IMG/VR virus record: IMGVR_UViG_3300048672_000976
Coordinates: 1-58,725 of that record
Strand: one strand, 5' to 3'
From: a virus
Length of the DNA stretch: 58,725 nt
This document shows, piece after piece, positions 1 to 58,725 of the stretch. Position numbers and translations under genes: made by a program. Below the pieces are notes generated by a model that was not told where the DNA came from, searched no databases, and saw only the letters and a program-made list of their open reading frames with translations. Every line of letters begins with the position of its first letter. Position 1 is the first letter of the stretch.

Positions 1-937
1 CAATAACACCATTCACAATAAACGTTGTTCCGTAACTTTGTTTTGTTCTAACATCATAAAGTTTCATTAAGTCTGTTTTCAATTCATCTTTATTTTTTTT
101 AAAAACATATTGAAACAATTTTATTTTACTAATTCTACTTAATATTTTATTTGAATATTTGTATTTTTCACTAATTAATTTTAAAAAATTTACATAATCA
201 CATTCTTTTATTGTATTAATTAAAAAATCAAATTCACCATTATTTATGTTTACTTTATAAAATTCTTCAACATAATTATTACTATTTCTTTTAATAATTG
301 CATCTAATGATTTGGAATTTTTTTTAATATTAATTTCGTTTATATTTGGCTTGTTTTTTATTTTATTAACCCAATTAATTTGACGTTCATTATAAATTTT
401 TTCACCATCAATAATACCGAATTTCTTTATACATTTTTCTAATGTAAATGTTTTTTGTACATCTTTGATTTTTTCTTTTGATTCCTCTTCATTAAAACCT
501 TTATTTAACCAATAACCAATACTACGTGGTGAATGAATTTTACCATGTAATGACTTTTTTTCATTGTACATTTTTGAACCCTCAATTTCACCATATTTTA
601 TAATAAATGCTCTCTCAGTATTCATTAAATGTAATTCAACTTTTAATTTGCTTTCATCCAAATTAAAGCCTCTATGTTGCCAATATTCAACTAAACATGG
701 TTTCATAGTTTTAACTTTATATAATGCATCATCATAACCCATTCCACGTTTAATCCAATAATTTACACTAAATGCAGAGCCATTTATTTTTTCAATACCA
801 TTTTCTTTTAATATTCTAGTTATAACACTACCATCACATTTGAAATCTTTTGATATTTCCAATACCGATTTAAAATTATTAATATAATCTTCTTTAATTA
901 TATTTATTTGTTCTTCATTAAATTTTAGTTTTCCCAT
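1..937 (-). CDS. Homing endonuclease-like protein, partial (3' end beyond window)
   Basis: An uninterrupted frame begins at an ATG at 935-937 and stays open to base 1, giving about 312 residues with no stop, so the gene is truncated by the window. The N-terminus (about residues 6-45) looks like a helix-turn-helix segment ending RILKENGIEKI. Next come three degenerate repeats with the pattern YW-x-x-R/K-G-F/M followed by acidic residues and K-V/I-K/E (YWIKRG, YWQHRG, YWLNKGF), interleaved with two Y/F-G-x-I-E/D-G-x-K-x-YNE units. Repeats like these occur in phage homing endonucleases. The last visible residues, SYGTTFIVNGVI, resemble the entry to a Vsr-like (EDxHD) nuclease domain, which would lie mostly outside the window. 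It sits 46 bases after the truncated gp46 gene, where a nuclease would lie between the two halves of a fractured split-intein gene. The homing function is inferred; the catalytic residues are not visible. Confidence 0.72.
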   Translation of the reverse strand, partial: MGKLKFNEEQINIIKEDYINNFKSVLEISKDFKCDGSVITRILKENGIEKINGSAFSVNYWIKRGMGYDDALYKVKTMKPCLVEYWQHRGFNLDESKLKVELHLMNTERAFIIKYGEIEGSKMYNEKKSLHGKIHSPRSIGYWLNKGFNEEESKEKIKDVQKTFTLEKCIKKFGIIDGEKIYNERQINWVNKIKNKPNINEINIKKNSKSLDAIIKRNSNNYVEEFYKVNINNGEFDFLINTIKECDYVNFLKLISEKYKYSNKILSRISKIKLFQYVFKKNKDELKTDLMKLYDVRTKQSYGTTFIVNGVI

Positions 938-983
938 AATAATAAATATTACAGGGAAAACTAAAAGCTAAAATAAATACCAT

Positions 984-1535
984 TTATTTTAATTCATCGG
1001 GCAGAAAGCCTATTTTTTTTATAATTTCATTTTCATCAAATTCAATTTCTATTTCAGTATCTGATCTAAGGCACTTACCACCGAAATTTTTAGGCGAAGA
1101 TTCAATAACAGTAATACCATCCATTTTTGTGAAATCAATTGTGTTGTTTTCACCAAATGATAAAAAATTTGAAAAATCAATCTTTTTAATAAACCAACGG
1201 TTATATTTAACCGAATTTTGATTGTTTTTTACTATTTCAGCATTAACTTTATTATCTAATCTATCAATTAAATTCCACTTTACATCGATTTTATTATCGT
1301 TGATAAAATCTTTAATTAATGATTTCTGATATTGCTGATCCAATAATTTATCACTAACATCTAATGAACTAAGATTAGTATTTATATTTAATACTTTAGC
1401 AACCGGAACAACTTTTACTGATGATGTATGATACTTATTCTCAAAATAAGTTTTAACCCTTTTGATTTTTTCTTGAGTTAAATTTTCAGGTGTATCTTCC
1501 CAAACTACCTTTATATAAGGTTTAATTTTTGACAT
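984..1535 (-). CDS. 46: gp46/SbcC/Rad50-like ATPase, N-terminal half ending in a split-intein N fragment
   Basis: The first half of the ATPase subunit of the gp46/47 (SbcCD, Mre11/Rad50) recombination nuclease. After an N-terminal extension of about 115 residues of unknown role comes the typical start of an SbcC head: IKKIDFSNFLSFGE (about 117-129), then IDF, ITVIE and a P-loop-like PKNFGGK (148-154). The Ser/Thr expected after this Lys is missing. The frame instead continues CLRSDTEIEIEFDE, an intein block A signature starting with Cys155, and stops at residue 183. The coiled coil, signature motif and Walker B are absent, so this product alone cannot be a functional ATPase. The remainder is expected beyond the window with an intein C fragment. 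gp47 lies upstream, separated by two small genes. The start at MSKIKP is the first in frame; the extension makes the true start less certain. Confidence 0.85.
   Translation of the reverse strand: MSKIKPYIKVVWEDTPENLTQEKIKRVKTYFENKYHTSSVKVVPVAKVLNINTNLSSLDVSDKLLDQQYQKSLIKDFINDNKIDVKWNLIDRLDNKVNAEIVKNNQNSVKYNRWFIKKIDFSNFLSFGENNTIDFTKMDGITVIESSPKNFGGKCLRSDTEIEIEFDENEIIKKIGFLPDELK
987..1073 (-). other. Split intein N-fragment (29 residues) in gp46
   Basis: Residues 155-183 of the gp46 reading frame. They start with Cys directly after the P-loop Lys and read CLRSDTEIEI..., with the spacing and hydrophobic pattern of intein block A, then end in a natural stop after a short acidic/helical stretch. 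Blocks B, F and G, needed for splicing, are not present here. Known atypical split inteins with very short N fragments (the AceL-TerL type, about 25 residues) have the same organisation. The function is inferred from position and motif; the complementary C fragment was not visible in the window. Confidence 0.75.
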
Positions 1536-1538
1536 ATT

Positions 1539-1901
1539 TTATTTATTATTATTCTCAAATAATTCAATTATACTATTTAACGCCCATACTGAACCTGCTG
1601 TAAACATGCCATCATAAAATATTCCTATAATTGGCAAGCAATCAAAAACATTGTGGAAAAAACCACCTAATGTGATTGACATAAAAAAACCAACCCAAGT
1701 TGATGTACATAACATACAACTTACTAAATCACCTAAAAAAATTGATTTTCGTTTAATAAATTCACGAGCAACTTCAAAAATTGACCCATAAACAATTATT
1801 GTTGACATACCATATGCTGCAACAATCCATAATAATATAATATAAAATTCCATTAAGTAAAAATAATTAAAAAAAACCAAAATAAGAAATTTATTCATCA
1901 T
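1539..1901 (-). CDS. Small membrane protein, DUF1360-like
   Basis: A hydrophobic protein of up to 120 residues with three or four likely membrane segments. The centre carries the motif GDLVSCMLCTSTWVGFF (about residues 57-73), with two Cys in CxxC spacing followed by T-S-x-W-V-G. This matches the conserved core of DUF1360-type membrane proteins found in phages and bacteria, whose function is unknown to me. Two starts are possible: Met1/Met2, overlapping the upstream gene's stop (ATGATGAATAA), or Met17 (base 1853), which begins MEFYIILLWIV and resembles a normal family N-terminus. I favour Met17, although the overlap would allow translational coupling. It lies between gp47 and gp46, where T4-like phages usually have no membrane protein. 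Confidence 0.7.
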   Translation of the reverse strand: MMNKFLILVFFNYFYLMEFYIILLWIVAAYGMSTIIVYGSIFEVAREFIKRKSIFLGDLVSCMLCTSTWVGFFMSITLGGFFHNVFDCLPIIGIFYDGMFTAGSVWALNSIIELFENNNK

Positions 1902-2127
1902 ATAATGATGTTTCCTTTGGTATTATTTTAGGTTCCTCGATTATTTTTTTTTGTACACTATTATGGTTGGGTTTTTCACCATATTTTAAAATATTAAAAC
2001 CTTTATTAAAAACTTCTAAGGCCATTTTTTCCACATCCTCAATGTTATTTAGTTTACAATATTGGACAAATTCATTATCCAATATTAATGAGTAATTCTT
2101 TACCATCTTCAATATCTTTAATGTCAT
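1891..2127 (-). CDS. Small conserved phage protein of unknown function
   Basis: A 78-residue, mostly helical, highly charged protein. If started at Met1 it overlaps the 3' end of the gp47 gene by 53 nt; Met8 (base 2106, MVKNYSLILDN...) reduces this to 32 nt and gives a more natural N-terminus. The recognisable portion is the stretch from DNEFVQYCKLNNIEDVEK to FNILKYGEKP. I have a general impression of similar short proteins in large Bacteroidota and T4-like phages, but no function can be assigned. The C-terminus is rich in Lys, Glu and Pro. Its stop overlaps the next gene's first possible start, so the two are probably translated from one message. Confidence 0.6.
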   Translation of the reverse strand: MTLKILKMVKNYSLILDNEFVQYCKLNNIEDVEKMALEVFNKGFNILKYGEKPNHNSVQKKIIEEPKIIPKETSLYDE

Positions 2128-2878
2128 TTATCACAAAATGATAAAAAGGATTATTATTTTCAATATCATGAAATGTGTATTCATTTTTTAACACATCAAA
2201 TAAACCATAACCATGATGTTTAACTGTCTCGGCAAAGTTTTGTTGAATAAAACTACCAATTTGTATTCCATCACCGCCATTTGGTAATTTAAATCTTTGT
2301 CTCATATGGATATCACCACATAAAGCAACATCACAATCAACAAAATTAAGTTTATCAAATGCATCATCAAATTCATACCCCATTTCTGTTGATAAACCCT
2401 TTATTGGGCCATGAAACAACGCAACATAAACAAAACCTTCCTCCTTTTCAAACTTTGGTTTTTTATTATGCTGATAAAGTGAATATACAACCCATTTAAT
2501 ATTTAAATCATCATAGATACCATAATCTTTATAATAAACAACTCTATCATTATTTAATAGTTTTACTATTGGTGTTATACTATCTAATCGTTGAATGTTA
2601 TTTTCCAAAAAATCATGATTACCCGGTATAATAATTACTTTAGCTATTTTGCTTAATTCATTCAATACCCAAGAACATAAAATTAATTGTTCATTCGATA
2701 TATTTACTTTTTGATGAACAATATCGCCTGTAATTACAATCCGTAATTCAGATTCGTCAACACCATTAAATCGTTCATTTAATTCTATAAACAATTTTTT
2801 AAATTGGTCACGATAATTATCATGATATTGTATTGTTCTAATATGTAAATCACTAATATGTATTATTGTTTTTATCAT
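2075..2878 (-). CDS. 47: gp47/SbcD/Mre11-like recombination nuclease subunit
   Basis: The calcineurin-like phosphoesterase subunit of the gp46/47 complex, which processes DNA ends for recombination-dependent replication. All metal-binding motifs of the SbcD/Mre11 family are visible in order: HISDLH (D10, H12), GD (D52), GNHD (N87, H88, D89), a histidine in LFHGP (H156), and CGDIH (H191). At 267 residues it is shorter than T4 gp47 (339) and lacks most of the C-terminal cap, but the catalytic core is complete. The start overlaps the stop of the upstream nuclease by 4 nt (ATGA), indicating coupling. Its ATPase partner gp46 lies about 540 bases downstream but is broken by a split intein, so complex assembly would depend on trans-splicing. 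Confidence 0.93.
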   Translation of the reverse strand: MIKTIIHISDLHIRTIQYHDNYRDQFKKLFIELNERFNGVDESELRIVITGDIVHQKVNISNEQLILCSWVLNELSKIAKVIIIPGNHDFLENNIQRLDSITPIVKLLNNDRVVYYKDYGIYDDLNIKWVVYSLYQHNKKPKFEKEEGFVYVALFHGPIKGLSTEMGYEFDDAFDKLNFVDCDVALCGDIHMRQRFKLPNGGDGIQIGSFIQQNFAETVKHHGYGLFDVLKNEYTFHDIENNNPFYHFVINDIKDIEDGKELLINIG

Positions 2879-3729
2879 TTTAAATAATTTGTTAAATCCA
2901 TTGTATAAATTGTTTCCATTATATCCACAGGTACTCTATATTCGGCAAATGTAGAATTTTCCATTAATAATACCACAATATTACCAAATATTTTTTTATT
3001 CTGATATTTTGACCCTTCTAACATTTTTAAGAATAATCTACCATATAATGGTAATTGAATGAAATAATGGCCCAATGCTGTATCATCGTATTTATTAAAT
3101 GGATAATACATTTTTTTTGTATAAACTTGAGATTCAAATTTTTTGGGTGCATTCGTCTTCCAATCAGTTGTTACTATACCAAAGTCAGTTTTTGTTTTAT
3201 TATGAATTAGCCAAAATTTATCAGGTTGTCCTGTATATCCTAATGTTGGATCACCTAATACCACTTCAGTATCTAATAATACAGCACCACGTTCATGCAT
3301 TAAATCAATATATTCTTTACCTGCTTGAATCATATTATCTGACTTGATTCTCTGTTCTTCATTGATATTGAAAATAGGTTTTCTAATTTCTTTATATGAC
3401 CCATATAAAGAAATTAAATATTTTTCTAATTCATAATGTACACGACTACCTTGGTTGGTTGAAAGTTCATTTAAACGTTTCCATTCATTTAATAATTCTC
3501 GTTGAACTTCATAATTACCATTACTCATCTCTAAGGCTTTTTTTTCTGAATCAAAATGCGGATGAAACATCTTTATTACCTTAGATACCGATGGATAATC
3601 ATTTCTAACTATACCATTTAAATCTTTCATGAAATATAAATGATCCTCTTCAACAAAGGATAATTCAATCTCTTCTCGTCGTTTTTGTAAAATATCTTTA
3701 ATTTCTAAAGATATATCTGTTAAATTCAT
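2875..3729 (-). CDS. PD-(D/E)XK superfamily nuclease
   Basis: A 284-residue nuclease with the RecB/Cas4-like arrangement of the PD-(D/E)XK fold. Visible motifs are GSRVHYELE (H98), an acidic strand with E155 in DTEVVLGDP, the core GYTGQPDKFWL (D170) followed by VTTDWKTN (D189, K191), and QLPLYG (Q225, Y229), the QxxxY motif typical of RecB-family and Cas4 nucleases. No four-Cys Fe-S cluster is apparent. It lies between primase and gp47 and overlaps gp47 by 4 nt, so a role in DNA end processing during replication or recombination is likely. Strand polarity and exonuclease versus endonuclease activity cannot be told from the sequence. Confidence 0.85.
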   Translation of the reverse strand: MNLTDISLEIKDILQKRREEIELSFVEEDHLYFMKDLNGIVRNDYPSVSKVIKMFHPHFDSEKKALEMSNGNYEVQRELLNEWKRLNELSTNQGSRVHYELEKYLISLYGSYKEIRKPIFNINEEQRIKSDNMIQAGKEYIDLMHERGAVLLDTEVVLGDPTLGYTGQPDKFWLIHNKTKTDFGIVTTDWKTNAPKKFESQVYTKKMYYPFNKYDDTALGHYFIQLPLYGRLFLKMLEGSKYQNKKIFGNIVVLLMENSTFAEYRVPVDIMETIYTMDLTNYLK

Positions 3730-3730
3730 A

Positions 3731-4672
3731 TTAATCTAATTGTTTTGGTTTAATGTTTGTAAAATCACCTTTTAAATCTGCAATATCCTTTTCGCCTGTT
3801 AATTGTACTGACCATATGCGACCCATTAATTTACCACAATTTAAACGATGGTATAATTTTTCTTGATCGGATTGTGCATCAGGATCCAAAATTATTATGA
3901 TTTTTGCTTTGGCATTATCATATAATTTCATGAATAAATGGTCCGGAATAAATTTACCTAACATTGGTATTGAATTGGGAACAAAAATACTATCAAAGAC
4001 ACCTTCAACTAAATAAATGTCTTTATCCCACTCAATTAATTTTTCATTCCAAATTATTATTTCCTTTTGGGCTTCAGGATTTTGATATTTATATTTTGTT
4101 TTTTTTAAATAAGATCTTGCAATAAAATAATTCAAATGATTATTTGAATCGTATGATGGTATAATAATTCTATGTTCATAATGTCCTTGATAACAAAATC
4201 CAATATTGAATTTCTTTATCATTTCATCACTAATATTTCTTTCTTTAATATAATTAAATGCTTGTTTATAGTATGGTGTCATTTTTAAACCGGCACTTGC
4301 ATCTAAAAAATTTATAAATTCTTTGGGGAGTTTTATAGTATGATAAACCTTTTTGGGTAAATCATCATTTTCATCAGGTCTTAATATTAAATAATTTTTT
4401 AATTGTTTTTTATTACCATATTTTTTTATTAAACCATAAATTCTACCCGAAGTACCATGGCTTTCTTTACATGACCAACATTTATAAACATTCAATTTAT
4501 AATTTATTTCTAAATTACCTTTTCCATCTCCACAATCTAACTCTTTTATGTCATATGAGCATACAGGACAATCAAATGATATTTGGCCATTATATTCATT
4601 ATGTGATCTAATGTCGCCAAATATGTCTTCAAGAATGTCAATTACTGGTGAATAATCAACTATTGTATCCAT
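3731..4672 (-). CDS. 61: DNA primase (zinc-binding plus TOPRIM), gp61-like
   Basis: A 313-residue primase making RNA primers for lagging-strand synthesis, expected to work with the DnaB/gp41 helicase encoded at 44659-46941. The N-terminus has a CHC2-like zinc ribbon with C35, C38, C65 and C68 (CPVC ... CWSC). The TOPRIM region has IYLVEGVFDSIF (E223) and IIIILDPDA (D263, D265). The middle (GHYEHRIIIPSYD, FIARSYL) matches the RNA-polymerase-like core of DnaG-type primases. There is no fused helicase domain. A 210-base gene-free leader precedes it, holding a hairpin and AT-rich palindromes, so it probably begins a transcription unit with the nuclease, gp47 and gp46. Confidence 0.92.
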   Translation of the reverse strand: MDTIVDYSPVIDILEDIFGDIRSHNEYNGQISFDCPVCSYDIKELDCGDGKGNLEINYKLNVYKCWSCKESHGTSGRIYGLIKKYGNKKQLKNYLILRPDENDDLPKKVYHTIKLPKEFINFLDASAGLKMTPYYKQAFNYIKERNISDEMIKKFNIGFCYQGHYEHRIIIPSYDSNNHLNYFIARSYLKKTKYKYQNPEAQKEIIIWNEKLIEWDKDIYLVEGVFDSIFVPNSIPMLGKFIPDHLFMKLYDNAKAKIIIILDPDAQSDQEKLYHRLNCGKLMGRIWSVQLTGEKDIADLKGDFTNIKPKQLD

Positions 4673-4743
4673 TTAAAAATTTGGTTTGGTGAATATTGAA
4701 TATAATAATCAAAAAAAACGATAAAAACAAAAAATTTAAGCAT

Positions 4744-4783
4744 AAAAAAAGAGAGAACCGCACCACCAGTCCTCCCTTTTTTT
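4744..4783 (-). terminator. Terminator-like hairpin between RuvC-like gene and primase
   Basis: On the minus strand an A-run followed by GGGAG (arm 4772-4783) can pair with CTCTC followed by a T-run (arm 4744-4755), with a loop of about 16 nt. Because both flanks are A/T runs, it could act in both directions. It is the most GC-containing patch of the 4673-4883 gap. Two AT palindromes, at about 4792-4805 and 4818-4835, lie beside it. A promoter for primase may lie at 4673-4740, but no clear consensus was seen. Confidence 0.5.
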
Positions 4784-4883
4784 TTACTCCCCCAATTATA
4801 TAATTGTATTTTTTTAACCATTTATTTAATAAATGATTATATCATAAATATAATTAAAAAAAATTAAATTACAAAATATTTGT

Positions 4884-5486
4884 TTATTTTTTTTCTTTAA
4901 GCATATTAACATAACCAATTACACAGGTAACTGAGTCTGACATATCATAACATTCTTTCTTTAATTTACCTTTTTTATCATAAAACCATTGAACTTCTGG
5001 AAATAATAAATTTACATGTTCCCAAACTATATGTTTTTTATCAATATCTTTATCATAACCACCAAATAAAACATATTTACCTTTACTATTTAGCCCAACT
5101 AAATCAGGAAATGCATATTTTCTTGAATTGTATGTGGAGATAAATGTCGGTAAAACATTTAAAACTTCATAACATGCATTTAAAATTAAAGTATTATATC
5201 TTAATAATGTACCAATTGTGTAAATATTATTTGACTGTAATAATGGCTCTTCAATTATTACACGAGTTATACCCACATCTTTATATTTTTCTAATTGTTT
5301 TTTAAAAGTGTTTGCTTTTTTTATCATTTCTTCAATTTTATCATCCGGCTGTGGTTTAACTTTGGGTGAAAAATGTGTTAATTCTAATAATTTTGACTCA
5401 TTAATATCAAATAATGCAAAACCAATTGTTTTTGTACTTATATCTAAACCAAGAATTTTGGGTGTGTTTTTTAATTTCTTATCCAT
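4884..5486 (-). CDS. ruvC: RuvC-like Holliday junction resolvase
   Basis: A 200-residue RNase H-fold nuclease. It starts with the signature ILGLDISTKTIGFALFD (D15), then VIIEEPLL (E79/E80), and ends with CYDMSDSVTCVIGY (D181, D184), the acidic residues expected to bind two metals. These match the RuvC-like resolvase group seen in phages and large DNA viruses. The expected role is cutting branched recombination and replication intermediates before packaging, the job done in T4 by the unrelated endonuclease VII. It lies between the structural gene at 5524 and the primase leader. The T4-like set therefore appears to use a RuvC-type enzyme here. Confidence 0.85.
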   Translation of the reverse strand: MDKKLKNTPKILGLDISTKTIGFALFDINESKLLELTHFSPKVKPQPDDKIEEMIKKANTFKKQLEKYKDVGITRVIIEEPLLQSNNIYTIGTLLRYNTLILNACYEVLNVLPTFISTYNSRKYAFPDLVGLNSKGKYVLFGGYDKDIDKKHIVWEHVNLLFPEVQWFYDKKGKLKKECYDMSDSVTCVIGYVNMLKEKK

Positions 5487-5523
5487 TTAATAAAAATATG
5501 TAAAATAAAATTAATTATCAAGA

Positions 5524-7662
5524 TTAAAAATCTAATTTCACAGCAAATACTTGTGTTCCAACTCTAGGTATTGGTTTACTTGTTTTTGCAATTACTAAAG
5601 TATCTTTATTAGCATCCAATAATGAAATTTCAGTAATCATTGGATTCATTGATAAATTATCATTTTTTGTTGGATTTTGCGACGTTGTGAATTTACCATC
5701 AGGCAAATTTATTAAAAATTTCATTTCTTCAATATCAGTTGCCCTAACTAATCTAATACTACCAGGAAATGGTTGTTCATCACCAAATTGCGGCGATAAA
5801 TTTGTTACATCATTTGATGATTGGTCGCCTAAATAATTACTAGATAAACTTGAGAAATGATTTTCTAAATCAAATAATGTTCCACTATTATATTTAGATT
5901 CATTAATTATAAATGTTGTTCCAGTTAATGATGATAACGTACTTCCACCTGCCTCTGTTGTGAAATCCATATATAACCAATTATCGGGTATTGGTGAATC
6001 ACCATCAATGGTTTCTTGTATTAAAATATGAAATGTATCTGCGGTTAAACCACCTATAAATCCATCCAATGTATTTAGAATTGTAGTAAATTCGTTTCCA
6101 AATTTAACACCTATATTTGATGGTGTTGTTATACCATCAATTTTTGAATAATAATTACATGGTAATGAATTTAATTCACCATCCGAATCAAATTTAAGTA
6201 AATAAGTTACCCAAAAAGTTTGGCCTGTTGAATTTATTAGTGATGTACTATCATCTGAATGTAAAATTGATAATTTTGGTGCTGGTAATGTATATTTTCT
6301 ATTTGAACGATAATCTAATATTGCCACTAATTCTTCATCATCAAAAACTATTATTTTTTTATCAACAAAGACTTTACCAACTTTATTATTTGATTCATCT
6401 AACAAATATCTAAATTTAATTTTTGATTTTTCATTATAAATTGATTTAACATAAAAATCATCTTCCCCCATAACAAATTTAGCCCCAATCGTTGTTCCTG
6501 TATTTCTATGATAACTGATAAATGGAATATAAACTTCAAAATAATCATTATCACTTATTGGGTCACCATTTATATCATCAATTATTGATATATCTTCACC
6601 ACTTATACCAATTTTACCACTAATATAATCATCATAAGTAAAAAATCTATCTGTGTTATTTGGTATATCTCCTACTTCTGAGAAATGAATTATTGCTAAA
6701 CATTTTTGTTCCTTTAATGTGATAGTTTCATTAAAACTATTTTTATATGTTGTCGGGTCAATTGTTCCACCTGTATAATTAATAAATGTTTGTCCTGTTG
6801 AACCATAGCCCAAATATTCCTTTGTTGAAATGTATTTGTTACTAGTGTATCCTGATAAATTTTCATCCGTGGAACTAACATCTGAACCGATAGGTTTAAT
6901 CCCCCAAACAACATTTAATGACCATGGGTTATGTTGTTCTTCACTATCAGGTAATATTGGGATACACGTTTCTGATGTATTTGTTAAATCAATTTCCAAC
7001 TCACATTTGTTACTAATAACATTACCATATCCTGTTATTGATGAAAGATCTGGCGTTTTTCTATCTAATGTTAATGATTGTGTTGTTCCTGATGTGGCAC
7101 CTGTAACACCCAATACTTTATAAATTAAACCATTCGTTGCCCCCGATATATATTTAATGTCACCATTGACATCAAAACTATTAAATGCTAAGGTTATATA
7201 TTCATTTGCTGTATATGTTGTTCCTGTTGCTTTAGTTATATTTAATATTGTACTTCCAGATATTTCTGAAAAATCAATACTATTTGAAAGACATTGTATT
7301 GTTGTTCCTGTTGTACCATCATATTCAACATAATTTGAAACAAACCCAGCTGGACCCATAACATTGCGAATTACTTCAGTTGTTGAACCTGTAATCGGAA
7401 TACCAAATATTGTTGAATCTGGTTCATATAAAAAAGGATATTTTAATTCATTGTCTTTATCTAATGGTGCGAAAACTCCTTGATGTGTAAACCCATTTGT
7501 TACACTACTCTTTATATTTGAAAATGGGTTACTATATACAAATTCGGAATCTCCAATATTAAAGAATTTAATATTAAAATCACCTTTTGCTATTGAATTT
7601 CTTCCTTTTTGTGTTATTCTTGCTGATAAATACTCAGAATTATTTTTATCTAAAAAACTCAT
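5524..7662 (-). CDS. Large virion structural protein, probably baseplate or tail
   Basis: A 712-residue protein I do not recognise at family level. The N-terminus (MSFLDKNNSEYLSARITQKGR, then KFFNIGDSEFVY) and the C-terminus (PRVGTQVFAVKLDF) look like compact beta structures. The body is rich in Gly, Thr and Ser with repeated short TGTT/GSTT turns, as in the other structural proteins here. It has no signal peptide or membrane segment. It is the last gene of a run of structural genes from 11893 downwards and is followed by a short AT-rich gap. Assignment as structural rests on location, composition and length only. Confidence 0.6.
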   Translation of the reverse strand: MSFLDKNNSEYLSARITQKGRNSIAKGDFNIKFFNIGDSEFVYSNPFSNIKSSVTNGFTHQGVFAPLDKDNELKYPFLYEPDSTIFGIPITGSTTEVIRNVMGPAGFVSNYVEYDGTTGTTIQCLSNSIDFSEISGSTILNITKATGTTYTANEYITLAFNSFDVNGDIKYISGATNGLIYKVLGVTGATSGTTQSLTLDRKTPDLSSITGYGNVISNKCELEIDLTNTSETCIPILPDSEEQHNPWSLNVVWGIKPIGSDVSSTDENLSGYTSNKYISTKEYLGYGSTGQTFINYTGGTIDPTTYKNSFNETITLKEQKCLAIIHFSEVGDIPNNTDRFFTYDDYISGKIGISGEDISIIDDINGDPISDNDYFEVYIPFISYHRNTGTTIGAKFVMGEDDFYVKSIYNEKSKIKFRYLLDESNNKVGKVFVDKKIIVFDDEELVAILDYRSNRKYTLPAPKLSILHSDDSTSLINSTGQTFWVTYLLKFDSDGELNSLPCNYYSKIDGITTPSNIGVKFGNEFTTILNTLDGFIGGLTADTFHILIQETIDGDSPIPDNWLYMDFTTEAGGSTLSSLTGTTFIINESKYNSGTLFDLENHFSSLSSNYLGDQSSNDVTNLSPQFGDEQPFPGSIRLVRATDIEEMKFLINLPDGKFTTSQNPTKNDNLSMNPMITEISLLDANKDTLVIAKTSKPIPRVGTQVFAVKLDF

Positions 7663-7683
7663 ATTTTTAAACTATTTATTTTA

Positions 7684-10416
7684 TTATTGTGATTCAATTA
7701 GTACTTGTAATTTAAAATTCTTCATTACTGTACATTTATTTGGGCCATATTTATATGATTTGAATTTAACTTTATCCACCCCCTCATTATTTGTAAAAAA
7801 CTCAAAAGAAATTATTGGCGACATGATTGTTGTACCTGTAATTCCTGAATACCCAATTATATCACCATATACATTATCTTTACCTACGTTTTCACGAACA
7901 TATCCGTTAACATTATTAGTAATGAAAATTAAATTGGTTAAAGTTACATCCCATGATTGTTTTAATGTAACATAATTTACAGGTAGTGTTGTTTGTGTAT
8001 ATATTGAGGAACCACTATATACTACATTATCAATGTTCAATAATGGATAAAACTTAAATTCAGTATGTGTCGGCTCCTCATTAATTAAAGATTCAAAATC
8101 TGGATACCTATCATCAATAATTTCAAATATCTGACATGGCTTTTTATATTTATATTTACAACGTCCGAATTTACCATTTTCAATGATGTTTCCACCTGTC
8201 CATAATGAACTAGATGGTATAAATTGGTCAACAATATGTACCCAATATGGGCTCATTTTATCAATAAATTCATTAACAGTAACAAAATCATAAGGTACAT
8301 CACATAATTCAACATAGTCATAATATATCTTCTTTAAATCGAAATATGATGTGTCATATTTTACTGTATTAGATTTTTTAATTGATTTAGTGAAAATAAC
8401 ATCAATATATTCAGCAAATGTTAGGCCACTTTGTGGTAACATATTACCAAATGTTAAATTTAATGACCTAGATTGTCGATAAATATCATAATCAATTGTT
8501 TGTGATGGTGATAAATGAACACTAAGATTTTTTCTATTTAATACTAAATTTGTATCTACTTTAGCTTTTTTATTATCAATACTTGATTTTAACCCAAAAC
8601 CATAATTTAATCCGGGTAATTGCTTAAAATTATTAAAATAATCTTCGCCGTAAGTAAATGGTTTATTTTTTGTTTTAGTATATTTTGTTCTACCTGTTAA
8701 AATAGAATTTTCATAGTCAATCTCATTTAATGATCTATGTTCCAATGTTGATTTATACCAACCAGCACCTTTTTGAAAAAATATATTACCATCAGTACTC
8801 GTCACTTTTTTTGGTAATCCAAATTCATCAATTGGGTAATCACTTCTATTTAAACTTACCGTGGTTATCGTGTTTCCTGTACTATATGTTACACCTGATG
8901 ATGTTTGAGTTATACCTGTTATCATTATAGTATTTGAAATACCATTAATTACATCGTAAATATCATCTTCTAATGTTGATATGTTTGGTAACATGTCAAT
9001 ATTATAAACATATTCATCAATTTTTATCATTGGCTCAGGTGCACCTAAGAATCTTAAAAAAAAGTTTAATGAATTTCTAGTACCTTTGGATTTATAAATA
9101 TGTGATAAATTAACCAACATTCTTCGATAAAACTCATGTTCTGATTCAATTAAATTCTTCCCAATTGTTAAACCACCATATGAACTGTTTTGTCTATTGT
9201 AGAGTACATCATTTAAACTTTTTTCGTCAAAAAGATTTATGGTACTTAATCCTAAATTATTTGATAAATTTTTTAATAGTGCATCAGGTAAATTATTTAT
9301 TCCATCATAACTAACATGTCGCATATGTGCAATATTATCAATGTATTTCTTTACACTATCAAAACTTTGGCCATATAATTGAAAAATTGATTCTGCATGT
9401 TTATCTTCCGTATCAAATTCAAATAATTGTGGTGATGTTAAAAATCTTACAATTATATTTGATTTATAATCGTCGATTTCTTCTGCCAAAGTACTTAATT
9501 TATTAATAAATTGTAAATATTCAATACCAACTATTTGTATATTTCTATTATCTTTAGATAATGGCCAATTTAATTCAACACTTACAATATCAGTTCCTGA
9601 ATCATCAAAACTATCTCTAGGTACTTTAAATGATGAAGTATAAATTGGATTTGTTTCCCTATTTAATAATTGTGACTCCAAATCATCCAAATTATCATAA
9701 AAATTTTCAGTTATTTCATTATTTGGCCTAATTATTAAATCTTCACTTATTTCTGTTAATTCACCAAATGGATTACCTTTAACTTTTAATGTTATAATAT
9801 TGTTTATATTTGGTTCGATATAATTTATTATATCATATGTTTTATCATTATATTCTAATGTGTAGTTTTTATAAATTGAATAAAAATTTCTATTAGGGTT
9901 TTCAACTTCATTAATTGTGTTACTATTTGGTTTTTTTAATAAAATACCAAATGGGTTATATATTATGGAATATTCAATGTTAAATGTTGTCGTTCTATCT
10001 AATTTATTGTAAGTAATATTAAATGCTGTATTTAAACTATCCCTCACTATACTAGTATTATCAACTAAAATAATGGCAGGAAAATTTTTAATAATTCGAT
10101 TAATCGACACATTAATTCTTTGTTTCAATGAACCAAATAATGAACGGCCAGCATCATTTTTACCGCCATTGAATTTTATTTTTTCTTCTTGCTTTTCAAG
10201 TATTGTTTCAGATAAATCATCCAAAGTAACAAAATCGGAAAATGGTGATGTCACAAATGATTTACTATCTCTATCTACTATTTCTCTATCAATAGTAAAA
10301 TTTGCATTGGTTAATTGGCTTGTTCCATCTGTTATCTGAACACCAACTAAATTATCATTAAATGTTTCTAATCCACTACTTACTTGACTTGGTACTTTAT
10401 ATCTAACTTTCTTCAT
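7684..10416 (-). CDS. Baseplate/tail protein with a tail protein I-like segment
   Basis: A 910-residue protein. The central part (about residues 350-480) has a helical region running from KYIDNIAHMRHVSYDGI through EFYRRMLVNLSHIYKSKGT to RNSLNFFLRFLGAPEP. The combination of a tyrosine-rich helix, K-S-K-G-T and a following helix with LGAPEP recalls P2 gpI-type baseplate proteins, which hold tail fibres. The N-terminal part (DSKSFVTSPFSDFVTLDDL) and the C-terminal Gly/Thr-rich part are not recognised. Its ATG overlaps the stop of the gene upstream as TAATG. It sits between putative structural proteins, which supports a baseplate or fibre-attachment role. The family call is tentative. Confidence 0.6.
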   Translation of the reverse strand: MKKVRYKVPSQVSSGLETFNDNLVGVQITDGTSQLTNANFTIDREIVDRDSKSFVTSPFSDFVTLDDLSETILEKQEEKIKFNGGKNDAGRSLFGSLKQRINVSINRIIKNFPAIILVDNTSIVRDSLNTAFNITYNKLDRTTTFNIEYSIIYNPFGILLKKPNSNTINEVENPNRNFYSIYKNYTLEYNDKTYDIINYIEPNINNIITLKVKGNPFGELTEISEDLIIRPNNEITENFYDNLDDLESQLLNRETNPIYTSSFKVPRDSFDDSGTDIVSVELNWPLSKDNRNIQIVGIEYLQFINKLSTLAEEIDDYKSNIIVRFLTSPQLFEFDTEDKHAESIFQLYGQSFDSVKKYIDNIAHMRHVSYDGINNLPDALLKNLSNNLGLSTINLFDEKSLNDVLYNRQNSSYGGLTIGKNLIESEHEFYRRMLVNLSHIYKSKGTRNSLNFFLRFLGAPEPMIKIDEYVYNIDMLPNISTLEDDIYDVINGISNTIMITGITQTSSGVTYSTGNTITTVSLNRSDYPIDEFGLPKKVTSTDGNIFFQKGAGWYKSTLEHRSLNEIDYENSILTGRTKYTKTKNKPFTYGEDYFNNFKQLPGLNYGFGLKSSIDNKKAKVDTNLVLNRKNLSVHLSPSQTIDYDIYRQSRSLNLTFGNMLPQSGLTFAEYIDVIFTKSIKKSNTVKYDTSYFDLKKIYYDYVELCDVPYDFVTVNEFIDKMSPYWVHIVDQFIPSSSLWTGGNIIENGKFGRCKYKYKKPCQIFEIIDDRYPDFESLINEEPTHTEFKFYPLLNIDNVVYSGSSIYTQTTLPVNYVTLKQSWDVTLTNLIFITNNVNGYVRENVGKDNVYGDIIGYSGITGTTIMSPIISFEFFTNNEGVDKVKFKSYKYGPNKCTVMKNFKLQVLIESQ

Positions 10417-11339
10417 TATACATTAGTTATGTTATCTAAATTCAATGTTTCATCAATATCTGTTCTTTCTTCCCTAACTTCATACAATGTTTCACTAAAC
10501 TGATCTTTTATTTCATATAAATTATATTGCTTATAAATGTTATTATCTTTATCATAAATTGTGTAAATACCAGGCGTGATTGCTTTACTTTGATTACCAT
10601 AAAGTGCATTAGCTAGTGTACTTGCATCATGTTCAACCATATCAATTTCTATTGTGGTTGGATTAACAAATGTGTTAGATAAGATAATTTTTTGACTAGG
10701 TTGACCGATAAAAGGTACAACATTTGGTCTAGTTGATGGTGATGAGGATGGCGTTATTGTTAAAAATACCAAATTAGAAACCTGATCAGTATATTGATAT
10801 CTAATTGCTTTATCAGTTGTACTTGATAAATTAGAAGTTATTGGCGTACAATAAAATGATGACGTGATTACTCTATATGTGTTAGGTATTTTAGTTTTAC
10901 CATCATTTGTGTTAATATATTCAACACGGTATCCAACTAATCCTTGTGGCGTGAATTTACTTCTATCTTCCGACGGTACATTATTTAAATCAATAATTAA
11001 ACCTCTTACAGATGGTAATGAAGCCAATACACCACAATCAGTTATTGTAGTTCTAATTTGTTTAGGTCTAATATGTAATGTGTATATACCCAATTCAGAA
11101 AAATCATCGGCATTTAATTTTAAATTATATAAACCACCTAAAATTTCACTATTTGGTGCGGATGTATCATCAGTTGTTTCCGTATTATGATATACAGGTG
11201 TTAAAATATCTGTTGATATTAACTTTTTTAATGTTACGGTTTCTGTTGTTGATCTGGTTGATGAATAATGATAAAAAATATCAATATCATCGGGTGATAA
11301 ATCTGCTGGGCGTATAATCCCATATGAACCAATTGACAT
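10416..11339 (-). CDS. Virion structural protein, unknown
   Basis: A 307-residue beta-rich protein starting MSIGSYGIIRPADLSPDDID and ending in an acidic tail (ERTDIDETLNLDNI). It contains segments such as GIYTLHIRPKQIRTT and GLVGYRVEYIN that suggest a compact tail or baseplate accessory fold. There are no membrane segments or enzyme motifs. It overlaps the start of the 910-residue baseplate protein by one base, so the two are very likely co-translated and may be partners. Family not recognised. Confidence 0.6.
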   Translation of the reverse strand: MSIGSYGIIRPADLSPDDIDIFYHYSSTRSTTETVTLKKLISTDILTPVYHNTETTDDTSAPNSEILGGLYNLKLNADDFSELGIYTLHIRPKQIRTTITDCGVLASLPSVRGLIIDLNNVPSEDRSKFTPQGLVGYRVEYINTNDGKTKIPNTYRVITSSFYCTPITSNLSSTTDKAIRYQYTDQVSNLVFLTITPSSSPSTRPNVVPFIGQPSQKIILSNTFVNPTTIEIDMVEHDASTLANALYGNQSKAITPGIYTIYDKDNNIYKQYNLYEIKDQFSETLYEVREERTDIDETLNLDNITNV

Positions 11340-11374
11340 AAATTAAATTTGTTTTATTATAAATAAATATTACC

Positions 11375-11893
11375 TTATTGTTTTTTAACTGTGTAATATC
11401 CGTTTCCGTACTTAGTTAACATATCAATATTATCAACCTCGCCTAATCTTAAATTCATTTCCATTACACTTTGATTACCTCTTTCTATGAAAACATCAGA
11501 AAATATTGTTGGTTGCTCAATAAAACCTAAAAAATGCTCATTTCTCGTTATTACTTGTTGAAAAACTTCCTCTTTTGTGAAACCACTAGTACTACCCATT
11601 ATCATTGTATATCCTTCCGGATAATCCTCATAATAGATATTATCAATTGTATAGCCACTAACATTTCCATTAATAGTTACACCACTATATTGATTTGTAC
11701 CATATTTTTTCAATTCAGATATTTTACTTTGGCCGATAGAATTATAATATGTGGTACCTGTAAATGATGTATAACCTGTATTAATAGAATAATCTAAATT
11801 AGTATAGTAACTTTGATCAATTGTTTCTGTTTCACCAGATAAATTTAAGTAATATGGAATAGTAAATGTAAGTGTTCCTGACTCTATAAGCAT
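11375..11893 (-). CDS. Virion structural protein, unknown, small
   Basis: A 172-residue protein. The first 110 residues are Tyr/Thr/Gly/Ser-rich beta structure (for example YYTNLDYSINTGYTSFTG). The C-terminal 60 form a better ordered domain with VFQQVITRNEHFLGFIEQP and DVFIERGNQSVMEMNLRLGEVD, ending in YGNGYYTVKKQ. The phrase IFSDVFIERGNQSVME is similar in style to baseplate or neck connector proteins of large phages, but I cannot name a family. It lies between the fibre block and the baseplate protein genes. Confidence 0.6.
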   Translation of the reverse strand: MLIESGTLTFTIPYYLNLSGETETIDQSYYTNLDYSINTGYTSFTGTTYYNSIGQSKISELKKYGTNQYSGVTINGNVSGYTIDNIYYEDYPEGYTMIMGSTSGFTKEEVFQQVITRNEHFLGFIEQPTIFSDVFIERGNQSVMEMNLRLGEVDNIDMLTKYGNGYYTVKKQ

Positions 11894-11950
11894 AATATAT
11901 TGATATATATTATTAAATATAAAGAAAAAAATATTATTAATAAATGATTA

Positions 11951-12940
11951 TTAAATTAGTTCAAATGAAACAATTATCGATGGAAATTGACCATCACTTA
12001 ACCCAATACTATTTAAATATCTTGTTGGAAAAGTATATGATGTTGAATTTGGTGTTGAAATAATTGTTGAGGTTCCACCATAAGTAAATGATTCTATTTT
12101 TGTAATTTTATAACCCGAATCTGCCGTTATTTGAATACCTGATAAATTATATCCTGTTGTATTAATTAATAAGTTATAATTTGTTGTAAAAACTGCATTA
12201 TTTCCTGTTGAATTTAATGTCATAGTTCCACCACCTAAATTGCCATCAAAATTGCGTAATTCAAAATAATATTTATATTCTGTTGTTGGGGTTGGAGTTG
12301 GGGTTGGAGTTGGGACCGGTGTGATATATAAATCATCACATTGTTGGTAAGTTAATGTGGCCGTTTTGTATTCATTACTTGTTGAACCTGAAATATTGGT
12401 TATATTAAAACTAAACGTATATGTCCCTTGGAATAAAACAATTTTACCTATTTTATAACCAATACCTGTTTGTGTCAATGTTAATGTTTCAGGAACAGAT
12501 ACTGGTGTGTAAATATCATTCGGTGTAACTGTTATTGTTGATGTTATAATAGCATTACTGTCAAATATATTATCCAAAGTTAATTCCAAATATGGATAAC
12601 CATTTAAACCAAATAAATCAGTTTCATCTATACTATTACAATCAGATTTAATAGTTAATATATCTGAATAACAATCTATATCTGTTATCTCATAGCCTTC
12701 AGTTAATTGATTATACGTGACACCTGTTATATATGTCGTTATTGTAGGTTGTTCATTACTAACTTTAACAATACCTGAGCATAATGATGGACCATCAATA
12801 CTAATAGGATTGACTTTATTAGCATCCAAAGATAAACCACTTGATGGTGTTGACATTATTGTTATTGTGAATGGACCAATATCTTCTCTTGGTGTCTCAC
12901 TAAATCTTACTATTAAATTCATAATTTTAAATATTAACAT
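11951..12940 (-). CDS. Fibre protein with short Pro-Thr linker and GGG module
   Basis: About 320 residues. Met7 (base 12922, MNLIVRFSETPRED) is the better start, because Met1 overlaps the stop of the preceding giant gene and adds only six hydrophobic residues. The N-terminal part (EDIGPFTITI...) resembles the GPFN-type N-terminal module of the neighbouring fibre proteins. A short [11 protein letters not shown] linker follows at about residue 212, then a module beginning YKYYFELRNFDGNLGGGTMT and ending DGQFPSIIVSFELI. A close relative of this module occurs at residues 133-246 of the 2805-residue protein next to it and a more distant one near 1511-1617. It is probably a small member of the same adhesin family. 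Confidence 0.7.
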   Translation of the reverse strand: MLIFKIMNLIVRFSETPREDIGPFTITIMSTPSSGLSLDANKVNPISIDGPSLCSGIVKVSNEQPTITTYITGVTYNQLTEGYEITDIDCYSDILTIKSDCNSIDETDLFGLNGYPYLELTLDNIFDSNAIITSTITVTPNDIYTPVSVPETLTLTQTGIGYKIGKIVLFQGTYTFSFNITNISGSTSNEYKTATLTYQQCDDLYITPVPTPTPTPTPTTEYKYYFELRNFDGNLGGGTMTLNSTGNNAVFTTNYNLLINTTGYNLSGIQITADSGYKITKIESFTYGGTSTIISTPNSTSYTFPTRYLNSIGLSDGQFPSIIVSFELI

Positions 12941-15900
12941 AAATTATTATATGCATCTAATCCTATTACATAATTACTACGACCTGATTCAACACCACAT
13001 ACCGTTTGTGTGACATAATATTGGAAGAAACTTTGTAATGTTGTGACAGTAAATACTGTTGAACCACTATTATTAACATTTACTTCAGCAAGAACATCAT
13101 TTAAATTATCTCTATAAAACTTAACTGTACAACCATTACCAACGGTAATTAAATTAGTAACCGATACAACATAATATCCACCATTTTCATTTCTACATAT
13201 TGACATTACTGGAGTATCTAATATTGGATTAGCAATAATAACACTATTAATTACAGTAAACGAACCTGCACAGGTATTAACAATCACTTTAACTTCCACA
13301 TTACCCGGACATATTGTTCTAGTGAATGATGTTGAACTATTTGAAGTAATAAGACTTTCTAGCAATATACCATCTTTATAAAGTTCATAATGAAAATCAA
13401 TATATGAACCATTAAACCCATCAACACTACAATTTATTATTGAATTACCATATGATGGATTATTGGTATGTAATGTTGCTGTGGTTGCAGCATTACAACA
13501 ACTACCAATTGTTGGTTGTGTTCCACCCACATCAATACCATTTACTTGGTAATGTCCATACGATGCCGAACATTGGTTATTATCTTGGTAAATTGTATAT
13601 TCAACACCACCACTACATGTTATATTTCCAGTACTGGTCCAACTAGGGTTAGTATTAATTGTATTTGACGGATTACTAGCATATGATGTACCATTCATAT
13701 AATATTGATTACCACCAAAACAAGCATTACTATTTTGATAAACAGTATATGATGTTACAACACCATTGCTGCATGTACTATATGTTCCAACATTAATACT
13801 ATAATTTGCTGAAGTATCAATAGTGTTTGATGGATTATATGAATATGTTGTCCCATTCATTAAATAATTTTGGCCACCACTATAACAAGCATTACTGTTT
13901 TGATAAACAGTATATGATGTTACAACACCATTACTACACGTACTATATGTTCCAACATTAATACTATAATTTGCTGAAGTATCAGTACCACATGTGGCCG
14001 AACATGTTTCCCAAACCTCAGCACTTCCAACATTATTACCTGTACAATTATATTTTAATTGACGATATTGGGTTGTTCCCACACAATAATAATCATAATA
14101 TGTTCCACCACAACTTTCATCACAATCACAAGTTGATGATGAAATAATTCTATAACTAAATGTTCCACATTTATTTGTTGTACCTTGACGTTTTTCACAA
14201 CCAACACAATATGGTGAACCATAATCATAGAAATATAATGCATTATATAAAATGATATCATATAACGTATCGGCAACAGTTGTTGTTGAATCACCATTCC
14301 ATGCGACACCATTTAATATCAATCCACAAATATTACTACTATAAATAATTCTAAAAATTGTACCGGCAGGATACGTTTGTGTTCCATTTTTGAAATTTAA
14401 ATCAGCAACCCAAGCACCATTTTGATAAAATTGTATTGCGTATTCATTAGTATTAGGGCTATCTTGTGGATTTAACGCAATAGTACTATATGACGGTGGC
14501 ACGATAATTGGTGATTTAGTTGGTGTAACCGTTACTGTTGGCGTAACCGTTCTAGTTGGTGTTACGGTGTTTGTTGGGGTTGGTGTTGGGGTTAAATTAG
14601 TTGTTTTAGTTGGTGTTGGTGTTAATGTTTTAGTTGGCGTAACCGTACTAGTTGGTGTTGGGGTTAAATTAGTTGTTTTAGTTGGTGTTAGTGTTAATGT
14701 TTTAGTTGGCGTAACCGTTACTGTTGGTGTTGGTGTAACACATAACCCAAATGTTGGTGTACTTGTTAAAACATATGATGGTTGACCTGTATAATTAATT
14801 AAATATTGTAAATATGTTGATGAAAAACGATTAATATCAATAAAAACATCGTAACTATAACCATTATAACATGTTTTTTGTTGAACACCAAATGGGTCAA
14901 AAAATGGATACCATTCAGGATCATATGATGTAACTGTACAAAATGGTTGTGATGAAATCGTAACACCACTAATAAATGTTGTTCTGATGCTATGTGGTAC
15001 TTCGATAAATAAGAATGTGTTAAAGTTAATGTAACCATCTCTACGATAAAATCCATTATCAATATGGAAATTACTATAAACCGCAGTTGGGTAACCACCT
15101 ATTTTACATATATCATTATCAAAATAACCTAAATCATAAATATAATACATAAACACCGGTGTTGTTGGTGTAATAGTATTAGTTGGTGTAACTGTTTTTG
15201 TTGGTGTAATGGTTGGTGTAACTGTTTTTGTTGGTGTAACCGTATTCGTAGGGGTAACGGTATTTGTTGGTGTGACCGTTTTTGTTGGTGTGACCGTTTT
15301 TGTTGGTGTAACAGTTCGTGTTATTGTTGGGGTTACAGTCATTGTTGGTGTTGGTGTTGGTGTTCGTGTTATACATGTTGAAATATCAAGAACAACACCA
15401 TCTCTACTAATTGTATAAACAACACCATTAATTGAATAATAACCTTGTGTTGCAATATTTGTTGATAATATTAATGCTGATTTATATACTATATTATCAA
15501 CTTGTAATGTTGATGAACCTTGCCAATATAGGTTAAAAATGTTTGTATAATTATAACAAGCATCATATTGCGATGTACTATTAAATTGTAAATTCAATAA
15601 TTCACGGATTGGCGTTGTTGGTGTCGGGGTATTAGTTGGTGTAACTGTGTTTGTTGGTGTTATACTAGGCGTAACTGTTGGTGTAACTGTTTTTGTTGGT
15701 GTAATTGTACTAGTTGGTGTTTTTGTTGGTGTAACTGTAACTGTTGGGGTTACTGTTTTAGTTGGTGTAATGGTACTAGTTGGTGTAATCGTACTTGTTG
15801 GTGTAACTGTTCTTGTTGGTGTAATTGTAGTTGTCGGTGTAACTGTTTTGGTCGGGGTTATACTAGGGGTAACAGTATTTGTTGGTGTTACTGTGTTTGT

Positions 15901-18900
15901 TGGTGTTATCGTGTTTGTTGGTGTTACTGTGTTTGTCGGTGTAACTGTGTTTGTCGGTGTAACAGTTTTTGTTGGGGTTACTGTATTTGTCGGTGTAATA
16001 GTATTTGTTGGTGTTATCGTGTTTGTTGGTGTTACTGTGTTTGTCGGTGTTATACTAGGTGTAACAGTTTTTGTTGGTGTTACTGTGTTTGTCGGTGTAA
16101 CTGTGTTTGTCGGTGTAACAGTTTTTGTTGGGGTTACTGTGTTTGTCGGTGTAATAGTATTTGTTGGCGTAACAGTTTTTGTTGGGGTTACTGTATTTGT
16201 CGGTGTAATAGTATTTGTTGACGTAACAGTTTTTGTTGGGGTTACTGTGTTTGTCGGTGTAATAGTATTTGTTGGCGTAACAGTTTTTGTTGGGGTTACT
16301 GTATTTGTCGGTGTAATAGTATTTGTTGGCGTAACAGTTTTTGTTGGTGTGATAGTGGGTGTTGGTGTTGGTGAACTAAATGGCGATGGAGTTACAGTAG
16401 GTGTAACGGTATTTGTTGGTGTAACGGTATTTGTTGGTGTTATACTAGGTGTAACAGTATTCGTAGGGGTTACTGTTGGAGTTGAAGTTGGGGCAACAGT
16501 AAAATTAAATTTTACTACTGGGTAAACAGTTATACCTGTACTATTAATAAATACACTAACAACACCACCAAAGGTATATGATGATGAATTTGGGTAAAAT
16601 ACCCAAATTAAATCATTATTAACATCATAATATTCTATTGAACTTATAATATTTCCTGAATTAGCAATAACATTCTTATTAGTTAATTCATATTGTGCTG
16701 TTGAAACAAATAAATCATATGTTGTTGTAACTATTATTGGATTTTTAGGGTCATTATCTAAATAAAATGACCCCCCACCAAATCCACCACCGGGGGCATA
16801 CATTACAAATCTATATCTAAAAATTGTTGGTGTTGATGTTGGCGTAACAGTAGGAGTAATGGTATTAGTTGGAGTAACTGTTTTTGTTGGGGTTATGGTA
16901 TTTGTTGGTGTAATAGTGTTTGTTGGTGTAACTGTGTTTGTTGGGGTAATACTAGGTGTAACTGTGTTTGTTGGGGTTACACTCATTGTTGGTGTAACTG
17001 TTTTTGTTGGAGTAACTGTGTTTGTTGGCGTAATAGTATTTGTTGGTGTTACACTCATTGTTGGTGTAACTGTTTTTGTTGGGGTTATAGTATTTGTTGG
17101 TGTAACTGTTTTTGTTGGTGTTATCGTGTTTGTTGGTGTTACAGTATTTGTTGGAGTAACTGTTTTTGTTGGTGTTATCGTGTTTGTTGGTGTTATGGTA
17201 CTAGTTGGTGTTACTGTGTTTGTTGGTGTATTAGTATTTGTTGGTGTAATAGTATTTGTTGGTGTAACTGTTTTTGTTGGTGTGACTGTGTTTGTTGGTG
17301 TAACTGTGTTTGTTGGCGTAATGCTACTAGTTGGTGTGACTGTGTTTGTTGGCGTAATAGTATTTGTTGGTGTAACTGTTTTTGTTGGTGTGACTGTGTT
17401 TGTTGGCGTAATAGTATTTGTTGGCGTAATACTACTAGTTGGTGTGACTGTGTTTGTTGGTGTAACTGTGTTTGTTGGGGTTACACTCATTGTTGGTGTA
17501 ACTGTTTTTGTTGGAGTAACTGTGTTTGTTGGCGTAATAGTACTAGTTGGTGTGACTGTGTTTGTTGGTGTAACTGTGTTTGTTGGGGTTACACTCATTG
17601 TTGGTGTAACTGTTTTTGTTGGAGTAACTGTGTTTGTTGGCGTAATAGTATTTGTTGGTGTTATAGTACTAGTTGGTGTTATTGTATTCGTTGGTGTCGA
17701 GGTATTAGTTGGTGTAACTGTGTTTGTTGGTGTAACTGTGTTTGTTGGTGTTATAGTACTAGTTGATGTTATTGTATTCGTTGGCGTTACTGTTTTTGTT
17801 GGTGTAACTGTGTTTGTTGGTGTAACTGTATTCGTTGGTGTTGGTGAACTGAATGGTGATGGTGTGATACTAGGTGTAACTGTGTTTGTTGGTGTAACTG
17901 TATTTGTTGGTGTAACTGTATTCGTTGGTGTAACAGTATTTGTTGGTGTAACTGTATTCGTTGGCGTTACTGTGTTTGTTGGTGTAACTGTATTTGTTGG
18001 TGTAACTGTATTTGTTGGTGTAACTGTATTTGTTGGTGTAACTGTATTCGTAGGGGTTATGGTAGTCGTAACAGTATTTGTTGGTGTTATGGTATTTGTT
18101 GGAGTAACTGTGTTTGTTGGTGTAACTGTATTTGTTGGTGTTATGGTATTTGTTGGCGTTACTGTATTTGTTGGTGTTACTGTGTTTGTTGGTGTAACTG
18201 TTACAGTAGGTGTTACTGTGTTTGTTGGTGTAACAGTATTTGTTGGTGTGATTGTATTTGTTGGCGTAACAGTTTTTGTTGGTGTAACGGTATTTGTAGA
18301 GGTTACTGTATTCGTTGGGGTGGTTGTAGGAGTTACAGTTACAGTATTCGTTGGGGTAACGGTATTTGTAGAGGTTACTGTATTTGTAGGGGTTACAGTA
18401 TTTGTTGGTGTTACGGTATTTGTTGGCGTTACTGTTTTTGTTGGTGTAACTGTTACTGTTGGTGTTACAGTATTTGTTGGAGTAACTGTTTTTGTTGGTG
18501 TAACAGTATTTGTTGGCGTAACAGTTTTTGTTGGTGTAACGGTATTTGTAGAGGTTACTGTATTCGTTGGTGTTACAGTATTTGTTGGGGTAATAGTATT
18601 TGTTGGCGTTACTGTTTTTGTTGGTGTAACTGTTACTGTTGGTGTTACAGTATTTGTTGGCGTTACTGTTTTTGTTGGTGTAACTGTTACTGTTGGTGTT
18701 ACAGTATTTGTTGGAGTAACTGTTTTTGTTGGTGTAACAGTATTTGTTGGTGTTACAGTATTTGTTGGTGTTATGGTACTAGTTGGTGTTATCGTGTTTG
18801 TTGGTGTTATGGTACTAGTTGGTGTAGCTGTGTTTGTTGATGTAATAGTATTCGTAGGGGTAATAGTATTCGTAGGGGTAATAGTATTTGTTGGCGTTAC

Positions 18901-21351
18901 TGTTTTTGTTGGCGTAACAGTATTTGTCGGTGTAACAGTATTTGTCGGTGTAACAGTATTTGTTGATGTAACTGTATTTGTCGGTGTAACAGTATTTGTT
19001 GATGTAACAGTTTTTGTTGGTGTAACCGTATTCGTAGGGGTAACGGTATTTGTTGGTGTGACCGTATTCGTAGGGGTAATTGTATTTGTTGGGGTTACAG
19101 TTTTTGTTGGTGTAATTGTATTTGTTGGGGTTACAGTTTTTGTTGGTGTAACCGTATTCGTAGGGGTAACGGTATTTGTTGGGGTAACGGTATTCGTTGG
19201 TGTAATTGTTTTTGTTGGTGTAATGGTTTTTGTTGGCGTAACTGTATTTGTTGGTGTAACAGTATTTGTTGGTGTAACAGTATTAGTTGGCGTAATTGTG
19301 TTTGTTGGTGTGATTGTAGGAGTTACAGTTACAGTATTCGTTGGGGTAACGGTATTCGTTGGGGTAATGGTTGGTGTAATGGTTACTGTTTTTGTTGGTG
19401 TAATGGTATTTGTTGGTGTAATGGTATTTGTTGGTGTAATACTACTAGTTGGTGTAATACTAATAGTTGGTGTAGGGGAACTAAATGGCGATGGTGTTAC
19501 AGTAGGTGTTGGTGTTGGGGTCGGTACTATTGATAATACAGCATCAATTATAATTGTATCTCCGTTTGTTATTGTTATACCACTAAAACTAGGTAAATCT
19601 AATGGATTAAAATAATCACTATTATATTCTTCATAAATAATATTTTCAACATTATTTATATTTCTAATTGTAATTTTTAAATATAATAATGAATTTTGTG
19701 TATTTGATACCCACCCAATTGTAAAATCATCAGCAGCATATTGTGTGATATTATAAATTGCATTAGTTATTGATGTATTAAAATTAAAAATGTCAACATT
19801 ATTTGCTGAAATATTTAAAATATCATTAGTGTTATTTGTTATTAAATTTACTATTAAATAATTACAATTTACATAACTCTCATATCTATTATCCCCATAT
19901 GTAATAGATGATTCACCTAAAGCTAAAACATCATTATTGCTATTTTTTAATAAGATAGTAAAATTAGTTGTATGTACAACATTTGAACTATCGTAATAAT
20001 TTATATAAGCATTTATTGGGTCATCAAAATTACTTAAATATGGTGCTGATGGACCATCTATTAATACTAATTCTAAATATGAACCATCAGGAATTGTAAT
20101 TGATGGTAAATCAAGATTAAATTGTACTGTACATAAATCATTTACATCGCAATCAGGTAAAATACATATCGGATCACCTAATGTTATTGTTGGTATAGGA
20201 CAATGAGCATTAAAATCAAAAATACCAACACCATTTGGTTTTATTACTGTGATTTGTAAAACTGATGGTGATGCATTTAATTCTTTATAAAAATATACTT
20301 CCGATGGTATATCGTTAATATCACTAATTAAATATAATTCATTACCATTATATTTTACACTTATTGAAGTGATGTTACCTGTCGCAATAATATCAATTAA
20401 AACCCATCCATTTGTTTCATTTTCTAAATCAATTGTGTAAGTATAAACCGCAGGATTTGAAAGTGTTGTACCTGTAAAACCAACATTATCGCCACAATTT
20501 GCATAGAATTGATAATAATCAATAGGTATTGTTTTTGTTGGGGTAATAGTTGGGGTTACAGTAGGTGTTTTTGTTGGTGTTACTGTATTTGTTGGTGTTA
20601 CTGTTGGTGTTGGTTTTATTGCAAAATATACGATAATCGACGGAAAATACCCTTCAGTAATACCGTTATTAGTCATAAATAACGTCCCAAAAGTATAAGT
20701 ATCAACATATGGTTCAGCTATTGTTGTTGTAACACCCCAATACGAAATTGAATCTATTTTTGAAATTGTGTAACCATTATTTGCTATAATTGTCGTCCCC
20801 AATAAATTATACGCACTATCATTTAATCCTAAATTATAATTTGTATAAAAAACAGCATTATTACCTACGCCATTTAATGTTATTGTTCCGCCACCCATAT
20901 CATTATATGGATCACGCATTTCAAAATAATATTTGTACGTATAAAGAACAACACTTTCGGTTGGTGTAACTGTTGGGGTAATAGTACTTGTTATTGTTAC
21001 CGTTGGTGTAACTGTTGATGTTACGGTTACTGTTGGTGTTAATGTATTTGTTGGTGTGACTGTTGGTGTAACTGTTGGGGTTGGTGTTGGGGTAACTGTT
21101 GGGGTAATTGGATAAATAATGTTACTATCACAACCTAATAGTGTATTATGTAAAATAAGTTGCGTTGTGGTATCAGGTATGGTAACTATTACACCATTAA
21201 CTGAATTTAACTGCGTTAATGTTAAACCAACAGCAAAGTCAGTTGTATTGAAAATAGTTGCATAATTATTTGCATTTATTTCATCATAATATATATTAAA
21301 TGGTCCTTCTGTTGAACCAGTTGTGATTTTTATTTTATAATATTTTGACAT
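12934..21351 (-). CDS. Giant Pro-Thr repeat tail fibre/adhesin (2805 residues)
   Basis: A modular fibre-like protein. Residues 1-81 form a GPFN-type module shared with neighbours. A Pro-Thr linker (82-132) leads to a YYFE...GGG module (133-246), then a beta-rich, Cys-containing region (276-608). A Pro-Thr tract of about 900 residues (609-1510), made of units such as TPTNTV and TPTKTV, precedes a second GGG module (1511-1617), another tract (1618-1914), a small domain (to 1993), a tract, a Tyr/Phe-rich domain (2066-2203), a tract (2204-2281) and a Cys-rich C-terminus. The last holds a tandem repeat of [19 protein letters not shown] (about 2448-2571). There is no signal peptide, consistent with a virion protein. 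The tracts should be extended, stiff spacers separating binding domains. The receptor-binding role is inferred. Confidence 0.85.
13640..14010 (-). repeat. Cys-rich tandem repeat near the C-terminus of the giant fibre
   Basis: The protein segment beginning [17 protein letters not shown] and ending around [16 protein letters not shown] occurs twice in nearly identical form, and a diverged third copy ([20 protein letters not shown]) follows. The two close copies are nearly identical in DNA as well, indicating recent duplication or gene conversion. Paired cysteines in each unit suggest disulphide-stabilised small domains. Confidence 0.8.
14510..14741 (-). repeat. Pro-Thr coding tandem repeat tract
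   Basis: Repeated plus-strand units of the type gttggtgtaaccgtt, read on the minus strand as Thr-Pro-Thr-rich sequence ([21 protein letters not shown] repeated twice). This spacer separates the Tyr/Phe-rich domain from the C-terminal region of the 2805-residue protein. Confidence 0.85.
15158..15372 (-). repeat. Pro-Thr coding tandem repeat tract
   Basis: 18-bp-periodic repeats with plus-strand sequence close to ggtgtaactgtttttgtt, coding for TPTKTV-type units. A spacer of about 70 residues between two globular domains of the giant fibre. Confidence 0.85.
15611..16500 (-). repeat. Pro-Thr coding tandem repeat tract, about 300 residues
   Basis: A long 18-bp-periodic tract coding for mixed [12 protein letters not shown] and TPTKTV units and one SPFSSPTPT interruption. 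Groups of three to four units recur as blocks (for example the pair coding [20 protein letters not shown] seen repeatedly between 16130 and 16340), showing higher-order duplication. Confidence 0.88.
16824..19527 (-). repeat. Main 18-bp tandem repeat tract, about 900 residues of Pro-Thr units
   Basis: About 2.7 kb of imperfect 18-bp repeats (plus-strand form ggtgtaactgtatttgtt). Synonymous variation between units sits on a strict amino-acid pattern, T-P-T-N/K/S/M-T/S-V/I. Perfect larger duplications are visible: 108 bp at 17435-17542 repeated at 17543-17650, and 54 bp at 18607-18660 repeated at 18661-18714. Two SPFSSPTPT interruptions flank sub-tracts. The plus strand of this tract also lacks stops in one frame, which is a by-product of the repeat and not a gene. 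Confidence 0.93.
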
Positions 21352-21378
21352 TAATTATAAATAGTTTCTTTTCAATTA

Positions 21379-22707
21379 TTAACCAATTTCACCGGTACAA
21401 GGATTTATAGTTATAAAGTTCCCACTTGGGCAACCATCAAATATTTTCATGTCGTTTAAATACATTTGTATCCAAGTAACATTCTCATGGCATTTACCAT
21501 ATCCATAACCATAATCCGAATTTGCTGGCGTTGCACAAATTAATGCAAATGTTATTTTATCATTTACAGTAGTACTAACAATATCATTTATTTGTTCGGA
21601 TGTTAGAGTAAATTCATTATATCTGTTTACATTATTTAACCCACTTTCGCCAGGTGGATAATTATGTAAATCAGTATTTCCATTAGTGTTACTTAAATAA
21701 ACTGTTCCAATATATGTACTATTACCTCTTATGAAAAATGTTGCTGCATTACAAGCATGGCCACCACTACATGGACCAATATTTAAATCATATCTTACAA
21801 TAATCTTTAAATTTGCTAAACATTCCGAAATTGTTGGTGTTTCTACTGCTGGTTGGGTGCAAGATATTGTTGCCAAATAATTATCACTTAATTGATAGTT
21901 TGTATCTGGATTACCATTACCAACCTCAACTACTAACTCATATTCACTTTCACCGTCATAAGTAAATGTTAATATACCTGATGGTGTACCAATACTTGAT
22001 CCGTCACCCCATGGGCCACTATATAAATTACCTTTTAAATCACCAACCCAATTACTAGATATTAATGTAACACTATTTTTATTAATTGTGAACTTATTTG
22101 GTCTTTCATATGCACTATAATTAATAGTTATTGTATCGCCACTAATCATATTACTTAAATTTAATGGGTACGTATCTACACTATAATCCATAGTTAAAAA
22201 AGCAGTTGAAAGATAAGAACCACAGCCATATGGTGATATTTCAACAATACTAGGTGTGTATTCTTCAAATGTTGCATCAAATATACAATTTAATGTAACT
22301 GTTGGTGTTACGGTTGGAGTTAATGTTGGTGTAGGGGTGTTAGTTGAGGTTAATGTTGGTGTAGGGGTAAGGGTTCTAAAAGTAGTTCTAGTTGGTGTAT
22401 GAGTTGGTGTTAATGTAATAGTTGATGTAACTGTTTTTGTTGGTGTGATTGTGGGTGTTACAGTTGGTGTTGGGGTAATAGAATGACTAACAGGTAGTAT
22501 AATAATACTACCACAGGTACCTGTTGAAATTAATTTAACATTTGTGGTTTCGTCGGGAACATTAATATAATAATCGCCATTAATTAAAATATCTCTTGAA
22601 ACATTTGTATCTATTGGTGTTAAATAATTATCAACATCAACATAAACATTAAATGGTCCTGTTGATGATGATGCTCTAGTTATTACTATTTGTACTGTAA
22701 ACGACAT
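21379..22707 (-). CDS. Pro-Thr linker fibre protein (442 residues)
   Basis: N-terminal module of about 75 residues with the shared SSSTGPFNVYVDVDNY pattern and a NVPDETTNVKLISTGTCG strand like those starting the 2805- and 692-residue fibre proteins. A Pro-Thr linker (about 76-136, units like TPTLTPTVTPT) follows. The C-terminal part has two beta-rich portions. The first contains FTYDGESEYELVVEVGNG, the second contains GPCSGGHACNAATFFIRGN and the sequence GYGYGKCHENVTWIQMYLNDM. Several Cys could form disulphides. It is expected to be a short fibre or adhesin of the virion, sharing its attachment module with its neighbours. The domains themselves are not recognised. Confidence 0.75.
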   Translation of the reverse strand: MSFTVQIVITRASSSTGPFNVYVDVDNYLTPIDTNVSRDILINGDYYINVPDETTNVKLISTGTCGSIIILPVSHSITPTPTVTPTITPTKTVTSTITLTPTHTPTRTTFRTLTPTPTLTSTNTPTPTLTPTVTPTVTLNCIFDATFEEYTPSIVEISPYGCGSYLSTAFLTMDYSVDTYPLNLSNMISGDTITINYSAYERPNKFTINKNSVTLISSNWVGDLKGNLYSGPWGDGSSIGTPSGILTFTYDGESEYELVVEVGNGNPDTNYQLSDNYLATISCTQPAVETPTISECLANLKIIVRYDLNIGPCSGGHACNAATFFIRGNSTYIGTVYLSNTNGNTDLHNYPPGESGLNNVNRYNEFTLTSEQINDIVSTTVNDKITFALICATPANSDYGYGYGKCHENVTWIQMYLNDMKIFDGCPSGNFITINPCTGEIG

Positions 22708-22719
22708 TAAAAAAATAAA

Positions 22720-24192
22720 TTATATTGTTACTCTCACTAATTCAGCTTTAAAACCTTTTAGTGTTATTGGTATTTGAATTTCATTACCTGTTAAATCATT
22801 AGCAATAACAGTAACAAATTCTAAGGTATCATTTGTTGCTTCAAAATTACATACATATATTAGACATTCACGTTTATTTAATTGCGTGTTGTAATAGTAT
22901 TTCATTTCTATCGTTGGCTCTTTGTAATGTAGATTATATGGAATTTGTTTATAGTCACCCGTTCTACGTACACCATGTGTGCTATGTATGAAATCAGGTG
23001 TAAACCATTCATAATTAGTATCTTCAATTATATCTTTGTGTTGTGATGCTTGCCACATAGCTAAAACAACATATTGATTAACACCTAGCCATATTATTGA
23101 TGGCCCAATAGTATAAATCTCATTTCTTAATGTAACTTGGATACTACCATTAACATTTTCTATCTCTAAATCACGTAACGTACCATCAACATTCACATCG
23201 CCAAATGCACAAAATCTATCAATAAAATGAAACAAACCGTCTGCTGTTGTCATTGCTGCTAATGCTAAACTATATGTAAAATTTGGGTTTGATGGTGCTT
23301 TTGTAAGCCCATCACCTTCACCTATTGTTATTAACGATCCATCATTTTTACGATATCGGAATTGAAAGCCGAAATTTTCACTATGCGACCATAATGTATA
23401 ATAAAAATTCTTATAAACTGTTTTATTGGTTAATTCATACTTACGTCTAGCTAATTGTTTTTCGAACATACCAAAAGCCACATAATAATGCGTTCTATCG
23501 TTACCAAAAACATAAACATCTTCCATTAAAAAATCACAACCACCCAATTCTTGGAGTGAAATTGGTGGATTTCTCAAATATTCACATAAAGTGTCACAAA
23601 CACTTGTATTGTTTATATTATAAAATTTATCTAATACATCATTAAATGCTGTTAATGAATAAATTCCAAATTTTGAATTTGGTTGTCTTTCTCTTGATTG
23701 ATTAAAAAAGTTATTTAAGTTTGTTAAATAATTTAATACCGGTGGTGACCCACCATACCCAATTCCCTGTTCACCATTAACCCATTGAAGGTATTCATTT
23801 GTTCCTGCACCTAATGTTAATGTATTATCGACTAGATTACCATCTTCATTTTTAAAACCTAATTGTTGGCTTGGCGTATATGCATTTAAAAAATCACTTG
23901 TTCGTGTTGTATTTTCATCAATAAAACCATTTAATTTTGGAAATCTATTATATCCAACTCTCTCACCCGGATCAATTCTTATTGATTCATTTTCTTGAGA
24001 TTTCATATATGAATAATCATATTCAGGATGTTCTGCTATTTTATTTGATGGTATTTGGAATGTGGGTATGGTATCATAACTATAAATTCTTTTCTTAGGT
24101 GATTTATAGTTTTTACTATTCATATCCGTTTCTATCTGAAACATATCGGTTTGGAAAAACCATTCCGGTATTGCACTTGTTTGTATTTTCAT
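22720..24192 (-). CDS. Unknown protein inside the fibre block, possible tail-associated enzyme
   Basis: A 490-residue protein without Pro-Thr linker, lying between Pro-Thr fibre genes. It begins MKIQTSAIPEWFFQTDMFQ. The middle is rich in aromatic residues (FYYTLWSHSENFGFQFRYR, GPSIIWLGVNQYVVLAMWQ), and the last 80 residues (ECLIYVCNFEATNDTLEF to KGFKAELVRV) look like the small beta-sandwich that closes many glycoside hydrolases. Acidic pairs such as DVNVD and EDTNYEW are present, but I cannot identify a catalytic motif. A virion-borne polysaccharide-binding or -cleaving role is a guess from context; it could equally be a structural fibre part. Confidence 0.6.
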   Translation of the reverse strand: MKIQTSAIPEWFFQTDMFQIETDMNSKNYKSPKKRIYSYDTIPTFQIPSNKIAEHPEYDYSYMKSQENESIRIDPGERVGYNRFPKLNGFIDENTTRTSDFLNAYTPSQQLGFKNEDGNLVDNTLTLGAGTNEYLQWVNGEQGIGYGGSPPVLNYLTNLNNFFNQSRERQPNSKFGIYSLTAFNDVLDKFYNINNTSVCDTLCEYLRNPPISLQELGGCDFLMEDVYVFGNDRTHYYVAFGMFEKQLARRKYELTNKTVYKNFYYTLWSHSENFGFQFRYRKNDGSLITIGEGDGLTKAPSNPNFTYSLALAAMTTADGLFHFIDRFCAFGDVNVDGTLRDLEIENVNGSIQVTLRNEIYTIGPSIIWLGVNQYVVLAMWQASQHKDIIEDTNYEWFTPDFIHSTHGVRRTGDYKQIPYNLHYKEPTIEMKYYYNTQLNKRECLIYVCNFEATNDTLEFVTVIANDLTGNEIQIPITLKGFKAELVRVTI

Positions 24193-24194
24193 TT

Positions 24195-26273
24195 TTAATT
24201 ATATTTCTTATAAAAATTACAGTTTATTTTAAAATTAGAATATTTACTCATTTTTGAATCAAAAAAATCTTCTGTCATATCAATAATAAATTCATGAACT
24301 TCATTATTATCTATGTTATAATATTTTGGCATACCACCATTAATTATTAAATCACCATCGGGAATTGTTGTACCATTCATATATTTCAATAAATTAATCT
24401 CACTTCCTGTTAAGTTAAATTGTAATTGTTGGTTTACTTTATTAATATCACTTCTATTTTGATAAATCAATTTATATTTCATCATTTTTACATAACGATT
24501 TCCATTATCAGGATGATTATTATCTCTTATTGGACCATAATCACTAGTGTAACCAAAACCGCCTATAGTATCGCATAATTCCCAAATAACATTACCCTCA
24601 GCATTATTTTCAAATTCAATTAATTTCATATATACTTTAGATTTTTCTGAACCATGATACGTAATTGAATGTGTTGGAAAATCAACGCCTATATATTTTA
24701 TACCGTTAATATCTACTTTACCTGCAATATTATTAATACCACCATTAATATTTAATTCGGGGTAATTCGTACCTTTTTGTCCATAGAATCTAAATGCTGA
24801 TATACCTTCAGAAATTATACTATTTTGTGAATTAATATTATGTAAATAGGTCCAATAATCACTACCATATCTATATCCTTGCCATCCTAACCACCATGAA
24901 TTAAAATTATTCTGATCATTATTATCATAAGAATCAAAAGCCACTTCAATATTTTGACAATTTGTTATTATATCTTTTTTTGTTGGTGTTACATTTGGTG
25001 TTTTAGATGGTGTTTGAGTGATAATAGGTCCGTTTGTTGAATCAATTCCGATTAAAATTTGAAAAGAGGCATTAAATTCAGTTATTATATTTTCTATTCT
25101 CTTATAATATTCATCGTTTTTATTATTGTTATTTAATTCGGTAACTTCAACTGATATTATCAATTCAATTAACGAACCTCTAAACATATTTGGTATTGTG
25201 TATCCATTTGGTAAACCTATTATTTTTTTTAATCGGTTAATTGTAAAATATGGTTTGCAATTATAATTATGTTCACCTTGGTTATATACAAAAGAACCAT
25301 TGTTTTTTATTTGCTCATCAAAATTACCATTAAAGAATTGATAATTTAATGTTAAACCATCAGGTTCAATATTCAACTTATGTACCCAATAATTTCCTGC
25401 ACCACTTAAATATCCCCAACCATCAATTTTATCAACCTTAGTATAATAAGGAAATAAAATTTTTGTATTAACAACAGATGCATTGGGTACTATTAAATCA
25501 CCAATTTCGGTTACTTTACCATCAACTATTTTAACATATTTAGCTATATATTTTTCAAAATAACACATATACCCAGTAATATTAAAAAGAACACCATCAC
25601 CATTATATATTCCGCAATTTATTGCTAAACCATTAGATTTGTTTATTTTTACATTTTCAATAATATTTCTTACTGTTGATGCTTCAGGAATTATAAAATT
25701 ATATAATTCTGTTAAGTCTTTATAATACTCTAAATTTGGGATATTACCACTAAATCGTTGATATGTGGTGTAAACTAAAAATGGTAAATCATATAATTTA
25801 ATTACTTGTGGCGGTCCTGTTGGCGTACCACTATTGGTTGGTGTTATAGTATTGGTTGGGGTAATTGTTGCGGTAACGGTTACTATACTACTATTTGTTG
25901 GTGTTACCGTCATTGTGGGTGTAATTGTAGGTGTAACGGTTACTGTATTGGTTGGTGTTACCGTAATTGTGGGTGTAATGGTTACAGTATTGGTTGGAGT
26001 TACAGTAATTGTGGGTGTGACTGTTGTTTTTGAAATGTTATAATAAATATATTCTACTTGATTTTCTAACCCACTAGTATTATGTAGAATTATTTTTTTA
26101 CTATATTCAGGAACAACAATTAAAACACCAACGTTGGTTAATAAATCATAATCAATATTTGTGGCTAAATTATATCCTCCATAAATAAATGGTACATTAT
26201 TCAACACATCATAATAAACATTAAATGGACCACTTGATGTTGATGTTTTTGCTAATTTTATTTCTATTATCAT
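24195..26273 (-). CDS. Pro-Thr linker receptor-binding fibre protein, paralog of the next gene upstream
   Basis: 692 residues. The N-terminal 80 residues carry the shared module (STSSGPFNVYYDVLNNV, VPEYSKKIILHNTSG). A Pro-Thr linker (about 82-153) follows, then a domain of about 270 residues starting IKLYDLPFLVYTTYQRF. A short linker and a C-terminal domain (about 436-692) follow, with [35 protein letters not shown] and ending KINCNFYKKYN. Both post-linker domains are strongly similar to the last 530 residues of the protein encoded at 26276-30340, even in the gene-end sequence, so the two arose by duplication. The N-termini differ. Likely two receptor-binding variants on different attachment modules; binding specificity unknown. 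Confidence 0.78.
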   Translation of the reverse strand: MIIEIKLAKTSTSSGPFNVYYDVLNNVPFIYGGYNLATNIDYDLLTNVGVLIVVPEYSKKIILHNTSGLENQVEYIYYNISKTTVTPTITVTPTNTVTITPTITVTPTNTVTVTPTITPTMTVTPTNSSIVTVTATITPTNTITPTNSGTPTGPPQVIKLYDLPFLVYTTYQRFSGNIPNLEYYKDLTELYNFIIPEASTVRNIIENVKINKSNGLAINCGIYNGDGVLFNITGYMCYFEKYIAKYVKIVDGKVTEIGDLIVPNASVVNTKILFPYYTKVDKIDGWGYLSGAGNYWVHKLNIEPDGLTLNYQFFNGNFDEQIKNNGSFVYNQGEHNYNCKPYFTINRLKKIIGLPNGYTIPNMFRGSLIELIISVEVTELNNNNKNDEYYKRIENIITEFNASFQILIGIDSTNGPIITQTPSKTPNVTPTKKDIITNCQNIEVAFDSYDNNDQNNFNSWWLGWQGYRYGSDYWTYLHNINSQNSIISEGISAFRFYGQKGTNYPELNINGGINNIAGKVDINGIKYIGVDFPTHSITYHGSEKSKVYMKLIEFENNAEGNVIWELCDTIGGFGYTSDYGPIRDNNHPDNGNRYVKMMKYKLIYQNRSDINKVNQQLQFNLTGSEINLLKYMNGTTIPDGDLIINGGMPKYYNIDNNEVHEFIIDMTEDFFDSKMSKYSNFKINCNFYKKYN
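25815..26030 (-). repeat. Pro-Thr coding tandem repeat tract
   Basis: About 70 residues of [13 protein letters not shown]-type units in the 692-residue fibre. The unit differs from that of the giant gene by frequent TITPT and VTVT patterns, and the plus-strand repeat is built from gttggtgttaccgta-like elements. Confidence 0.8.
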
Positions 26274-26275
26274 TT

Positions 26276-29200
26276 TTAATTATATTTATTGTAAAAATTA
26301 CAGTTCATTTTGAAATTAGAGTAACTACCACTTAATGAATCATAGAATTCTTCTGTCATATCAATAATAAATTCATGAACATCATTATCATAAATATTAT
26401 AATACTTAGGAATACCACCATTAATTATTAAATCTTCATCAGGAATTATTGTACCATTCATATATTTCAATAAATTAACCTCACTTCCTGTTTTATTAAA
26501 TTGTAATTGTTGATTTACTATTGATGTGTTACTATTATTTTGATAAATCAATTTATATTTCATCATTTTCACATAACGATTTGCATTATCTGGGTGATTA
26601 TTATCTCTTAATGGACCATAATCACTAGTGTAACCAAAACCACCTTTAGTATCACATAATTCCCAAACAACTCTACCCTCAGTATTATTTTCAAATTCAA
26701 CTAATTTCATATATACTTTAGATTTCTCTGAACCATGATAGGTAATTGAATGTGTTGGTAAGTCTATTGTTATATATTTTACACCGTTAATATCAACTTT
26801 ACCTGAACGATTATTTGTTCCACCATTAACATTTAATGATGGATATGTAACGCCATATTGTCCATAGAATCTAAATGCTGATATACCATCTGAAATAGGG
26901 CTATTATATGAATTTATGATGTTTAAGTAGGTCCAATAATCACTACCATAACTATATCCTTGCCATCCTAGCCACCATGAATTAAAGTTATTCTGATCGT
27001 TATTATCATAAGGTTCAAAAGCAACTTCAATATCTTGACAATCTAATGTTACAGGTGTTGGGGTTGGGGTGATTATTGGTACAACAGTCGGCTCAATACC
27101 TATTAATATTTGGAAACTAGCATTAAATGTTGTTATTATATTTCTTATTCTAAGTTGATATGCTTCATCTAATACTGAAGGTGTTGGATATTCAATAGGC
27201 TCAATTGAAATTACTAACTCAATTAATGAGCCTCTAAACATATCAGGTATAATGTAACCATTTGGTAAACCATATATCTTATTTAATCTATTAATTGTGA
27301 AATATGGCCTACATGTATATATATAATCACCTTGAGTGTATAAGAAAGTCCCACCTGTATTTATTTCATTATCATAATTATTATTAACAAATACATAATT
27401 AATAGTTAAACCATCTGATTCTATATTCATTTTATGGTACCAAAAATCACCATTATCACCTAAATAACCCCATCCATCATCATTAAATACTGTTGTGTAA
27501 TATGGAAATAATATTTTTGTTCCAATGACACCAGTACTCGGTGCCGTTAATGTACCAATTTCAGTAACAGTACCACTAATTATTTTAACATATTTAGGTA
27601 TCCCTAAATTAAAATATAACATATAACCTGTTATATTGAAGTGACCGGCATTTTCGTTATAAATTTTACTACCAATTACCAAACCATTAGATGTGTCAAC
27701 TTTTACTGTTTCAATAACATTACTTACCATAGATGCTTCAGGTATTATGTAATTATATAATTCAGTTAAATCATTATAATAGTTTAATGTGCCTGTATTA
27801 TTAGTAAAATACCAATATGATGTATAAACCATATTACTAACACCATATAATTGTAATCCTGATGATGATGGTGTTACAGTAATTGTTGGGGTTACAGTTC
27901 TAGTTGGTGTATATGTTGGAGTTGGTGTTGGTGATTTAAATGGTGTTGAGGTTACACTTGGTGTTGGGCTTGGTGATTTAGTAATTGATGGTGTAACCGT
28001 TCTGGTTGGTGTTATTGATGGCGTAACCGTTCTGGTTGGTGTAACCGTCATTGTTGGTGTTGGTGATTTAAATGGTGTTGTTGTTACACTTGGTGTTACT
28101 GTTCTTGTCGGTGTATGTGTTGGAGTTACTGTTGGAGTTGCTGTTACTCCGCCTGTAACTTCAATATAACCTTCAACTATACAATCAATATCAACTAACG
28201 ATGTTGATGTAACAGTTGGTGTTACTGTTGTTGTTGGGGTTGGGGTAACCGTATTTGTTGGCGTTAATGTTGGTGTAGGGGTTGGTGATTTAAATGGTGT
28301 TGTTGTTGGGGTTAATGTTGGTGTAGGGGTTGGGGTTGGGCTAATAGTATTTATACAGTAAACAATAAATGACCATAATGTTTCAATTTCACTACTAGGT
28401 GTTACAACAATTTTAACTGTGTTTGCCGAACCATCTATTGTATATGTTTTACGTTTTAAATCAGTATTTCCGTCATTATCATTAATTGATTCTAACAATG
28501 TTGTTGTTGGGTAATATACATCAAAAGTATCACCTAATTGATTACTTTCATAATCAAAAACTAATGACCCAGCAACATAATCTACCGGTATTAGGAAAAC
28601 TAACGGACTTGCCGAATAACCACCATTAATTCTCATACCGCAAGTATATACTGGTGTTGCTGTTATTGAAGGTGTGACCGTTCTTGTTGGCGTTATAGTT
28701 GGTGTTAACGATATTGATGGTGTTATAGTTGGTGTAGGTGTTGGTGTTGGTGTTTTTGTTGCTAATGGTGTAACTGTTAATAAACAAGACACAATAAATG
28801 ACCATAATGTTTCAACACTATTATTACTTATTACGGTTACGTTAATTATATTACTACTACCATCAACATTAAAAGTTATTGAACTAGGTGATGTTCCTGT
28901 AATATAACCACCAGATAAAACCTCATTATTATATGATACGATGAAAACATCACTTAATGTATTCCCAGTATAACTGAAACTGAACGTACCTTCCCTTTTA
29001 CTAATTGGAATATTGTAGCTTAATGGTGTCTCTGAATATCCTCCACTAATTGTTTCATAACATGACAATTCTATATTCGTTGGTGTAACTGTGTTTGTTG
29101 GTGTTACTGTCATTGTTGGCGTTAATGTTGAGGTTGGGGTAATCGTTGGGGTTACTGTTGAGGTTGGTGTACTCGTTGGTGTTATCGTGTTTGTTGGTGT

Positions 29201-30340
29201 TATACTTGGAGTTGGGGTAGGTGTAGTATAAAGTGATGGTGTTACACTTGGTGTTATTGTATTTGTTGGTGTTGGAGTTGTGGTAACTGTGTTTGTTGGC
29301 GTAACAGTACTAGTTGGTGTTATACTTGGTGTTGGGGTAACTGTGTTTGTTGGTGTTACCGTACTAGTTGGTGTTATACTTGGAGTTGGGGTAGGTGTAG
29401 TATAAAGTGATGGTGTTACACTTGGTGTAGGGGTTGGTTCAACAATTGCAGCTTCAATATCAAACCCACATAATATTGTCGGTGTAATGCTTGGCGTTGG
29501 TGTTAATGTTGGTGTAATGCTTGGTGTTAATGTTGGTGTAGGGGTTAATGTTGCCGTAATGCTTGGTGTTGGTCTTGGCGTTCTTGTTGGTGTTACTGTT
29601 TTTGTTGGCGTTGGTGTTACTGTTTTTGTTGGCGTTATACTTGGGGTTACTGTTGGTGTTACTGTTTTTGTTGGCGTTATACTTGGGGTTGGGGTTGGTG
29701 TTGGGAATAACGTACAATCAATCATTATTGATTTAATTAATACACTATTGGTCCATGGTGCATCTAAGGTGATTTTTATGTTTTTTAAACCATTTGTTGC
29801 ATATGTTTTTGTTGCTTTATAACAATCAACTGTTTGACATAACCCATAAACACCGATAGGTGATGTTGTTCCATCACCCCAATCAACGGTAAATGTTATA
29901 TCACCTAAGCCTCTTAATTTCTTTAAATTTGTTGTGTTAGTAACTATTACACTATTACAATCTATTTCATATGTAAAATTAACATCATTTTCAGTTCCTA
30001 TATTACCATCAAACCCCACCATTTCACCAAATTCATCAATTTTTGATTCTAAAAAAATAGGTATTTGGTAGTCATCATATATTACTGAGTTTATTTGTGA
30101 AGTTGAGCCGGTAATACTATTCCATATATTACCAATTGGTGTTGCCCATTTATAATAACCTTTATTAATATATTCATCGGAATTATTATATACTGTGGTA
30201 CCTGTGGTAACATTTGGATTAATTAGATCTACCCAATCAACTAAATTATCTTCACCATCAATCCATGTTTGGCCACTTAATGATAATAATTTAACATTTG
30301 GTATATTTTTACGTCTAATTGTATATTTTAACTTCTTCAT
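26276..30340 (-). CDS. Large Pro-Thr linker fibre/adhesin with PKD-like domain (1354 residues)
   Basis: The N-terminal domain (1-211) starts [19 protein letters not shown], includes a PKD-like strand set ([17 protein letters not shown]) and has no GPFN module. Pro-Thr tracts (about 212-288 and 301-421) lead to two homologous domains, [17 protein letters not shown] (about 425-515) and [17 protein letters not shown] (about 565-665). Each ends ETLWSFIV plus Cys, and a further tract separates them. More tracts (666-709, 734-825) precede a C-terminal region (about 827-1354) that is paralogous to most of the 692-residue fibre protein. It contains [18 protein letters not shown] and [12 protein letters not shown]. 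Probably a long tail fibre whose C-terminus carries the binding domains; the N-terminus probably attaches to the baseplate. Confidence 0.8.
27868..29705 (-). repeat. Dispersed Pro-Thr coding repeat tracts
   Basis: Several tracts (about 27868-28140, 28215-28345, 28655-28770, 29080-29440, 29477-29705) separated by globular segments. The element coding [17 protein letters not shown] occurs twice (near 29220 and 29400), and [10 protein letters not shown]-like turns occur three to four times, so whole linker cassettes appear duplicated. Confidence 0.82.
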
Positions 30341-30346
30341 TAATAA

Positions 30347-31159
30347 TTACGATGCTCTTGTTTCATAAAATTTTATTGGGTTATTATTATCTTTTCCTAC
30401 TCTATCCCCTGTGGTACCATCATATTTATAATATTCATATGAATGATTATTTTTATTTAATACAACTTTATAATACATATCTTGTTGTTCAATAATTTCT
30501 TTATTAACTGTTAACCCTGATGTTGTAAAATCGGCTATTGTACCATCTTTAGCATTAAAAAATTTTGCGGTAACAAAAAACACATTACTATCTAATGATG
30601 TACCACTCAAAACAGTATCATCTTGAAACCAAAAAAGATAAATCAATTCTTTGTTTTTATAATTGGTACCATTAAACACCGGAATAAAAATATTTTGCAT
30701 TAGTGTATTATAAAAAAATTTTTCACCCATTGGTATGTATATATTTTTTGAAAAAACTAATTTACGATTTATACGTGTTGGCGGTTCATCATTTGGTGTT
30801 TTAAAAAATTCTAACTTAAAAAAACTTTCTGTTGTTTGTTTTAACATTCTTGAATTTTCTTTTGGTGTTATACCAACTAAACTATAATCTAAACCATTTG
30901 AATAGTTACCGTTATTATCAATAAAATAAAATTTAAACCAAATATCCGATTGTAAATCATTTGTATTATTTGTTAAACCACTATATGGCGTATGAATATA
31001 TCTAATTGTTTCATAATTCTTAATTGGGTCAATGATAGTTTCTAAAATTTCATCTTCAAACTGTTTCATATTTTCATCCCACCCTAAATTAGTTAAAAAT
31101 GTTTGTTCTTGATTTAAAACTATATTATAACTTTCATTCTTTTTCTTTAATATCTCCAT
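30347..31159 (-). CDS. Virion structural protein, unknown (270 residues)
   Basis: A 270-residue protein starting MEILKKKNESYNIVLNQEQ. It has aromatic beta-type segments (SDIWFKFYFIDNNGNY, RKLVFSKNIYIPMGEKFFY) and a C-terminal part with DMYYKVVLNKNNHSYEYYKYD. No enzyme motif, signal peptide or membrane segment is visible. It lies immediately after the 588-residue protein (1-base gap) and before the fibre genes, so it may be a baseplate-to-fibre adaptor; that is inferred from order only. Confidence 0.6.
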   Translation of the reverse strand: MEILKKKNESYNIVLNQEQTFLTNLGWDENMKQFEDEILETIIDPIKNYETIRYIHTPYSGLTNNTNDLQSDIWFKFYFIDNNGNYSNGLDYSLVGITPKENSRMLKQTTESFFKLEFFKTPNDEPPTRINRKLVFSKNIYIPMGEKFFYNTLMQNIFIPVFNGTNYKNKELIYLFWFQDDTVLSGTSLDSNVFFVTAKFFNAKDGTIADFTTSGLTVNKEIIEQQDMYYKVVLNKNNHSYEYYKYDGTTGDRVGKDNNNPIKFYETRAS

Positions 31160-31160
31160 T

Positions 31161-32927
31161 TTAACAGAATTTTATACCGGTGAATATATTATTAAAATTA
31201 TTTATACCATCTTTTTTATTTATTGAATCAACTTCATTTCTTAAATAAAAATTAATATTTGATTTTACGTAATGTATATTATTTAAAAATGGGAAATTGG
31301 TCCCATTACCATCTGAATCCACATATCCATGGGGATATAAATCACGCCATTTCCAAATTTTATCAACTATATCATAATACGTATTATCCGGCAAATTATA
31401 AACCTCATTTGTGTCTGAACTTTCAATATATGGCGATAATTCTCGTATTTTTATCCGATAATGTGGTTGATAAAATAAACCATATGGATTTGTAAGTGTG
31501 GCACCTGAAAAAAATAAACTATTTGTTTGTTGATGGTCAAAAATTTCATAATTACAAGTTATTTTATGAAAAGATTCACTAATTACCCTTTCTTTTAATT
31601 CTATTTTATTATATTCAACAAATGCACCATTTAAAACAGTACCTATTGGTATTGTGGTTCCACTAACAAAAGTTTTACCTGAGATTGTAAATGTTTCTCC
31701 ACTTAAACCATTTTCTATTGAGGTTTCATTATCAAAATAATTATCTATCCAAGTATCATGAAAATTAAATTTATAACCAACCTTTGGTGGGTAATTAAAA
31801 TAACCATTACCATTTCTAAAAATTGTGGTTAAATAAAGTTCGAATGGTGAGAAGCCTAAATTATTTGTTAATCCATTAATATTAATTGGGTTCTTAAAAT
31901 CAAATATTATATTCTCCATTCGATTTCTTTCAACAATAACATCATTATCACCTGAACTATTTTCTATGATTATCTTTTTTTCATCTTCAAAAATTGAACT
32001 TTCAAACCCAATATTATCCATTATATAATCATCAATATTTGTTAATGTTTTATGTTTATGTACATAATAATTTGAGATTGTATGTGATATATTATTTTTA
32101 TCCAAACATCTTTTTCCAAAAACCACACCTTCCAATACTTGATTAGGTTTAAATTGTGATTTATATAATTTAATTACATAACTTTTTGAGTTATATGTTT
32201 CATTCCCAACACCATCAATATAAAATGTATTATCATTTGTTTCTATTGAACCGTCTAATGTTCCACCAGATAATACAATATATTCACTTTCATTTATACC
32301 ATGTGGCACAGGGCTTATTAATGTATAGAATTTACCATCATCAATTACACGAAAAGGAATACCATCACTTGATGTAAATTGATATGACGTACCACCTGAT
32401 AACGTATATTCCATAGGGTAGTCTTCGTCTTTATCAAAAACATAGGTTAAATATAAATTCCAATTATGATATGGTGCCGTAATTGTTGTTATTGTTGTAT
32501 GTTTTCTCGAACCGACATATGTTATTGTTGGATTATATTCAACACCTAATGTTGTACCTGTTTGTGGTGTCCTTTTTTCACGATATAAATCCCTTCTAAG
32601 GAACGCAAATTCATTATATGGTAGATAACCTGAGAAATCGTTATTTGTGCCGTCACCATTCAAATATAACGTTTCTTCTAAGTTTGGGTATGTTGTTGTT
32701 CCACTAAACATGTTACGGAAAATCATTTTTAATTTTCCATAAATTTTATATTGTGTACTTTTGTTACGTTCAATATCATTTAACTCAGCAACATCAATAA
32801 TAATATTTTTATCGCCCTCTCTCAATAAAGATTGTGTGGTTTCTAAATTTAATTGTAATAATAATTCATCATCTTTAGCCCCTTTATATCTTTTATTTGG
32901 TAAAATTATTTCTTTTTTTTCTTCCAT
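31161..32927 (-). CDS. Virion structural protein, unknown (588 residues)
   Basis: 588 residues. The N-terminus is charged (MEEKKEIILPNKRYKGAKDDELLLQL), and the remainder is beta-rich with Gly/Thr turns (SGGTSYQFTSSDG, YIVLSGGTLDG). A C-terminal segment reads PYGLFYQPHYRIKIRELSPYI, then WKWRDLYPHGYVDSDG. The latter motif (trench of W, Y, P and G) looks like a conserved structural core. The ATG overlaps the stop of the 1307-residue protein as TAATG, so the two are likely co-translated. No family is recognised; baseplate or tail location is inferred from the neighbours gp6 and gp25. Confidence 0.6.
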   Translation of the reverse strand: MEEKKEIILPNKRYKGAKDDELLLQLNLETTQSLLREGDKNIIIDVAELNDIERNKSTQYKIYGKLKMIFRNMFSGTTTYPNLEETLYLNGDGTNNDFSGYLPYNEFAFLRRDLYREKRTPQTGTTLGVEYNPTITYVGSRKHTTITTITAPYHNWNLYLTYVFDKDEDYPMEYTLSGGTSYQFTSSDGIPFRVIDDGKFYTLISPVPHGINESEYIVLSGGTLDGSIETNDNTFYIDGVGNETYNSKSYVIKLYKSQFKPNQVLEGVVFGKRCLDKNNISHTISNYYVHKHKTLTNIDDYIMDNIGFESSIFEDEKKIIIENSSGDNDVIVERNRMENIIFDFKNPININGLTNNLGFSPFELYLTTIFRNGNGYFNYPPKVGYKFNFHDTWIDNYFDNETSIENGLSGETFTISGKTFVSGTTIPIGTVLNGAFVEYNKIELKERVISESFHKITCNYEIFDHQQTNSLFFSGATLTNPYGLFYQPHYRIKIRELSPYIESSDTNEVYNLPDNTYYDIVDKIWKWRDLYPHGYVDSDGNGTNFPFLNNIHYVKSNINFYLRNEVDSINKKDGINNFNNIFTGIKFC

Positions 32928-35900
32928 TATTGTACTGATGTAAATGCACCTTTTGGGCCAAATTCTTTAATAAATTTATCTATTGCTGTTTTGCCAGGTC
33001 TTAAACCAAAATAAAATAAAAATGGCGTGGATAAAATTTGTTTTACACCATAATAATTACTTGTTGTTGGTGTAATTATATAATCCATATTAAATGACCA
33101 AGTTAATGATGACCAATTACCTGCTGACCCTATTCTAGTATATAATATACCATCCGTTGCACCTAATAAACTACCATCACCATTAGTTATGTATAAAAAT
33201 GTAAAACCTTCTTCTTGATTATCATAATTAAGATGGGTTCCATCAATAATATTTGTTAAATCACCATAACTATCTTTATTTAAGTATTCAACATCATATG
33301 TTAAACTAAATCGAGTATATGATGGCGTGTTTAATGTAATTGTTTGGCCTGTGTATGTTTTTGTCATCGGAAATAGCACATACGAATCACTTGTATTATC
33401 ATTGTATTTATACTCATATGACATACCTTGTAGTGGTTTTGAAAATGCAATATCATCATTCCTATAATCCCAAGATTGATTAACGCCACTTCCAAATCCC
33501 AAACCCTTTTTATTCCATAAATAAAAAGGCACTTCTTGTGAGGAATCAGTTAATCTGCCCGGTTCATTTAAACAAACCCTAACTCTATAACCATCGTCAT
33601 CATCTAGTTTTAATTGTAACGGTAATGGTCCATTTTCATTCCCATTTTCGGCTTTAAAAAAATCAGGATATGCTTCAGGATCCAATACCAAAGGATTGTA
33701 AACTGAATAATGTTTCTTTTGTAAATCAAAGCCATCAATACCCACCTCATTATTCATTGAGATTAGTTGTAATATATCACCATTTAGGATTGAATTTTTC
33801 ATTTTTGTTTGAATCACTTTATCGAAGCCGTGATTTTCAAAGAATGATTTTATAGTGGCATCAGTATTTAATGCATCCATCTTATAATTCACGTATAACC
33901 CTAACATTTCTTTAAAATCTTGATATGATGATGGACCAATATTACGTACAACAGAACAATTTGGGTCCAAACTTGGGTCAATACATATTTCTTTTATAAA
34001 TTCATCTCTAGGACCTAAATCAACCATGGTTGTTGGGTGACCTAATGTTGATCTGTATGATAAAAAATTATTATTTAAATAATATGTTGAACGATAATAA
34101 AATCTTTTATCTTTTACTTTATAATATACCAAATCTTTACAATATACCGTTCTAAGATGATTCAAATCCAAAGTTTCTTCGTTATCCCATCTTACTTTTG
34201 ACCAAAATGGGAAGAAATATAATGACCCTGAAAGCCAATTATCCATAAATGAATAATTCACAATACCTTCACAAAATAATTTACCAACAAGTTTTCTTCT
34301 TGCGTATTCTTTTATTGCTTTTCTATTTAAATCTCTATTTGTTTGACTTGTGGCCGGTATAATAGCAAACTTACCCTCTCTAAATTCAGAAAAACCTGAT
34401 TTCGTTGTGCACGTTTTACATGGATTATTTTTTGTTTTCGATATAACTTGACCTGCAACCAATTTACCACCAGAACAACCATAACCGTTTTGTAAATTAT
34501 TTATTGTTAATCCTGAATATTTTAGTCCAACCAACGTATCAACACAATATGTTTGAGAAACAATATCTTCATCATATACTGTCATATATTGTCCACAACC
34601 TGATGGCAACGAATCATTAATTGTCGATTCACCATCATCGGGTGTTGTTTCAATTATGTATGGTTGTTCAACATCAACCACCTCATATTCAACTCGATTT
34701 CTTAGTTTTTCGGGTTCATTTGGGTCAAAATTATAATCAATTATATAATAATATGTTACACCACTATAATAATATGGATAAACATTCATTAATTCACCAT
34801 CACCAACACCATCTAATCGAACAATATATCTTAATGGATTAACATTAATATTATTTATCATTTGGTCAAATGTTACTGTACTTAATGTTGTAGCAACAGG
34901 TTGCGGATTTATATTTGTTGGAACGGTAATATATAATTTATGATATTCGGGGTAATCGTCAACAATTCCTCTAGGTAAATAATGTTTATCCGACCATATT
35001 ACACCAGAACTTACTAATTTATATTTTTCTGTTAGGTCTATTATTCTAGTGTCTGGCGTTGATTCTGTTATATTATCATCACCATTTTCATTATTACATT
35101 GTTCACATTCAGGATATGTTATTAATCCCAAATGTAATGTTCCGAATCGTTGTAATGGTTCTATAACTAATCTATCAACATCTAAAACAACATTTCTTTT
35201 TTTCTCTTCATCAACATTAAATGGCCAATAATGAAAAATCACATTATTGAAAACAGAAATTTTTATTTCCCAATTATATAATGCTTGGAATGGTATTATT
35301 AAAATCTGTATTGCACTAATAAATGCTGTATATGTTATTCTTTCAAATATATTAATCGTTGTTGCTAATATTATTGCGAATGTTATATTTTGAATACCCC
35401 AATTAACTGGTGGTGTTAATACTGAATTTTCACAATCGTCTTCTGTTTTTGGTGATAACTCTTTTAACCCTAAAAAAGTGTCTTTTCTTATTCCTTTATC
35501 ACTAAAATATGAACCCATAAAAGATGATAAAGTATAAACTTTATTATAAGTTAATCTAAAAAAATAATCTTTAGGGTAATATGAACCATTTATATTATTA
35601 AAAATAACTGTATTATTTATTGCACTATTTGGATATTCATTCCAATCTAACGAAAATGTGTATGATTTATCAATTTCATTTTCGTTTATTCCATATTCTC
35701 TAATATTTGGAACCAAGTATGAGCCCAATGTACGTTTACCGTTATTTAACGTATCATTTAATGTAACCCTAAAACGATAACATGCCGATGTTGGAATACC
35801 TTTATTTGGGTCATTTGTAACTTCATTTTCACCATATTCATTTGTAAAAACATATTCCATATTCATAGGAACAGGAAACACAAACGAACCATCTTCATCA

Positions 35901-36850
35901 ATATCCTCATTTAATTCATATATTTCAAGTATAGGTCTATTATTTGAATCCATTTGATTTGTAAATCGTATAGCTTCAATTTTTGCTGTGCCGGTTGTTA
36001 ACGTACATTTCTTACCCATGGTATTACTTGGTTGACAATCGCCACTAACGCCTTTTTTTGCTGAATCTGTATAAACCGAACCAATAAAATACGCCATTGG
36101 TTCTATTTTAAAACCTTCATTTGCTAAATCAAAATCAACTCTTGAAATCCCGATTTCACATATATCCTGACTACCCCAAAATGGGTAAACTGTGATTGTT
36201 TTGTTAATTGAAATAATTTGAGGTAATGCATCTAAATCATTTGAACTTTTAAATTGATACGTTGTTTTAAAATTATCAACACTATCGCCTTTTCTAATAA
36301 AATCATTTGGTCTTAATGAAAAACACCCAATGTCTGATAAATCAATATCAACATGTACTGTTTGTTCACCTAAAGGTACACCCCATATCATAAAATCACC
36401 TGATTCGTTTGTTTTGACGGTGAATGTATAATATTTTTCAAATACTTCAAGTATTTCTTCTCTATTTAAGATATCTAATTGATCAGGAAAAGTTCCTGTG
36501 GGTTCATGACCACCATGTTGTTTACGTGAAGGTAATAAATTATAACGATAATTATTATCGTTCTTATCATCTATTGATTTATATGGATATAATGCTGAAA
36601 TAACAGGATCTTCACTATCTTCATCTGATAATGGTATAAATATTGATACCTTTGCATTTGGGATACCCAAGCCATTATTTGCACTAATTCTACCACAAAC
36701 AACGCCGTAGTCGGCACATAATGATGTGTAAACATCTTGTTGTGTAAATTTTAATGAAAGTATTTCAAGAAAATCGTAACTTTGATTTAACTCAACAATT
36801 ACTTTATTATCTTCACCTATATTTGTTGATATTCTATGTTTCTGGATCAT
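32927..36850 (-). CDS. Large baseplate-region structural protein with Ig-like and hydrophobic segments (1307 residues)
   Basis: The N-terminus has a segment like a carboxypeptidase-regulatory or Ig-type fold: GVVCGRISANNGLGIPNAKV (about 50-69), then a strand around DFMIWGVPLGEQTVHVDIDL (about 152-171). The middle has a strongly hydrophobic region of about 45 residues (FAIILATTINIFERITY followed by AFISAIQILIIPFQALYNW), unusual for a virion protein. Beyond it lies a Cys-containing region (CEQCNNENGDDN; CKTCTTKSGFSEF). The C-terminus (ILSTPFLFYFGLRPGKTAID) is hydrophobic-aromatic. It follows gp6 by 54 bases. The hydrophobic stretch could enter the host envelope, or be buried; I do not recognise a named family. 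Confidence 0.65.
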   Translation of the reverse strand: MIQKHRISTNIGEDNKVIVELNQSYDFLEILSLKFTQQDVYTSLCADYGVVCGRISANNGLGIPNAKVSIFIPLSDEDSEDPVISALYPYKSIDDKNDNNYRYNLLPSRKQHGGHEPTGTFPDQLDILNREEILEVFEKYYTFTVKTNESGDFMIWGVPLGEQTVHVDIDLSDIGCFSLRPNDFIRKGDSVDNFKTTYQFKSSNDLDALPQIISINKTITVYPFWGSQDICEIGISRVDFDLANEGFKIEPMAYFIGSVYTDSAKKGVSGDCQPSNTMGKKCTLTTGTAKIEAIRFTNQMDSNNRPILEIYELNEDIDEDGSFVFPVPMNMEYVFTNEYGENEVTNDPNKGIPTSACYRFRVTLNDTLNNGKRTLGSYLVPNIREYGINENEIDKSYTFSLDWNEYPNSAINNTVIFNNINGSYYPKDYFFRLTYNKVYTLSSFMGSYFSDKGIRKDTFLGLKELSPKTEDDCENSVLTPPVNWGIQNITFAIILATTINIFERITYTAFISAIQILIIPFQALYNWEIKISVFNNVIFHYWPFNVDEEKKRNVVLDVDRLVIEPLQRFGTLHLGLITYPECEQCNNENGDDNITESTPDTRIIDLTEKYKLVSSGVIWSDKHYLPRGIVDDYPEYHKLYITVPTNINPQPVATTLSTVTFDQMINNINVNPLRYIVRLDGVGDGELMNVYPYYYSGVTYYYIIDYNFDPNEPEKLRNRVEYEVVDVEQPYIIETTPDDGESTINDSLPSGCGQYMTVYDEDIVSQTYCVDTLVGLKYSGLTINNLQNGYGCSGGKLVAGQVISKTKNNPCKTCTTKSGFSEFREGKFAIIPATSQTNRDLNRKAIKEYARRKLVGKLFCEGIVNYSFMDNWLSGSLYFFPFWSKVRWDNEETLDLNHLRTVYCKDLVYYKVKDKRFYYRSTYYLNNNFLSYRSTLGHPTTMVDLGPRDEFIKEICIDPSLDPNCSVVRNIGPSSYQDFKEMLGLYVNYKMDALNTDATIKSFFENHGFDKVIQTKMKNSILNGDILQLISMNNEVGIDGFDLQKKHYSVYNPLVLDPEAYPDFFKAENGNENGPLPLQLKLDDDDGYRVRVCLNEPGRLTDSSQEVPFYLWNKKGLGFGSGVNQSWDYRNDDIAFSKPLQGMSYEYKYNDNTSDSYVLFPMTKTYTGQTITLNTPSYTRFSLTYDVEYLNKDSYGDLTNIIDGTHLNYDNQEEGFTFLYITNGDGSLLGATDGILYTRIGSAGNWSSLTWSFNMDYIITPTTSNYYGVKQILSTPFLFYFGLRPGKTAIDKFIKEFGPKGAFTSVQ

Positions 36851-36890
36851 ATTATAATAAATAGATATCTTGCGATTTTCTTATTATAAT
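36851..36890. repeat. 10-bp inverted repeat upstream of the 1307-residue gene
   Basis: ATTATAATAA at 36851-36860 is matched by its reverse complement TTATTATAAT at 36881-36890 with a 20-base spacer. It covers most of the gap between gp6 and the next gene and directly precedes the start codon, so it could affect mRNA structure there. AT-only palindromes are common in such genomes, so meaning is uncertain. Confidence 0.35.
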
Positions 36891-36904
36891 AACGAAAAAA
36901 CTTT

Positions 36905-38737
36905 TTAATATGTAGTCGTCCTAAATGTTTTTGTACGTATTCGCACGTCAGTATTTGGAAATCTAATTTGAAATATTTGGTTTGATTTCATAAATATAGT
37001 TTTATCAATTTGTTGTATTTCTTTGGTGATAGGATCTTTATATGTTTGTGAAACTTCAGATGAGGAATAATTACCACCTGTTTTACCAAAAACACGCACA
37101 TCAACAACATTAATAACACCATTAATATTACCGATTACTTTCGTTAAATCACCTACAAACAATGGGTCACCCATTTTATGATTTTCAACTTTAAAAAATC
37201 CATTAATACCCTCGATTGTTGTTTTAATAACATCAGTAGCATTAACATTTTTATTAATTACTAAATCAACCTCTAAACCTAAATCAATAACTTCACCTGT
37301 TGTAATATCAATATAATCATTAATCATTCTATATTCAGATAAATAATTTATAATATTGTTTTTTAATGTATTTGAAACCACATCAATCAAATTACCATTA
37401 TTATCATATGATAATAATTTAATTTTGATTTTATTATCTTCTTCCATAACATTAACCTTTGCTGGTGCACCAAAAGTTGCCGGCATTGTTTGTATTAATG
37501 ACATATAATCATTTAAAGTTACGGCCCTATTTTGTGCTGCAAAATTATAGGATATCATATTTCTAACTTCATCAATTGATGGTTGATCAGCACCGCCAAT
37601 TGCCGGTGTTATATTTGTTACTTTTAATGACTGAGAAACTTGAGTGTTAATCGTCGATATTGGTCCATTTATGTTGAAATCAGCATTATCTATTGATGTT
37701 ATTACATTTACACCTAAATTAGAGTTTTTTCCACCACCAATTCTATATTTTACAAATAAAGTTGTACCGGCTTTAGGTATTGAACCCAACGAAAGATTAT
37801 TTAGATACGATGATAAATTTACTTTTAAATTACCTGTCATATATTCATCCAAATTATCTAAAGGATCTACGGTTCCTGACCCAAATGTTAATGAAAAATA
37901 ATTTTCAGGTGTATATTCTGTAATAAATTTATTTTTTATCTCAATATATTTACCTGATTTAAAATTATCTCTATCCGAAACTGATGTTGGATCAGGTATA
38001 AAAATTTTATCTTGCATTAAACTTTTTACTTCATACCACTTATAAATTGAATTTTCAAATTCAGTTGATGATGGATTTGAACCTATGTTGGTACCTTCTT
38101 TATGTATAACAGAGACAACACCCAATACATCTTGTTCAGGTAAATAAATCTTTAAAAATGGTTTTTGGTCTAATTCTGTAATTACTTTCCTAAAAATACG
38201 TGATACACCATTTGCAACAGCATCTCTTTTAATTATTGTATATGATATTAAGGTATTATTTGTATCAAAATTTGGTATTTTTAGTCGATTAGGTTCACCT
38301 TTACTGTTAAATGGGCTTAAAAAGTCAATATCTTCAATTGTTTCAAATATTTGACCACCGCCAGATATTTGTACTCCCGACTTTAATACTCCTAAATATC
38401 GTTCATCTTCTTTATCACCACGTACAGGCACATTTATTGAAAAATCGCATAATGCTACTGAAGGTTTATTACCAGGTATTTTTAATCCATATGTTTTTGC
38501 TATATGATATAGTGATTGTCTTTGTTGTGCAAAATCCAACATCGTTTCTTGCCAAACTCTATCAATATGATAATGTAAATTATCTGCTACTGCCGCATTT
38601 AAATCTAATAAAACAGAGAAAATTGAGGCATCGTTAGTATTTTTTATTAAATCAGGATAATATTCTTTAGTTAAAGTAACTAATTCTTGTCTTAGGCCAA
38701 CAAAATCCCTAACTGCATATGATATTTTTTTTGCCAT
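36905..38737 (-). CDS. 6: Baseplate wedge protein gp6-like
   Basis: 610 residues, close to the T4 gp6 length (660). The N-terminal region (KISYAVRDFVGLRQELVTLTKEYYPDL and the helix LDLNAAVADNLHYHIDRVWQE, about 6-68) is typical of gp6/baseplate J-type wedge proteins. A middle segment (SYNFAAQNRAVTLNDYMSLI, about 410-430) matches the conserved J-like core, where residues around A-x-N-R-A-V-T-x-x-D-Y are characteristic. The C-terminus ends IRFPNTDVRIRTKTFR. In T4, gp6 links wedge subunits gp7, gp53 and gp25; here gp25 lies immediately upstream with a 1-base gap, which supports the call. Confidence 0.88.
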   Translation of the reverse strand: MAKKISYAVRDFVGLRQELVTLTKEYYPDLIKNTNDASIFSVLLDLNAAVADNLHYHIDRVWQETMLDFAQQRQSLYHIAKTYGLKIPGNKPSVALCDFSINVPVRGDKEDERYLGVLKSGVQISGGGQIFETIEDIDFLSPFNSKGEPNRLKIPNFDTNNTLISYTIIKRDAVANGVSRIFRKVITELDQKPFLKIYLPEQDVLGVVSVIHKEGTNIGSNPSSTEFENSIYKWYEVKSLMQDKIFIPDPTSVSDRDNFKSGKYIEIKNKFITEYTPENYFSLTFGSGTVDPLDNLDEYMTGNLKVNLSSYLNNLSLGSIPKAGTTLFVKYRIGGGKNSNLGVNVITSIDNADFNINGPISTINTQVSQSLKVTNITPAIGGADQPSIDEVRNMISYNFAAQNRAVTLNDYMSLIQTMPATFGAPAKVNVMEEDNKIKIKLLSYDNNGNLIDVVSNTLKNNIINYLSEYRMINDYIDITTGEVIDLGLEVDLVINKNVNATDVIKTTIEGINGFFKVENHKMGDPLFVGDLTKVIGNINGVINVVDVRVFGKTGGNYSSSEVSQTYKDPITKEIQQIDKTIFMKSNQIFQIRFPNTDVRIRTKTFRTTTY

Positions 38738-38738
38738 T

Positions 38739-39191
38739 TTAAATGTTGATAATTATAAAATCCGAAGACGTAAATGCTCCGTTATTAACTGTATATTCTA
38801 TTTTTACTTTTGCTGTATGGGGTTTAGTTGAATAATCTGATACTTTAAATAGTCTTTCGTCTTCCATCTGATTAAAAGAACGATATGTCTCATTATCATC
38901 TTCAGCCGAACTAACCTCAATTTTTGTAATATCTAAATTTGGAATGTATTTTTTTACACTTTCTCTAATTTCATCTTCAATTAAATTAAATGTTACCATA
39001 TCATTTTGATCAAAAATAAATTGATACAATCGTGTACCAAAATCAGGTAAGTAATATCTACTACCTCTTTTTGTTAATAATAGATGTATTAGGTTTGCTC
39101 TAATTTCTTTTTCAGGTGTTGGGGTCATTTTCAAAAAACTACCCTCATTACTTTCCATAAAAGGAAAATCAATACCATATTTAATTCCCAT
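38739..39191 (-). CDS. 25: Baseplate wedge protein gp25-like
   Basis: About 150 residues, matching the gpW/gp25 family that forms part of the contractile baseplate wedge and initiates sheath assembly. Visible features are YGIDFPF near the start, then TPTPEKEIRANLIHLLLTKRGSRYYLPDFGTRL with the conserved T-x-x-E-x-I and RG-x-R/x-x-x-P-x-F-G-T pattern (about residues 24-54), and FDQND. An in-frame upstream Met (base 39215) would add eight mostly hydrophobic residues (MIFIIFIY) that do not fit the family, so I chose MGIKYGIDF at 39191. It is followed by gp6, the same functional pair as in T4. Confidence 0.9.
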   Translation of the reverse strand: MGIKYGIDFPFMESNEGSFLKMTPTPEKEIRANLIHLLLTKRGSRYYLPDFGTRLYQFIFDQNDMVTFNLIEDEIRESVKKYIPNLDITKIEVSSAEDDNETYRSFNQMEDERLFKVSDYSTKPHTAKVKIEYTVNNGAFTSSDFIIINI

Positions 39192-39227
39192 ATAAATAAA
39201 TATAATGAAAATCAAAATGATAATAAA

Positions 39228-39260
39228 TAAAAAAACCTAACCGATTAAAGTTAGGTTTTA
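39228..39260 (-). terminator. Intrinsic terminator downstream of the exported protein gene
   Basis: On the minus strand, a 10-bp perfect stem AAAACCTAAC/GTTAGGTTTT (arms 39232-39241 and 39250-39259) with an 8-base loop is followed by a T-rich run. It lies between the exported 119-residue gene and gp25 and marks a likely end of the replication and nucleotide-metabolism unit. Confidence 0.78.
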
Positions 39261-39266
39261 TATTTT

Positions 39267-39626
39267 TTATTTGCTGATACTCTTTATATGATAATATTTA
39301 ACCAAATTCTTATAACGTTCAATAATATACTCAGCATTTATTTCAAAAAATAACAATTCATAAGTTTTATCGAAACATATAAATCGAACATGATCTTTAT
39401 GAAATTTTGGAGATGTTTTCTTAAAAATATAAATTAATTCATCATTTCGTTTAAATTCAATCTTATCTTCCTTACTTGTTATATAAAATTCAATATATTT
39501 TTGACTTAAAGTTACCTCTTTATCAATATGTATTGAGGTAACTTTTAGACTATCAATGGTATATGTTTGTGAGTAAGTTTTACTCATTAAACACATTAAT
39601 ATAATTATTTTTAGAAAATTCTTCAT
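39267..39626 (-). CDS. Small exported protein, unknown
   Basis: 119 residues. The N-terminus is a classical Sec signal: basic MKNFLK, a hydrophobic core IIILMCLM, then SKTYSQ with a plausible cleavage after Ser-19 or Gln-20. The mature part of about 100 residues is rich in Lys, Glu, Phe and Tyr (YIEFYITSKEDKIEFKRNDE; HVRFICFDKTYELLFFEIN) and probably forms a small beta sheet. I do not recognise it. It is the last gene before a terminator, downstream of thioredoxin and NrdA. An exported protein in a phage replication cluster suggests a host-modifying accessory (moron) gene, perhaps periplasmic or surface; that is inference. Confidence 0.7.
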   Translation of the reverse strand: MKNFLKIIILMCLMSKTYSQTYTIDSLKVTSIHIDKEVTLSQKYIEFYITSKEDKIEFKRNDELIYIFKKTSPKFHKDHVRFICFDKTYELLFFEINAEYIIERYKNLVKYYHIKSISK

Positions 39627-39696
39627 AATATCTATATTTAAAATTAAATAATTTATTTTATTAAATTAACATTAAAAATATAAATATTAGTTCATA

Positions 39697-39966
39697 TTAA
39701 ATAAACTTTTCAATCATATTAACAATTTCCATTTTTGGTTTTGAACCAATAATCCTACCCACTTCTTTACCGTCTTTTTCAAAAACAATAACAGGTATTG
39801 AACGTACATTATACTTTTTTGCTTCATCAACATCATTATCAATATTATAGCTATCGAATTTAACGTCGGTATTATTTTTATAATCTAATTTAATAGATTC
39901 CACAACTGGTCCCAATATTCTACATGGTGAACACCAATCGGCTGAAAATTTTTTTATATTTAACAT
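39697..39966 (-). CDS. Thioredoxin
   Basis: 89 residues with the redox motif ADWCSPCR (Cys at about 12 and 15) and the conserved cis-Pro region VRSIPVIVFEKDGKEVGRIIG (about 55-75), which define thioredoxin. It starts at the base after the NrdA stop (TAAATG), so it is translationally linked to NrdA, whose C-terminal CxxC it would re-reduce after each cycle. It is shorter than bacterial thioredoxin (about 105) because it lacks the first strand and helix. T4 uses a glutaredoxin-like NrdC; the function is the same. Confidence 0.92.
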   Translation of the reverse strand: MLNIKKFSADWCSPCRILGPVVESIKLDYKNNTDVKFDSYNIDNDVDEAKKYNVRSIPVIVFEKDGKEVGRIIGSKPKMEIVNMIEKFI

Positions 39967-42717
39967 TTATTCACAATTTATACATTCTAAAATATTTCTT
40001 ACAAACGATTGGGCCGAACTTTTACTAAATTGATAGTATAATGTTTTAACACCTTCTTCGTGTGCATATAAATATAATTTATTTATATCTTTCGTTGGTA
40101 TTGATGGGTCAATCATAAGATTTAAACTTTGTGATTGATCAATAAATTTTTGTCTTTGTGCCGCCTGTAAAACAACCTCTTTTGGCGATATTTCAACAAA
40201 CGTTTTAAATACTTCTTTTGTTGGAAAATCCAAATGTTGTACCGAGCCATCTTTAGCCAATATACTTGACCATGTTTTATCATTATTTAAGTTATATTTA
40301 ATTAGTTCATCAATTAAATATGGGTTTTTATAAACAGTTTTAATTTTAGCTAAATCTTTTACAAAATAATTTGATTTAATTGGCTCAATCCCCATACTTA
40401 CTTGCCCTAAAATAAATGAACTAGATTTAGTTGGTGCGATAGCTACTAATGTTGTGTTAGCATAACCATCACGAATAGTTTTATATTTTTCAGGGTCTTT
40501 ATTATAAAGATCTTTTGATGTTGCATCTGTTCTTTCTTTTAGGGTTCTGAAAATTTTACTATTATATTGTTTAGCCTCAATGGATTCAAACGGTATTAAT
40601 TTTGATTGTAATAATGAATGATAACCTAAAACACCAACGCCAATTGCTCTATGATGTGTGGCAAATCTCCATGCTCTCTTCATACCTGCCATATTAGATG
40701 ATTTTGTTATAAATTCATCTAAAACAGCATTTAAAAATAACGTATAAATTTCAATTGCATCTGTTTTTTCAATTTCATCCCAATGTAATAGATTAATTGA
40801 ACCTATACAACAAACAAATGAATTATAACTATCTGTTGGCAATTGAATTTCTGAACAATTGAATGTTTTTAACCCATTAGAAACGAAAATATGTTCATCG
40901 TTGTTTATTGTTGGACAATAAATATCTTCATTTTCTACTTGTTCAATTGACACAACTTTCGTTTTCTTTTTTGTACTATCCAAATATTTTCTATTATCAA
41001 TTTTAATATTTTTTCTTGATAAGAAACCGGTTTTTTCTTCAATTATTAATCCATCATTTTTACTACCAAATATGAGTCTCCAACATTCTTTGGTTTTATA
41101 CATTTTTTTACCACCTTTACCATCAGGTAATAATGTCTCGCCTTCTTTTCTTAAACGATGAATACTACAACTTAAACCTAAATTAGTAAATAAAATTTGT
41201 AATTCATTTAAAAAATTTTTGTTTATATCAATATATGAGATTTCGAATGATTCACCATATTTTGATGATTTATTAACAGAACCATCAGCATATAATAAAC
41301 CCTTTAAATATTGCCATATTGTATTTTCATTAGATTCCCATATCCAAGATGGAACATACCCTTTTTCAAAATTTAATGATTTTTTTAAGGTTTTTGATGC
41401 TAATCGTTTTTTTAATACTAATGATTGATTAACCTTACAATTAAAAAATTTTGCTGGTTTTCTTTTTCTTACTTTATTCGTTAATCCAGTTTGATTAGTA
41501 ACAAAATATTCATCACATTTATATTTATAATGTATATTATTAAATTTATTCTGAATATCATCGATTAAATCAAAATCATTCTCCCAAATATCTAACATTA
41601 TTATGTCCTTATTTTGAGTACCATCTGATTGATATAAACCTAACAAATAAGCCTCATCTGGCATATCTATTTGCCCAAAAATACCTTTATTAGTTTGAAA
41701 TGGTATTGCATCGCCAATATTTAAATCTTTTGCTTCAATTCTTCTAATTTTATTATTTTTATCAATTACAGGTATTCCATGGTTAAATGAAACTTTTTGT
41801 TCCATTCCGTTTGAATATTTTATTTTTAAAATTTCAGCATTTTTACCTCTTAATAACATTGGTGATGATTTTACAGTCTCCGTACCGTTAAATAACGTTA
41901 ATTCATCACCATTTTCATACAATTCTTTAGCTGTTAAATAACCTTTATTTGTTACAACTCGTTGATCACCTGTTAAACAAAGATTACTTGCTGTTATTTC
42001 TAAACCTAATTCTTTATAAGGTGTGTTATTATTTGTATTATCCTTAAACATAATATAAGGAAAACCAAATTCACTACGTTTTTGAATTACTTTGGCCCAA
42101 ATTTTACGTTTTACCATATCGCCACCTTTCATTTCTTCAAGCCACTTATCAGTAACTGTAACACCAAATTGTAAATTTTGGATTGGGTTACCCTCAGAAC
42201 CAATATCTAAGAATTCATTAATATCATCATGTTCAATTGGTAAATAAACAGCACAAGCACCTCTTCTAGCTTCTGATTGTTTACAAACATCAATTGTTGT
42301 ATCATATAATTTTGCATAATGAACAGGACCATCAGCTTTGCCTCCTGTCGAAATACGAGTACCTCTAGGTCTAATATTACCTAAATATGCTGATGTTCCA
42401 CCCCCATATTTTGACATCATACCAATTTCTCTACTAGCATTTAATATGCTATCCATAGAATCGTCAATATTGGAACCATAGCAACTGATTGGTAATCCTT
42501 TCTCTTTTCCAAAATTAATCCAAACAGGTGTTGATAAACTATAATAGCCTTTTGCCATATAATCTTCGAACTTATCAGCAAAACCATCTATTTTGAGAAT
42601 TTGTTCTGCTTTATTTGCAATGTTTTTTATTCTTTGTTCTACCGATTCGTCAATATAACCTCTCGATAAAAATAAACGAGCATCTTCATTTGCCCAATAA
42701 TATTTTGTATAATTCAT
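39967..42717 (-). CDS. nrdA: Ribonucleotide reductase large subunit NrdA, with intein
   Basis: 916 residues including an intein at 247-620; after splicing the enzyme would be 542 residues. Catalytic features are present: Cys79 in PISCYG, the thiyl-radical Cys621 in the reassembled motif SNL/CSEIQLP with Glu623, partner Cys in SFVCCIG, LYYQF tyrosines near the end, and terminal CxxC (C912, C915). An N-terminal ATP-cone is missing and the core is much shorter than T4 NrdA (754), so overall activity control may reside elsewhere or be lost. The intein interrupts directly before the catalytic Cys. NrdB lies upstream, thioredoxin directly downstream. It makes deoxynucleotides for phage DNA synthesis. 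Confidence 0.95.
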   Translation of the reverse strand: MNYTKYYWANEDARLFLSRGYIDESVEQRIKNIANKAEQILKIDGFADKFEDYMAKGYYSLSTPVWINFGKEKGLPISCYGSNIDDSMDSILNASREIGMMSKYGGGTSAYLGNIRPRGTRISTGGKADGPVHYAKLYDTTIDVCKQSEARRGACAVYLPIEHDDINEFLDIGSEGNPIQNLQFGVTVTDKWLEEMKGGDMVKRKIWAKVIQKRSEFGFPYIMFKDNTNNNTPYKELGLEITASNLCLTGDQRVVTNKGYLTAKELYENGDELTLFNGTETVKSSPMLLRGKNAEILKIKYSNGMEQKVSFNHGIPVIDKNNKIRRIEAKDLNIGDAIPFQTNKGIFGQIDMPDEAYLLGLYQSDGTQNKDIIMLDIWENDFDLIDDIQNKFNNIHYKYKCDEYFVTNQTGLTNKVRKRKPAKFFNCKVNQSLVLKKRLASKTLKKSLNFEKGYVPSWIWESNENTIWQYLKGLLYADGSVNKSSKYGESFEISYIDINKNFLNELQILFTNLGLSCSIHRLRKEGETLLPDGKGGKKMYKTKECWRLIFGSKNDGLIIEEKTGFLSRKNIKIDNRKYLDSTKKKTKVVSIEQVENEDIYCPTINNDEHIFVSNGLKTFNCSEIQLPTDSYNSFVCCIGSINLLHWDEIEKTDAIEIYTLFLNAVLDEFITKSSNMAGMKRAWRFATHHRAIGVGVLGYHSLLQSKLIPFESIEAKQYNSKIFRTLKERTDATSKDLYNKDPEKYKTIRDGYANTTLVAIAPTKSSSFILGQVSMGIEPIKSNYFVKDLAKIKTVYKNPYLIDELIKYNLNNDKTWSSILAKDGSVQHLDFPTKEVFKTFVEISPKEVVLQAAQRQKFIDQSQSLNLMIDPSIPTKDINKLYLYAHEEGVKTLYYQFSKSSAQSFVRNILECINCE
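40858..41979 (-). other. NrdA intein (374 residues) with intact LAGLIDADG endonuclease
   Basis: Residues 247-620 of NrdA. Splicing blocks: A begins CLTGDQRVVT (Cys1), B has KVSFNHGIPV, F has EDIYCPTINNDEHIFVSNG, and G is LKTFN followed by C+1. The penultimate residue is Phe, not the usual His. The two LAGLIDADG motifs, YLLGLYQSDGT (about 357-367) and LKGLLYADGSV (about 471-481), both retain the Asp-Gly pair, so the homing nuclease could be active. C+1 is the catalytic cysteine of NrdA, so activity strictly needs splicing. Confidence 0.9.
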
Positions 42718-42767
42718 TGTGTTTTTATTTTATTATAAATAATTTTAAATATGGTTTTTTTTAAAAA

Positions 42768-44651
42768 TTAATCAAACAAATCATCTTCAGTTATTGATTT
42801 CGTTTTCTTTGAATAATCTATACTTTTCTTTTGGAAGAAGTCACCTTCTTTTGTTGATGAAATTTCAACATTGAACCATAATGTTTTTTCAAGATTATTT
42901 ATATTAACGTCAAAAATTGGTTTCATTCCAATCTTATTTAATGAATTATTAAATCTATCCATAATAAAATGACGAATAGTTTCTTTCGATAAAAAATCTA
43001 ATTCCCCATTTTCAAATATCCAATCAATAATTTTACATTCAGCTTTATATGCTTTTTTACATGCCGAATAAATTAATGAATTAAATTCCTCATCAAACCA
43101 TTCTGGGTTTTCTTCTTTTATAATATTAATTATTTCAGCACCGAAATTTCCATGGATATCTTCTTCTTTTGAAGTTGCTTCAACAACATTTGAAATACCT
43201 TTGAAAATATTTTTTTCTTTGTTAAAACTCATCATGATTAGAAATTGAGAAAATAAAGAAACATGTTCAATAAATAACGAGAACAATAATATGGATTTAG
43301 TGTACATTTTATTATCATCACTTCTAGTACCATCCAAATATTTTGTTAAATATTTAATTCTATCTTTAATTGCTGGTATTTCAATGACCGTTTTAAATTC
43401 ATCCTCTAATCCCAAGATTCTTAATAATCTAGCATATGCATCTTTATGACGAACTTCTGAATTACACGAAATTAATGAGTTATTATTAAATTTCGTAATT
43501 ATTCTTCCACTATCAACACTAATACAATATATATTACCGTCATAATTAAGTTCTTCTTTTTTAAATCCAATATTAGATGTTTCTTGGTTTTTAATGAATT
43601 GGATAGTATATAAAAATTTATATTTATTCACAATACATTTATATCCTGCACCAACACCAACCATTTGTACTTTATCAAAACATGATTTAACAGGTGTTGC
43701 ATATGTTGAATCAACATTATCTGCTCTATTATACCATATTAATAATTCATTTACAAATTCATTACACCATTCCCATGTTTTATCATTTAAATTAACCCAA
43801 TCAAACGTTTCAAAACCATACGTTTGGTCCATATCGATTTTAAATGTTATTACTTCATCATTTTTTGAATCTATAATTTCATTATATTTAAAATTTAAAT
43901 TTGATAAGATTTCTCGTAATCTATCTTTTTTATAATCATTTTTAATTTTTATTTCATAGACATTTGAATTATTTTTTAAATTGGCGTTATAATATAAATG
44001 TAACACAATTCTTAGTTTTTCTTCCCATGATAATTTATTAATTGTTCCACCAATTAATTTAGCAGCTTCAGGTAATAAGTTATCATCATTAATTTCCAAT
44101 TCTTCTGCCGTTTTAATAATTGGTTCATTTTTTCTATTAAAAACAATAAATCTATGATTTGGTGTTACGATTGCTTCTAAATTTTCTTTTGTAAATTTAA
44201 TAACTTTACCTTTATATGGTTCATTAGTTACTTTATTTACTTTGGTTATACTTAATGTCTTATCGTCATTATATTGTATAACATTATCACCAACATTAAT
44301 ATTTTTAAAGTTTACCCAACCATTTGGTGTTAATACCTCAGTACCTTCTACATGACATTCGGCAAATGTCATTCCAACGTCACCAATTTCTGTTATTGGC
44401 ATACGTTTATACATGTCGGCCCAAAATGTTTTAACATTTACTTCGATTTGTGCAATAGCTAACATAGTTCGTTTTATTGCTTCTCTCTCAGTATCATTAA
44501 TATTCACCATAAAATCATTAATATCCGTTGTGAAGTTATATTCAGTATCTATCCAATATGAATGCCTAATTGCATCTTTATACTGTAATAATGACGGATA
44601 ATCATAAGGTAAAATATTAACTCTTTTATTAAAAATACTTCTTTTTTTCAT
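42768..44651 (-). CDS. nrdB: Ribonucleotide reductase small subunit NrdB, with intein
   Basis: 627 residues including an intein at 99-397; the spliced protein has 328 residues, a normal class I beta size. Iron-site residues are visible: E70 in AIAQIEVNVKTFW, E399 and H402 plus radical Tyr406 in SEVRHKDAYA, E462 in FIEHVSLF, and E497 and H500 in EEDIHGNFG. The reaction generates the tyrosyl radical used by NrdA. The C-terminus, ending in SITEDDLFD, is the usual flexible tail that binds NrdA. The intein sits next to the iron-ligand Glu of the SEVRH motif. It starts 7 bases after the helicase stop and is followed by NrdA, 50 bases away. Confidence 0.94.
   Translation of the reverse strand: MKKRSIFNKRVNILPYDYPSLLQYKDAIRHSYWIDTEYNFTTDINDFMVNINDTEREAIKRTMLAIAQIEVNVKTFWADMYKRMPITEIGDVGMTFAECHVEGTEVLTPNGWVNFKNINVGDNVIQYNDDKTLSITKVNKVTNEPYKGKVIKFTKENLEAIVTPNHRFIVFNRKNEPIIKTAEELEINDDNLLPEAAKLIGGTINKLSWEEKLRIVLHLYYNANLKNNSNVYEIKIKNDYKKDRLREILSNLNFKYNEIIDSKNDEVITFKIDMDQTYGFETFDWVNLNDKTWEWCNEFVNELLIWYNRADNVDSTYATPVKSCFDKVQMVGVGAGYKCIVNKYKFLYTIQFIKNQETSNIGFKKEELNYDGNIYCISVDSGRIITKFNNNSLISCNSEVRHKDAYARLLRILGLEDEFKTVIEIPAIKDRIKYLTKYLDGTRSDDNKMYTKSILLFSLFIEHVSLFSQFLIMMSFNKEKNIFKGISNVVEATSKEEDIHGNFGAEIINIIKEENPEWFDEEFNSLIYSACKKAYKAECKIIDWIFENGELDFLSKETIRHFIMDRFNNSLNKIGMKPIFDVNINNLEKTLWFNVEISSTKEGDFFQKKSIDYSKKTKSITEDDLFD
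43461..44357 (-). other. NrdB intein (299 residues) with degenerate endonuclease domain
   Basis: Residues 99-397 of NrdB. Block A is CHVEGTEVLTPNGW (Cys1), block B is LEAIVTPNHRFIV, block F is YCISVDSGRIITK, and block G is SLISCN followed by Ser+1. The penultimate residue is Cys in place of His. The endonuclease region resembles a LAGLIDADG-type domain, with EKLRIVLHLYYNAN where an Asp-Gly is expected and NELLIWYNRADN where W-D-G would be expected, so both catalytic acids seem lost. It ends CFDKVQMVGVGAGYKC, a signature of the same family. Confidence 0.85.
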
Positions 44652-44658
44652 AATTGTT

Positions 44659-46941
44659 TTAATTTTGTTGTTGTCGTCTTAAAAATGCTTCCCTTGCTCT
44701 TGCGGCCCTATCTTCGGTTTTTTGTTCCTCATGGCCTAATAATGTATTTTGTGATTCTGTATCAATTATTAACATTTTATTATCAAATTTACAATTTTGA
44801 AAGATAATACCATCTTTACCTATTCTAGATTTTAATAATGTTATTGTTCCCAAATCATGCTCTTTCTGTTCTAATGTTTTACCAATAGAAATAATTACAT
44901 GAGCAATTTGTGCTTTTTTAATACTACCACCCATTTGATCACTTGTTACTACTTCAGATGAAATTGAATCTCGACTACCCTGTGTTGCTGTCCAAATAGC
45001 AATATTAAATTCATTTGTCATTGATTCTAAACTTCGCATTATACTTGCTTCACCTTTCCATTCTTCACCACCGGTACTTTTCACCGAAGTTATACAATCA
45101 ACGTAATCTATAATTAATAAATCCAATTTAAAACCATCAGAATTCATTTTTCTAATTTTACTTTTTATATCAGCAACAGTAATACCATCACTTGGTAGTT
45201 TTAATAAATGTAATTTACCTCTCGATCTTGTTTGTGCATCTAAAACTTTCTCTTTTACTTCAACAGCATAATCTGGTTGTTCATCTGGTTCAACACCAGT
45301 CCAAATGGTATAATGTTTACGTTTGATGTTCCCCGGATTATCTTCAAAAAATATTTGTAAAACATTAAAATCATGATTATATGCCGTATTTCCTATTTTT
45401 GTTAATATCGTTGTATTATGTGTTAGCACATAATCATTAGTAACAAATAATTCATCACTATTTGATACTTTAATACAAACAGCCTCCTCATCATGAGAAT
45501 AAGTAATTGATTTAACAAATTTTTGATAATTATATTTATTATGTTTTTCGTAACGTAATAAATGATGTTTTAATTTAAACGGTACAATATTATTTGAAAA
45601 CGATATTGTTAAAATATAAGACAATTGACCTATTTTAAATATATCTTTATATTTAATTTTTGGTGTTTTTGTTTTAACACTAACAGTACCACCTAGTGAT
45701 AGCACTAATTCTCTAACATTATTTGATAATTTATAAGAAACTGTTGTATATTTAATTGTGCCATTTTTTGATATATAACCATCAGTATCCATTAAACCTT
45801 GTAATAAATTAATCCTAATATTTTTAGTATTATATAGATACTCATTTGGAATGAATTTATTATTTGATTTATTGTCTCTAAAATATTCATCATCCTTAGT
45901 GGTTACATTTATTGATGAATCATCACCCAATAAACAACCTAATAAATATGGATCAATACTTACTTTTTGTTCATTAAAATCAATTGGTTCAATATTAGGT
46001 AATCTATAATTATATCTACCCCTCTTTTTAATACTATTCATCATATCAGATGTCTTCATCGTAATGAAACCATTGTTTGATGAGTAAGTATTGATTTTTT
46101 TATTATTGGTTCTCATGTTAAGTGTATTTACACTCCAAAGATGTTCTTCGTCACAATTTACACTTGTACCGTCGGTAAATTCCATTTTATATATTGGTCT
46201 TATACCTTGTGGATATACACCAATAATTTGTTGAGGTTTACCATCTGAACCCATAACAAAATCACCAACTTTTACATCACCCATAATTCCCCAACCATTA
46301 GGTGTTAGAATTTTTTCAGTAATAGGTAATGCTTTTCCAACACCAGTTGGGGCCAATATAACACCTAATTCACCACGCCCAAGACCGCCTTTTAATAATT
46401 GGTCAATACCAACTATTCCAGTTGGTATTGGTAATCGGTAATCATTTTCTAGTACACTATCAATATCATCAAAAACATCAGTTGTATCATCATTTGAACC
46501 TACTTGTAATGCATTTTGAATAATTTGTTCAATATGATGATATTCTTCAAAATTACCATTTTCTATGATATTATTTACAAGTTTTAGTTCCTTTTTTAAA
46601 TTTTGTTGTTTACAAAAATTAAGGGCCCTATCCATAACAAATGATGTGTCTTTTTCATCATTTTTTATTTGTTCTAAAGTATCTACATGGATTCTTGATG
46701 TGTCTTTATTTCCACTTTCAGATATTATTTTTTGTATTATGGTATCGTAATTAGGTATTTTGTCATATGCTTTATGTAATTCTTTAATATTTTCGATAAT
46801 ATATCTAAACGAATTATTATCAAAAAATTTAGTTTCTATTACATCAATAATTGTTTCACCATATTTTTTATTTTCAATTATGGCTTTAATTAAAGATTGT
46901 TGAAATGAGAAGCCTAAATAACCAAAATTTTTCTCTTCCAT
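44659..46941 (-). CDS. 41: Replicative DNA helicase DnaB/gp41-like, with intein
   Basis: 760 residues including an intein at 204-509; the spliced helicase has 454 residues. The N-terminal domain (1-160) is helical and ends in VFDDIDSVLEN. The RecA-like domain shows IPTGIVGIDQLLKGGLGRGELGVI and a P-loop APTGVGK (197-203) that is completed by T510 and T511 after splicing. LDLLIIDYVDCI is Walker B, and IWTATQGSRDS and SDQMGGSIKKAQ are later RecA-fold motifs. It unwinds DNA 5'-3' ahead of the polymerase and should couple to the primase at 3731-4672. The start shares one base with the stop of the upstream unknown gene (TAATG). Confidence 0.94.
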   Translation of the reverse strand: MEEKNFGYLGFSFQQSLIKAIIENKKYGETIIDVIETKFFDNNSFRYIIENIKELHKAYDKIPNYDTIIQKIISESGNKDTSRIHVDTLEQIKNDEKDTSFVMDRALNFCKQQNLKKELKLVNNIIENGNFEEYHHIEQIIQNALQVGSNDDTTDVFDDIDSVLENDYRLPIPTGIVGIDQLLKGGLGRGELGVILAPTGVGKALPITEKILTPNGWGIMGDVKVGDFVMGSDGKPQQIIGVYPQGIRPIYKMEFTDGTSVNCDEEHLWSVNTLNMRTNNKKINTYSSNNGFITMKTSDMMNSIKKRGRYNYRLPNIEPIDFNEQKVSIDPYLLGCLLGDDSSINVTTKDDEYFRDNKSNNKFIPNEYLYNTKNIRINLLQGLMDTDGYISKNGTIKYTTVSYKLSNNVRELVLSLGGTVSVKTKTPKIKYKDIFKIGQLSYILTISFSNNIVPFKLKHHLLRYEKHNKYNYQKFVKSITYSHDEEAVCIKVSNSDELFVTNDYVLTHNTTILTKIGNTAYNHDFNVLQIFFEDNPGNIKRKHYTIWTGVEPDEQPDYAVEVKEKVLDAQTRSRGKLHLLKLPSDGITVADIKSKIRKMNSDGFKLDLLIIDYVDCITSVKSTGGEEWKGEASIMRSLESMTNEFNIAIWTATQGSRDSISSEVVTSDQMGGSIKKAQIAHVIISIGKTLEQKEHDLGTITLLKSRIGKDGIIFQNCKFDNKMLIIDTESQNTLLGHEEQKTEDRAARAREAFLRRQQQN
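45415..46332 (-). other. DnaB intein (306 residues), class 3-like, in the P-loop
   Basis: Residues 204-509. It starts with Ala, not Cys or Ser, and reads ALPITEKILTPNGW. The Trp of block B (CDEEHLW, intein residue 66), the Cys of block F (AVCIKVSN, 286) and the Thr of block G (VLTHN, 304) form the W-C-T set known from class 3 inteins, which use the block F Cys as first nucleophile. LAGLIDADG motifs are LLGCLLGDDSS and LLQGLMDTDGYI, both with acidic residues retained. It is followed by Thr+1. Confidence 0.9.
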
Positions 46942-47393
46942 TAATTTGCTAATTGATAGTTCAAATATGTTGTTTTCAATTTTTTAGATGACATAACATC
47001 GGTTAGTTCAGTTAAGAACATTTTTAATTTTGGTCTAATATCAACAGTTCTAACCTTTGGATGATAATATTGTGATGGTATTAACCGTTCAATAAATATT
47101 TCATTACCGTATTTTATTTGTAATGAAAAATGTTCATCTGATCTATCTGTTGTATCTTCAACATATTCAGGTGACATATAATATTTACTATTTTCACATA
47201 AATAATCTGTTGTTTTAATTTTTAAATCGTTTGATATTTCCTCGGATATATATTTAACAGTTTCGTAGAGTTCTAAAGAATTTCTTGATTTTGGGTTAAA
47301 ATTATACACACTAAAAAATCGTTGGCAAATGATATTTTTACCAAATGTTAGTAAAAATTCATATTTATCTGTATTTTGATCATTATTGTTCAT
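46941..47393 (-). CDS. Unknown protein between RNase H and helicase
   Basis: 150 residues, acidic overall, with two similar-sized halves. The first has EFLLTFGKNIICQRFFSVYNFNP (about 12-34), the second has FSLQIKYGNEIFIERLIPSQYYHP (about 89-112). The resemblance between F-G/Y-G-N-x-I-x-x-x-R-F/L suggests an internal duplication. It overlaps the RNase H gene by 11 nt and the helicase by 1 nt. T4 has its helicase loader gp59 in a nearby functional context, but I see no sequence basis for that call. Function unknown; probably a replisome accessory given the tight coupling. Confidence 0.65.
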   Translation of the reverse strand: MNNNDQNTDKYEFLLTFGKNIICQRFFSVYNFNPKSRNSLELYETVKYISEEISNDLKIKTTDYLCENSKYYMSPEYVEDTTDRSDEHFSLQIKYGNEIFIERLIPSQYYHPKVRTVDIRPKLKMFLTELTDVMSSKKLKTTYLNYQLAN

Positions 47394-48417
47394 GGTTTCG
47401 TATTTTTATCATTTTGTTAAAGTTGTAATTGTTATTTTTCTCTTTTCTTGTTAATCGAAGAAAAGGATTTAAAAAAGTAATCCATGCATTATCTGATTTT
47501 GGTAAGACGTTAAATAATCCATCATTTATCATCATTTTCAAAGTGTTTTTATATGAACGACCTTCGGGGTCCAAATTATCAGTAATTAATAGATGAATTA
47601 TATTTTTAGCCTCGTCAGTTAAAAATGGGTCTGTTAGATTTACTATTTTATCATTTATTTCTAAAAATTCATCACCAAAAACGCCATATTTAGTTACACC
47701 TGTTAAGATATTTGCTAATGTTTTATTTTTTTTATCTTCATCAAATAAATTGTTGCTTTTTTCAATAATTTCATTAATTGTGAGTTCTTTTTCCTTTATT
47801 TCAGGAAAAAAACCTAAAAATCTTTTAATACCCAAATTTCTAATACCTGTAATATTATCAGAATAATCGCCACAAAAAATTTTTATTATTTTTACATTTT
47901 CAATTAATACTTCTTGATGTTGATATTGAATTATATCGTTTCTTTTATAAAGTTTTTGATGTGATGGATTGTATATCTGTGTATTATCAGATATTAATTG
48001 AGTTAAGTCCCCATCAGATGAATAAATAATTTTATTTTCTTTTGAATTTTGTGTATAATAAGCAATACAATCATCACTTTCACATAATTCAAATTCACCT
48101 TGTCTAACATATAATTCTTCAAGATATTGTTTAATTCTATCTCTTTGGTAATTATATGAACTAATTTCCTCCTCTGTTTTAAGTTTATCTTTTCGATTAC
48201 TTTTATATTCGGGGTAAATTTTTTTTCTATGGTAAGCACCATTTTCGCCGTCCCAAAAAACAACTATTTTATTTAAATGATAAGTTTCAAATGATTTTCT
48301 AAGGGTGTTTAAGAAATGAAATATTCCTCCAATATGATTACCTTTGTAAAAATAATTTTTACACCCATAGAAACCAATTGTTAATAAATTATCACCATCA
48401 ACGAGTAATACAGACAT
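47383..48417 (-). CDS. rnh: RNase H / FEN-type 5'-3' exonuclease, T4 Rnh-like
   Basis: 344 residues of the 5' nuclease family that removes RNA primers from Okazaki fragments. Metal ligands lie in order: LLVDGDN (D7, D9), FWDGENG (D56), RKKIYPEYKSNR (arch helix with basic residues 64-75), LCESDDCIAYY (E113, D115, D116), IYSSDGDLTQL (D135, D137) and FCGDYSDNITGI (D184, D187). The last is the helix-3-turn/helix-hairpin-helix entry. The length is close to T4 RNase H (305). The C-terminal third is less conserved. It lies between UvsX and the small unknown, in the replication block. Confidence 0.93.
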   Translation of the reverse strand: MSVLLVDGDNLLTIGFYGCKNYFYKGNHIGGIFHFLNTLRKSFETYHLNKIVVFWDGENGAYHRKKIYPEYKSNRKDKLKTEEEISSYNYQRDRIKQYLEELYVRQGEFELCESDDCIAYYTQNSKENKIIYSSDGDLTQLISDNTQIYNPSHQKLYKRNDIIQYQHQEVLIENVKIIKIFCGDYSDNITGIRNLGIKRFLGFFPEIKEKELTINEIIEKSNNLFDEDKKNKTLANILTGVTKYGVFGDEFLEINDKIVNLTDPFLTDEAKNIIHLLITDNLDPEGRSYKNTLKMMINDGLFNVLPKSDNAWITFLNPFLRLTRKEKNNNYNFNKMIKIRNHEQ

Positions 48418-48439
48418 TTATTTTTAAAATTAAATTGAT

Positions 48440-50320
48440 TTAATCCTCTTCTTCCTTGATTTCTTCGAATTTAATGTCTTTTAAATCCATTACTTTTTCG
48501 CCAAATAATTTACTTATATATTCTAAATTACTTCTTACATATAGCTCTTTAGATACTTTTTCTTCAGCAGGTTCTTTTGCTTTTAAGAAACCATGAGGCG
48601 TAACCATAATCTTACCATCAGCAAATGCAATACCATTAACATGATTTTTCATTACTGATATTTTACTTCTAGTAGCAACACTAATTGTTCTTTTATTTTT
48701 CGTGATAGGTATTTTTGTTGTTCCAGCATTTTTTTGATTACCAAATAGAAATACCAATGTTGAATTTAAATAAATTGCTTCACCACCTTTTGCTTTAATT
48801 TTTGGTTGACCATAAATATTATCAGGTAACTCAACCCATGGTTGATTAACGATTATTAATGTGTTTGTATATGGTTTATCTGAACGACGTGATCCCGAAA
48901 TACGTTGATTAATACCCATACCAATTTTATCTGCCAATACTGATGCATTATGTTGTTTACCGCCTTTACCTTCATATGTCATTTTACATGGCACCGAACC
49001 CACAGAATCCCACAAAAATAAAAGATCATATGGTATTTTTCCCTTTTCCTGATCATCCATCATTTTATTCATGAAATCAGTTATTTGTTCTATATATTCA
49101 AAATCATTTCTAAATATATAAGGGCCACTATATGTAACTTCACCTGTATCTTCATCAACTACTGTTTCAACAGGTATATTCATTATTTTTGCATGTTCAA
49201 AATCAAACTTTTGCTCAGTTATAATAAACACAGGTAACATTCCTTTTTTAATTCCATCGGCGGCAGAACCTAAAAGACACGTAGTGTTATGTGTTACAAT
49301 ATAATCATCAGTAATATATAATGAATCATTATTACTAACCTTTATACATTGTGTTATTTCTTCTCCAATATATTCAATTTTTTCAATATATTTTGAAATA
49401 TCTAAATTAAAATCAATTAATTTTTCTAATTTATGATAATATGTTGGCGATGATAAAATTTCTTTAGGTAATTGTAAAGAAATTGTATAATAATTTATTT
49501 TTTTATTATAATTTACTTCAACAATACCGCCTAAACTTCTAATAATCTCTGTTATATTAGTTGTTAATTGTTTTGATTTAATATTTAATCTATTTTCATC
49601 AAAACTATCACTTTCAATTAATCCAATTAATAATAATAATCTATTTTCAATGCTTGTATAAATATACTCACTAGGTATAAACTTATTATCGTTATTAATA
49701 TCTTTATACCCTATATCATTAATTTTATTTATTATTTCATTACTAAATGAATTAACACCACCCAAATATTGTCCTAATAATAAAGGATCTACCGGTAACA
49801 CATCATTATTCTCAAAATGAATAGGTTTAACAACAGGTATTTGATAATTATTACCTTTTTTTATCTTAACATTATCCAACATTTCTTTTGTTGTTAATGT
49901 CTTATACTCGCCATTAAATAACTGTCTATCTTTATATTCATTAACAAACCATAAATGTTCTTCATCGCAAAAAGTTTCCCCACCATCACTAGTTGTTACT
50001 TTATAAACAGGCCTCATTCCTTGTGGATAAACCCCCACAACTGTTTGTGTTTTACCATTTGAACCCATAATAACATCATCTAGTTTAATATCACCCATTA
50101 ATTTCCATCCATTGGGTGTTAAAATTTTTGATGTTAATGGTTGTGCTTTACCTGTGTCCGAATGGCCCAATAACATATTAATATGTCCAATAGCCGGTCC
50201 TGGTATTCCTGTTGCATCTAAAAATGCATCACCTAAATCTAAAAATCTATCAGGTTTGTAACTTGTTTTACTCGAATATTCAGAAATTATTGATGCGAAA
50301 TCTTGTTTTTTTATTGCCAT
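48440..50320 (-). CDS. uvsX: UvsX/RecA-like recombinase, with intein
   Basis: 626 residues including an intein at 59-345; the spliced recombinase has 339 residues (T4 UvsX has 391). The P-loop LLGHSDTGK (50-58) is completed by T346 and T347. After the intein, LPVFIITEQKFDF holds the catalytic-Glu region, LLFLWDSVGSVP is Walker B, NQRISGSRRSDKPYTNTLIIVNQ corresponds to the L2 and Gln regions, and the C-terminus is acidic (EEIKEEED). It catalyses strand exchange for recombination-dependent replication and repair, together with the SSB encoded directly upstream. An 11-bp hairpin lies in the gap before its start. Confidence 0.94.
   Translation of the reverse strand: MAIKKQDFASIISEYSSKTSYKPDRFLDLGDAFLDATGIPGPAIGHINMLLGHSDTGKAQPLTSKILTPNGWKLMGDIKLDDVIMGSNGKTQTVVGVYPQGMRPVYKVTTSDGGETFCDEEHLWFVNEYKDRQLFNGEYKTLTTKEMLDNVKIKKGNNYQIPVVKPIHFENNDVLPVDPLLLGQYLGGVNSFSNEIINKINDIGYKDINNDNKFIPSEYIYTSIENRLLLLIGLIESDSFDENRLNIKSKQLTTNITEIIRSLGGIVEVNYNKKINYYTISLQLPKEILSSPTYYHKLEKLIDFNLDISKYIEKIEYIGEEITQCIKVSNNDSLYITDDYIVTHNTTCLLGSAADGIKKGMLPVFIITEQKFDFEHAKIMNIPVETVVDEDTGEVTYSGPYIFRNDFEYIEQITDFMNKMMDDQEKGKIPYDLLFLWDSVGSVPCKMTYEGKGGKQHNASVLADKIGMGINQRISGSRRSDKPYTNTLIIVNQPWVELPDNIYGQPKIKAKGGEAIYLNSTLVFLFGNQKNAGTTKIPITKNKRTISVATRSKISVMKNHVNGIAFADGKIMVTPHGFLKAKEPAEEKVSKELYVRSNLEYISKLFGEKVMDLKDIKFEEIKEEED
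49286..50146 (-). other. UvsX intein (287 residues), class 3-like, degenerate endonuclease
   Basis: Residues 59-345. It starts AQPLTSKILTPNGW with Ala1; Trp66 (CDEEHLW), Cys267 (TQCIKVSN) and Thr285 (IVTHN) form the class 3 W-C-T set, and Thr+1 follows. It is clearly related to the DnaB intein (shared ILTPNGW, VGVYPQG, CDEEHLW, IKVSN). LAGLIDADG-equivalent segments read LLLGQYLGGVNS and LLIGLIESDSFD. The first lacks the Asp that is GD in the DnaB copy, so the nuclease is probably inactive. Confidence 0.88.
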
Positions 50321-50336
50321 TTTAAAAATTTTGTTT

Positions 50337-50365
50337 ATAATACGTGGCGGTTAACCACGTATTAT
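50337..50365 (-). promoter_or_regulatory. Strong 11-bp hairpin between SSB and uvsX
   Basis: ATAATACGTGG (50337-50347) is perfectly complementary to 50355-50365 with a 7-base loop. On the transcribed strand the sequence after the hairpin is AAACAA, not a T-run, so it is not a standard terminator. It lies 17 bases upstream of the uvsX start. Processing, mRNA protection or partial attenuation between SSB and uvsX are possible roles. Confidence 0.55.
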
Positions 50366-50386
50366 TTGTTTAAATGTTAAATCATC

Positions 50387-51244
50387 TTAGAACGGTAAAT
50401 CATCATCCACATTTTCATTTTCTTGTGGATCTTCCACCATTGTTGAAACTGTTTGAGATGCATCACTTGTTGTTGTACTTGAAAGTTCTTCTTCAGATGT
50501 TGAATTTGAAACCCATTTACCATCTTCCCAACGTGGAACTTCGCCTTTAGCTACCATTTCCAAATAATCTTCACTTTTTTTACCGTAAACATCAGACCAT
50601 GTTAATGTATCCTCAATCCAACTATCCGCAAGTGCTTTATCGGTATGTAATGGGCCGATGTCATCAGGAATAATTGAATTAATCGTAGTGTATTCTTTAC
50701 CATTACCTGCTTTAGCTAGGCTAAGTGAAAGAATTAAATCACGACCTTGTTCCGGATCAGTAATGTTCTTTTTGTTACGGAAAATCGGAAAAATTTTATC
50801 AAAAATCCCATCACCTTTTGCATTATGCTTAAATCTCCAAAATTTTGGACCATCAGCTTCATTATCTCTGTCGATAACTTTTACAATGTAAAATCTTCGT
50901 GAACGATATTGACGAGCAAGTTCTTTATCCGCCTCAACACCTGTCATCATCAACCCTTCATAAACTTCATTTAATGGTGATCTTTTACCTTCTTGTTTTG
51001 GGTCATATAATTTAACCCATTTACCATCAACTTGAATTTCATGAAAGAAGACCTCAACAAATGGTGATTTACCATCTTCTGCCGGTAAAATACGTATGCG
51101 TTTTTCTTCACCCATTGAACCTTTCGGTAAAACAGTTGTGAAATACTTCTTCATACGATCTTCCATTGATACTTTATTAGTGTTACCGCCTGCGGTTTGT
51201 TTGTTTTTTTCGTACTGAGCCAGTACTGCTTCAAATGTTGTCAT
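50387..51244 (-). CDS. 32: Single-stranded DNA binding protein, gp32-like
   Basis: 285 residues. The core has RIRILPAEDGKSPFVEVFFHEI (about 49-70), a strand with SRRFYIVKVIDRDNEADGPKFWRF (about 115-138), IFDKIFPIF, and a C-terminal tail that is Ser/Thr-rich then acidic, ending VDDDLPF. Acidic tails of this kind recruit replication partners in gp32 and bacterial SSB. There are no cysteines, so the zinc site of T4 gp32 is absent. It is the first gene after a terminator and a 130-base leader, and is followed by UvsX and RNase H, which act with gp32 in T4. Expected to be strongly expressed. Confidence 0.9.
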   Translation of the reverse strand: MTTFEAVLAQYEKNKQTAGGNTNKVSMEDRMKKYFTTVLPKGSMGEEKRIRILPAEDGKSPFVEVFFHEIQVDGKWVKLYDPKQEGKRSPLNEVYEGLMMTGVEADKELARQYRSRRFYIVKVIDRDNEADGPKFWRFKHNAKGDGIFDKIFPIFRNKKNITDPEQGRDLILSLSLAKAGNGKEYTTINSIIPDDIGPLHTDKALADSWIEDTLTWSDVYGKKSEDYLEMVAKGEVPRWEDGKWVSNSTSEEELSSTTTSDASQTVSTMVEDPQENENVDDDLPF

Positions 51245-51310
51245 TTAGTTAATTTGTATAGTTAATTTGTAATAGTTAGATGTGGCTACGTTCTTTCCTA
51301 ACCACAATCA
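51245..51310 (-). promoter_or_regulatory. SSB gene leader with direct repeat and competing stems
   Basis: The leader between the upstream terminator and the SSB start has a perfect 12-base direct repeat (plus strand agttaatttgta at 51247-51258 and 51260-51271) just before the start codon. Further upstream are two mutually exclusive 5-bp stems, 51281-51285 with 51302-51306 and 51275-51279 with 51298-51302, whose arms interleave as in a pseudoknot. A TATATTTTG element at about 51309-51317 loosely resembles the Bacteroidota -7 box (TAnnTTTG) but is off by one base. T4 gp32 represses its own translation through a leader pseudoknot and an unstructured A/U-rich stretch, so similar control is possible. 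Confidence 0.4.
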
Positions 51311-51318
51311 AAATATAA

Positions 51319-51348
51319 ATAAAAAAAACCGAATTAAGAAATTCGGTT
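51319..51348 (-). terminator. Intrinsic terminator upstream of the SSB gene
   Basis: On the minus strand a perfect 9-bp stem AACCGAATT/AATTCGGTT (arms 51340-51348 and 51327-51335) with a 4-base loop is followed by eight T residues. It ends the structural transcription unit coming from higher coordinates and separates it from the SSB gene. Confidence 0.85.
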
Positions 51349-51376
51349 TGATTATTTTAACTTTATTTTATCTTGT

Positions 51377-52057
51377 TTAATAACTATATTCGTTCTCTTC
51401 TTCTTGGTCAGGATTAAATGTGTCTCGTAGTGTGTTTGCTGTATAATCGTTTACATCGTCTTTGGTTAAAACATATTCATTTTTACCACTTGCTCTCATT
51501 TCTTCTTGTTTTTTTGTAAAAAATTCGTTAGGTTTTTGATTAAAAGGGTATGAATCTAATGATCTCATTTCTAATTTTTCTTCAGGTGTTTCGGGTTTCA
51601 TTTTCTCAACTTGTGAGCCTAATTGTTCTATTTTGGCAATAACCATATCCATTTTTTCAAGTTGTTGTGATAAACTATCTAATTTACTAAATACATTGTC
51701 CATTTTTGCAATTGCATTATTATTGTCATGTTTACTATCATCTACATCTTTTTTTATACTTCTAGTCATATTAACCAAATCGGTTATATCAATTTCTTCT
51801 GTATCTTCAGTATCCGTCATTGTTGGGTCTAATGGTGCATCTGTTGGCATTGCACCATCTGTTGGTGGTATTGTAGTATCTGTACCGCCCATTTCGGTAC
51901 CCAATGATGTGTCAGCCGGTGGTGCTTCTGCATTGTTAGCTGGTGCAGGTGTTGGCTCTTCTGGTGTTGGAATTTCTTGTTCCAAAATCATTTTTTTACC
52001 ATATCTTTCAATAGATTTAAAACGATTAACTTCTTCTTGTATTGTTTTCTTATTCAT
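51377..52057 (-). CDS. Coiled-coil protein with Pro-rich linker, possible structural or assembly factor
   Basis: 226 residues. The N-terminal 25 residues are basic-helical (MNKKTIQEEVNRFKSIERYGKK). A long Pro/Ala/Thr/Asp linker follows (PTPEEPTPAPANNAEAPPAD ... about 30-85), then a heptad-like helix (about 88-155) with repeats such as MDNVFSKLDSLSQQLEKMD and a C-terminal acidic tail with DDVNDYTANTLRDTFNPDQEEENEYSY. Such disordered linker plus coiled coil plus acidic tail layouts occur in scaffold or prohead-core-like proteins, but this is only analogy. It is the last gene before a terminator and follows a 65-residue protein by 3 bases. Confidence 0.65.
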   Translation of the reverse strand: MNKKTIQEEVNRFKSIERYGKKMILEQEIPTPEEPTPAPANNAEAPPADTSLGTEMGGTDTTIPPTDGAMPTDAPLDPTMTDTEDTEEIDITDLVNMTRSIKKDVDDSKHDNNNAIAKMDNVFSKLDSLSQQLEKMDMVIAKIEQLGSQVEKMKPETPEEKLEMRSLDSYPFNQKPNEFFTKKQEEMRASGKNEYVLTKDDVNDYTANTLRDTFNPDQEEENEYSY

Positions 52058-52060
52058 ATC

Positions 52061-52258
52061 TTAATCTTGTAATAATTGTCGGCCATCATCGGTTACGAAT
52101 TTTTTATTTATTCTTTCAACAAGTCCATCTTTTGATTTAATAGTATAACATTCACCTGTCATTAAATCACATATTTCATTTTCTGTTGAATTACTATTTC
52201 TAACAATTTTAGGATTTAAGAATTGGTCCATTGTTTTATTTAATTTTGAACTATCCAT
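52061..52258 (-). CDS. Small unknown protein (65 residues)
   Basis: A 65-residue protein starting MDSSKLNKTMDQFLNPKIVRN, then NEICDLMTGECYTIKSKDGLVERINKK with two Cys (C29 and C37 region). The CDLMTGECYTIKSKDGLVER segment looks like a beta hairpin typical of small phage virion-associated proteins, but no function is known to me. It sits 42 bases after the 1906-residue structural gene and 3 bases before the coiled-coil protein, within the same unit. Confidence 0.55.
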   Translation of the reverse strand: MDSSKLNKTMDQFLNPKIVRNSNSTENEICDLMTGECYTIKSKDGLVERINKKFVTDDGRQLLQD

Positions 52259-52300
52259 AATGTTTTTTATTAATAAATATCTATTATTTTATTATAATTT

Positions 52301-55300
52301 TTATTTTATTTGAAAATATATTAATTTACCTTCATCAATATTTAATTTTTTAGCTAATGAACGTGATATACTTAGACCAACGCCATTAATATTTGGCCCA
52401 ATAGCTACTGGTCCTTTTATATTATCAGGCGTTACTGTCACTATATTGTTATTATTTGTTAAAAATGGTGTTATAGTTATTTTTTTAGTTAAGTTTTTAG
52501 GATTATAAAAAGTTATTGTTGAACTCAGTATTTTATCACCCATTGTTTTAAATTCATTACTTGGTGATATCGTAGTATCAAATCTTAATGAATAGAAATC
52601 ATTTTTATTATTTTTAGATTTAATATCATTCCATGTTAATACGTTTGGTGTTTCATTTCTTCCATTATCAATTTCAATTAATTTTGATTTATTAAAAATA
52701 TCCATAATATCTGTATCATTCATTTTTGTCAAATTATCCATAATAGTAACTGTTGCTCTATAATATTCAACGCCATTATATTCAACCAATTGAATGTATT
52801 TTTCACCCCTAAATCCATTGTAACAGATACCATATTCATTTATACCTGCTTTACTTAATATTGTTTCACCTATTATTGCATTTTTTGGGTCACCTTTATC
52901 AATTGTGTATGTTCCATTACTTGTTAATATATCAATTTCATTCGTTGATACTAAACTTAAATTGATTTCATTTTGTCTTGCAATTGCTTTATTTGTTATT
53001 TTTTCAAATAAGACACGATAACTTGACATAAATGATTCTTTTGGGTCTGGTAACTGATTATTCGATACCCTAACACCTTTAAACGTTGTATTAATGGTAT
53101 TAGTACTCATCGTATGTGTTACTTCAGTTATCCAATAAGAACCATTAAATAATGGTATATTATTTAAATAAAAATACATTGTTGGTTGTATCATAACGTT
53201 ACCTAAACAACTTATTTCACAAGTATATGAAGATGCACGATAAATATCAAATAAACCAATATCAACTTGGTATGTTGCTGAACCTGTTTCTGAACGGCCC
53301 ATATTTTCTTGTGCAATATACGATTCAGTTGTGTTTTTTATTGATGTTTGATCAATTTTGATTGATTTAAATATACTTTGATTTTGGTCGCCGATATTAA
53401 CTTCAAACCCAACTACTTTATTTGATTTACTTAAATCATTTTCAGATATAACTTCAGGTAATGTTATAATCAATGAATTATTATTAATATCTCCGAATTT
53501 AAAGCTGTCATTATTAAATAAAAAACTTTCTTTATTTACATCTTTACCATTTAGAATTTTAGATGTTGGTCCTGTATATTGTAATACTATTTTTGGTGCC
53601 GAATCTTGGTAATCAACTTCTAAAAATGTACCGAATAGATTATTGGCTATATTTTTAGAAGACATTTTTTTACTTTTATTTGTGAAATTAGTACCATTAA
53701 AATTAATATATGATGGTAATGCTCTCATATCAAATCCTGTACCTTGAATTAATAAAGAGATGGCACCATAAAGATTTTGTTTTATGTTTTTTTCATTACC
53801 CAACTCTAAAATTCTATCCATGGTTAAATAAGCTAAATTACCAATATTTTTATTAGCTTTATCTAAAAATAAAAACTCCTCAATTAATGGTCGTTGACCT
53901 ATTGAATTACCTGATGCCCATCTATCATTAAATAATTTAAAATAATTATATAATTCCAATTTGATTAAACCTTCATTAAAACCTGATTCATTGGATAATT
54001 TAACATCTTTCATTTTACTATTTAAATTACCAAACATAGGTGTTAATAATGTTAGGAACAAATCGTGCCTATTTTTAAGACCAATAATTTCATTAGTGTT
54101 AGATATTACATTATCCACTAAATATTTCTTAAATGACGTGCTATTTTGTGCCTCACCGTTCTTAATGTAACCAGCATAAATTTGAATAATTGGTCTAAAC
54201 AATAAAATATTTTCCTCATTAATTCTTATATTATTAACCCGAAAGAAATCAACATATTTATTATATATTTCACCTTCATTATCATCACCAAGATATAATT
54301 TAATGAAATTTTTATTACTGTTTAATTCATCTGAGTTATATATATCAATAGATAAGGTACTTTCATTATTTATATTCACAAACCCACCTAAAATATAATT
54401 ATCTATTTCTTTTGGGTTTCCTAAAGTTATTTTTAATAGGTTATATTCACTTATAATATCTTGTGTTATATTTTTTAAATTTTCTTTTTGTCTTTTCTTT
54501 AATGTTAAAATTAAATTACTAATTTCTGTTGGATCATCACTTTTCTTTGTTACTGTTGTTATTGCTTTTAGTAATGTTTGGAAATTTGTGTATTTAATAT
54601 TTTTAAAATTATCAAACCCTGTTGCATCATTTATTTTTTCAGATGCAAATTCAATAAAATAATTTTCAAATTTATCTAAAATATTAGGTCCTAATGTTCC
54701 AATTAAATCAATAACTAATTTATAATCATTACCGATTTCAAAATCATGATTTATTGATGAAAAATATTCATTATAACTATTAATTGTAAGGCCACTATAC
54801 GTTACTTCATTATTATTATTCGACCATATTATTCTAAAATTATTTTGTTCATTGGTATCAAAATCATTATTGTTTAGATATTTCATTTCATTATCACCAT
54901 CTGAAGGTAAAAATGTAAAAAAATCATTATTTGATTTATATTTTGAATTATCAACAAATGAGGTCCATGTTTTACTATTTGTGTTATCCAAATATCTAAA
55001 ACGATTATTAATATGTTTATCTATTGATAATGGATTAAAGTCAACTGAACCAAGTGTCGTATCATAAGTACCATATCCGTTAACAATTTGATGAAACAAA
55101 GATTCATAAATTGGATGAAAACCGATATCTTTTTTGTTGCTATAATTAACAGTAATACCACCATTTTGATAATCATTTGGCGTATATGTGTCGTTTATAT
55201 TTTTATCAAAAAAATAACCACCAGATATTGGTGTTGAAATATTATTTGTTGTGAAACCACTTAATATATCATATCCATCATTTAAAAAAACTTTATAACG

Positions 55301-58021
55301 ATGATAAATTGCCCCCCATTTTAAAATTAAATGATATGGTATATAATGTGATGAACCGATTTCTTTTAATAATGTTGATAACCTAATAAAATCTGTATTA
55401 TTAAAACTGATTTTATCATGTAAATCTAAAAACGGTAATGAATTTAATAATAGATATGCCGAACCAACATATTTTCCGTATGATGATTTTTTATTAAATT
55501 CAGAGTTTAATTGTTTATGAAAATATGGCGTATTTAAAATTGAATCCGTGCCATTACCTATTTTTAATGTTTGTGAAAATAAGTCATCAACATATAATGA
55601 TTTAACCCATGATTTTGAATTAATTTTACTAGAAACCAAACCTTCAGATGTTTTAATTTCAAAATTATTATTGAAACTATCTTTAAAGTTAAAATCAACA
55701 TATGTTTTATAAATGTCGGAACTAAATGGATAAATATGATTTCTATATGGTTCAACTTTATAATTATTAATAAAACTCTTTAAATTATTAAACTTATTAT
55801 CTTTTTCAGTATTTTTTTCACTACCAAAATATTCCTCAATTTTAAAAGGTTTATTAATTAAATCAATAATATATTCTGTTGTTGGTAATTCATCTTTCAA
55901 GTATGGGTATTTTTCATATGGTGAATATGAAAATAAGGCATCTTTGAACTTATCTAATGAATTTAATTTTTTTAGAATATCAACAATATAAATATCATCT
56001 TCAATTATTGTTTGGATATTGGTAAATTCATTATTCACCATTTCACGAATTGTTTCTACATTAAATGAATCATAAGATGTAAGATACTTTGTTCGTTCCC
56101 AAATTTCATATAATGTTGTCACCAACGAATGTGAGCTATATGGTTTTAATGTTGCTATTTGAAATAAACTTGAATTTTTTATTATATCATTATTGGTCTT
56201 ATCTTTTGGTATAACATATTCAGTATTTTCTACCCCACCTTCTTTATCTGCTAACGTATCTAACCTTTTTGTTGCTATTGCGTGATAGTTTTCAACAAAA
56301 TCAACCTCCGGCCATAATATTGGGTCATTTGCACCCAATGTTTCCCTTATATCAGGATCACCAGGATATGTCAAAACTCGTTGCTTAGTGGAAGTTTCTT
56401 TTTTAATCTCAGGCCATGGGAATATAGCTTCACCAACAGAATCACTTGATAGTTTACCTATTTTTTTAGCACGTTCATTTGATGATTCAAACGATTTGGT
56501 ATGTACTTCTTTTAATAACCTAATATAAACATCAGCATTAGCCATTAGTACACCAAATATATTTTGAATTGTTGGTTCAAAACCTAACCCCTTCTCTTTA
56601 TCTTTTACTATTTTATTCATCTGTTCTTCAACAGAATCTTGTAATATTTTTTTCTGAGTGTTAAAAGATGATTTTATTTTACTAATATCTGAGATTAATT
56701 TATCAAAACATAAACCATAAATTCCATTATTATTTTCAATATATGAATCAATATTTGAAATTTCATTTTGAAACGTTAATTCTATTTTTTTAAAATCGGC
56801 GGATGTTTGATTTTTTAGTTTTTCGGTAAATATTTGTGTTTTTTTTAATCTATCAATATTATTTATAATGAGATTTTTTAAAGTGTTGTCATTTATATTA
56901 TCACTTTTTACTTTTTTTAAATAATCATTATTTGTTTTTAATAAAATTCTATAATTTAAATTGTTTTTAACAAATTGTTCATTTGTTAAATTTTTAATTG
57001 CCCAATTATTAACCTGTTCATCGAACTCTTCAACATATTTTTGAAATTCTTTGATACCTGAAAAAATTCTCATATCAACCTTTTGGTCAAATATTTCTCG
57101 TTCAAGTATTTTATCGATAGATGCCGCAATTGTGATAACCTCTCTCAATGTTCTTACAGGAAAATCTTTAGGTAGGTATCCCTTTTCCTTATATTCATCA
57201 TATATTGATTGTAACATCACAAAACCACGTGAAGTTTTATTTATTATTTTCTCATATTTACCTGTTTGTTGATTAAAATTCCCCTTCCCTTCTTTTTCCG
57301 ATAGAAACATAAATGGTGCATTTAATATACCCATTAATGGTATATCATTTAAAAACGCATATGTTGAACCCACAAATGATGTGGTTATCTCAAAATTACC
57401 ATTACTATCATTAAAACTAGATGAGAATTTTGTTAGATGTAATCTATATCTAATTGCTTTTCCATAATAACCTTTAATTGTTAAGTAAAATATTGGCCAT
57501 GGTAAATGAAAAAAACATTTATATGGTGAGTTTTGTGGTGATTCAAATAATGTTTTTGCTCTAATATCAATAAAATTTATTGTTATTTGTGGGATAAAAC
57601 TACCACCTTTAATATTAATATTAATACTACTAATACCAAATGATTGTGCTGTTAAATCAGATTTAACATCAAAAAAACCAACTGGTATTTTATTACCATA
57701 ACCATCAGTAACATATTCAACATCAATACTATCATTATATGCGTTTGTCCATGTGGTATCAAAATCACCAGTTGTTGATTTCATCAAATTAAATGTGCCT
57801 TTTGATATTGATGTTAATGACTTTTTATTATCTTTATCAATTAAAACAGTTCTTGGGATTAAATCAGCTTCTAAATTAACAAACATAACCATTTCTTCAT
57901 GCTTTATGTTTCTTCCTTGTACTTTACCGTCAACAATAACACTATTTGGATCAATATAAATTAAATTATTATGATCTGTTTTTATTAAAATATTCTCACT
58001 ATCATTATTTGTTACTGCCAT
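52301..58021 (-). CDS. Very large baseplate-region protein, hub-like C-terminal segment (1906 residues)
   Basis: The N-terminal 240 residues are beta-rich and include ITINFIDIRAKTLFESPQNS and HLPWPIFYLTIKGYYGKAIRYRLHLTKF. These aromatic strands suit a baseplate hub or tail-tube adapter. A coiled-coil-rich stretch follows (roughly 340-460), then a Pro/Trp-containing region around FPWPEIKKETS, TYPGDPDIRETLG and LWPEVDFVENYHA. A long Asn-rich middle follows. Near residues 1610-1650, FYLNNIPLFNGSYWITEVTH and TTFKGVRVSNNQL resemble the closing domain of phage hub proteins (gp27-like). It overlaps the gp53-like gene by 17 nt, which supports a baseplate location. Exact homology is uncertain. Confidence 0.65.
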   Translation of the reverse strand: MAVTNNDSENILIKTDHNNLIYIDPNSVIVDGKVQGRNIKHEEMVMFVNLEADLIPRTVLIDKDNKKSLTSISKGTFNLMKSTTGDFDTTWTNAYNDSIDVEYVTDGYGNKIPVGFFDVKSDLTAQSFGISSININIKGGSFIPQITINFIDIRAKTLFESPQNSPYKCFFHLPWPIFYLTIKGYYGKAIRYRLHLTKFSSSFNDSNGNFEITTSFVGSTYAFLNDIPLMGILNAPFMFLSEKEGKGNFNQQTGKYEKIINKTSRGFVMLQSIYDEYKEKGYLPKDFPVRTLREVITIAASIDKILEREIFDQKVDMRIFSGIKEFQKYVEEFDEQVNNWAIKNLTNEQFVKNNLNYRILLKTNNDYLKKVKSDNINDNTLKNLIINNIDRLKKTQIFTEKLKNQTSADFKKIELTFQNEISNIDSYIENNNGIYGLCFDKLISDISKIKSSFNTQKKILQDSVEEQMNKIVKDKEKGLGFEPTIQNIFGVLMANADVYIRLLKEVHTKSFESSNERAKKIGKLSSDSVGEAIFPWPEIKKETSTKQRVLTYPGDPDIRETLGANDPILWPEVDFVENYHAIATKRLDTLADKEGGVENTEYVIPKDKTNNDIIKNSSLFQIATLKPYSSHSLVTTLYEIWERTKYLTSYDSFNVETIREMVNNEFTNIQTIIEDDIYIVDILKKLNSLDKFKDALFSYSPYEKYPYLKDELPTTEYIIDLINKPFKIEEYFGSEKNTEKDNKFNNLKSFINNYKVEPYRNHIYPFSSDIYKTYVDFNFKDSFNNNFEIKTSEGLVSSKINSKSWVKSLYVDDLFSQTLKIGNGTDSILNTPYFHKQLNSEFNKKSSYGKYVGSAYLLLNSLPFLDLHDKISFNNTDFIRLSTLLKEIGSSHYIPYHLILKWGAIYHRYKVFLNDGYDILSGFTTNNISTPISGGYFFDKNINDTYTPNDYQNGGITVNYSNKKDIGFHPIYESLFHQIVNGYGTYDTTLGSVDFNPLSIDKHINNRFRYLDNTNSKTWTSFVDNSKYKSNNDFFTFLPSDGDNEMKYLNNNDFDTNEQNNFRIIWSNNNNEVTYSGLTINSYNEYFSSINHDFEIGNDYKLVIDLIGTLGPNILDKFENYFIEFASEKINDATGFDNFKNIKYTNFQTLLKAITTVTKKSDDPTEISNLILTLKKRQKENLKNITQDIISEYNLLKITLGNPKEIDNYILGGFVNINNESTLSIDIYNSDELNSNKNFIKLYLGDDNEGEIYNKYVDFFRVNNIRINEENILLFRPIIQIYAGYIKNGEAQNSTSFKKYLVDNVISNTNEIIGLKNRHDLFLTLLTPMFGNLNSKMKDVKLSNESGFNEGLIKLELYNYFKLFNDRWASGNSIGQRPLIEEFLFLDKANKNIGNLAYLTMDRILELGNEKNIKQNLYGAISLLIQGTGFDMRALPSYINFNGTNFTNKSKKMSSKNIANNLFGTFLEVDYQDSAPKIVLQYTGPTSKILNGKDVNKESFLFNNDSFKFGDINNNSLIITLPEVISENDLSKSNKVVGFEVNIGDQNQSIFKSIKIDQTSIKNTTESYIAQENMGRSETGSATYQVDIGLFDIYRASSYTCEISCLGNVMIQPTMYFYLNNIPLFNGSYWITEVTHTMSTNTINTTFKGVRVSNNQLPDPKESFMSSYRVLFEKITNKAIARQNEINLSLVSTNEIDILTSNGTYTIDKGDPKNAIIGETILSKAGINEYGICYNGFRGEKYIQLVEYNGVEYYRATVTIMDNLTKMNDTDIMDIFNKSKLIEIDNGRNETPNVLTWNDIKSKNNKNDFYSLRFDTTISPSNEFKTMGDKILSSTITFYNPKNLTKKITITPFLTNNNNIVTVTPDNIKGPVAIGPNINGVGLSISRSLAKKLNIDEGKLIYFQIK

Positions 58022-58334
58022 AATATAATTTATATAAATCTATTCCTTGTTTATAATCTTGTAATGTTACTTTTAATGGGAAAGGAATTCTAATATATGA
58101 GTTATCGGGTATTTCAAATTCAACACTACATATATTTTGATTGGCTTGTAAAATTAACCAACCAAATAATGGTGTTCCATAATATTCATTTGATATTTTA
58201 TCTAATCTATCTTTTCCTTTTTTATATTGAAAATATTTATCCGAACCCTTAATTGGTATTTCAATACCCGGTACCATCATAAAATCGCCATCTAATTCAA
58301 ATTCTGTATATCTATCGTAATATTCTCTTCTCAT
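58005..58334 (-). CDS. 53: gp53-like baseplate wedge protein with LysM-like domain
   Basis: 109 residues. The central KGKDRLDKISNEYYGTPLFGWLILQANQN followed by IPDNSYIRIPFPL is a LysM-like unit (D-x-x-D-x-I/L-x-x-x-x-Y-G, W-x-I-x-x-x-N, and I-P-x-x-I) as in tail protein X and T4 gp53. gp53 in T4 binds wedge proteins and contacts the central hub. The N-terminus MRREYYDRYTEFELDGDFMM contains a second short beta segment. It overlaps the preceding partial gene by 4 nt (ATGA) and the 1906-residue protein by 17 nt, so all three are probably parts of one baseplate cluster. Confidence 0.75.
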   Translation of the reverse strand: MRREYYDRYTEFELDGDFMMVPGIEIPIKGSDKYFQYKKGKDRLDKISNEYYGTPLFGWLILQANQNICSVEFEIPDNSYIRIPFPLKVTLQDYKQGIDLYKLYYGSNK

Positions 58335-58725
58335 TTTCTAAAATATTTTAAATTATTACCTAAATACGGTTGTGTTGACCATAATAATAATATGTCATTT
58401 TTTTGATTTACATCCGTAATTTCATTATTAGTTAAAACACCATATTTAATTTGTTCATCGTTTTTAGTTGTTAATTTCTTTAATGGTTTAATTTTTAATT
58501 CTGCTGGTTGTTTAATTAATTTATTTAAAATATCGTTAATATTTTTAACTATTTTCGCATTCGATACACTCAACCCATTTACGATAATATTATTTATTTT
58601 TGTTTTAAGATTTTGATTACCTAATAATATAGATAAAAATTCCAATATAATGGAGTCATTAAATGTTGGATTATTGAAATTAATTGATGTATTATCTAAA
58701 TTTAATTCAATATTTAATTGTTTTT
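58331..58725 (-). CDS. Structural or baseplate protein, partial (5' end beyond window)
   Basis: The frame is open to the window edge and shows 131 residues without an in-frame ATG in the first part, so the gene starts outside. A TTG at 58643-58645 is a possible but less likely start. The visible part has ELNLDNTSINFNNPTFNDSI, then a helical, Lys/Ile/Leu-rich segment (NDILNKLIKQPAELKIKPLKK) and ends in WSTQPYLGNNLKYFRK. No family is recognised. It overlaps the gp53-like gene by 4 nt. Confidence 0.55.
   Translation of the reverse strand, partial: KQLNIELNLDNTSINFNNPTFNDSIILEFLSILLGNQNLKTKINNIIVNGLSVSNAKIVKNINDILNKLIKQPAELKIKPLKKLTTKNDEQIKYGVLTNNEITDVNQKNDILLLWSTQPYLGNNLKYFRK

What the first reader, a model, noticed from the sequence alone, without database searches (positions are those of the whole stretch)
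1..1073. Fractured gp46: short split-intein N fragment in the P-loop plus downstream homing endonuclease
The gp46/Rad50-like frame runs to its P-loop Lys (NFGGK), continues as a Cys-initiated intein block A (CLRSDTEIEI) and stops after 29 intein residues. Forty-six bases later a separate frame with homing-endonuclease repeats opens and runs off the window. This matches the fractured-gene layout known from phage metagenomes, in which split-intein halves flank a nuclease gene. The N fragment is of the very short, atypical kind (as in AceL-TerL). An SbcC/gp46 host gene would extend that group. A functional gp46 would then require trans-splicing between two separately translated proteins.
Basis: partly seen in the sequence, partly recalled or inferred. 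Interest (0 to 1): 0.93.

Follow-up and report, generated by a model that had tools for sequence, protein, structure and literature searches.

The report
Split-intein half breaking a phage gene
A phage DNA-repair gene (gp46/Rad50-like) is cut in two exactly inside its ATP-binding loop, the first half ending in a 29-residue piece of a self-splicing protein and followed by a homing-nuclease gene; complete copies in related phages show the other half with its matching splicing piece, so the protein is very probably made from two polypeptides joined after translation.

Summary
The gp46-like frame runs to the P-loop Lys (NFGGK). There 61 of 61 intact or nearly intact relatives continue directly with the gene, all those covering the site reading K|S or K|T. 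The window instead continues with 29 intein residues and stops, and 46 nt later a homing-endonuclease-type frame runs off the end. A profile of intein N fragments built without the window finds this fragment at E = 1.3e-15 (next best in the window 0.75). Two relatives, L166 and L167, carry the full layout: gp46-N + 29-30-aa IN, HEN 56-57% identical to the window's, then a 122-aa IC ending SHN|T fused to gp46-C. The stop is therefore no sequencing error. The IC models as a Hint fold (pLDDT 96) closest to VidaL. The element belongs to a large, mostly unannotated family: 117 distinct HENs gave 89 loci with both junctions found, 80 at Walker-A GK|[S/T] and 9 elsewhere in that loop. Hosts are TerL, SbcC/gp46, ClpB, DnaB, helicases and PhoH. 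Fractured genes and short-IN split inteins are known; gp46 is a new host. Trans-splicing itself is inferred, not shown.

The parts
1074..1535 (-). N-extein: first 154 residues of a gp46/SbcC(Rad50)-like protein, up to the P-loop Lys (NFGGK)
   Evidence: 65% identical over 1-154 to intact 780-aa gp46 of L001, which continues STSSVDLLMF; gp47/SbcD-like gene at 2075-2878 nearby (phrog_100, 1.3e-19)
987..1073 (-). Intein N fragment (IN), 29 residues CLRSDTEIEIEFDENEIIKKIGFLPDELK, Cys1 directly after the P-loop Lys
   Evidence: window-free IN profile finds it at E 1.3e-15; 62-66% identical to IN of L166/L167
984..986 (-). Stop codon (TAA) ending the IN; position conserved (29 or 30 residues) in seven other fractured gp46 loci
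938..983 (.). 46-nt spacer between IN stop and HEN start (49 nt in L165, 59 nt in L122)
2..937 (-). Homing-endonuclease-type gene, first 312 codons; HTH-like N terminus, YWxxxG repeats and the QxTFxLEKCIKKxG..xG...xERQ..W module; nuclease domain cut off by the contig end
   Evidence: 56-57% identical to HENs of L166/L167 over its N-terminal ~200 aa; aligned families A4-A6; part after residue ~200 has no relative in the set
1539..1901 (-). Neighbouring small gene (DUF1360-like), also close to the fractured gp46 in L166 and to the intact gp46 in L001: conserved synteny
2075..2878 (-). gp47/SbcD-like nuclease gene, partner of gp46
   Evidence: Metallophos 1.1e-10, phrog_100 1.3e-19

Best explanation
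This is the first half of a fractured gp46 gene. A naturally split, short-IN intein was inserted between the P-loop Lys and the next Ser/Thr, and a free-standing homing-endonuclease gene lies between the two intein halves. The gp46 N-half-IN and IC-gp46 C-half polypeptides are translated separately. IN (29 aa) docks into the Hint fold of the IC (about 122-128 aa). Cys1 then attacks its own peptide bond, the +1 Thr/Ser takes over the N-extein, the IC terminal Asn cyclises, and an intact P-loop (NFGGK-T/S) is restored. At the DNA level the HEN would cut intein-free gp46 alleles at the P-loop codons, and repair would copy the whole cassette. Shown here: anatomy, insertion point, homology of IN and HEN to complete loci, catalytic residues and predicted Hint fold of the IC in relatives, and purifying selection on all parts in relatives. 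Inferred: that the unseen half of this phage is present and matches, that splicing occurs, and that the HEN homes.
For: Exact insertion at a junction uninterrupted in all covering intact relatives. Complete equivalents L166, L167, L165, L122, L168, L169, L173. IN profile E 1.3e-15. In 48 aligned ICs the block-B His, block-F Asp, penultimate His and terminal Asn are invariant, and their profile hits gp41-1 intein (1.2e-21), VidaL (2.8e-20) and CatC (7.7e-18) in the PDB. AlphaFold model of the L165 IC: pLDDT 96, best PDB match VidaL, TM 0.88. dN/dS of IN, HEN and IC 0.05-0.16 in the L168-L169 and L166-L167 pairs. Synonymous divergence of the element below that of the exteins in L168-L169 (0.43 vs 0.65, permutation p 0.0005) and weakly in L166-L167 (p 0.036), as expected if the element moves.
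Against: The window lacks the IC, gp46-C and the nuclease domain, so this phage could have lost them. The HEN part after residue ~200 has no relative in the set. Two other pairs show no significant difference in synonymous divergence (p 0.16 and 0.085). A gp46 tree needs only two gains and does not reject one origin (p-AU 0.145). No splicing data exist.
Confidence: 0.9

Rival explanations
1. Gene-in-pieces without splicing: the HEN simply split gp46 and the two polypeptides assemble non-covalently, as for Aeh1 nrdA/mobE.
For: Such cases are established in T4-like phages (PMC2988022).
Against: The N piece carries a conserved intein N fragment (E 1.3e-15), and the complete gp46 relatives carry an IC with all catalytic residues before the +1 Thr/Ser. 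A break inside the P-loop would be hard to repair by non-covalent assembly (inference).
Confidence: 0.05
2. An ordinary contiguous intein with a sequencing or assembly error at 984-986.
For: Metagenomic contig from one record; no reads were available.
Against: Independent contigs L166, L167, L168, L169, L173, L165 and L122 stop after 29-30 IN residues and then open a HEN; the window's downstream frame is a HEN with its own ATG, not the rest of a Hint domain.
Confidence: 0.01
3. A decaying or half-lost element: the fragment is real but this phage's gp46 is non-functional or its C half has gone.
For: The other half is not in the contig; the HEN C-terminal part diverges from all relatives.
Against: N-extein, IN and HEN frames are all open; IN is well conserved against complete loci (62-66% identity versus 47% for the extein); the break is simply a contig end.
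Confidence: 0.06

Closest known systems
Fractured genes with split inteins and a homing endonuclease between the halves (Dassa et al. 2009, NAR 37:2560; cited in PMC6892783 and PMC12350094; the paper itself is not in the library)
   Same: Gene broken in two, split-intein halves at the break, HEN gene between them
   Different: Host gene gp46; very short IN; P-loop K|S/T site; a HEN subfamily with YWxxxG repeats and exchangeable nuclease domains
Atypical natural split inteins AceL-TerL, GOS-TerL, Cat-TerL (PMC11766414 Table 3) and VidaL (PDB 6vgv)
   Same: IN of 25-37 aa and a long IC; the IC of the gp46 family is closest in structure to VidaL
   Different: +1 residue Ser/Thr rather than Cys (the three TerL inteins); host gp46 rather than terminase
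Contiguous inteins at the classic P-loop Lys|Thr site, e.g. mycobacteriophage TerL1-a (PMC5050341)
   Same: Same position, between the invariant Lys and the nucleophilic Ser/Thr
   Different: One polypeptide, cis splicing, no free-standing HEN
Campylobacter phage F379 TerL (MT932329) and LR756500.1 phoH
   Same: N half + 26-30-aa IN, HEN of the same repeat family, IC ending SHN + C half
   Different: Terminase and PhoH; in F379 a GIY-YIG-like C-terminal part (by eye) instead of the Vsr-like domain

Membership tests
Fractured gene with natural split intein and HEN | Cys/Ser at position 1 with an intein block A at a conserved extein junction | tested here: met
   CLRSDT... directly after the P-loop Lys; profile E 1.3e-15
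Fractured gene with natural split intein and HEN | N fragment ends in a stop, and a separate HEN gene follows | tested here: met
   TAA 984-986, 46 nt, HEN ATG 937; HEN 56-57% identical to HENs in complete loci
Fractured gene with natural split intein and HEN | Separate frame with IC (blocks B, F, G), +1 nucleophile and the C-extein | tested here: inconclusive
   Beyond the contig end in the window; met in L166, L167, L165, L122, L168, L169, L173
Fractured gene with natural split intein and HEN | Intact alleles without the element exist | tested here: met
   61 relatives with gp46 uninterrupted at the site where covered
Fractured gene with natural split intein and HEN | Trans-splicing activity | not testable with these tools
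   Needs co-expression or proteomics
Atypical (short-IN) split inteins | IN of about 25-37 aa, IC of about 100-115 aa or more, Hint fold | tested here: met
   IN 29 aa; relatives' IC 122-128 aa with predicted Hint fold, best match VidaL; sizes for comparison from PMC11766414
gp46/SbcC (Rad50-like) ATPase | P-loop, coiled coil, signature and Walker B | tested here: inconclusive
   Only the N part is present here, with a P-loop of the form PKNFGGK; intact homologue L001 has SMC_N 4e-5 and SbcC_Walker_B 0.0015, both below Pfam's cut-offs; partner gp47 nearby
EDxHD/Vsr-like homing endonucleases | Catalytic Vsr-like domain | tested here: inconclusive
   Cut off in the window; in L166 the model's best nuclease matches are Vsr (1cw0) and I-Bth0305I (3r3p), probability 0.98 but E 0.08-0.12

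The most novel reading that the evidence does not exclude
The window is one member of an undescribed mobile family: short-IN split inteins that travel with a shared, repeat-bearing HEN subfamily (interchangeable nuclease domains) and sit almost only in the Walker-A loop of phage ATPases (TerL, gp46/SbcC, ClpB, DnaB, helicases, PhoH). Among 89 distinct loci with both junctions resolved, 80 are at GK|[S/T] and 9 elsewhere in the same loop. One ClpB-like gene is fractured twice, so that three polypeptides would need two non-interfering splicing reactions. In gp46 the element occupies a gene whose product is thought to help repair the breaks that homing makes.
Probability: 0.6. Interest if true: 0.82.

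Novelty: new member of a known kind. Interest (0 to 1): 0.68.

Why it matters
It adds gp46/Rad50-type ATPases to the hosts of natural atypical split inteins and shows they are common hosts, not a curiosity. It also supplies dozens of new natural split inteins with very short N fragments and Ser/Thr +1 residues, the kind wanted for protein labelling. Biologically, an ATPase that is dead until two proteins are spliced could be a control point for phage recombination. Because gp46/gp47 may act in homing itself (PMC2988022), the element may sit in a gene it needs, which is directly testable.

Tried and rejected
Pfam, PHROG and NCBIfam scans of the 29-aa piece and of the two frames gave no informative match; the pieces are too short or divergent for library models. 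phmmer of the 29-mer against the PDB: nothing. Search with the window HEN alone in IMG/VR: no relative; a profile of HENs was needed. Exact DNA patterns for NFGGK|C, for N|[ST]TxxVDLLM and for Rad50-type GxNGxGK|C returned only chance matches (L064, L067-L071): the tool's exact patterns demanded residues or codons that the true loci, found later, do not have (for example |TVLSVDLLM or |TTFSVDAIKF). Co-conversion gradient in extein synonymous divergence: none seen. Multiple independent gains of the intein in gp46: not shown. Genome-contig scan: one weak relative only. Homing-site recognition and IN-IC docking could not be modelled (single-chain folds only, both jobs used).

Full report
OBSERVATION. 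The window is a 58,725-base IMG/VR virus record, classed linear and so possibly a fragment. On the minus strand, ORF 1535..984 encodes 183 residues: 154 of a gp46-like protein ending ...ITVIESSPKNFGGK, then CLRSDTEIEIEFDENEIIKKIGFLPDELK, then TAA. After 46 nt a second frame (ATG at 937) runs 312 codons to the end of the contig. A gp47/SbcD-like gene lies nearby at 2075-2878.

THE BREAK IS AT A SPLICE-CONSISTENT POINT. The nearest intact gp46 (L001, 780 aa) is 65% identical to the window over residues 1-154 and continues NFGGK|STSSVDLLMFLFF. Sixty-one IMG/VR loci found with the L001 C half show no interruption of gp46; every one that covers the junction reads NFGGK followed by S or T. Similarity to the window stops at residue 154, at the P-loop Lys. 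Neither the gp46 C half nor an IC is elsewhere in the window.

COMPLETE RELATIVES. The window's HEN alone found no relatives in IMG/VR, but it shares a repeat module with HENs of cultured and uncultured phages. Two of those sit inside fractured genes with short N fragments: phoH in LR756500.1 (IN of 26 aa in the P-loop, also with 46 nt before the HEN) and terL in Campylobacter phage F379 (IN of 30 aa). A profile of the module (A2) retrieved 80 loci, and a second profile headed by the window HEN retrieved 75, partly the same contigs. Among them are complete fractured gp46 genes. L166 reads ...PPNFGGK|CVRYNTDIEIDFDVDYIVSKLGFLPDELKK*, then a HEN, then an IC of 122 aa ending SNGIVSHN|TVLSVDLLMFLFF. 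L167 reads ...SNFGGK|CVRRDTEIDIEFNIDYIVNKLGFLPDELK*, a HEN, and an IC ending SHN|TVLTVDLLLFLFF. L165, L122 (identical DNA to L123), L168, L169 and L173 have the same plan, all with INs of 29 aa. L134, L144, L153 and L174 are more distant gp46/SbcC cases.

THE PIECES ARE INTEIN HALVES. An HMM from the seven other gp46 IN fragments, window excluded, finds the window's fragment at E = 1.3e-15 against all six-frame segments of the window; the next best is 0.75. An HMM from 55 IN fragments of many host genes gives 2.4e-9. In 48 aligned ICs, five columns are invariant: a Gly, the block-B His, the block-F Asp, the penultimate His and the terminal Asn (block names by established intein anatomy). Their profile matches the PDB inteins gp41-1 (1.2e-21), VidaL (2.8e-20) and CatC (7.7e-18). 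The AlphaFold model of the L165 IC has pLDDT 96, and its best PDB match is VidaL (E 3e-8, TM 0.88 on the query).

SELECTION AND MOBILITY. In the pairs L168-L169 and L166-L167, dN/dS is 0.05-0.16 for IN, HEN and IC, so all three appear to be under purifying selection. Between L168 and L169 synonymous divergence is 0.43 in the element and 0.65 in the exteins (block permutation p = 0.0005); between L166 and L167 it is 0.55 versus 0.64 (p = 0.036); two other pairs show no significant difference. This is what a moving cassette would give, but codon-usage differences could contribute. A tree of N-exteins places the window with L166 and L167 (94/87) inside the intact clade; it needs two changes, and one origin is not rejected (p-AU 0.145).

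THE FAMILY. A survey of loci L086-L240 gave 117 distinct HENs carrying the module. For 89 both junctions could be read: 80 at GK|C ... N|[S/T] (60 Thr, 20 Ser at +1), and nine elsewhere in the Walker-A loop. The automatic scoring favours GK sites, so the exact fraction is biased upward. A PolB-like junction in the set (L101, second HEN), and RNR, gyrase-like and PolB cases with long INs outside it, show that related HENs do use other sites. Of 92 C-exteins scanned, 43 match terminase large subunit, 19 SbcC-like proteins, 13 ClpB-like ATP-dependent protease, 8 DnaB-like helicase and 6 other DNA helicases; one is PhoH. The HEN C-terminal domains differ between loci. In L166 the predicted structure's best nuclease matches are Vsr and I-Bth0305I (probability 0.98, E 0.08-0.12). 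In L101, L119, L144 and F379 it looks GIY-YIG-like by eye (inference). The window's HEN after residue ~200 matches nothing in the set, so its nuclease type is unknown.

LITERATURE. Contiguous inteins at the classic P-loop Lys|Thr site are known (PMC5050341). Atypical split inteins with INs of 25-37 aa are known in TerL, all with +1 Cys in the table read (PMC11766414). Fractured genes and EDxHD HENs are attributed to Dassa et al. 2009, which is not in the library and was not read. Inteins in terL and phoH of Campylobacter phage IBB_35 are reported in PMC3322345. No paper found in the library describes an intein in gp46/SbcC/Rad50, but most subscription papers are missing from it.

VERDICT. The window holds the N half of a gp46 gene fractured by a short-IN split intein and a homing-endonuclease gene. 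Trans-splicing is the only well-supported way to restore the P-loop, but it has not been measured.

Noticed in passing
window 39967-42717 (-): NrdA-type ribonucleotide reductase carrying an apparent contiguous intein: CLTGDQRVV... to ...FVSNGLKTFN|CSEIQL, with two LAGLIDADG-like motifs. The same phage thus carries a cis intein as well.
   Followed up: partly
L127 284-5852 (IMGVR_UViG_3300042197_003333): A ClpB-like gene fractured twice by this element family: three protein pieces, two short-IN split inteins (GEPG|C and GVGK|C) and two HENs. The two inteins would have to avoid cross-splicing.
   Followed up: partly
L168 5998-6510 and L169 6015-6533: An extra ORF of about 171-173 aa of unknown function between the HEN and the IC-gp46 frame.
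   Followed up: no
L077, L084, L085 (LR756500.1): One huge-phage genome with three fractured genes (phoH with a short IN; RNR and a gyrase/topoisomerase-like gene with long INs), each with a HEN between the halves.
   Followed up: partly
L066 532-2499 (Vibrio phage vB_VmeM-32, KU160494.1): Fractured uvsX in a cultured phage: a typical long IN (intein_Nterm 2e-4), a SegG-like GIY-YIG gene between, and an IC (intein_Cterm 8.5e-6), annotated as hypothetical proteins.
   Followed up: partly
L079 3154-5010 (Campylobacter phage CP21) and L080 1269-5810 (Nitratidesulfovibrio phage SRB7757): DNA polymerase B genes fractured by split inteins with related HENs between the halves; in CP21 they are annotated as separate polymerase pieces.
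   Followed up: no
L101, L119, L144, L076 HENs versus L122, L166: The HEN C-terminal nuclease part differs (GIY-YIG-like by eye versus Vsr-like by fold search) while the repeat module is shared, suggesting nuclease domain swapping.
   Followed up: partly

Follow-up and report, generated by a model that had tools for sequence, protein, structure and literature searches.

In all likelihood, the UvsX-like recombinase and the DnaB/gp41 helicase of this phage are interrupted at their P-loops by two class 3 inteins with separate histories, and there was no recent copying between the two in this genome. The DnaB intein would be one allele of a gp41 P-loop intein lineage that is common to many T4-type phages, and the UvsX intein a separate, long-branched member that probably came from a gp41/DnaB-type P-loop intein, either in another phage or long ago. 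The window (the whole stretch of DNA analysed, 58,725 bp at 28% GC, which is the complete IMG/VR record IMGVR_UViG_3300048672_000976) belongs to a virus of bacteria and probably represents part of a larger genome.

Host genes and inserts

The T4-type replication block lies on the minus strand of the window (Table 1). The DnaB exteins match PHROG 19 and Pfam DnaB_C. The interrupted UvsX ORF returned no naming match in PHROG, Pfam, or NCBIfam, and its C-extein alone was likewise unnamed in these profile searches; we call the ORF UvsX because its uninterrupted homologue at locus L016 (82-84% identical) matches PHROG 97, UvsX-like recombinase (the match of that homologue to Pfam RecA is below cut-off). 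Another contig, L005, holds the same virus at 99.2% identity and differs by a single synonymous change over 417 nt of the UvsX intein, so the inteins are not an assembly artefact.

Table 1 Features of the minus-strand replication block and its four inteins, in reading order (window positions; a slash marks a splice junction)
Feature	Position	Strand	Remarks
gp32-like single-strand binding protein	51244-50387	-	Pfam gp32
UvsX-like recombinase ORF with intein	48440..50320	-	626 aa; spliced 339 aa
UvsX P-loop intein	50146..49286	-	287 aa; GHSDTGK/AQPLTSK...IVTHN/TTCLLG
Decayed LAGLIDADG region, UvsX intein	49607..49783	-	LLLGQYLGG ... LIGLIESD; first catalytic Asp replaced by Gly
5'-3' exonuclease	48417-47383	-	Between UvsX and the small ORF
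Small ORF		-	Between the 5'-3' exonuclease and DnaB/gp41
T4-type DnaB/gp41 replicative helicase ORF with intein	44659..46941	-	760 aa; spliced 454 aa
DnaB P-loop intein	46332..45415	-	306 aa; APTGVGK/ALPITEK...VLTHN/TTILTK
Truncated LAGLIDADG region, DnaB intein	45778..45945	-	LLGCLLGDD ... LMDTDG; both Asp kept
NrdB	44651-42768	-	After DnaB/gp41
NrdB intein	43461-44357	-	299 aa; FAE/CHVEG...ISCN/SEVRH; Cys1
NrdA	42717-39967	-	After NrdB
NrdA intein	40858-41979	-	374 aa; ASNL/CLTGD...KTFN/CSEI; LAGLIDADG_3 match

In both genes, the insert follows the P-loop Lys and precedes the first Thr (GVGK/TT in DnaB and DTGK/TT in UvsX). The DnaB intein carries A1, H64, W66, C286, and T304-H305-N306, and the UvsX intein A1, H64, W66, C267, and T285-H286-N287, each followed by a +1 Thr; HLW, which contains Trp66, and the block F sequence CIKVSN are present in both. 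The original prediction had described these features (Ala1, insertion after the P-loop Lys, Trp66, a block F Cys, and THN before Thr) together with four shared sequences, ILTPNGW, VGVYPQG, CDEEHLW, and IKVSN, and all of them were recovered in both inteins. AlphaFold models built on alignments of 40 rows had a pLDDT of 92.7 for the UvsX intein (m56ff23cd7ba1) and 90.4 for the DnaB intein (m1abf85fe4349), with low confidence in the LAGLIDADG region of the latter.

The homing endonuclease is reduced in both inteins. The acids of the two LAGLIDADG motifs are separated by a median of 94 residues in the family, compared with 46 in the DnaB intein and 49 in the UvsX intein, so that 45-48 residues are missing between the motifs in each, and neither has two intact LAGLIDADG halves with their catalytic acids. 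The inteins at L016 and L118 are likewise shortened in the endonuclease. From these sequence features, the window inteins are probably now immobile, and would persist as splicing elements in important genes. Such decay, and the precedent of a class 3 intein that has been called a pseudogene (PMC3196547), could be read as signs that both inserts are degenerate and no longer splice, in which case DnaB and UvsX would be inactive or the host would supply them. We regard this as improbable, since only the endonuclease part shows decay, every splicing residue is intact, as are the two extein frames, and the structure models are confident.

Including the inteins in NrdB and NrdA, four inteins lie within about 9.3 kb. 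The NrdB intein, which gave no Pfam LAGLIDADG match, appears class 1-like from its sequence, and the NrdA intein has Phe, not His, before its last Asn. These two are of another class than the DnaB/UvsX pair because they begin with Cys1.

Phylogenetic placement and target sites

About 190 intein relatives were gathered from viral contigs and bacterial genomes by junction patterns and an alignment (single-sequence scans with the intein alone gave few loci), and 152 non-redundant rows, the window included, were kept. The sequences shared by the two window inteins had been taken as a mark of close kinship, but they are largely family consensus: among the other 150 non-redundant inteins, GVYPQG occurs in 60, CIKVSN in 22, CDEEHLW in 21, and ILTPNGW in 16, the carriers of CIKVSN and CDEEHLW being mostly DnaB inteins. 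They therefore show no special relationship between the DnaB and UvsX inteins. In BLAST comparisons, gp41 inteins from other phages reach ~57% identity to the window DnaB intein, and its UvsX neighbour 38% (41-42% for this pair in multiple alignments).

The phylogeny called for by the original prediction separates the two inteins. We left out L266 (mis-extracted) and L003 and L004 (shifted block F). The window DnaB intein falls in a clade of 22 gp41 P-loop inteins that excludes the UvsX intein (support 100/99 for the splicing domain and 100/100 for whole inteins), and the UvsX intein, which is long-branched, is placed with other gp41-type inteins, its exact position being weakly supported. Forcing the two to be sisters costs 33.0 lnL on whole inteins (AU test: p = 0.021) and 34.4 lnL on the splicing domain alone (AU test: p = 0.084, not rejected at 5%). 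Sisterhood is disfavoured, clearly on whole inteins and at the borderline on the splicing domain, and the close sister relationship claimed at the outset does not stand.

The collection contains one other UvsX intein. A search pattern made of the UvsX junction plus Ala, which inteins starting with other residues would escape, matched L005 and L092 only, and L092 carries a full-length UvsX intein (349 aa) and no DnaB P-loop intein. In the whole-intein tree, the window and L092 UvsX inteins pair with support of 90/72, adjoining L164; the splicing-domain tree separates them, although a single UvsX clade is not rejected (p = 0.47), and there may have been two separate intein entries into UvsX. The host of the L164 intein looks like a DnaB-type ATPase. 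Downstream of DnaB in L092 is another intein-like stretch (4380-4958, minus strand; 28% identical to the DnaB intein).

The insertion in UvsX is sporadic, because all 79 readable UvsX sites among L012-L091 (retrieved with the UvsX C-extein, 66-88% identical, some of these contigs being near-copies of one another) are empty, typically reading GHSDTGK/TTAL. The reverse of the L092 pattern is seen in L016, where a DnaB intein (Ser1, decayed endonuclease) is present and the UvsX, NrdB, and NrdA sites are empty, in proteins 81-94% identical to the window exteins. Intein presence at the DnaB and UvsX sites is therefore uncoupled.

The original prediction also pointed to the nucleotide target around the junction, and here the outcome is mixed, the two sites being alike in relatives with empty sites and only weakly so in the window. 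The occupied sites of the window agree at 12/24 nt (P about 0.05 when compared with random in-frame segments). Across the 46 relatives in which neither site is occupied, agreement around the junction averages 15/24 nt and reaches 19, with exact shared runs of up to 15 nt (e.g., ACAGGAAAA/ACAAC); these are raw agreements with no formal null, and much of the likeness is the shared GK-TT coding. From these sequences, it is plausible that a full-length family endonuclease could in principle cut both sites, which would offer a route for an ancestral movement from gp41 to UvsX.

The original prediction was that one intein jumped between the paralogous P-loops of gp41 and UvsX in this genome, making the two true sisters. 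The same host motif, the same class, the shared consensus sequences, and the likeness of the empty target sites would fit such a jump, but the DnaB intein lies in a fully supported gp41 clade without the UvsX intein, the forced sisterhood is costly in both data sets, and L092 has a UvsX intein beside an empty DnaB site. We consider a jump within this genome quite improbable. That an intein once passed between the P-loops of gp41 and UvsX, at whatever time and in whichever phage, is plausible given the branching of the UvsX inteins among those of gp41 and the likeness of the DNA target sites in relatives. Inteins of the same class at matching motifs in one genome can differ in history, and, with the separate histories of the window inteins, shared motifs alone are no proof of a within-genome jump. 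Full-length L092 and gp41 inteins occur beside decayed ones and empty sites, which makes ectopic homing between gp41 and UvsX testable.

Class assignment and predicted splicing

None of the 152 non-redundant inteins has a substitution at Trp66, His64, the block F Cys, or the block G Thr; loci were partly retrieved with the THN pattern, which biases the constancy of Thr but leaves Trp, His, and Cys unaffected. Residue 1 is variable (A in 123 inteins, S in 13, E in 5, D, L, P, and M in 2 each, C in 1, and others), and even inteins that are 96% identical differ between S1 and A1 (L097 vs. L099 and L103). Because Ala, Glu, Asp, Pro, and Leu all occur there, residue 1 cannot be the required nucleophile. 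With W, H, and C fixed, such natural variation lends the class 3 mechanism useful support by comparison. The WCT set (Trp B:12, Cys F:4, Thr G:5) has been reported from class 3 inteins only (PMC7664689; PMC5222942); both window inteins contain it as W66, C267/C286, and T285/T304, and the dispensability of a residue-1 nucleophile, the other class 3 feature, is seen in them by comparison only.

Predicted structure agrees with this assignment. In Foldseek searches of the PDB, both models matched the class 3 DnaB inteins 6RIX, 6RIY, and 6BS8 (E = 1.8e-8 to 2.5e-6; TM by target 0.75-0.82), and PI-SceI was also among the matches of both. The MchDnaB1 class 3 intein has a Cys124-His65-Thr143 triad with Trp67 (PMC7664689), the same kinds of residues in the same blocks as in the window inteins. 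The class 3 identity originally proposed is supported by sequence, conservation, and predicted structure, which together point to both inserts being class 3 inteins of a large phage-borne family seated after the P-loop Lys of ATPases.

A splicing mechanism can be predicted for the window inteins from the class 3 literature (PMC5222942). The block F Cys (C286 in DnaB, C267 in UvsX), with His64 and the block G Thr assisting and Trp66 packed against it, would attack the peptide bond after the P-loop Lys, giving a block F branched intermediate. Thr+1 would then take the N-extein from this intermediate and the terminal Asn would cyclise. Joining of the exteins would restore GK-TT, and the helicase and the recombinase would regain ATP binding.

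In mycobacterial DnaB, a nucleophilic Cys of this kind has been reported to sense stress (PMC6195587), and one could imagine the inteins of NrdA and NrdB (dNTP supply), gp41 (replication), and UvsX (recombination) acting as a joint post-translational gate, in which the class 3 pair delays the helicase and the recombinase until conditions allow splicing; we judge this very unlikely. A class 2 route, with direct attack by the +1 residue and no block F nucleophile, would fit Ala1 and Thr+1, but is extremely unlikely given a full WCT set that is invariant in the relatives and known only from class 3 inteins.

Relatives in other genes

The intein family is common in phages, with 687 phage records matching the DnaB intein and 482 matching the UvsX intein by tblastn; its hosts in these records include SNF2 helicases, terminases, PhoH, and DnaB genes. 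No UvsX-borne intein was seen among the best matches (the one host examined residue by residue was PhoH), and none is reported in the open-access papers on inteins and UvsX that were consulted. UvsX is apparently an unreported host gene of a known, common class 3 P-loop intein family. This adds the recombinase on which homing depends in T4 (PMC2988022) to the genes that carry class 3 P-loop inteins.

The gp41-1 intein resembles the window DnaB intein in its phage gp41 helicase host and similar HINT fold, and has another insertion site than the window gp41 intein. It is a class 1 intein with Cys1 (PMC7664689), whereas the window inteins are class 3. The class 3 inteins of mycobacteriophage Bethlehem gp51, D. 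radiodurans Snf2, and mycobacterial DnaB-b (Brace 2010; Tori 2010; Tori and Perler 2011, as cited in PMC5222942) share with the window inteins the WCT residues, a dispensable residue-1 nucleophile, a site after the P-loop Lys, and phage hosts, but differ in host gene from T4-type gp41 and UvsX. The MchDnaB1 and MsmDnaB inteins (6RIX, 6RIY, and 6BS8) have the same splicing-domain fold and catalytic residues, but are mini-inteins without an endonuclease, whereas the window inteins keep a decayed LAGLIDADG domain.

There is published precedent both for insertion at the P-loop and for class 3 inteins moving from one ATPase gene to another (PMC5050341). Phage TerL1-a has its class 3 site after the P-loop Lys, as do the window inteins, and TerL1-c/e and mycobacterial DnaB-b are, as here, class 3 inteins that share an ancestor and occupy different ATPase genes; for them, a phage-host exchange was inferred (PMC5050341), whereas the window has the two P-loops of one phage.

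Further inteins and intein-like inserts occur in the collection. L097, L106, and L108 have a second intein-like insert that begins further on in the same gp41 genes, at TATQGNR/C or TAVQGNR/C. At L171, a class 3-type intein with Cys1 lies in a helicase-like gene whose protein appears to hold a further intein. L161, L203, L211, and L214 are family members placed outside the usual P-loop Lys, for instance after DHK in an exonuclease-like gene.
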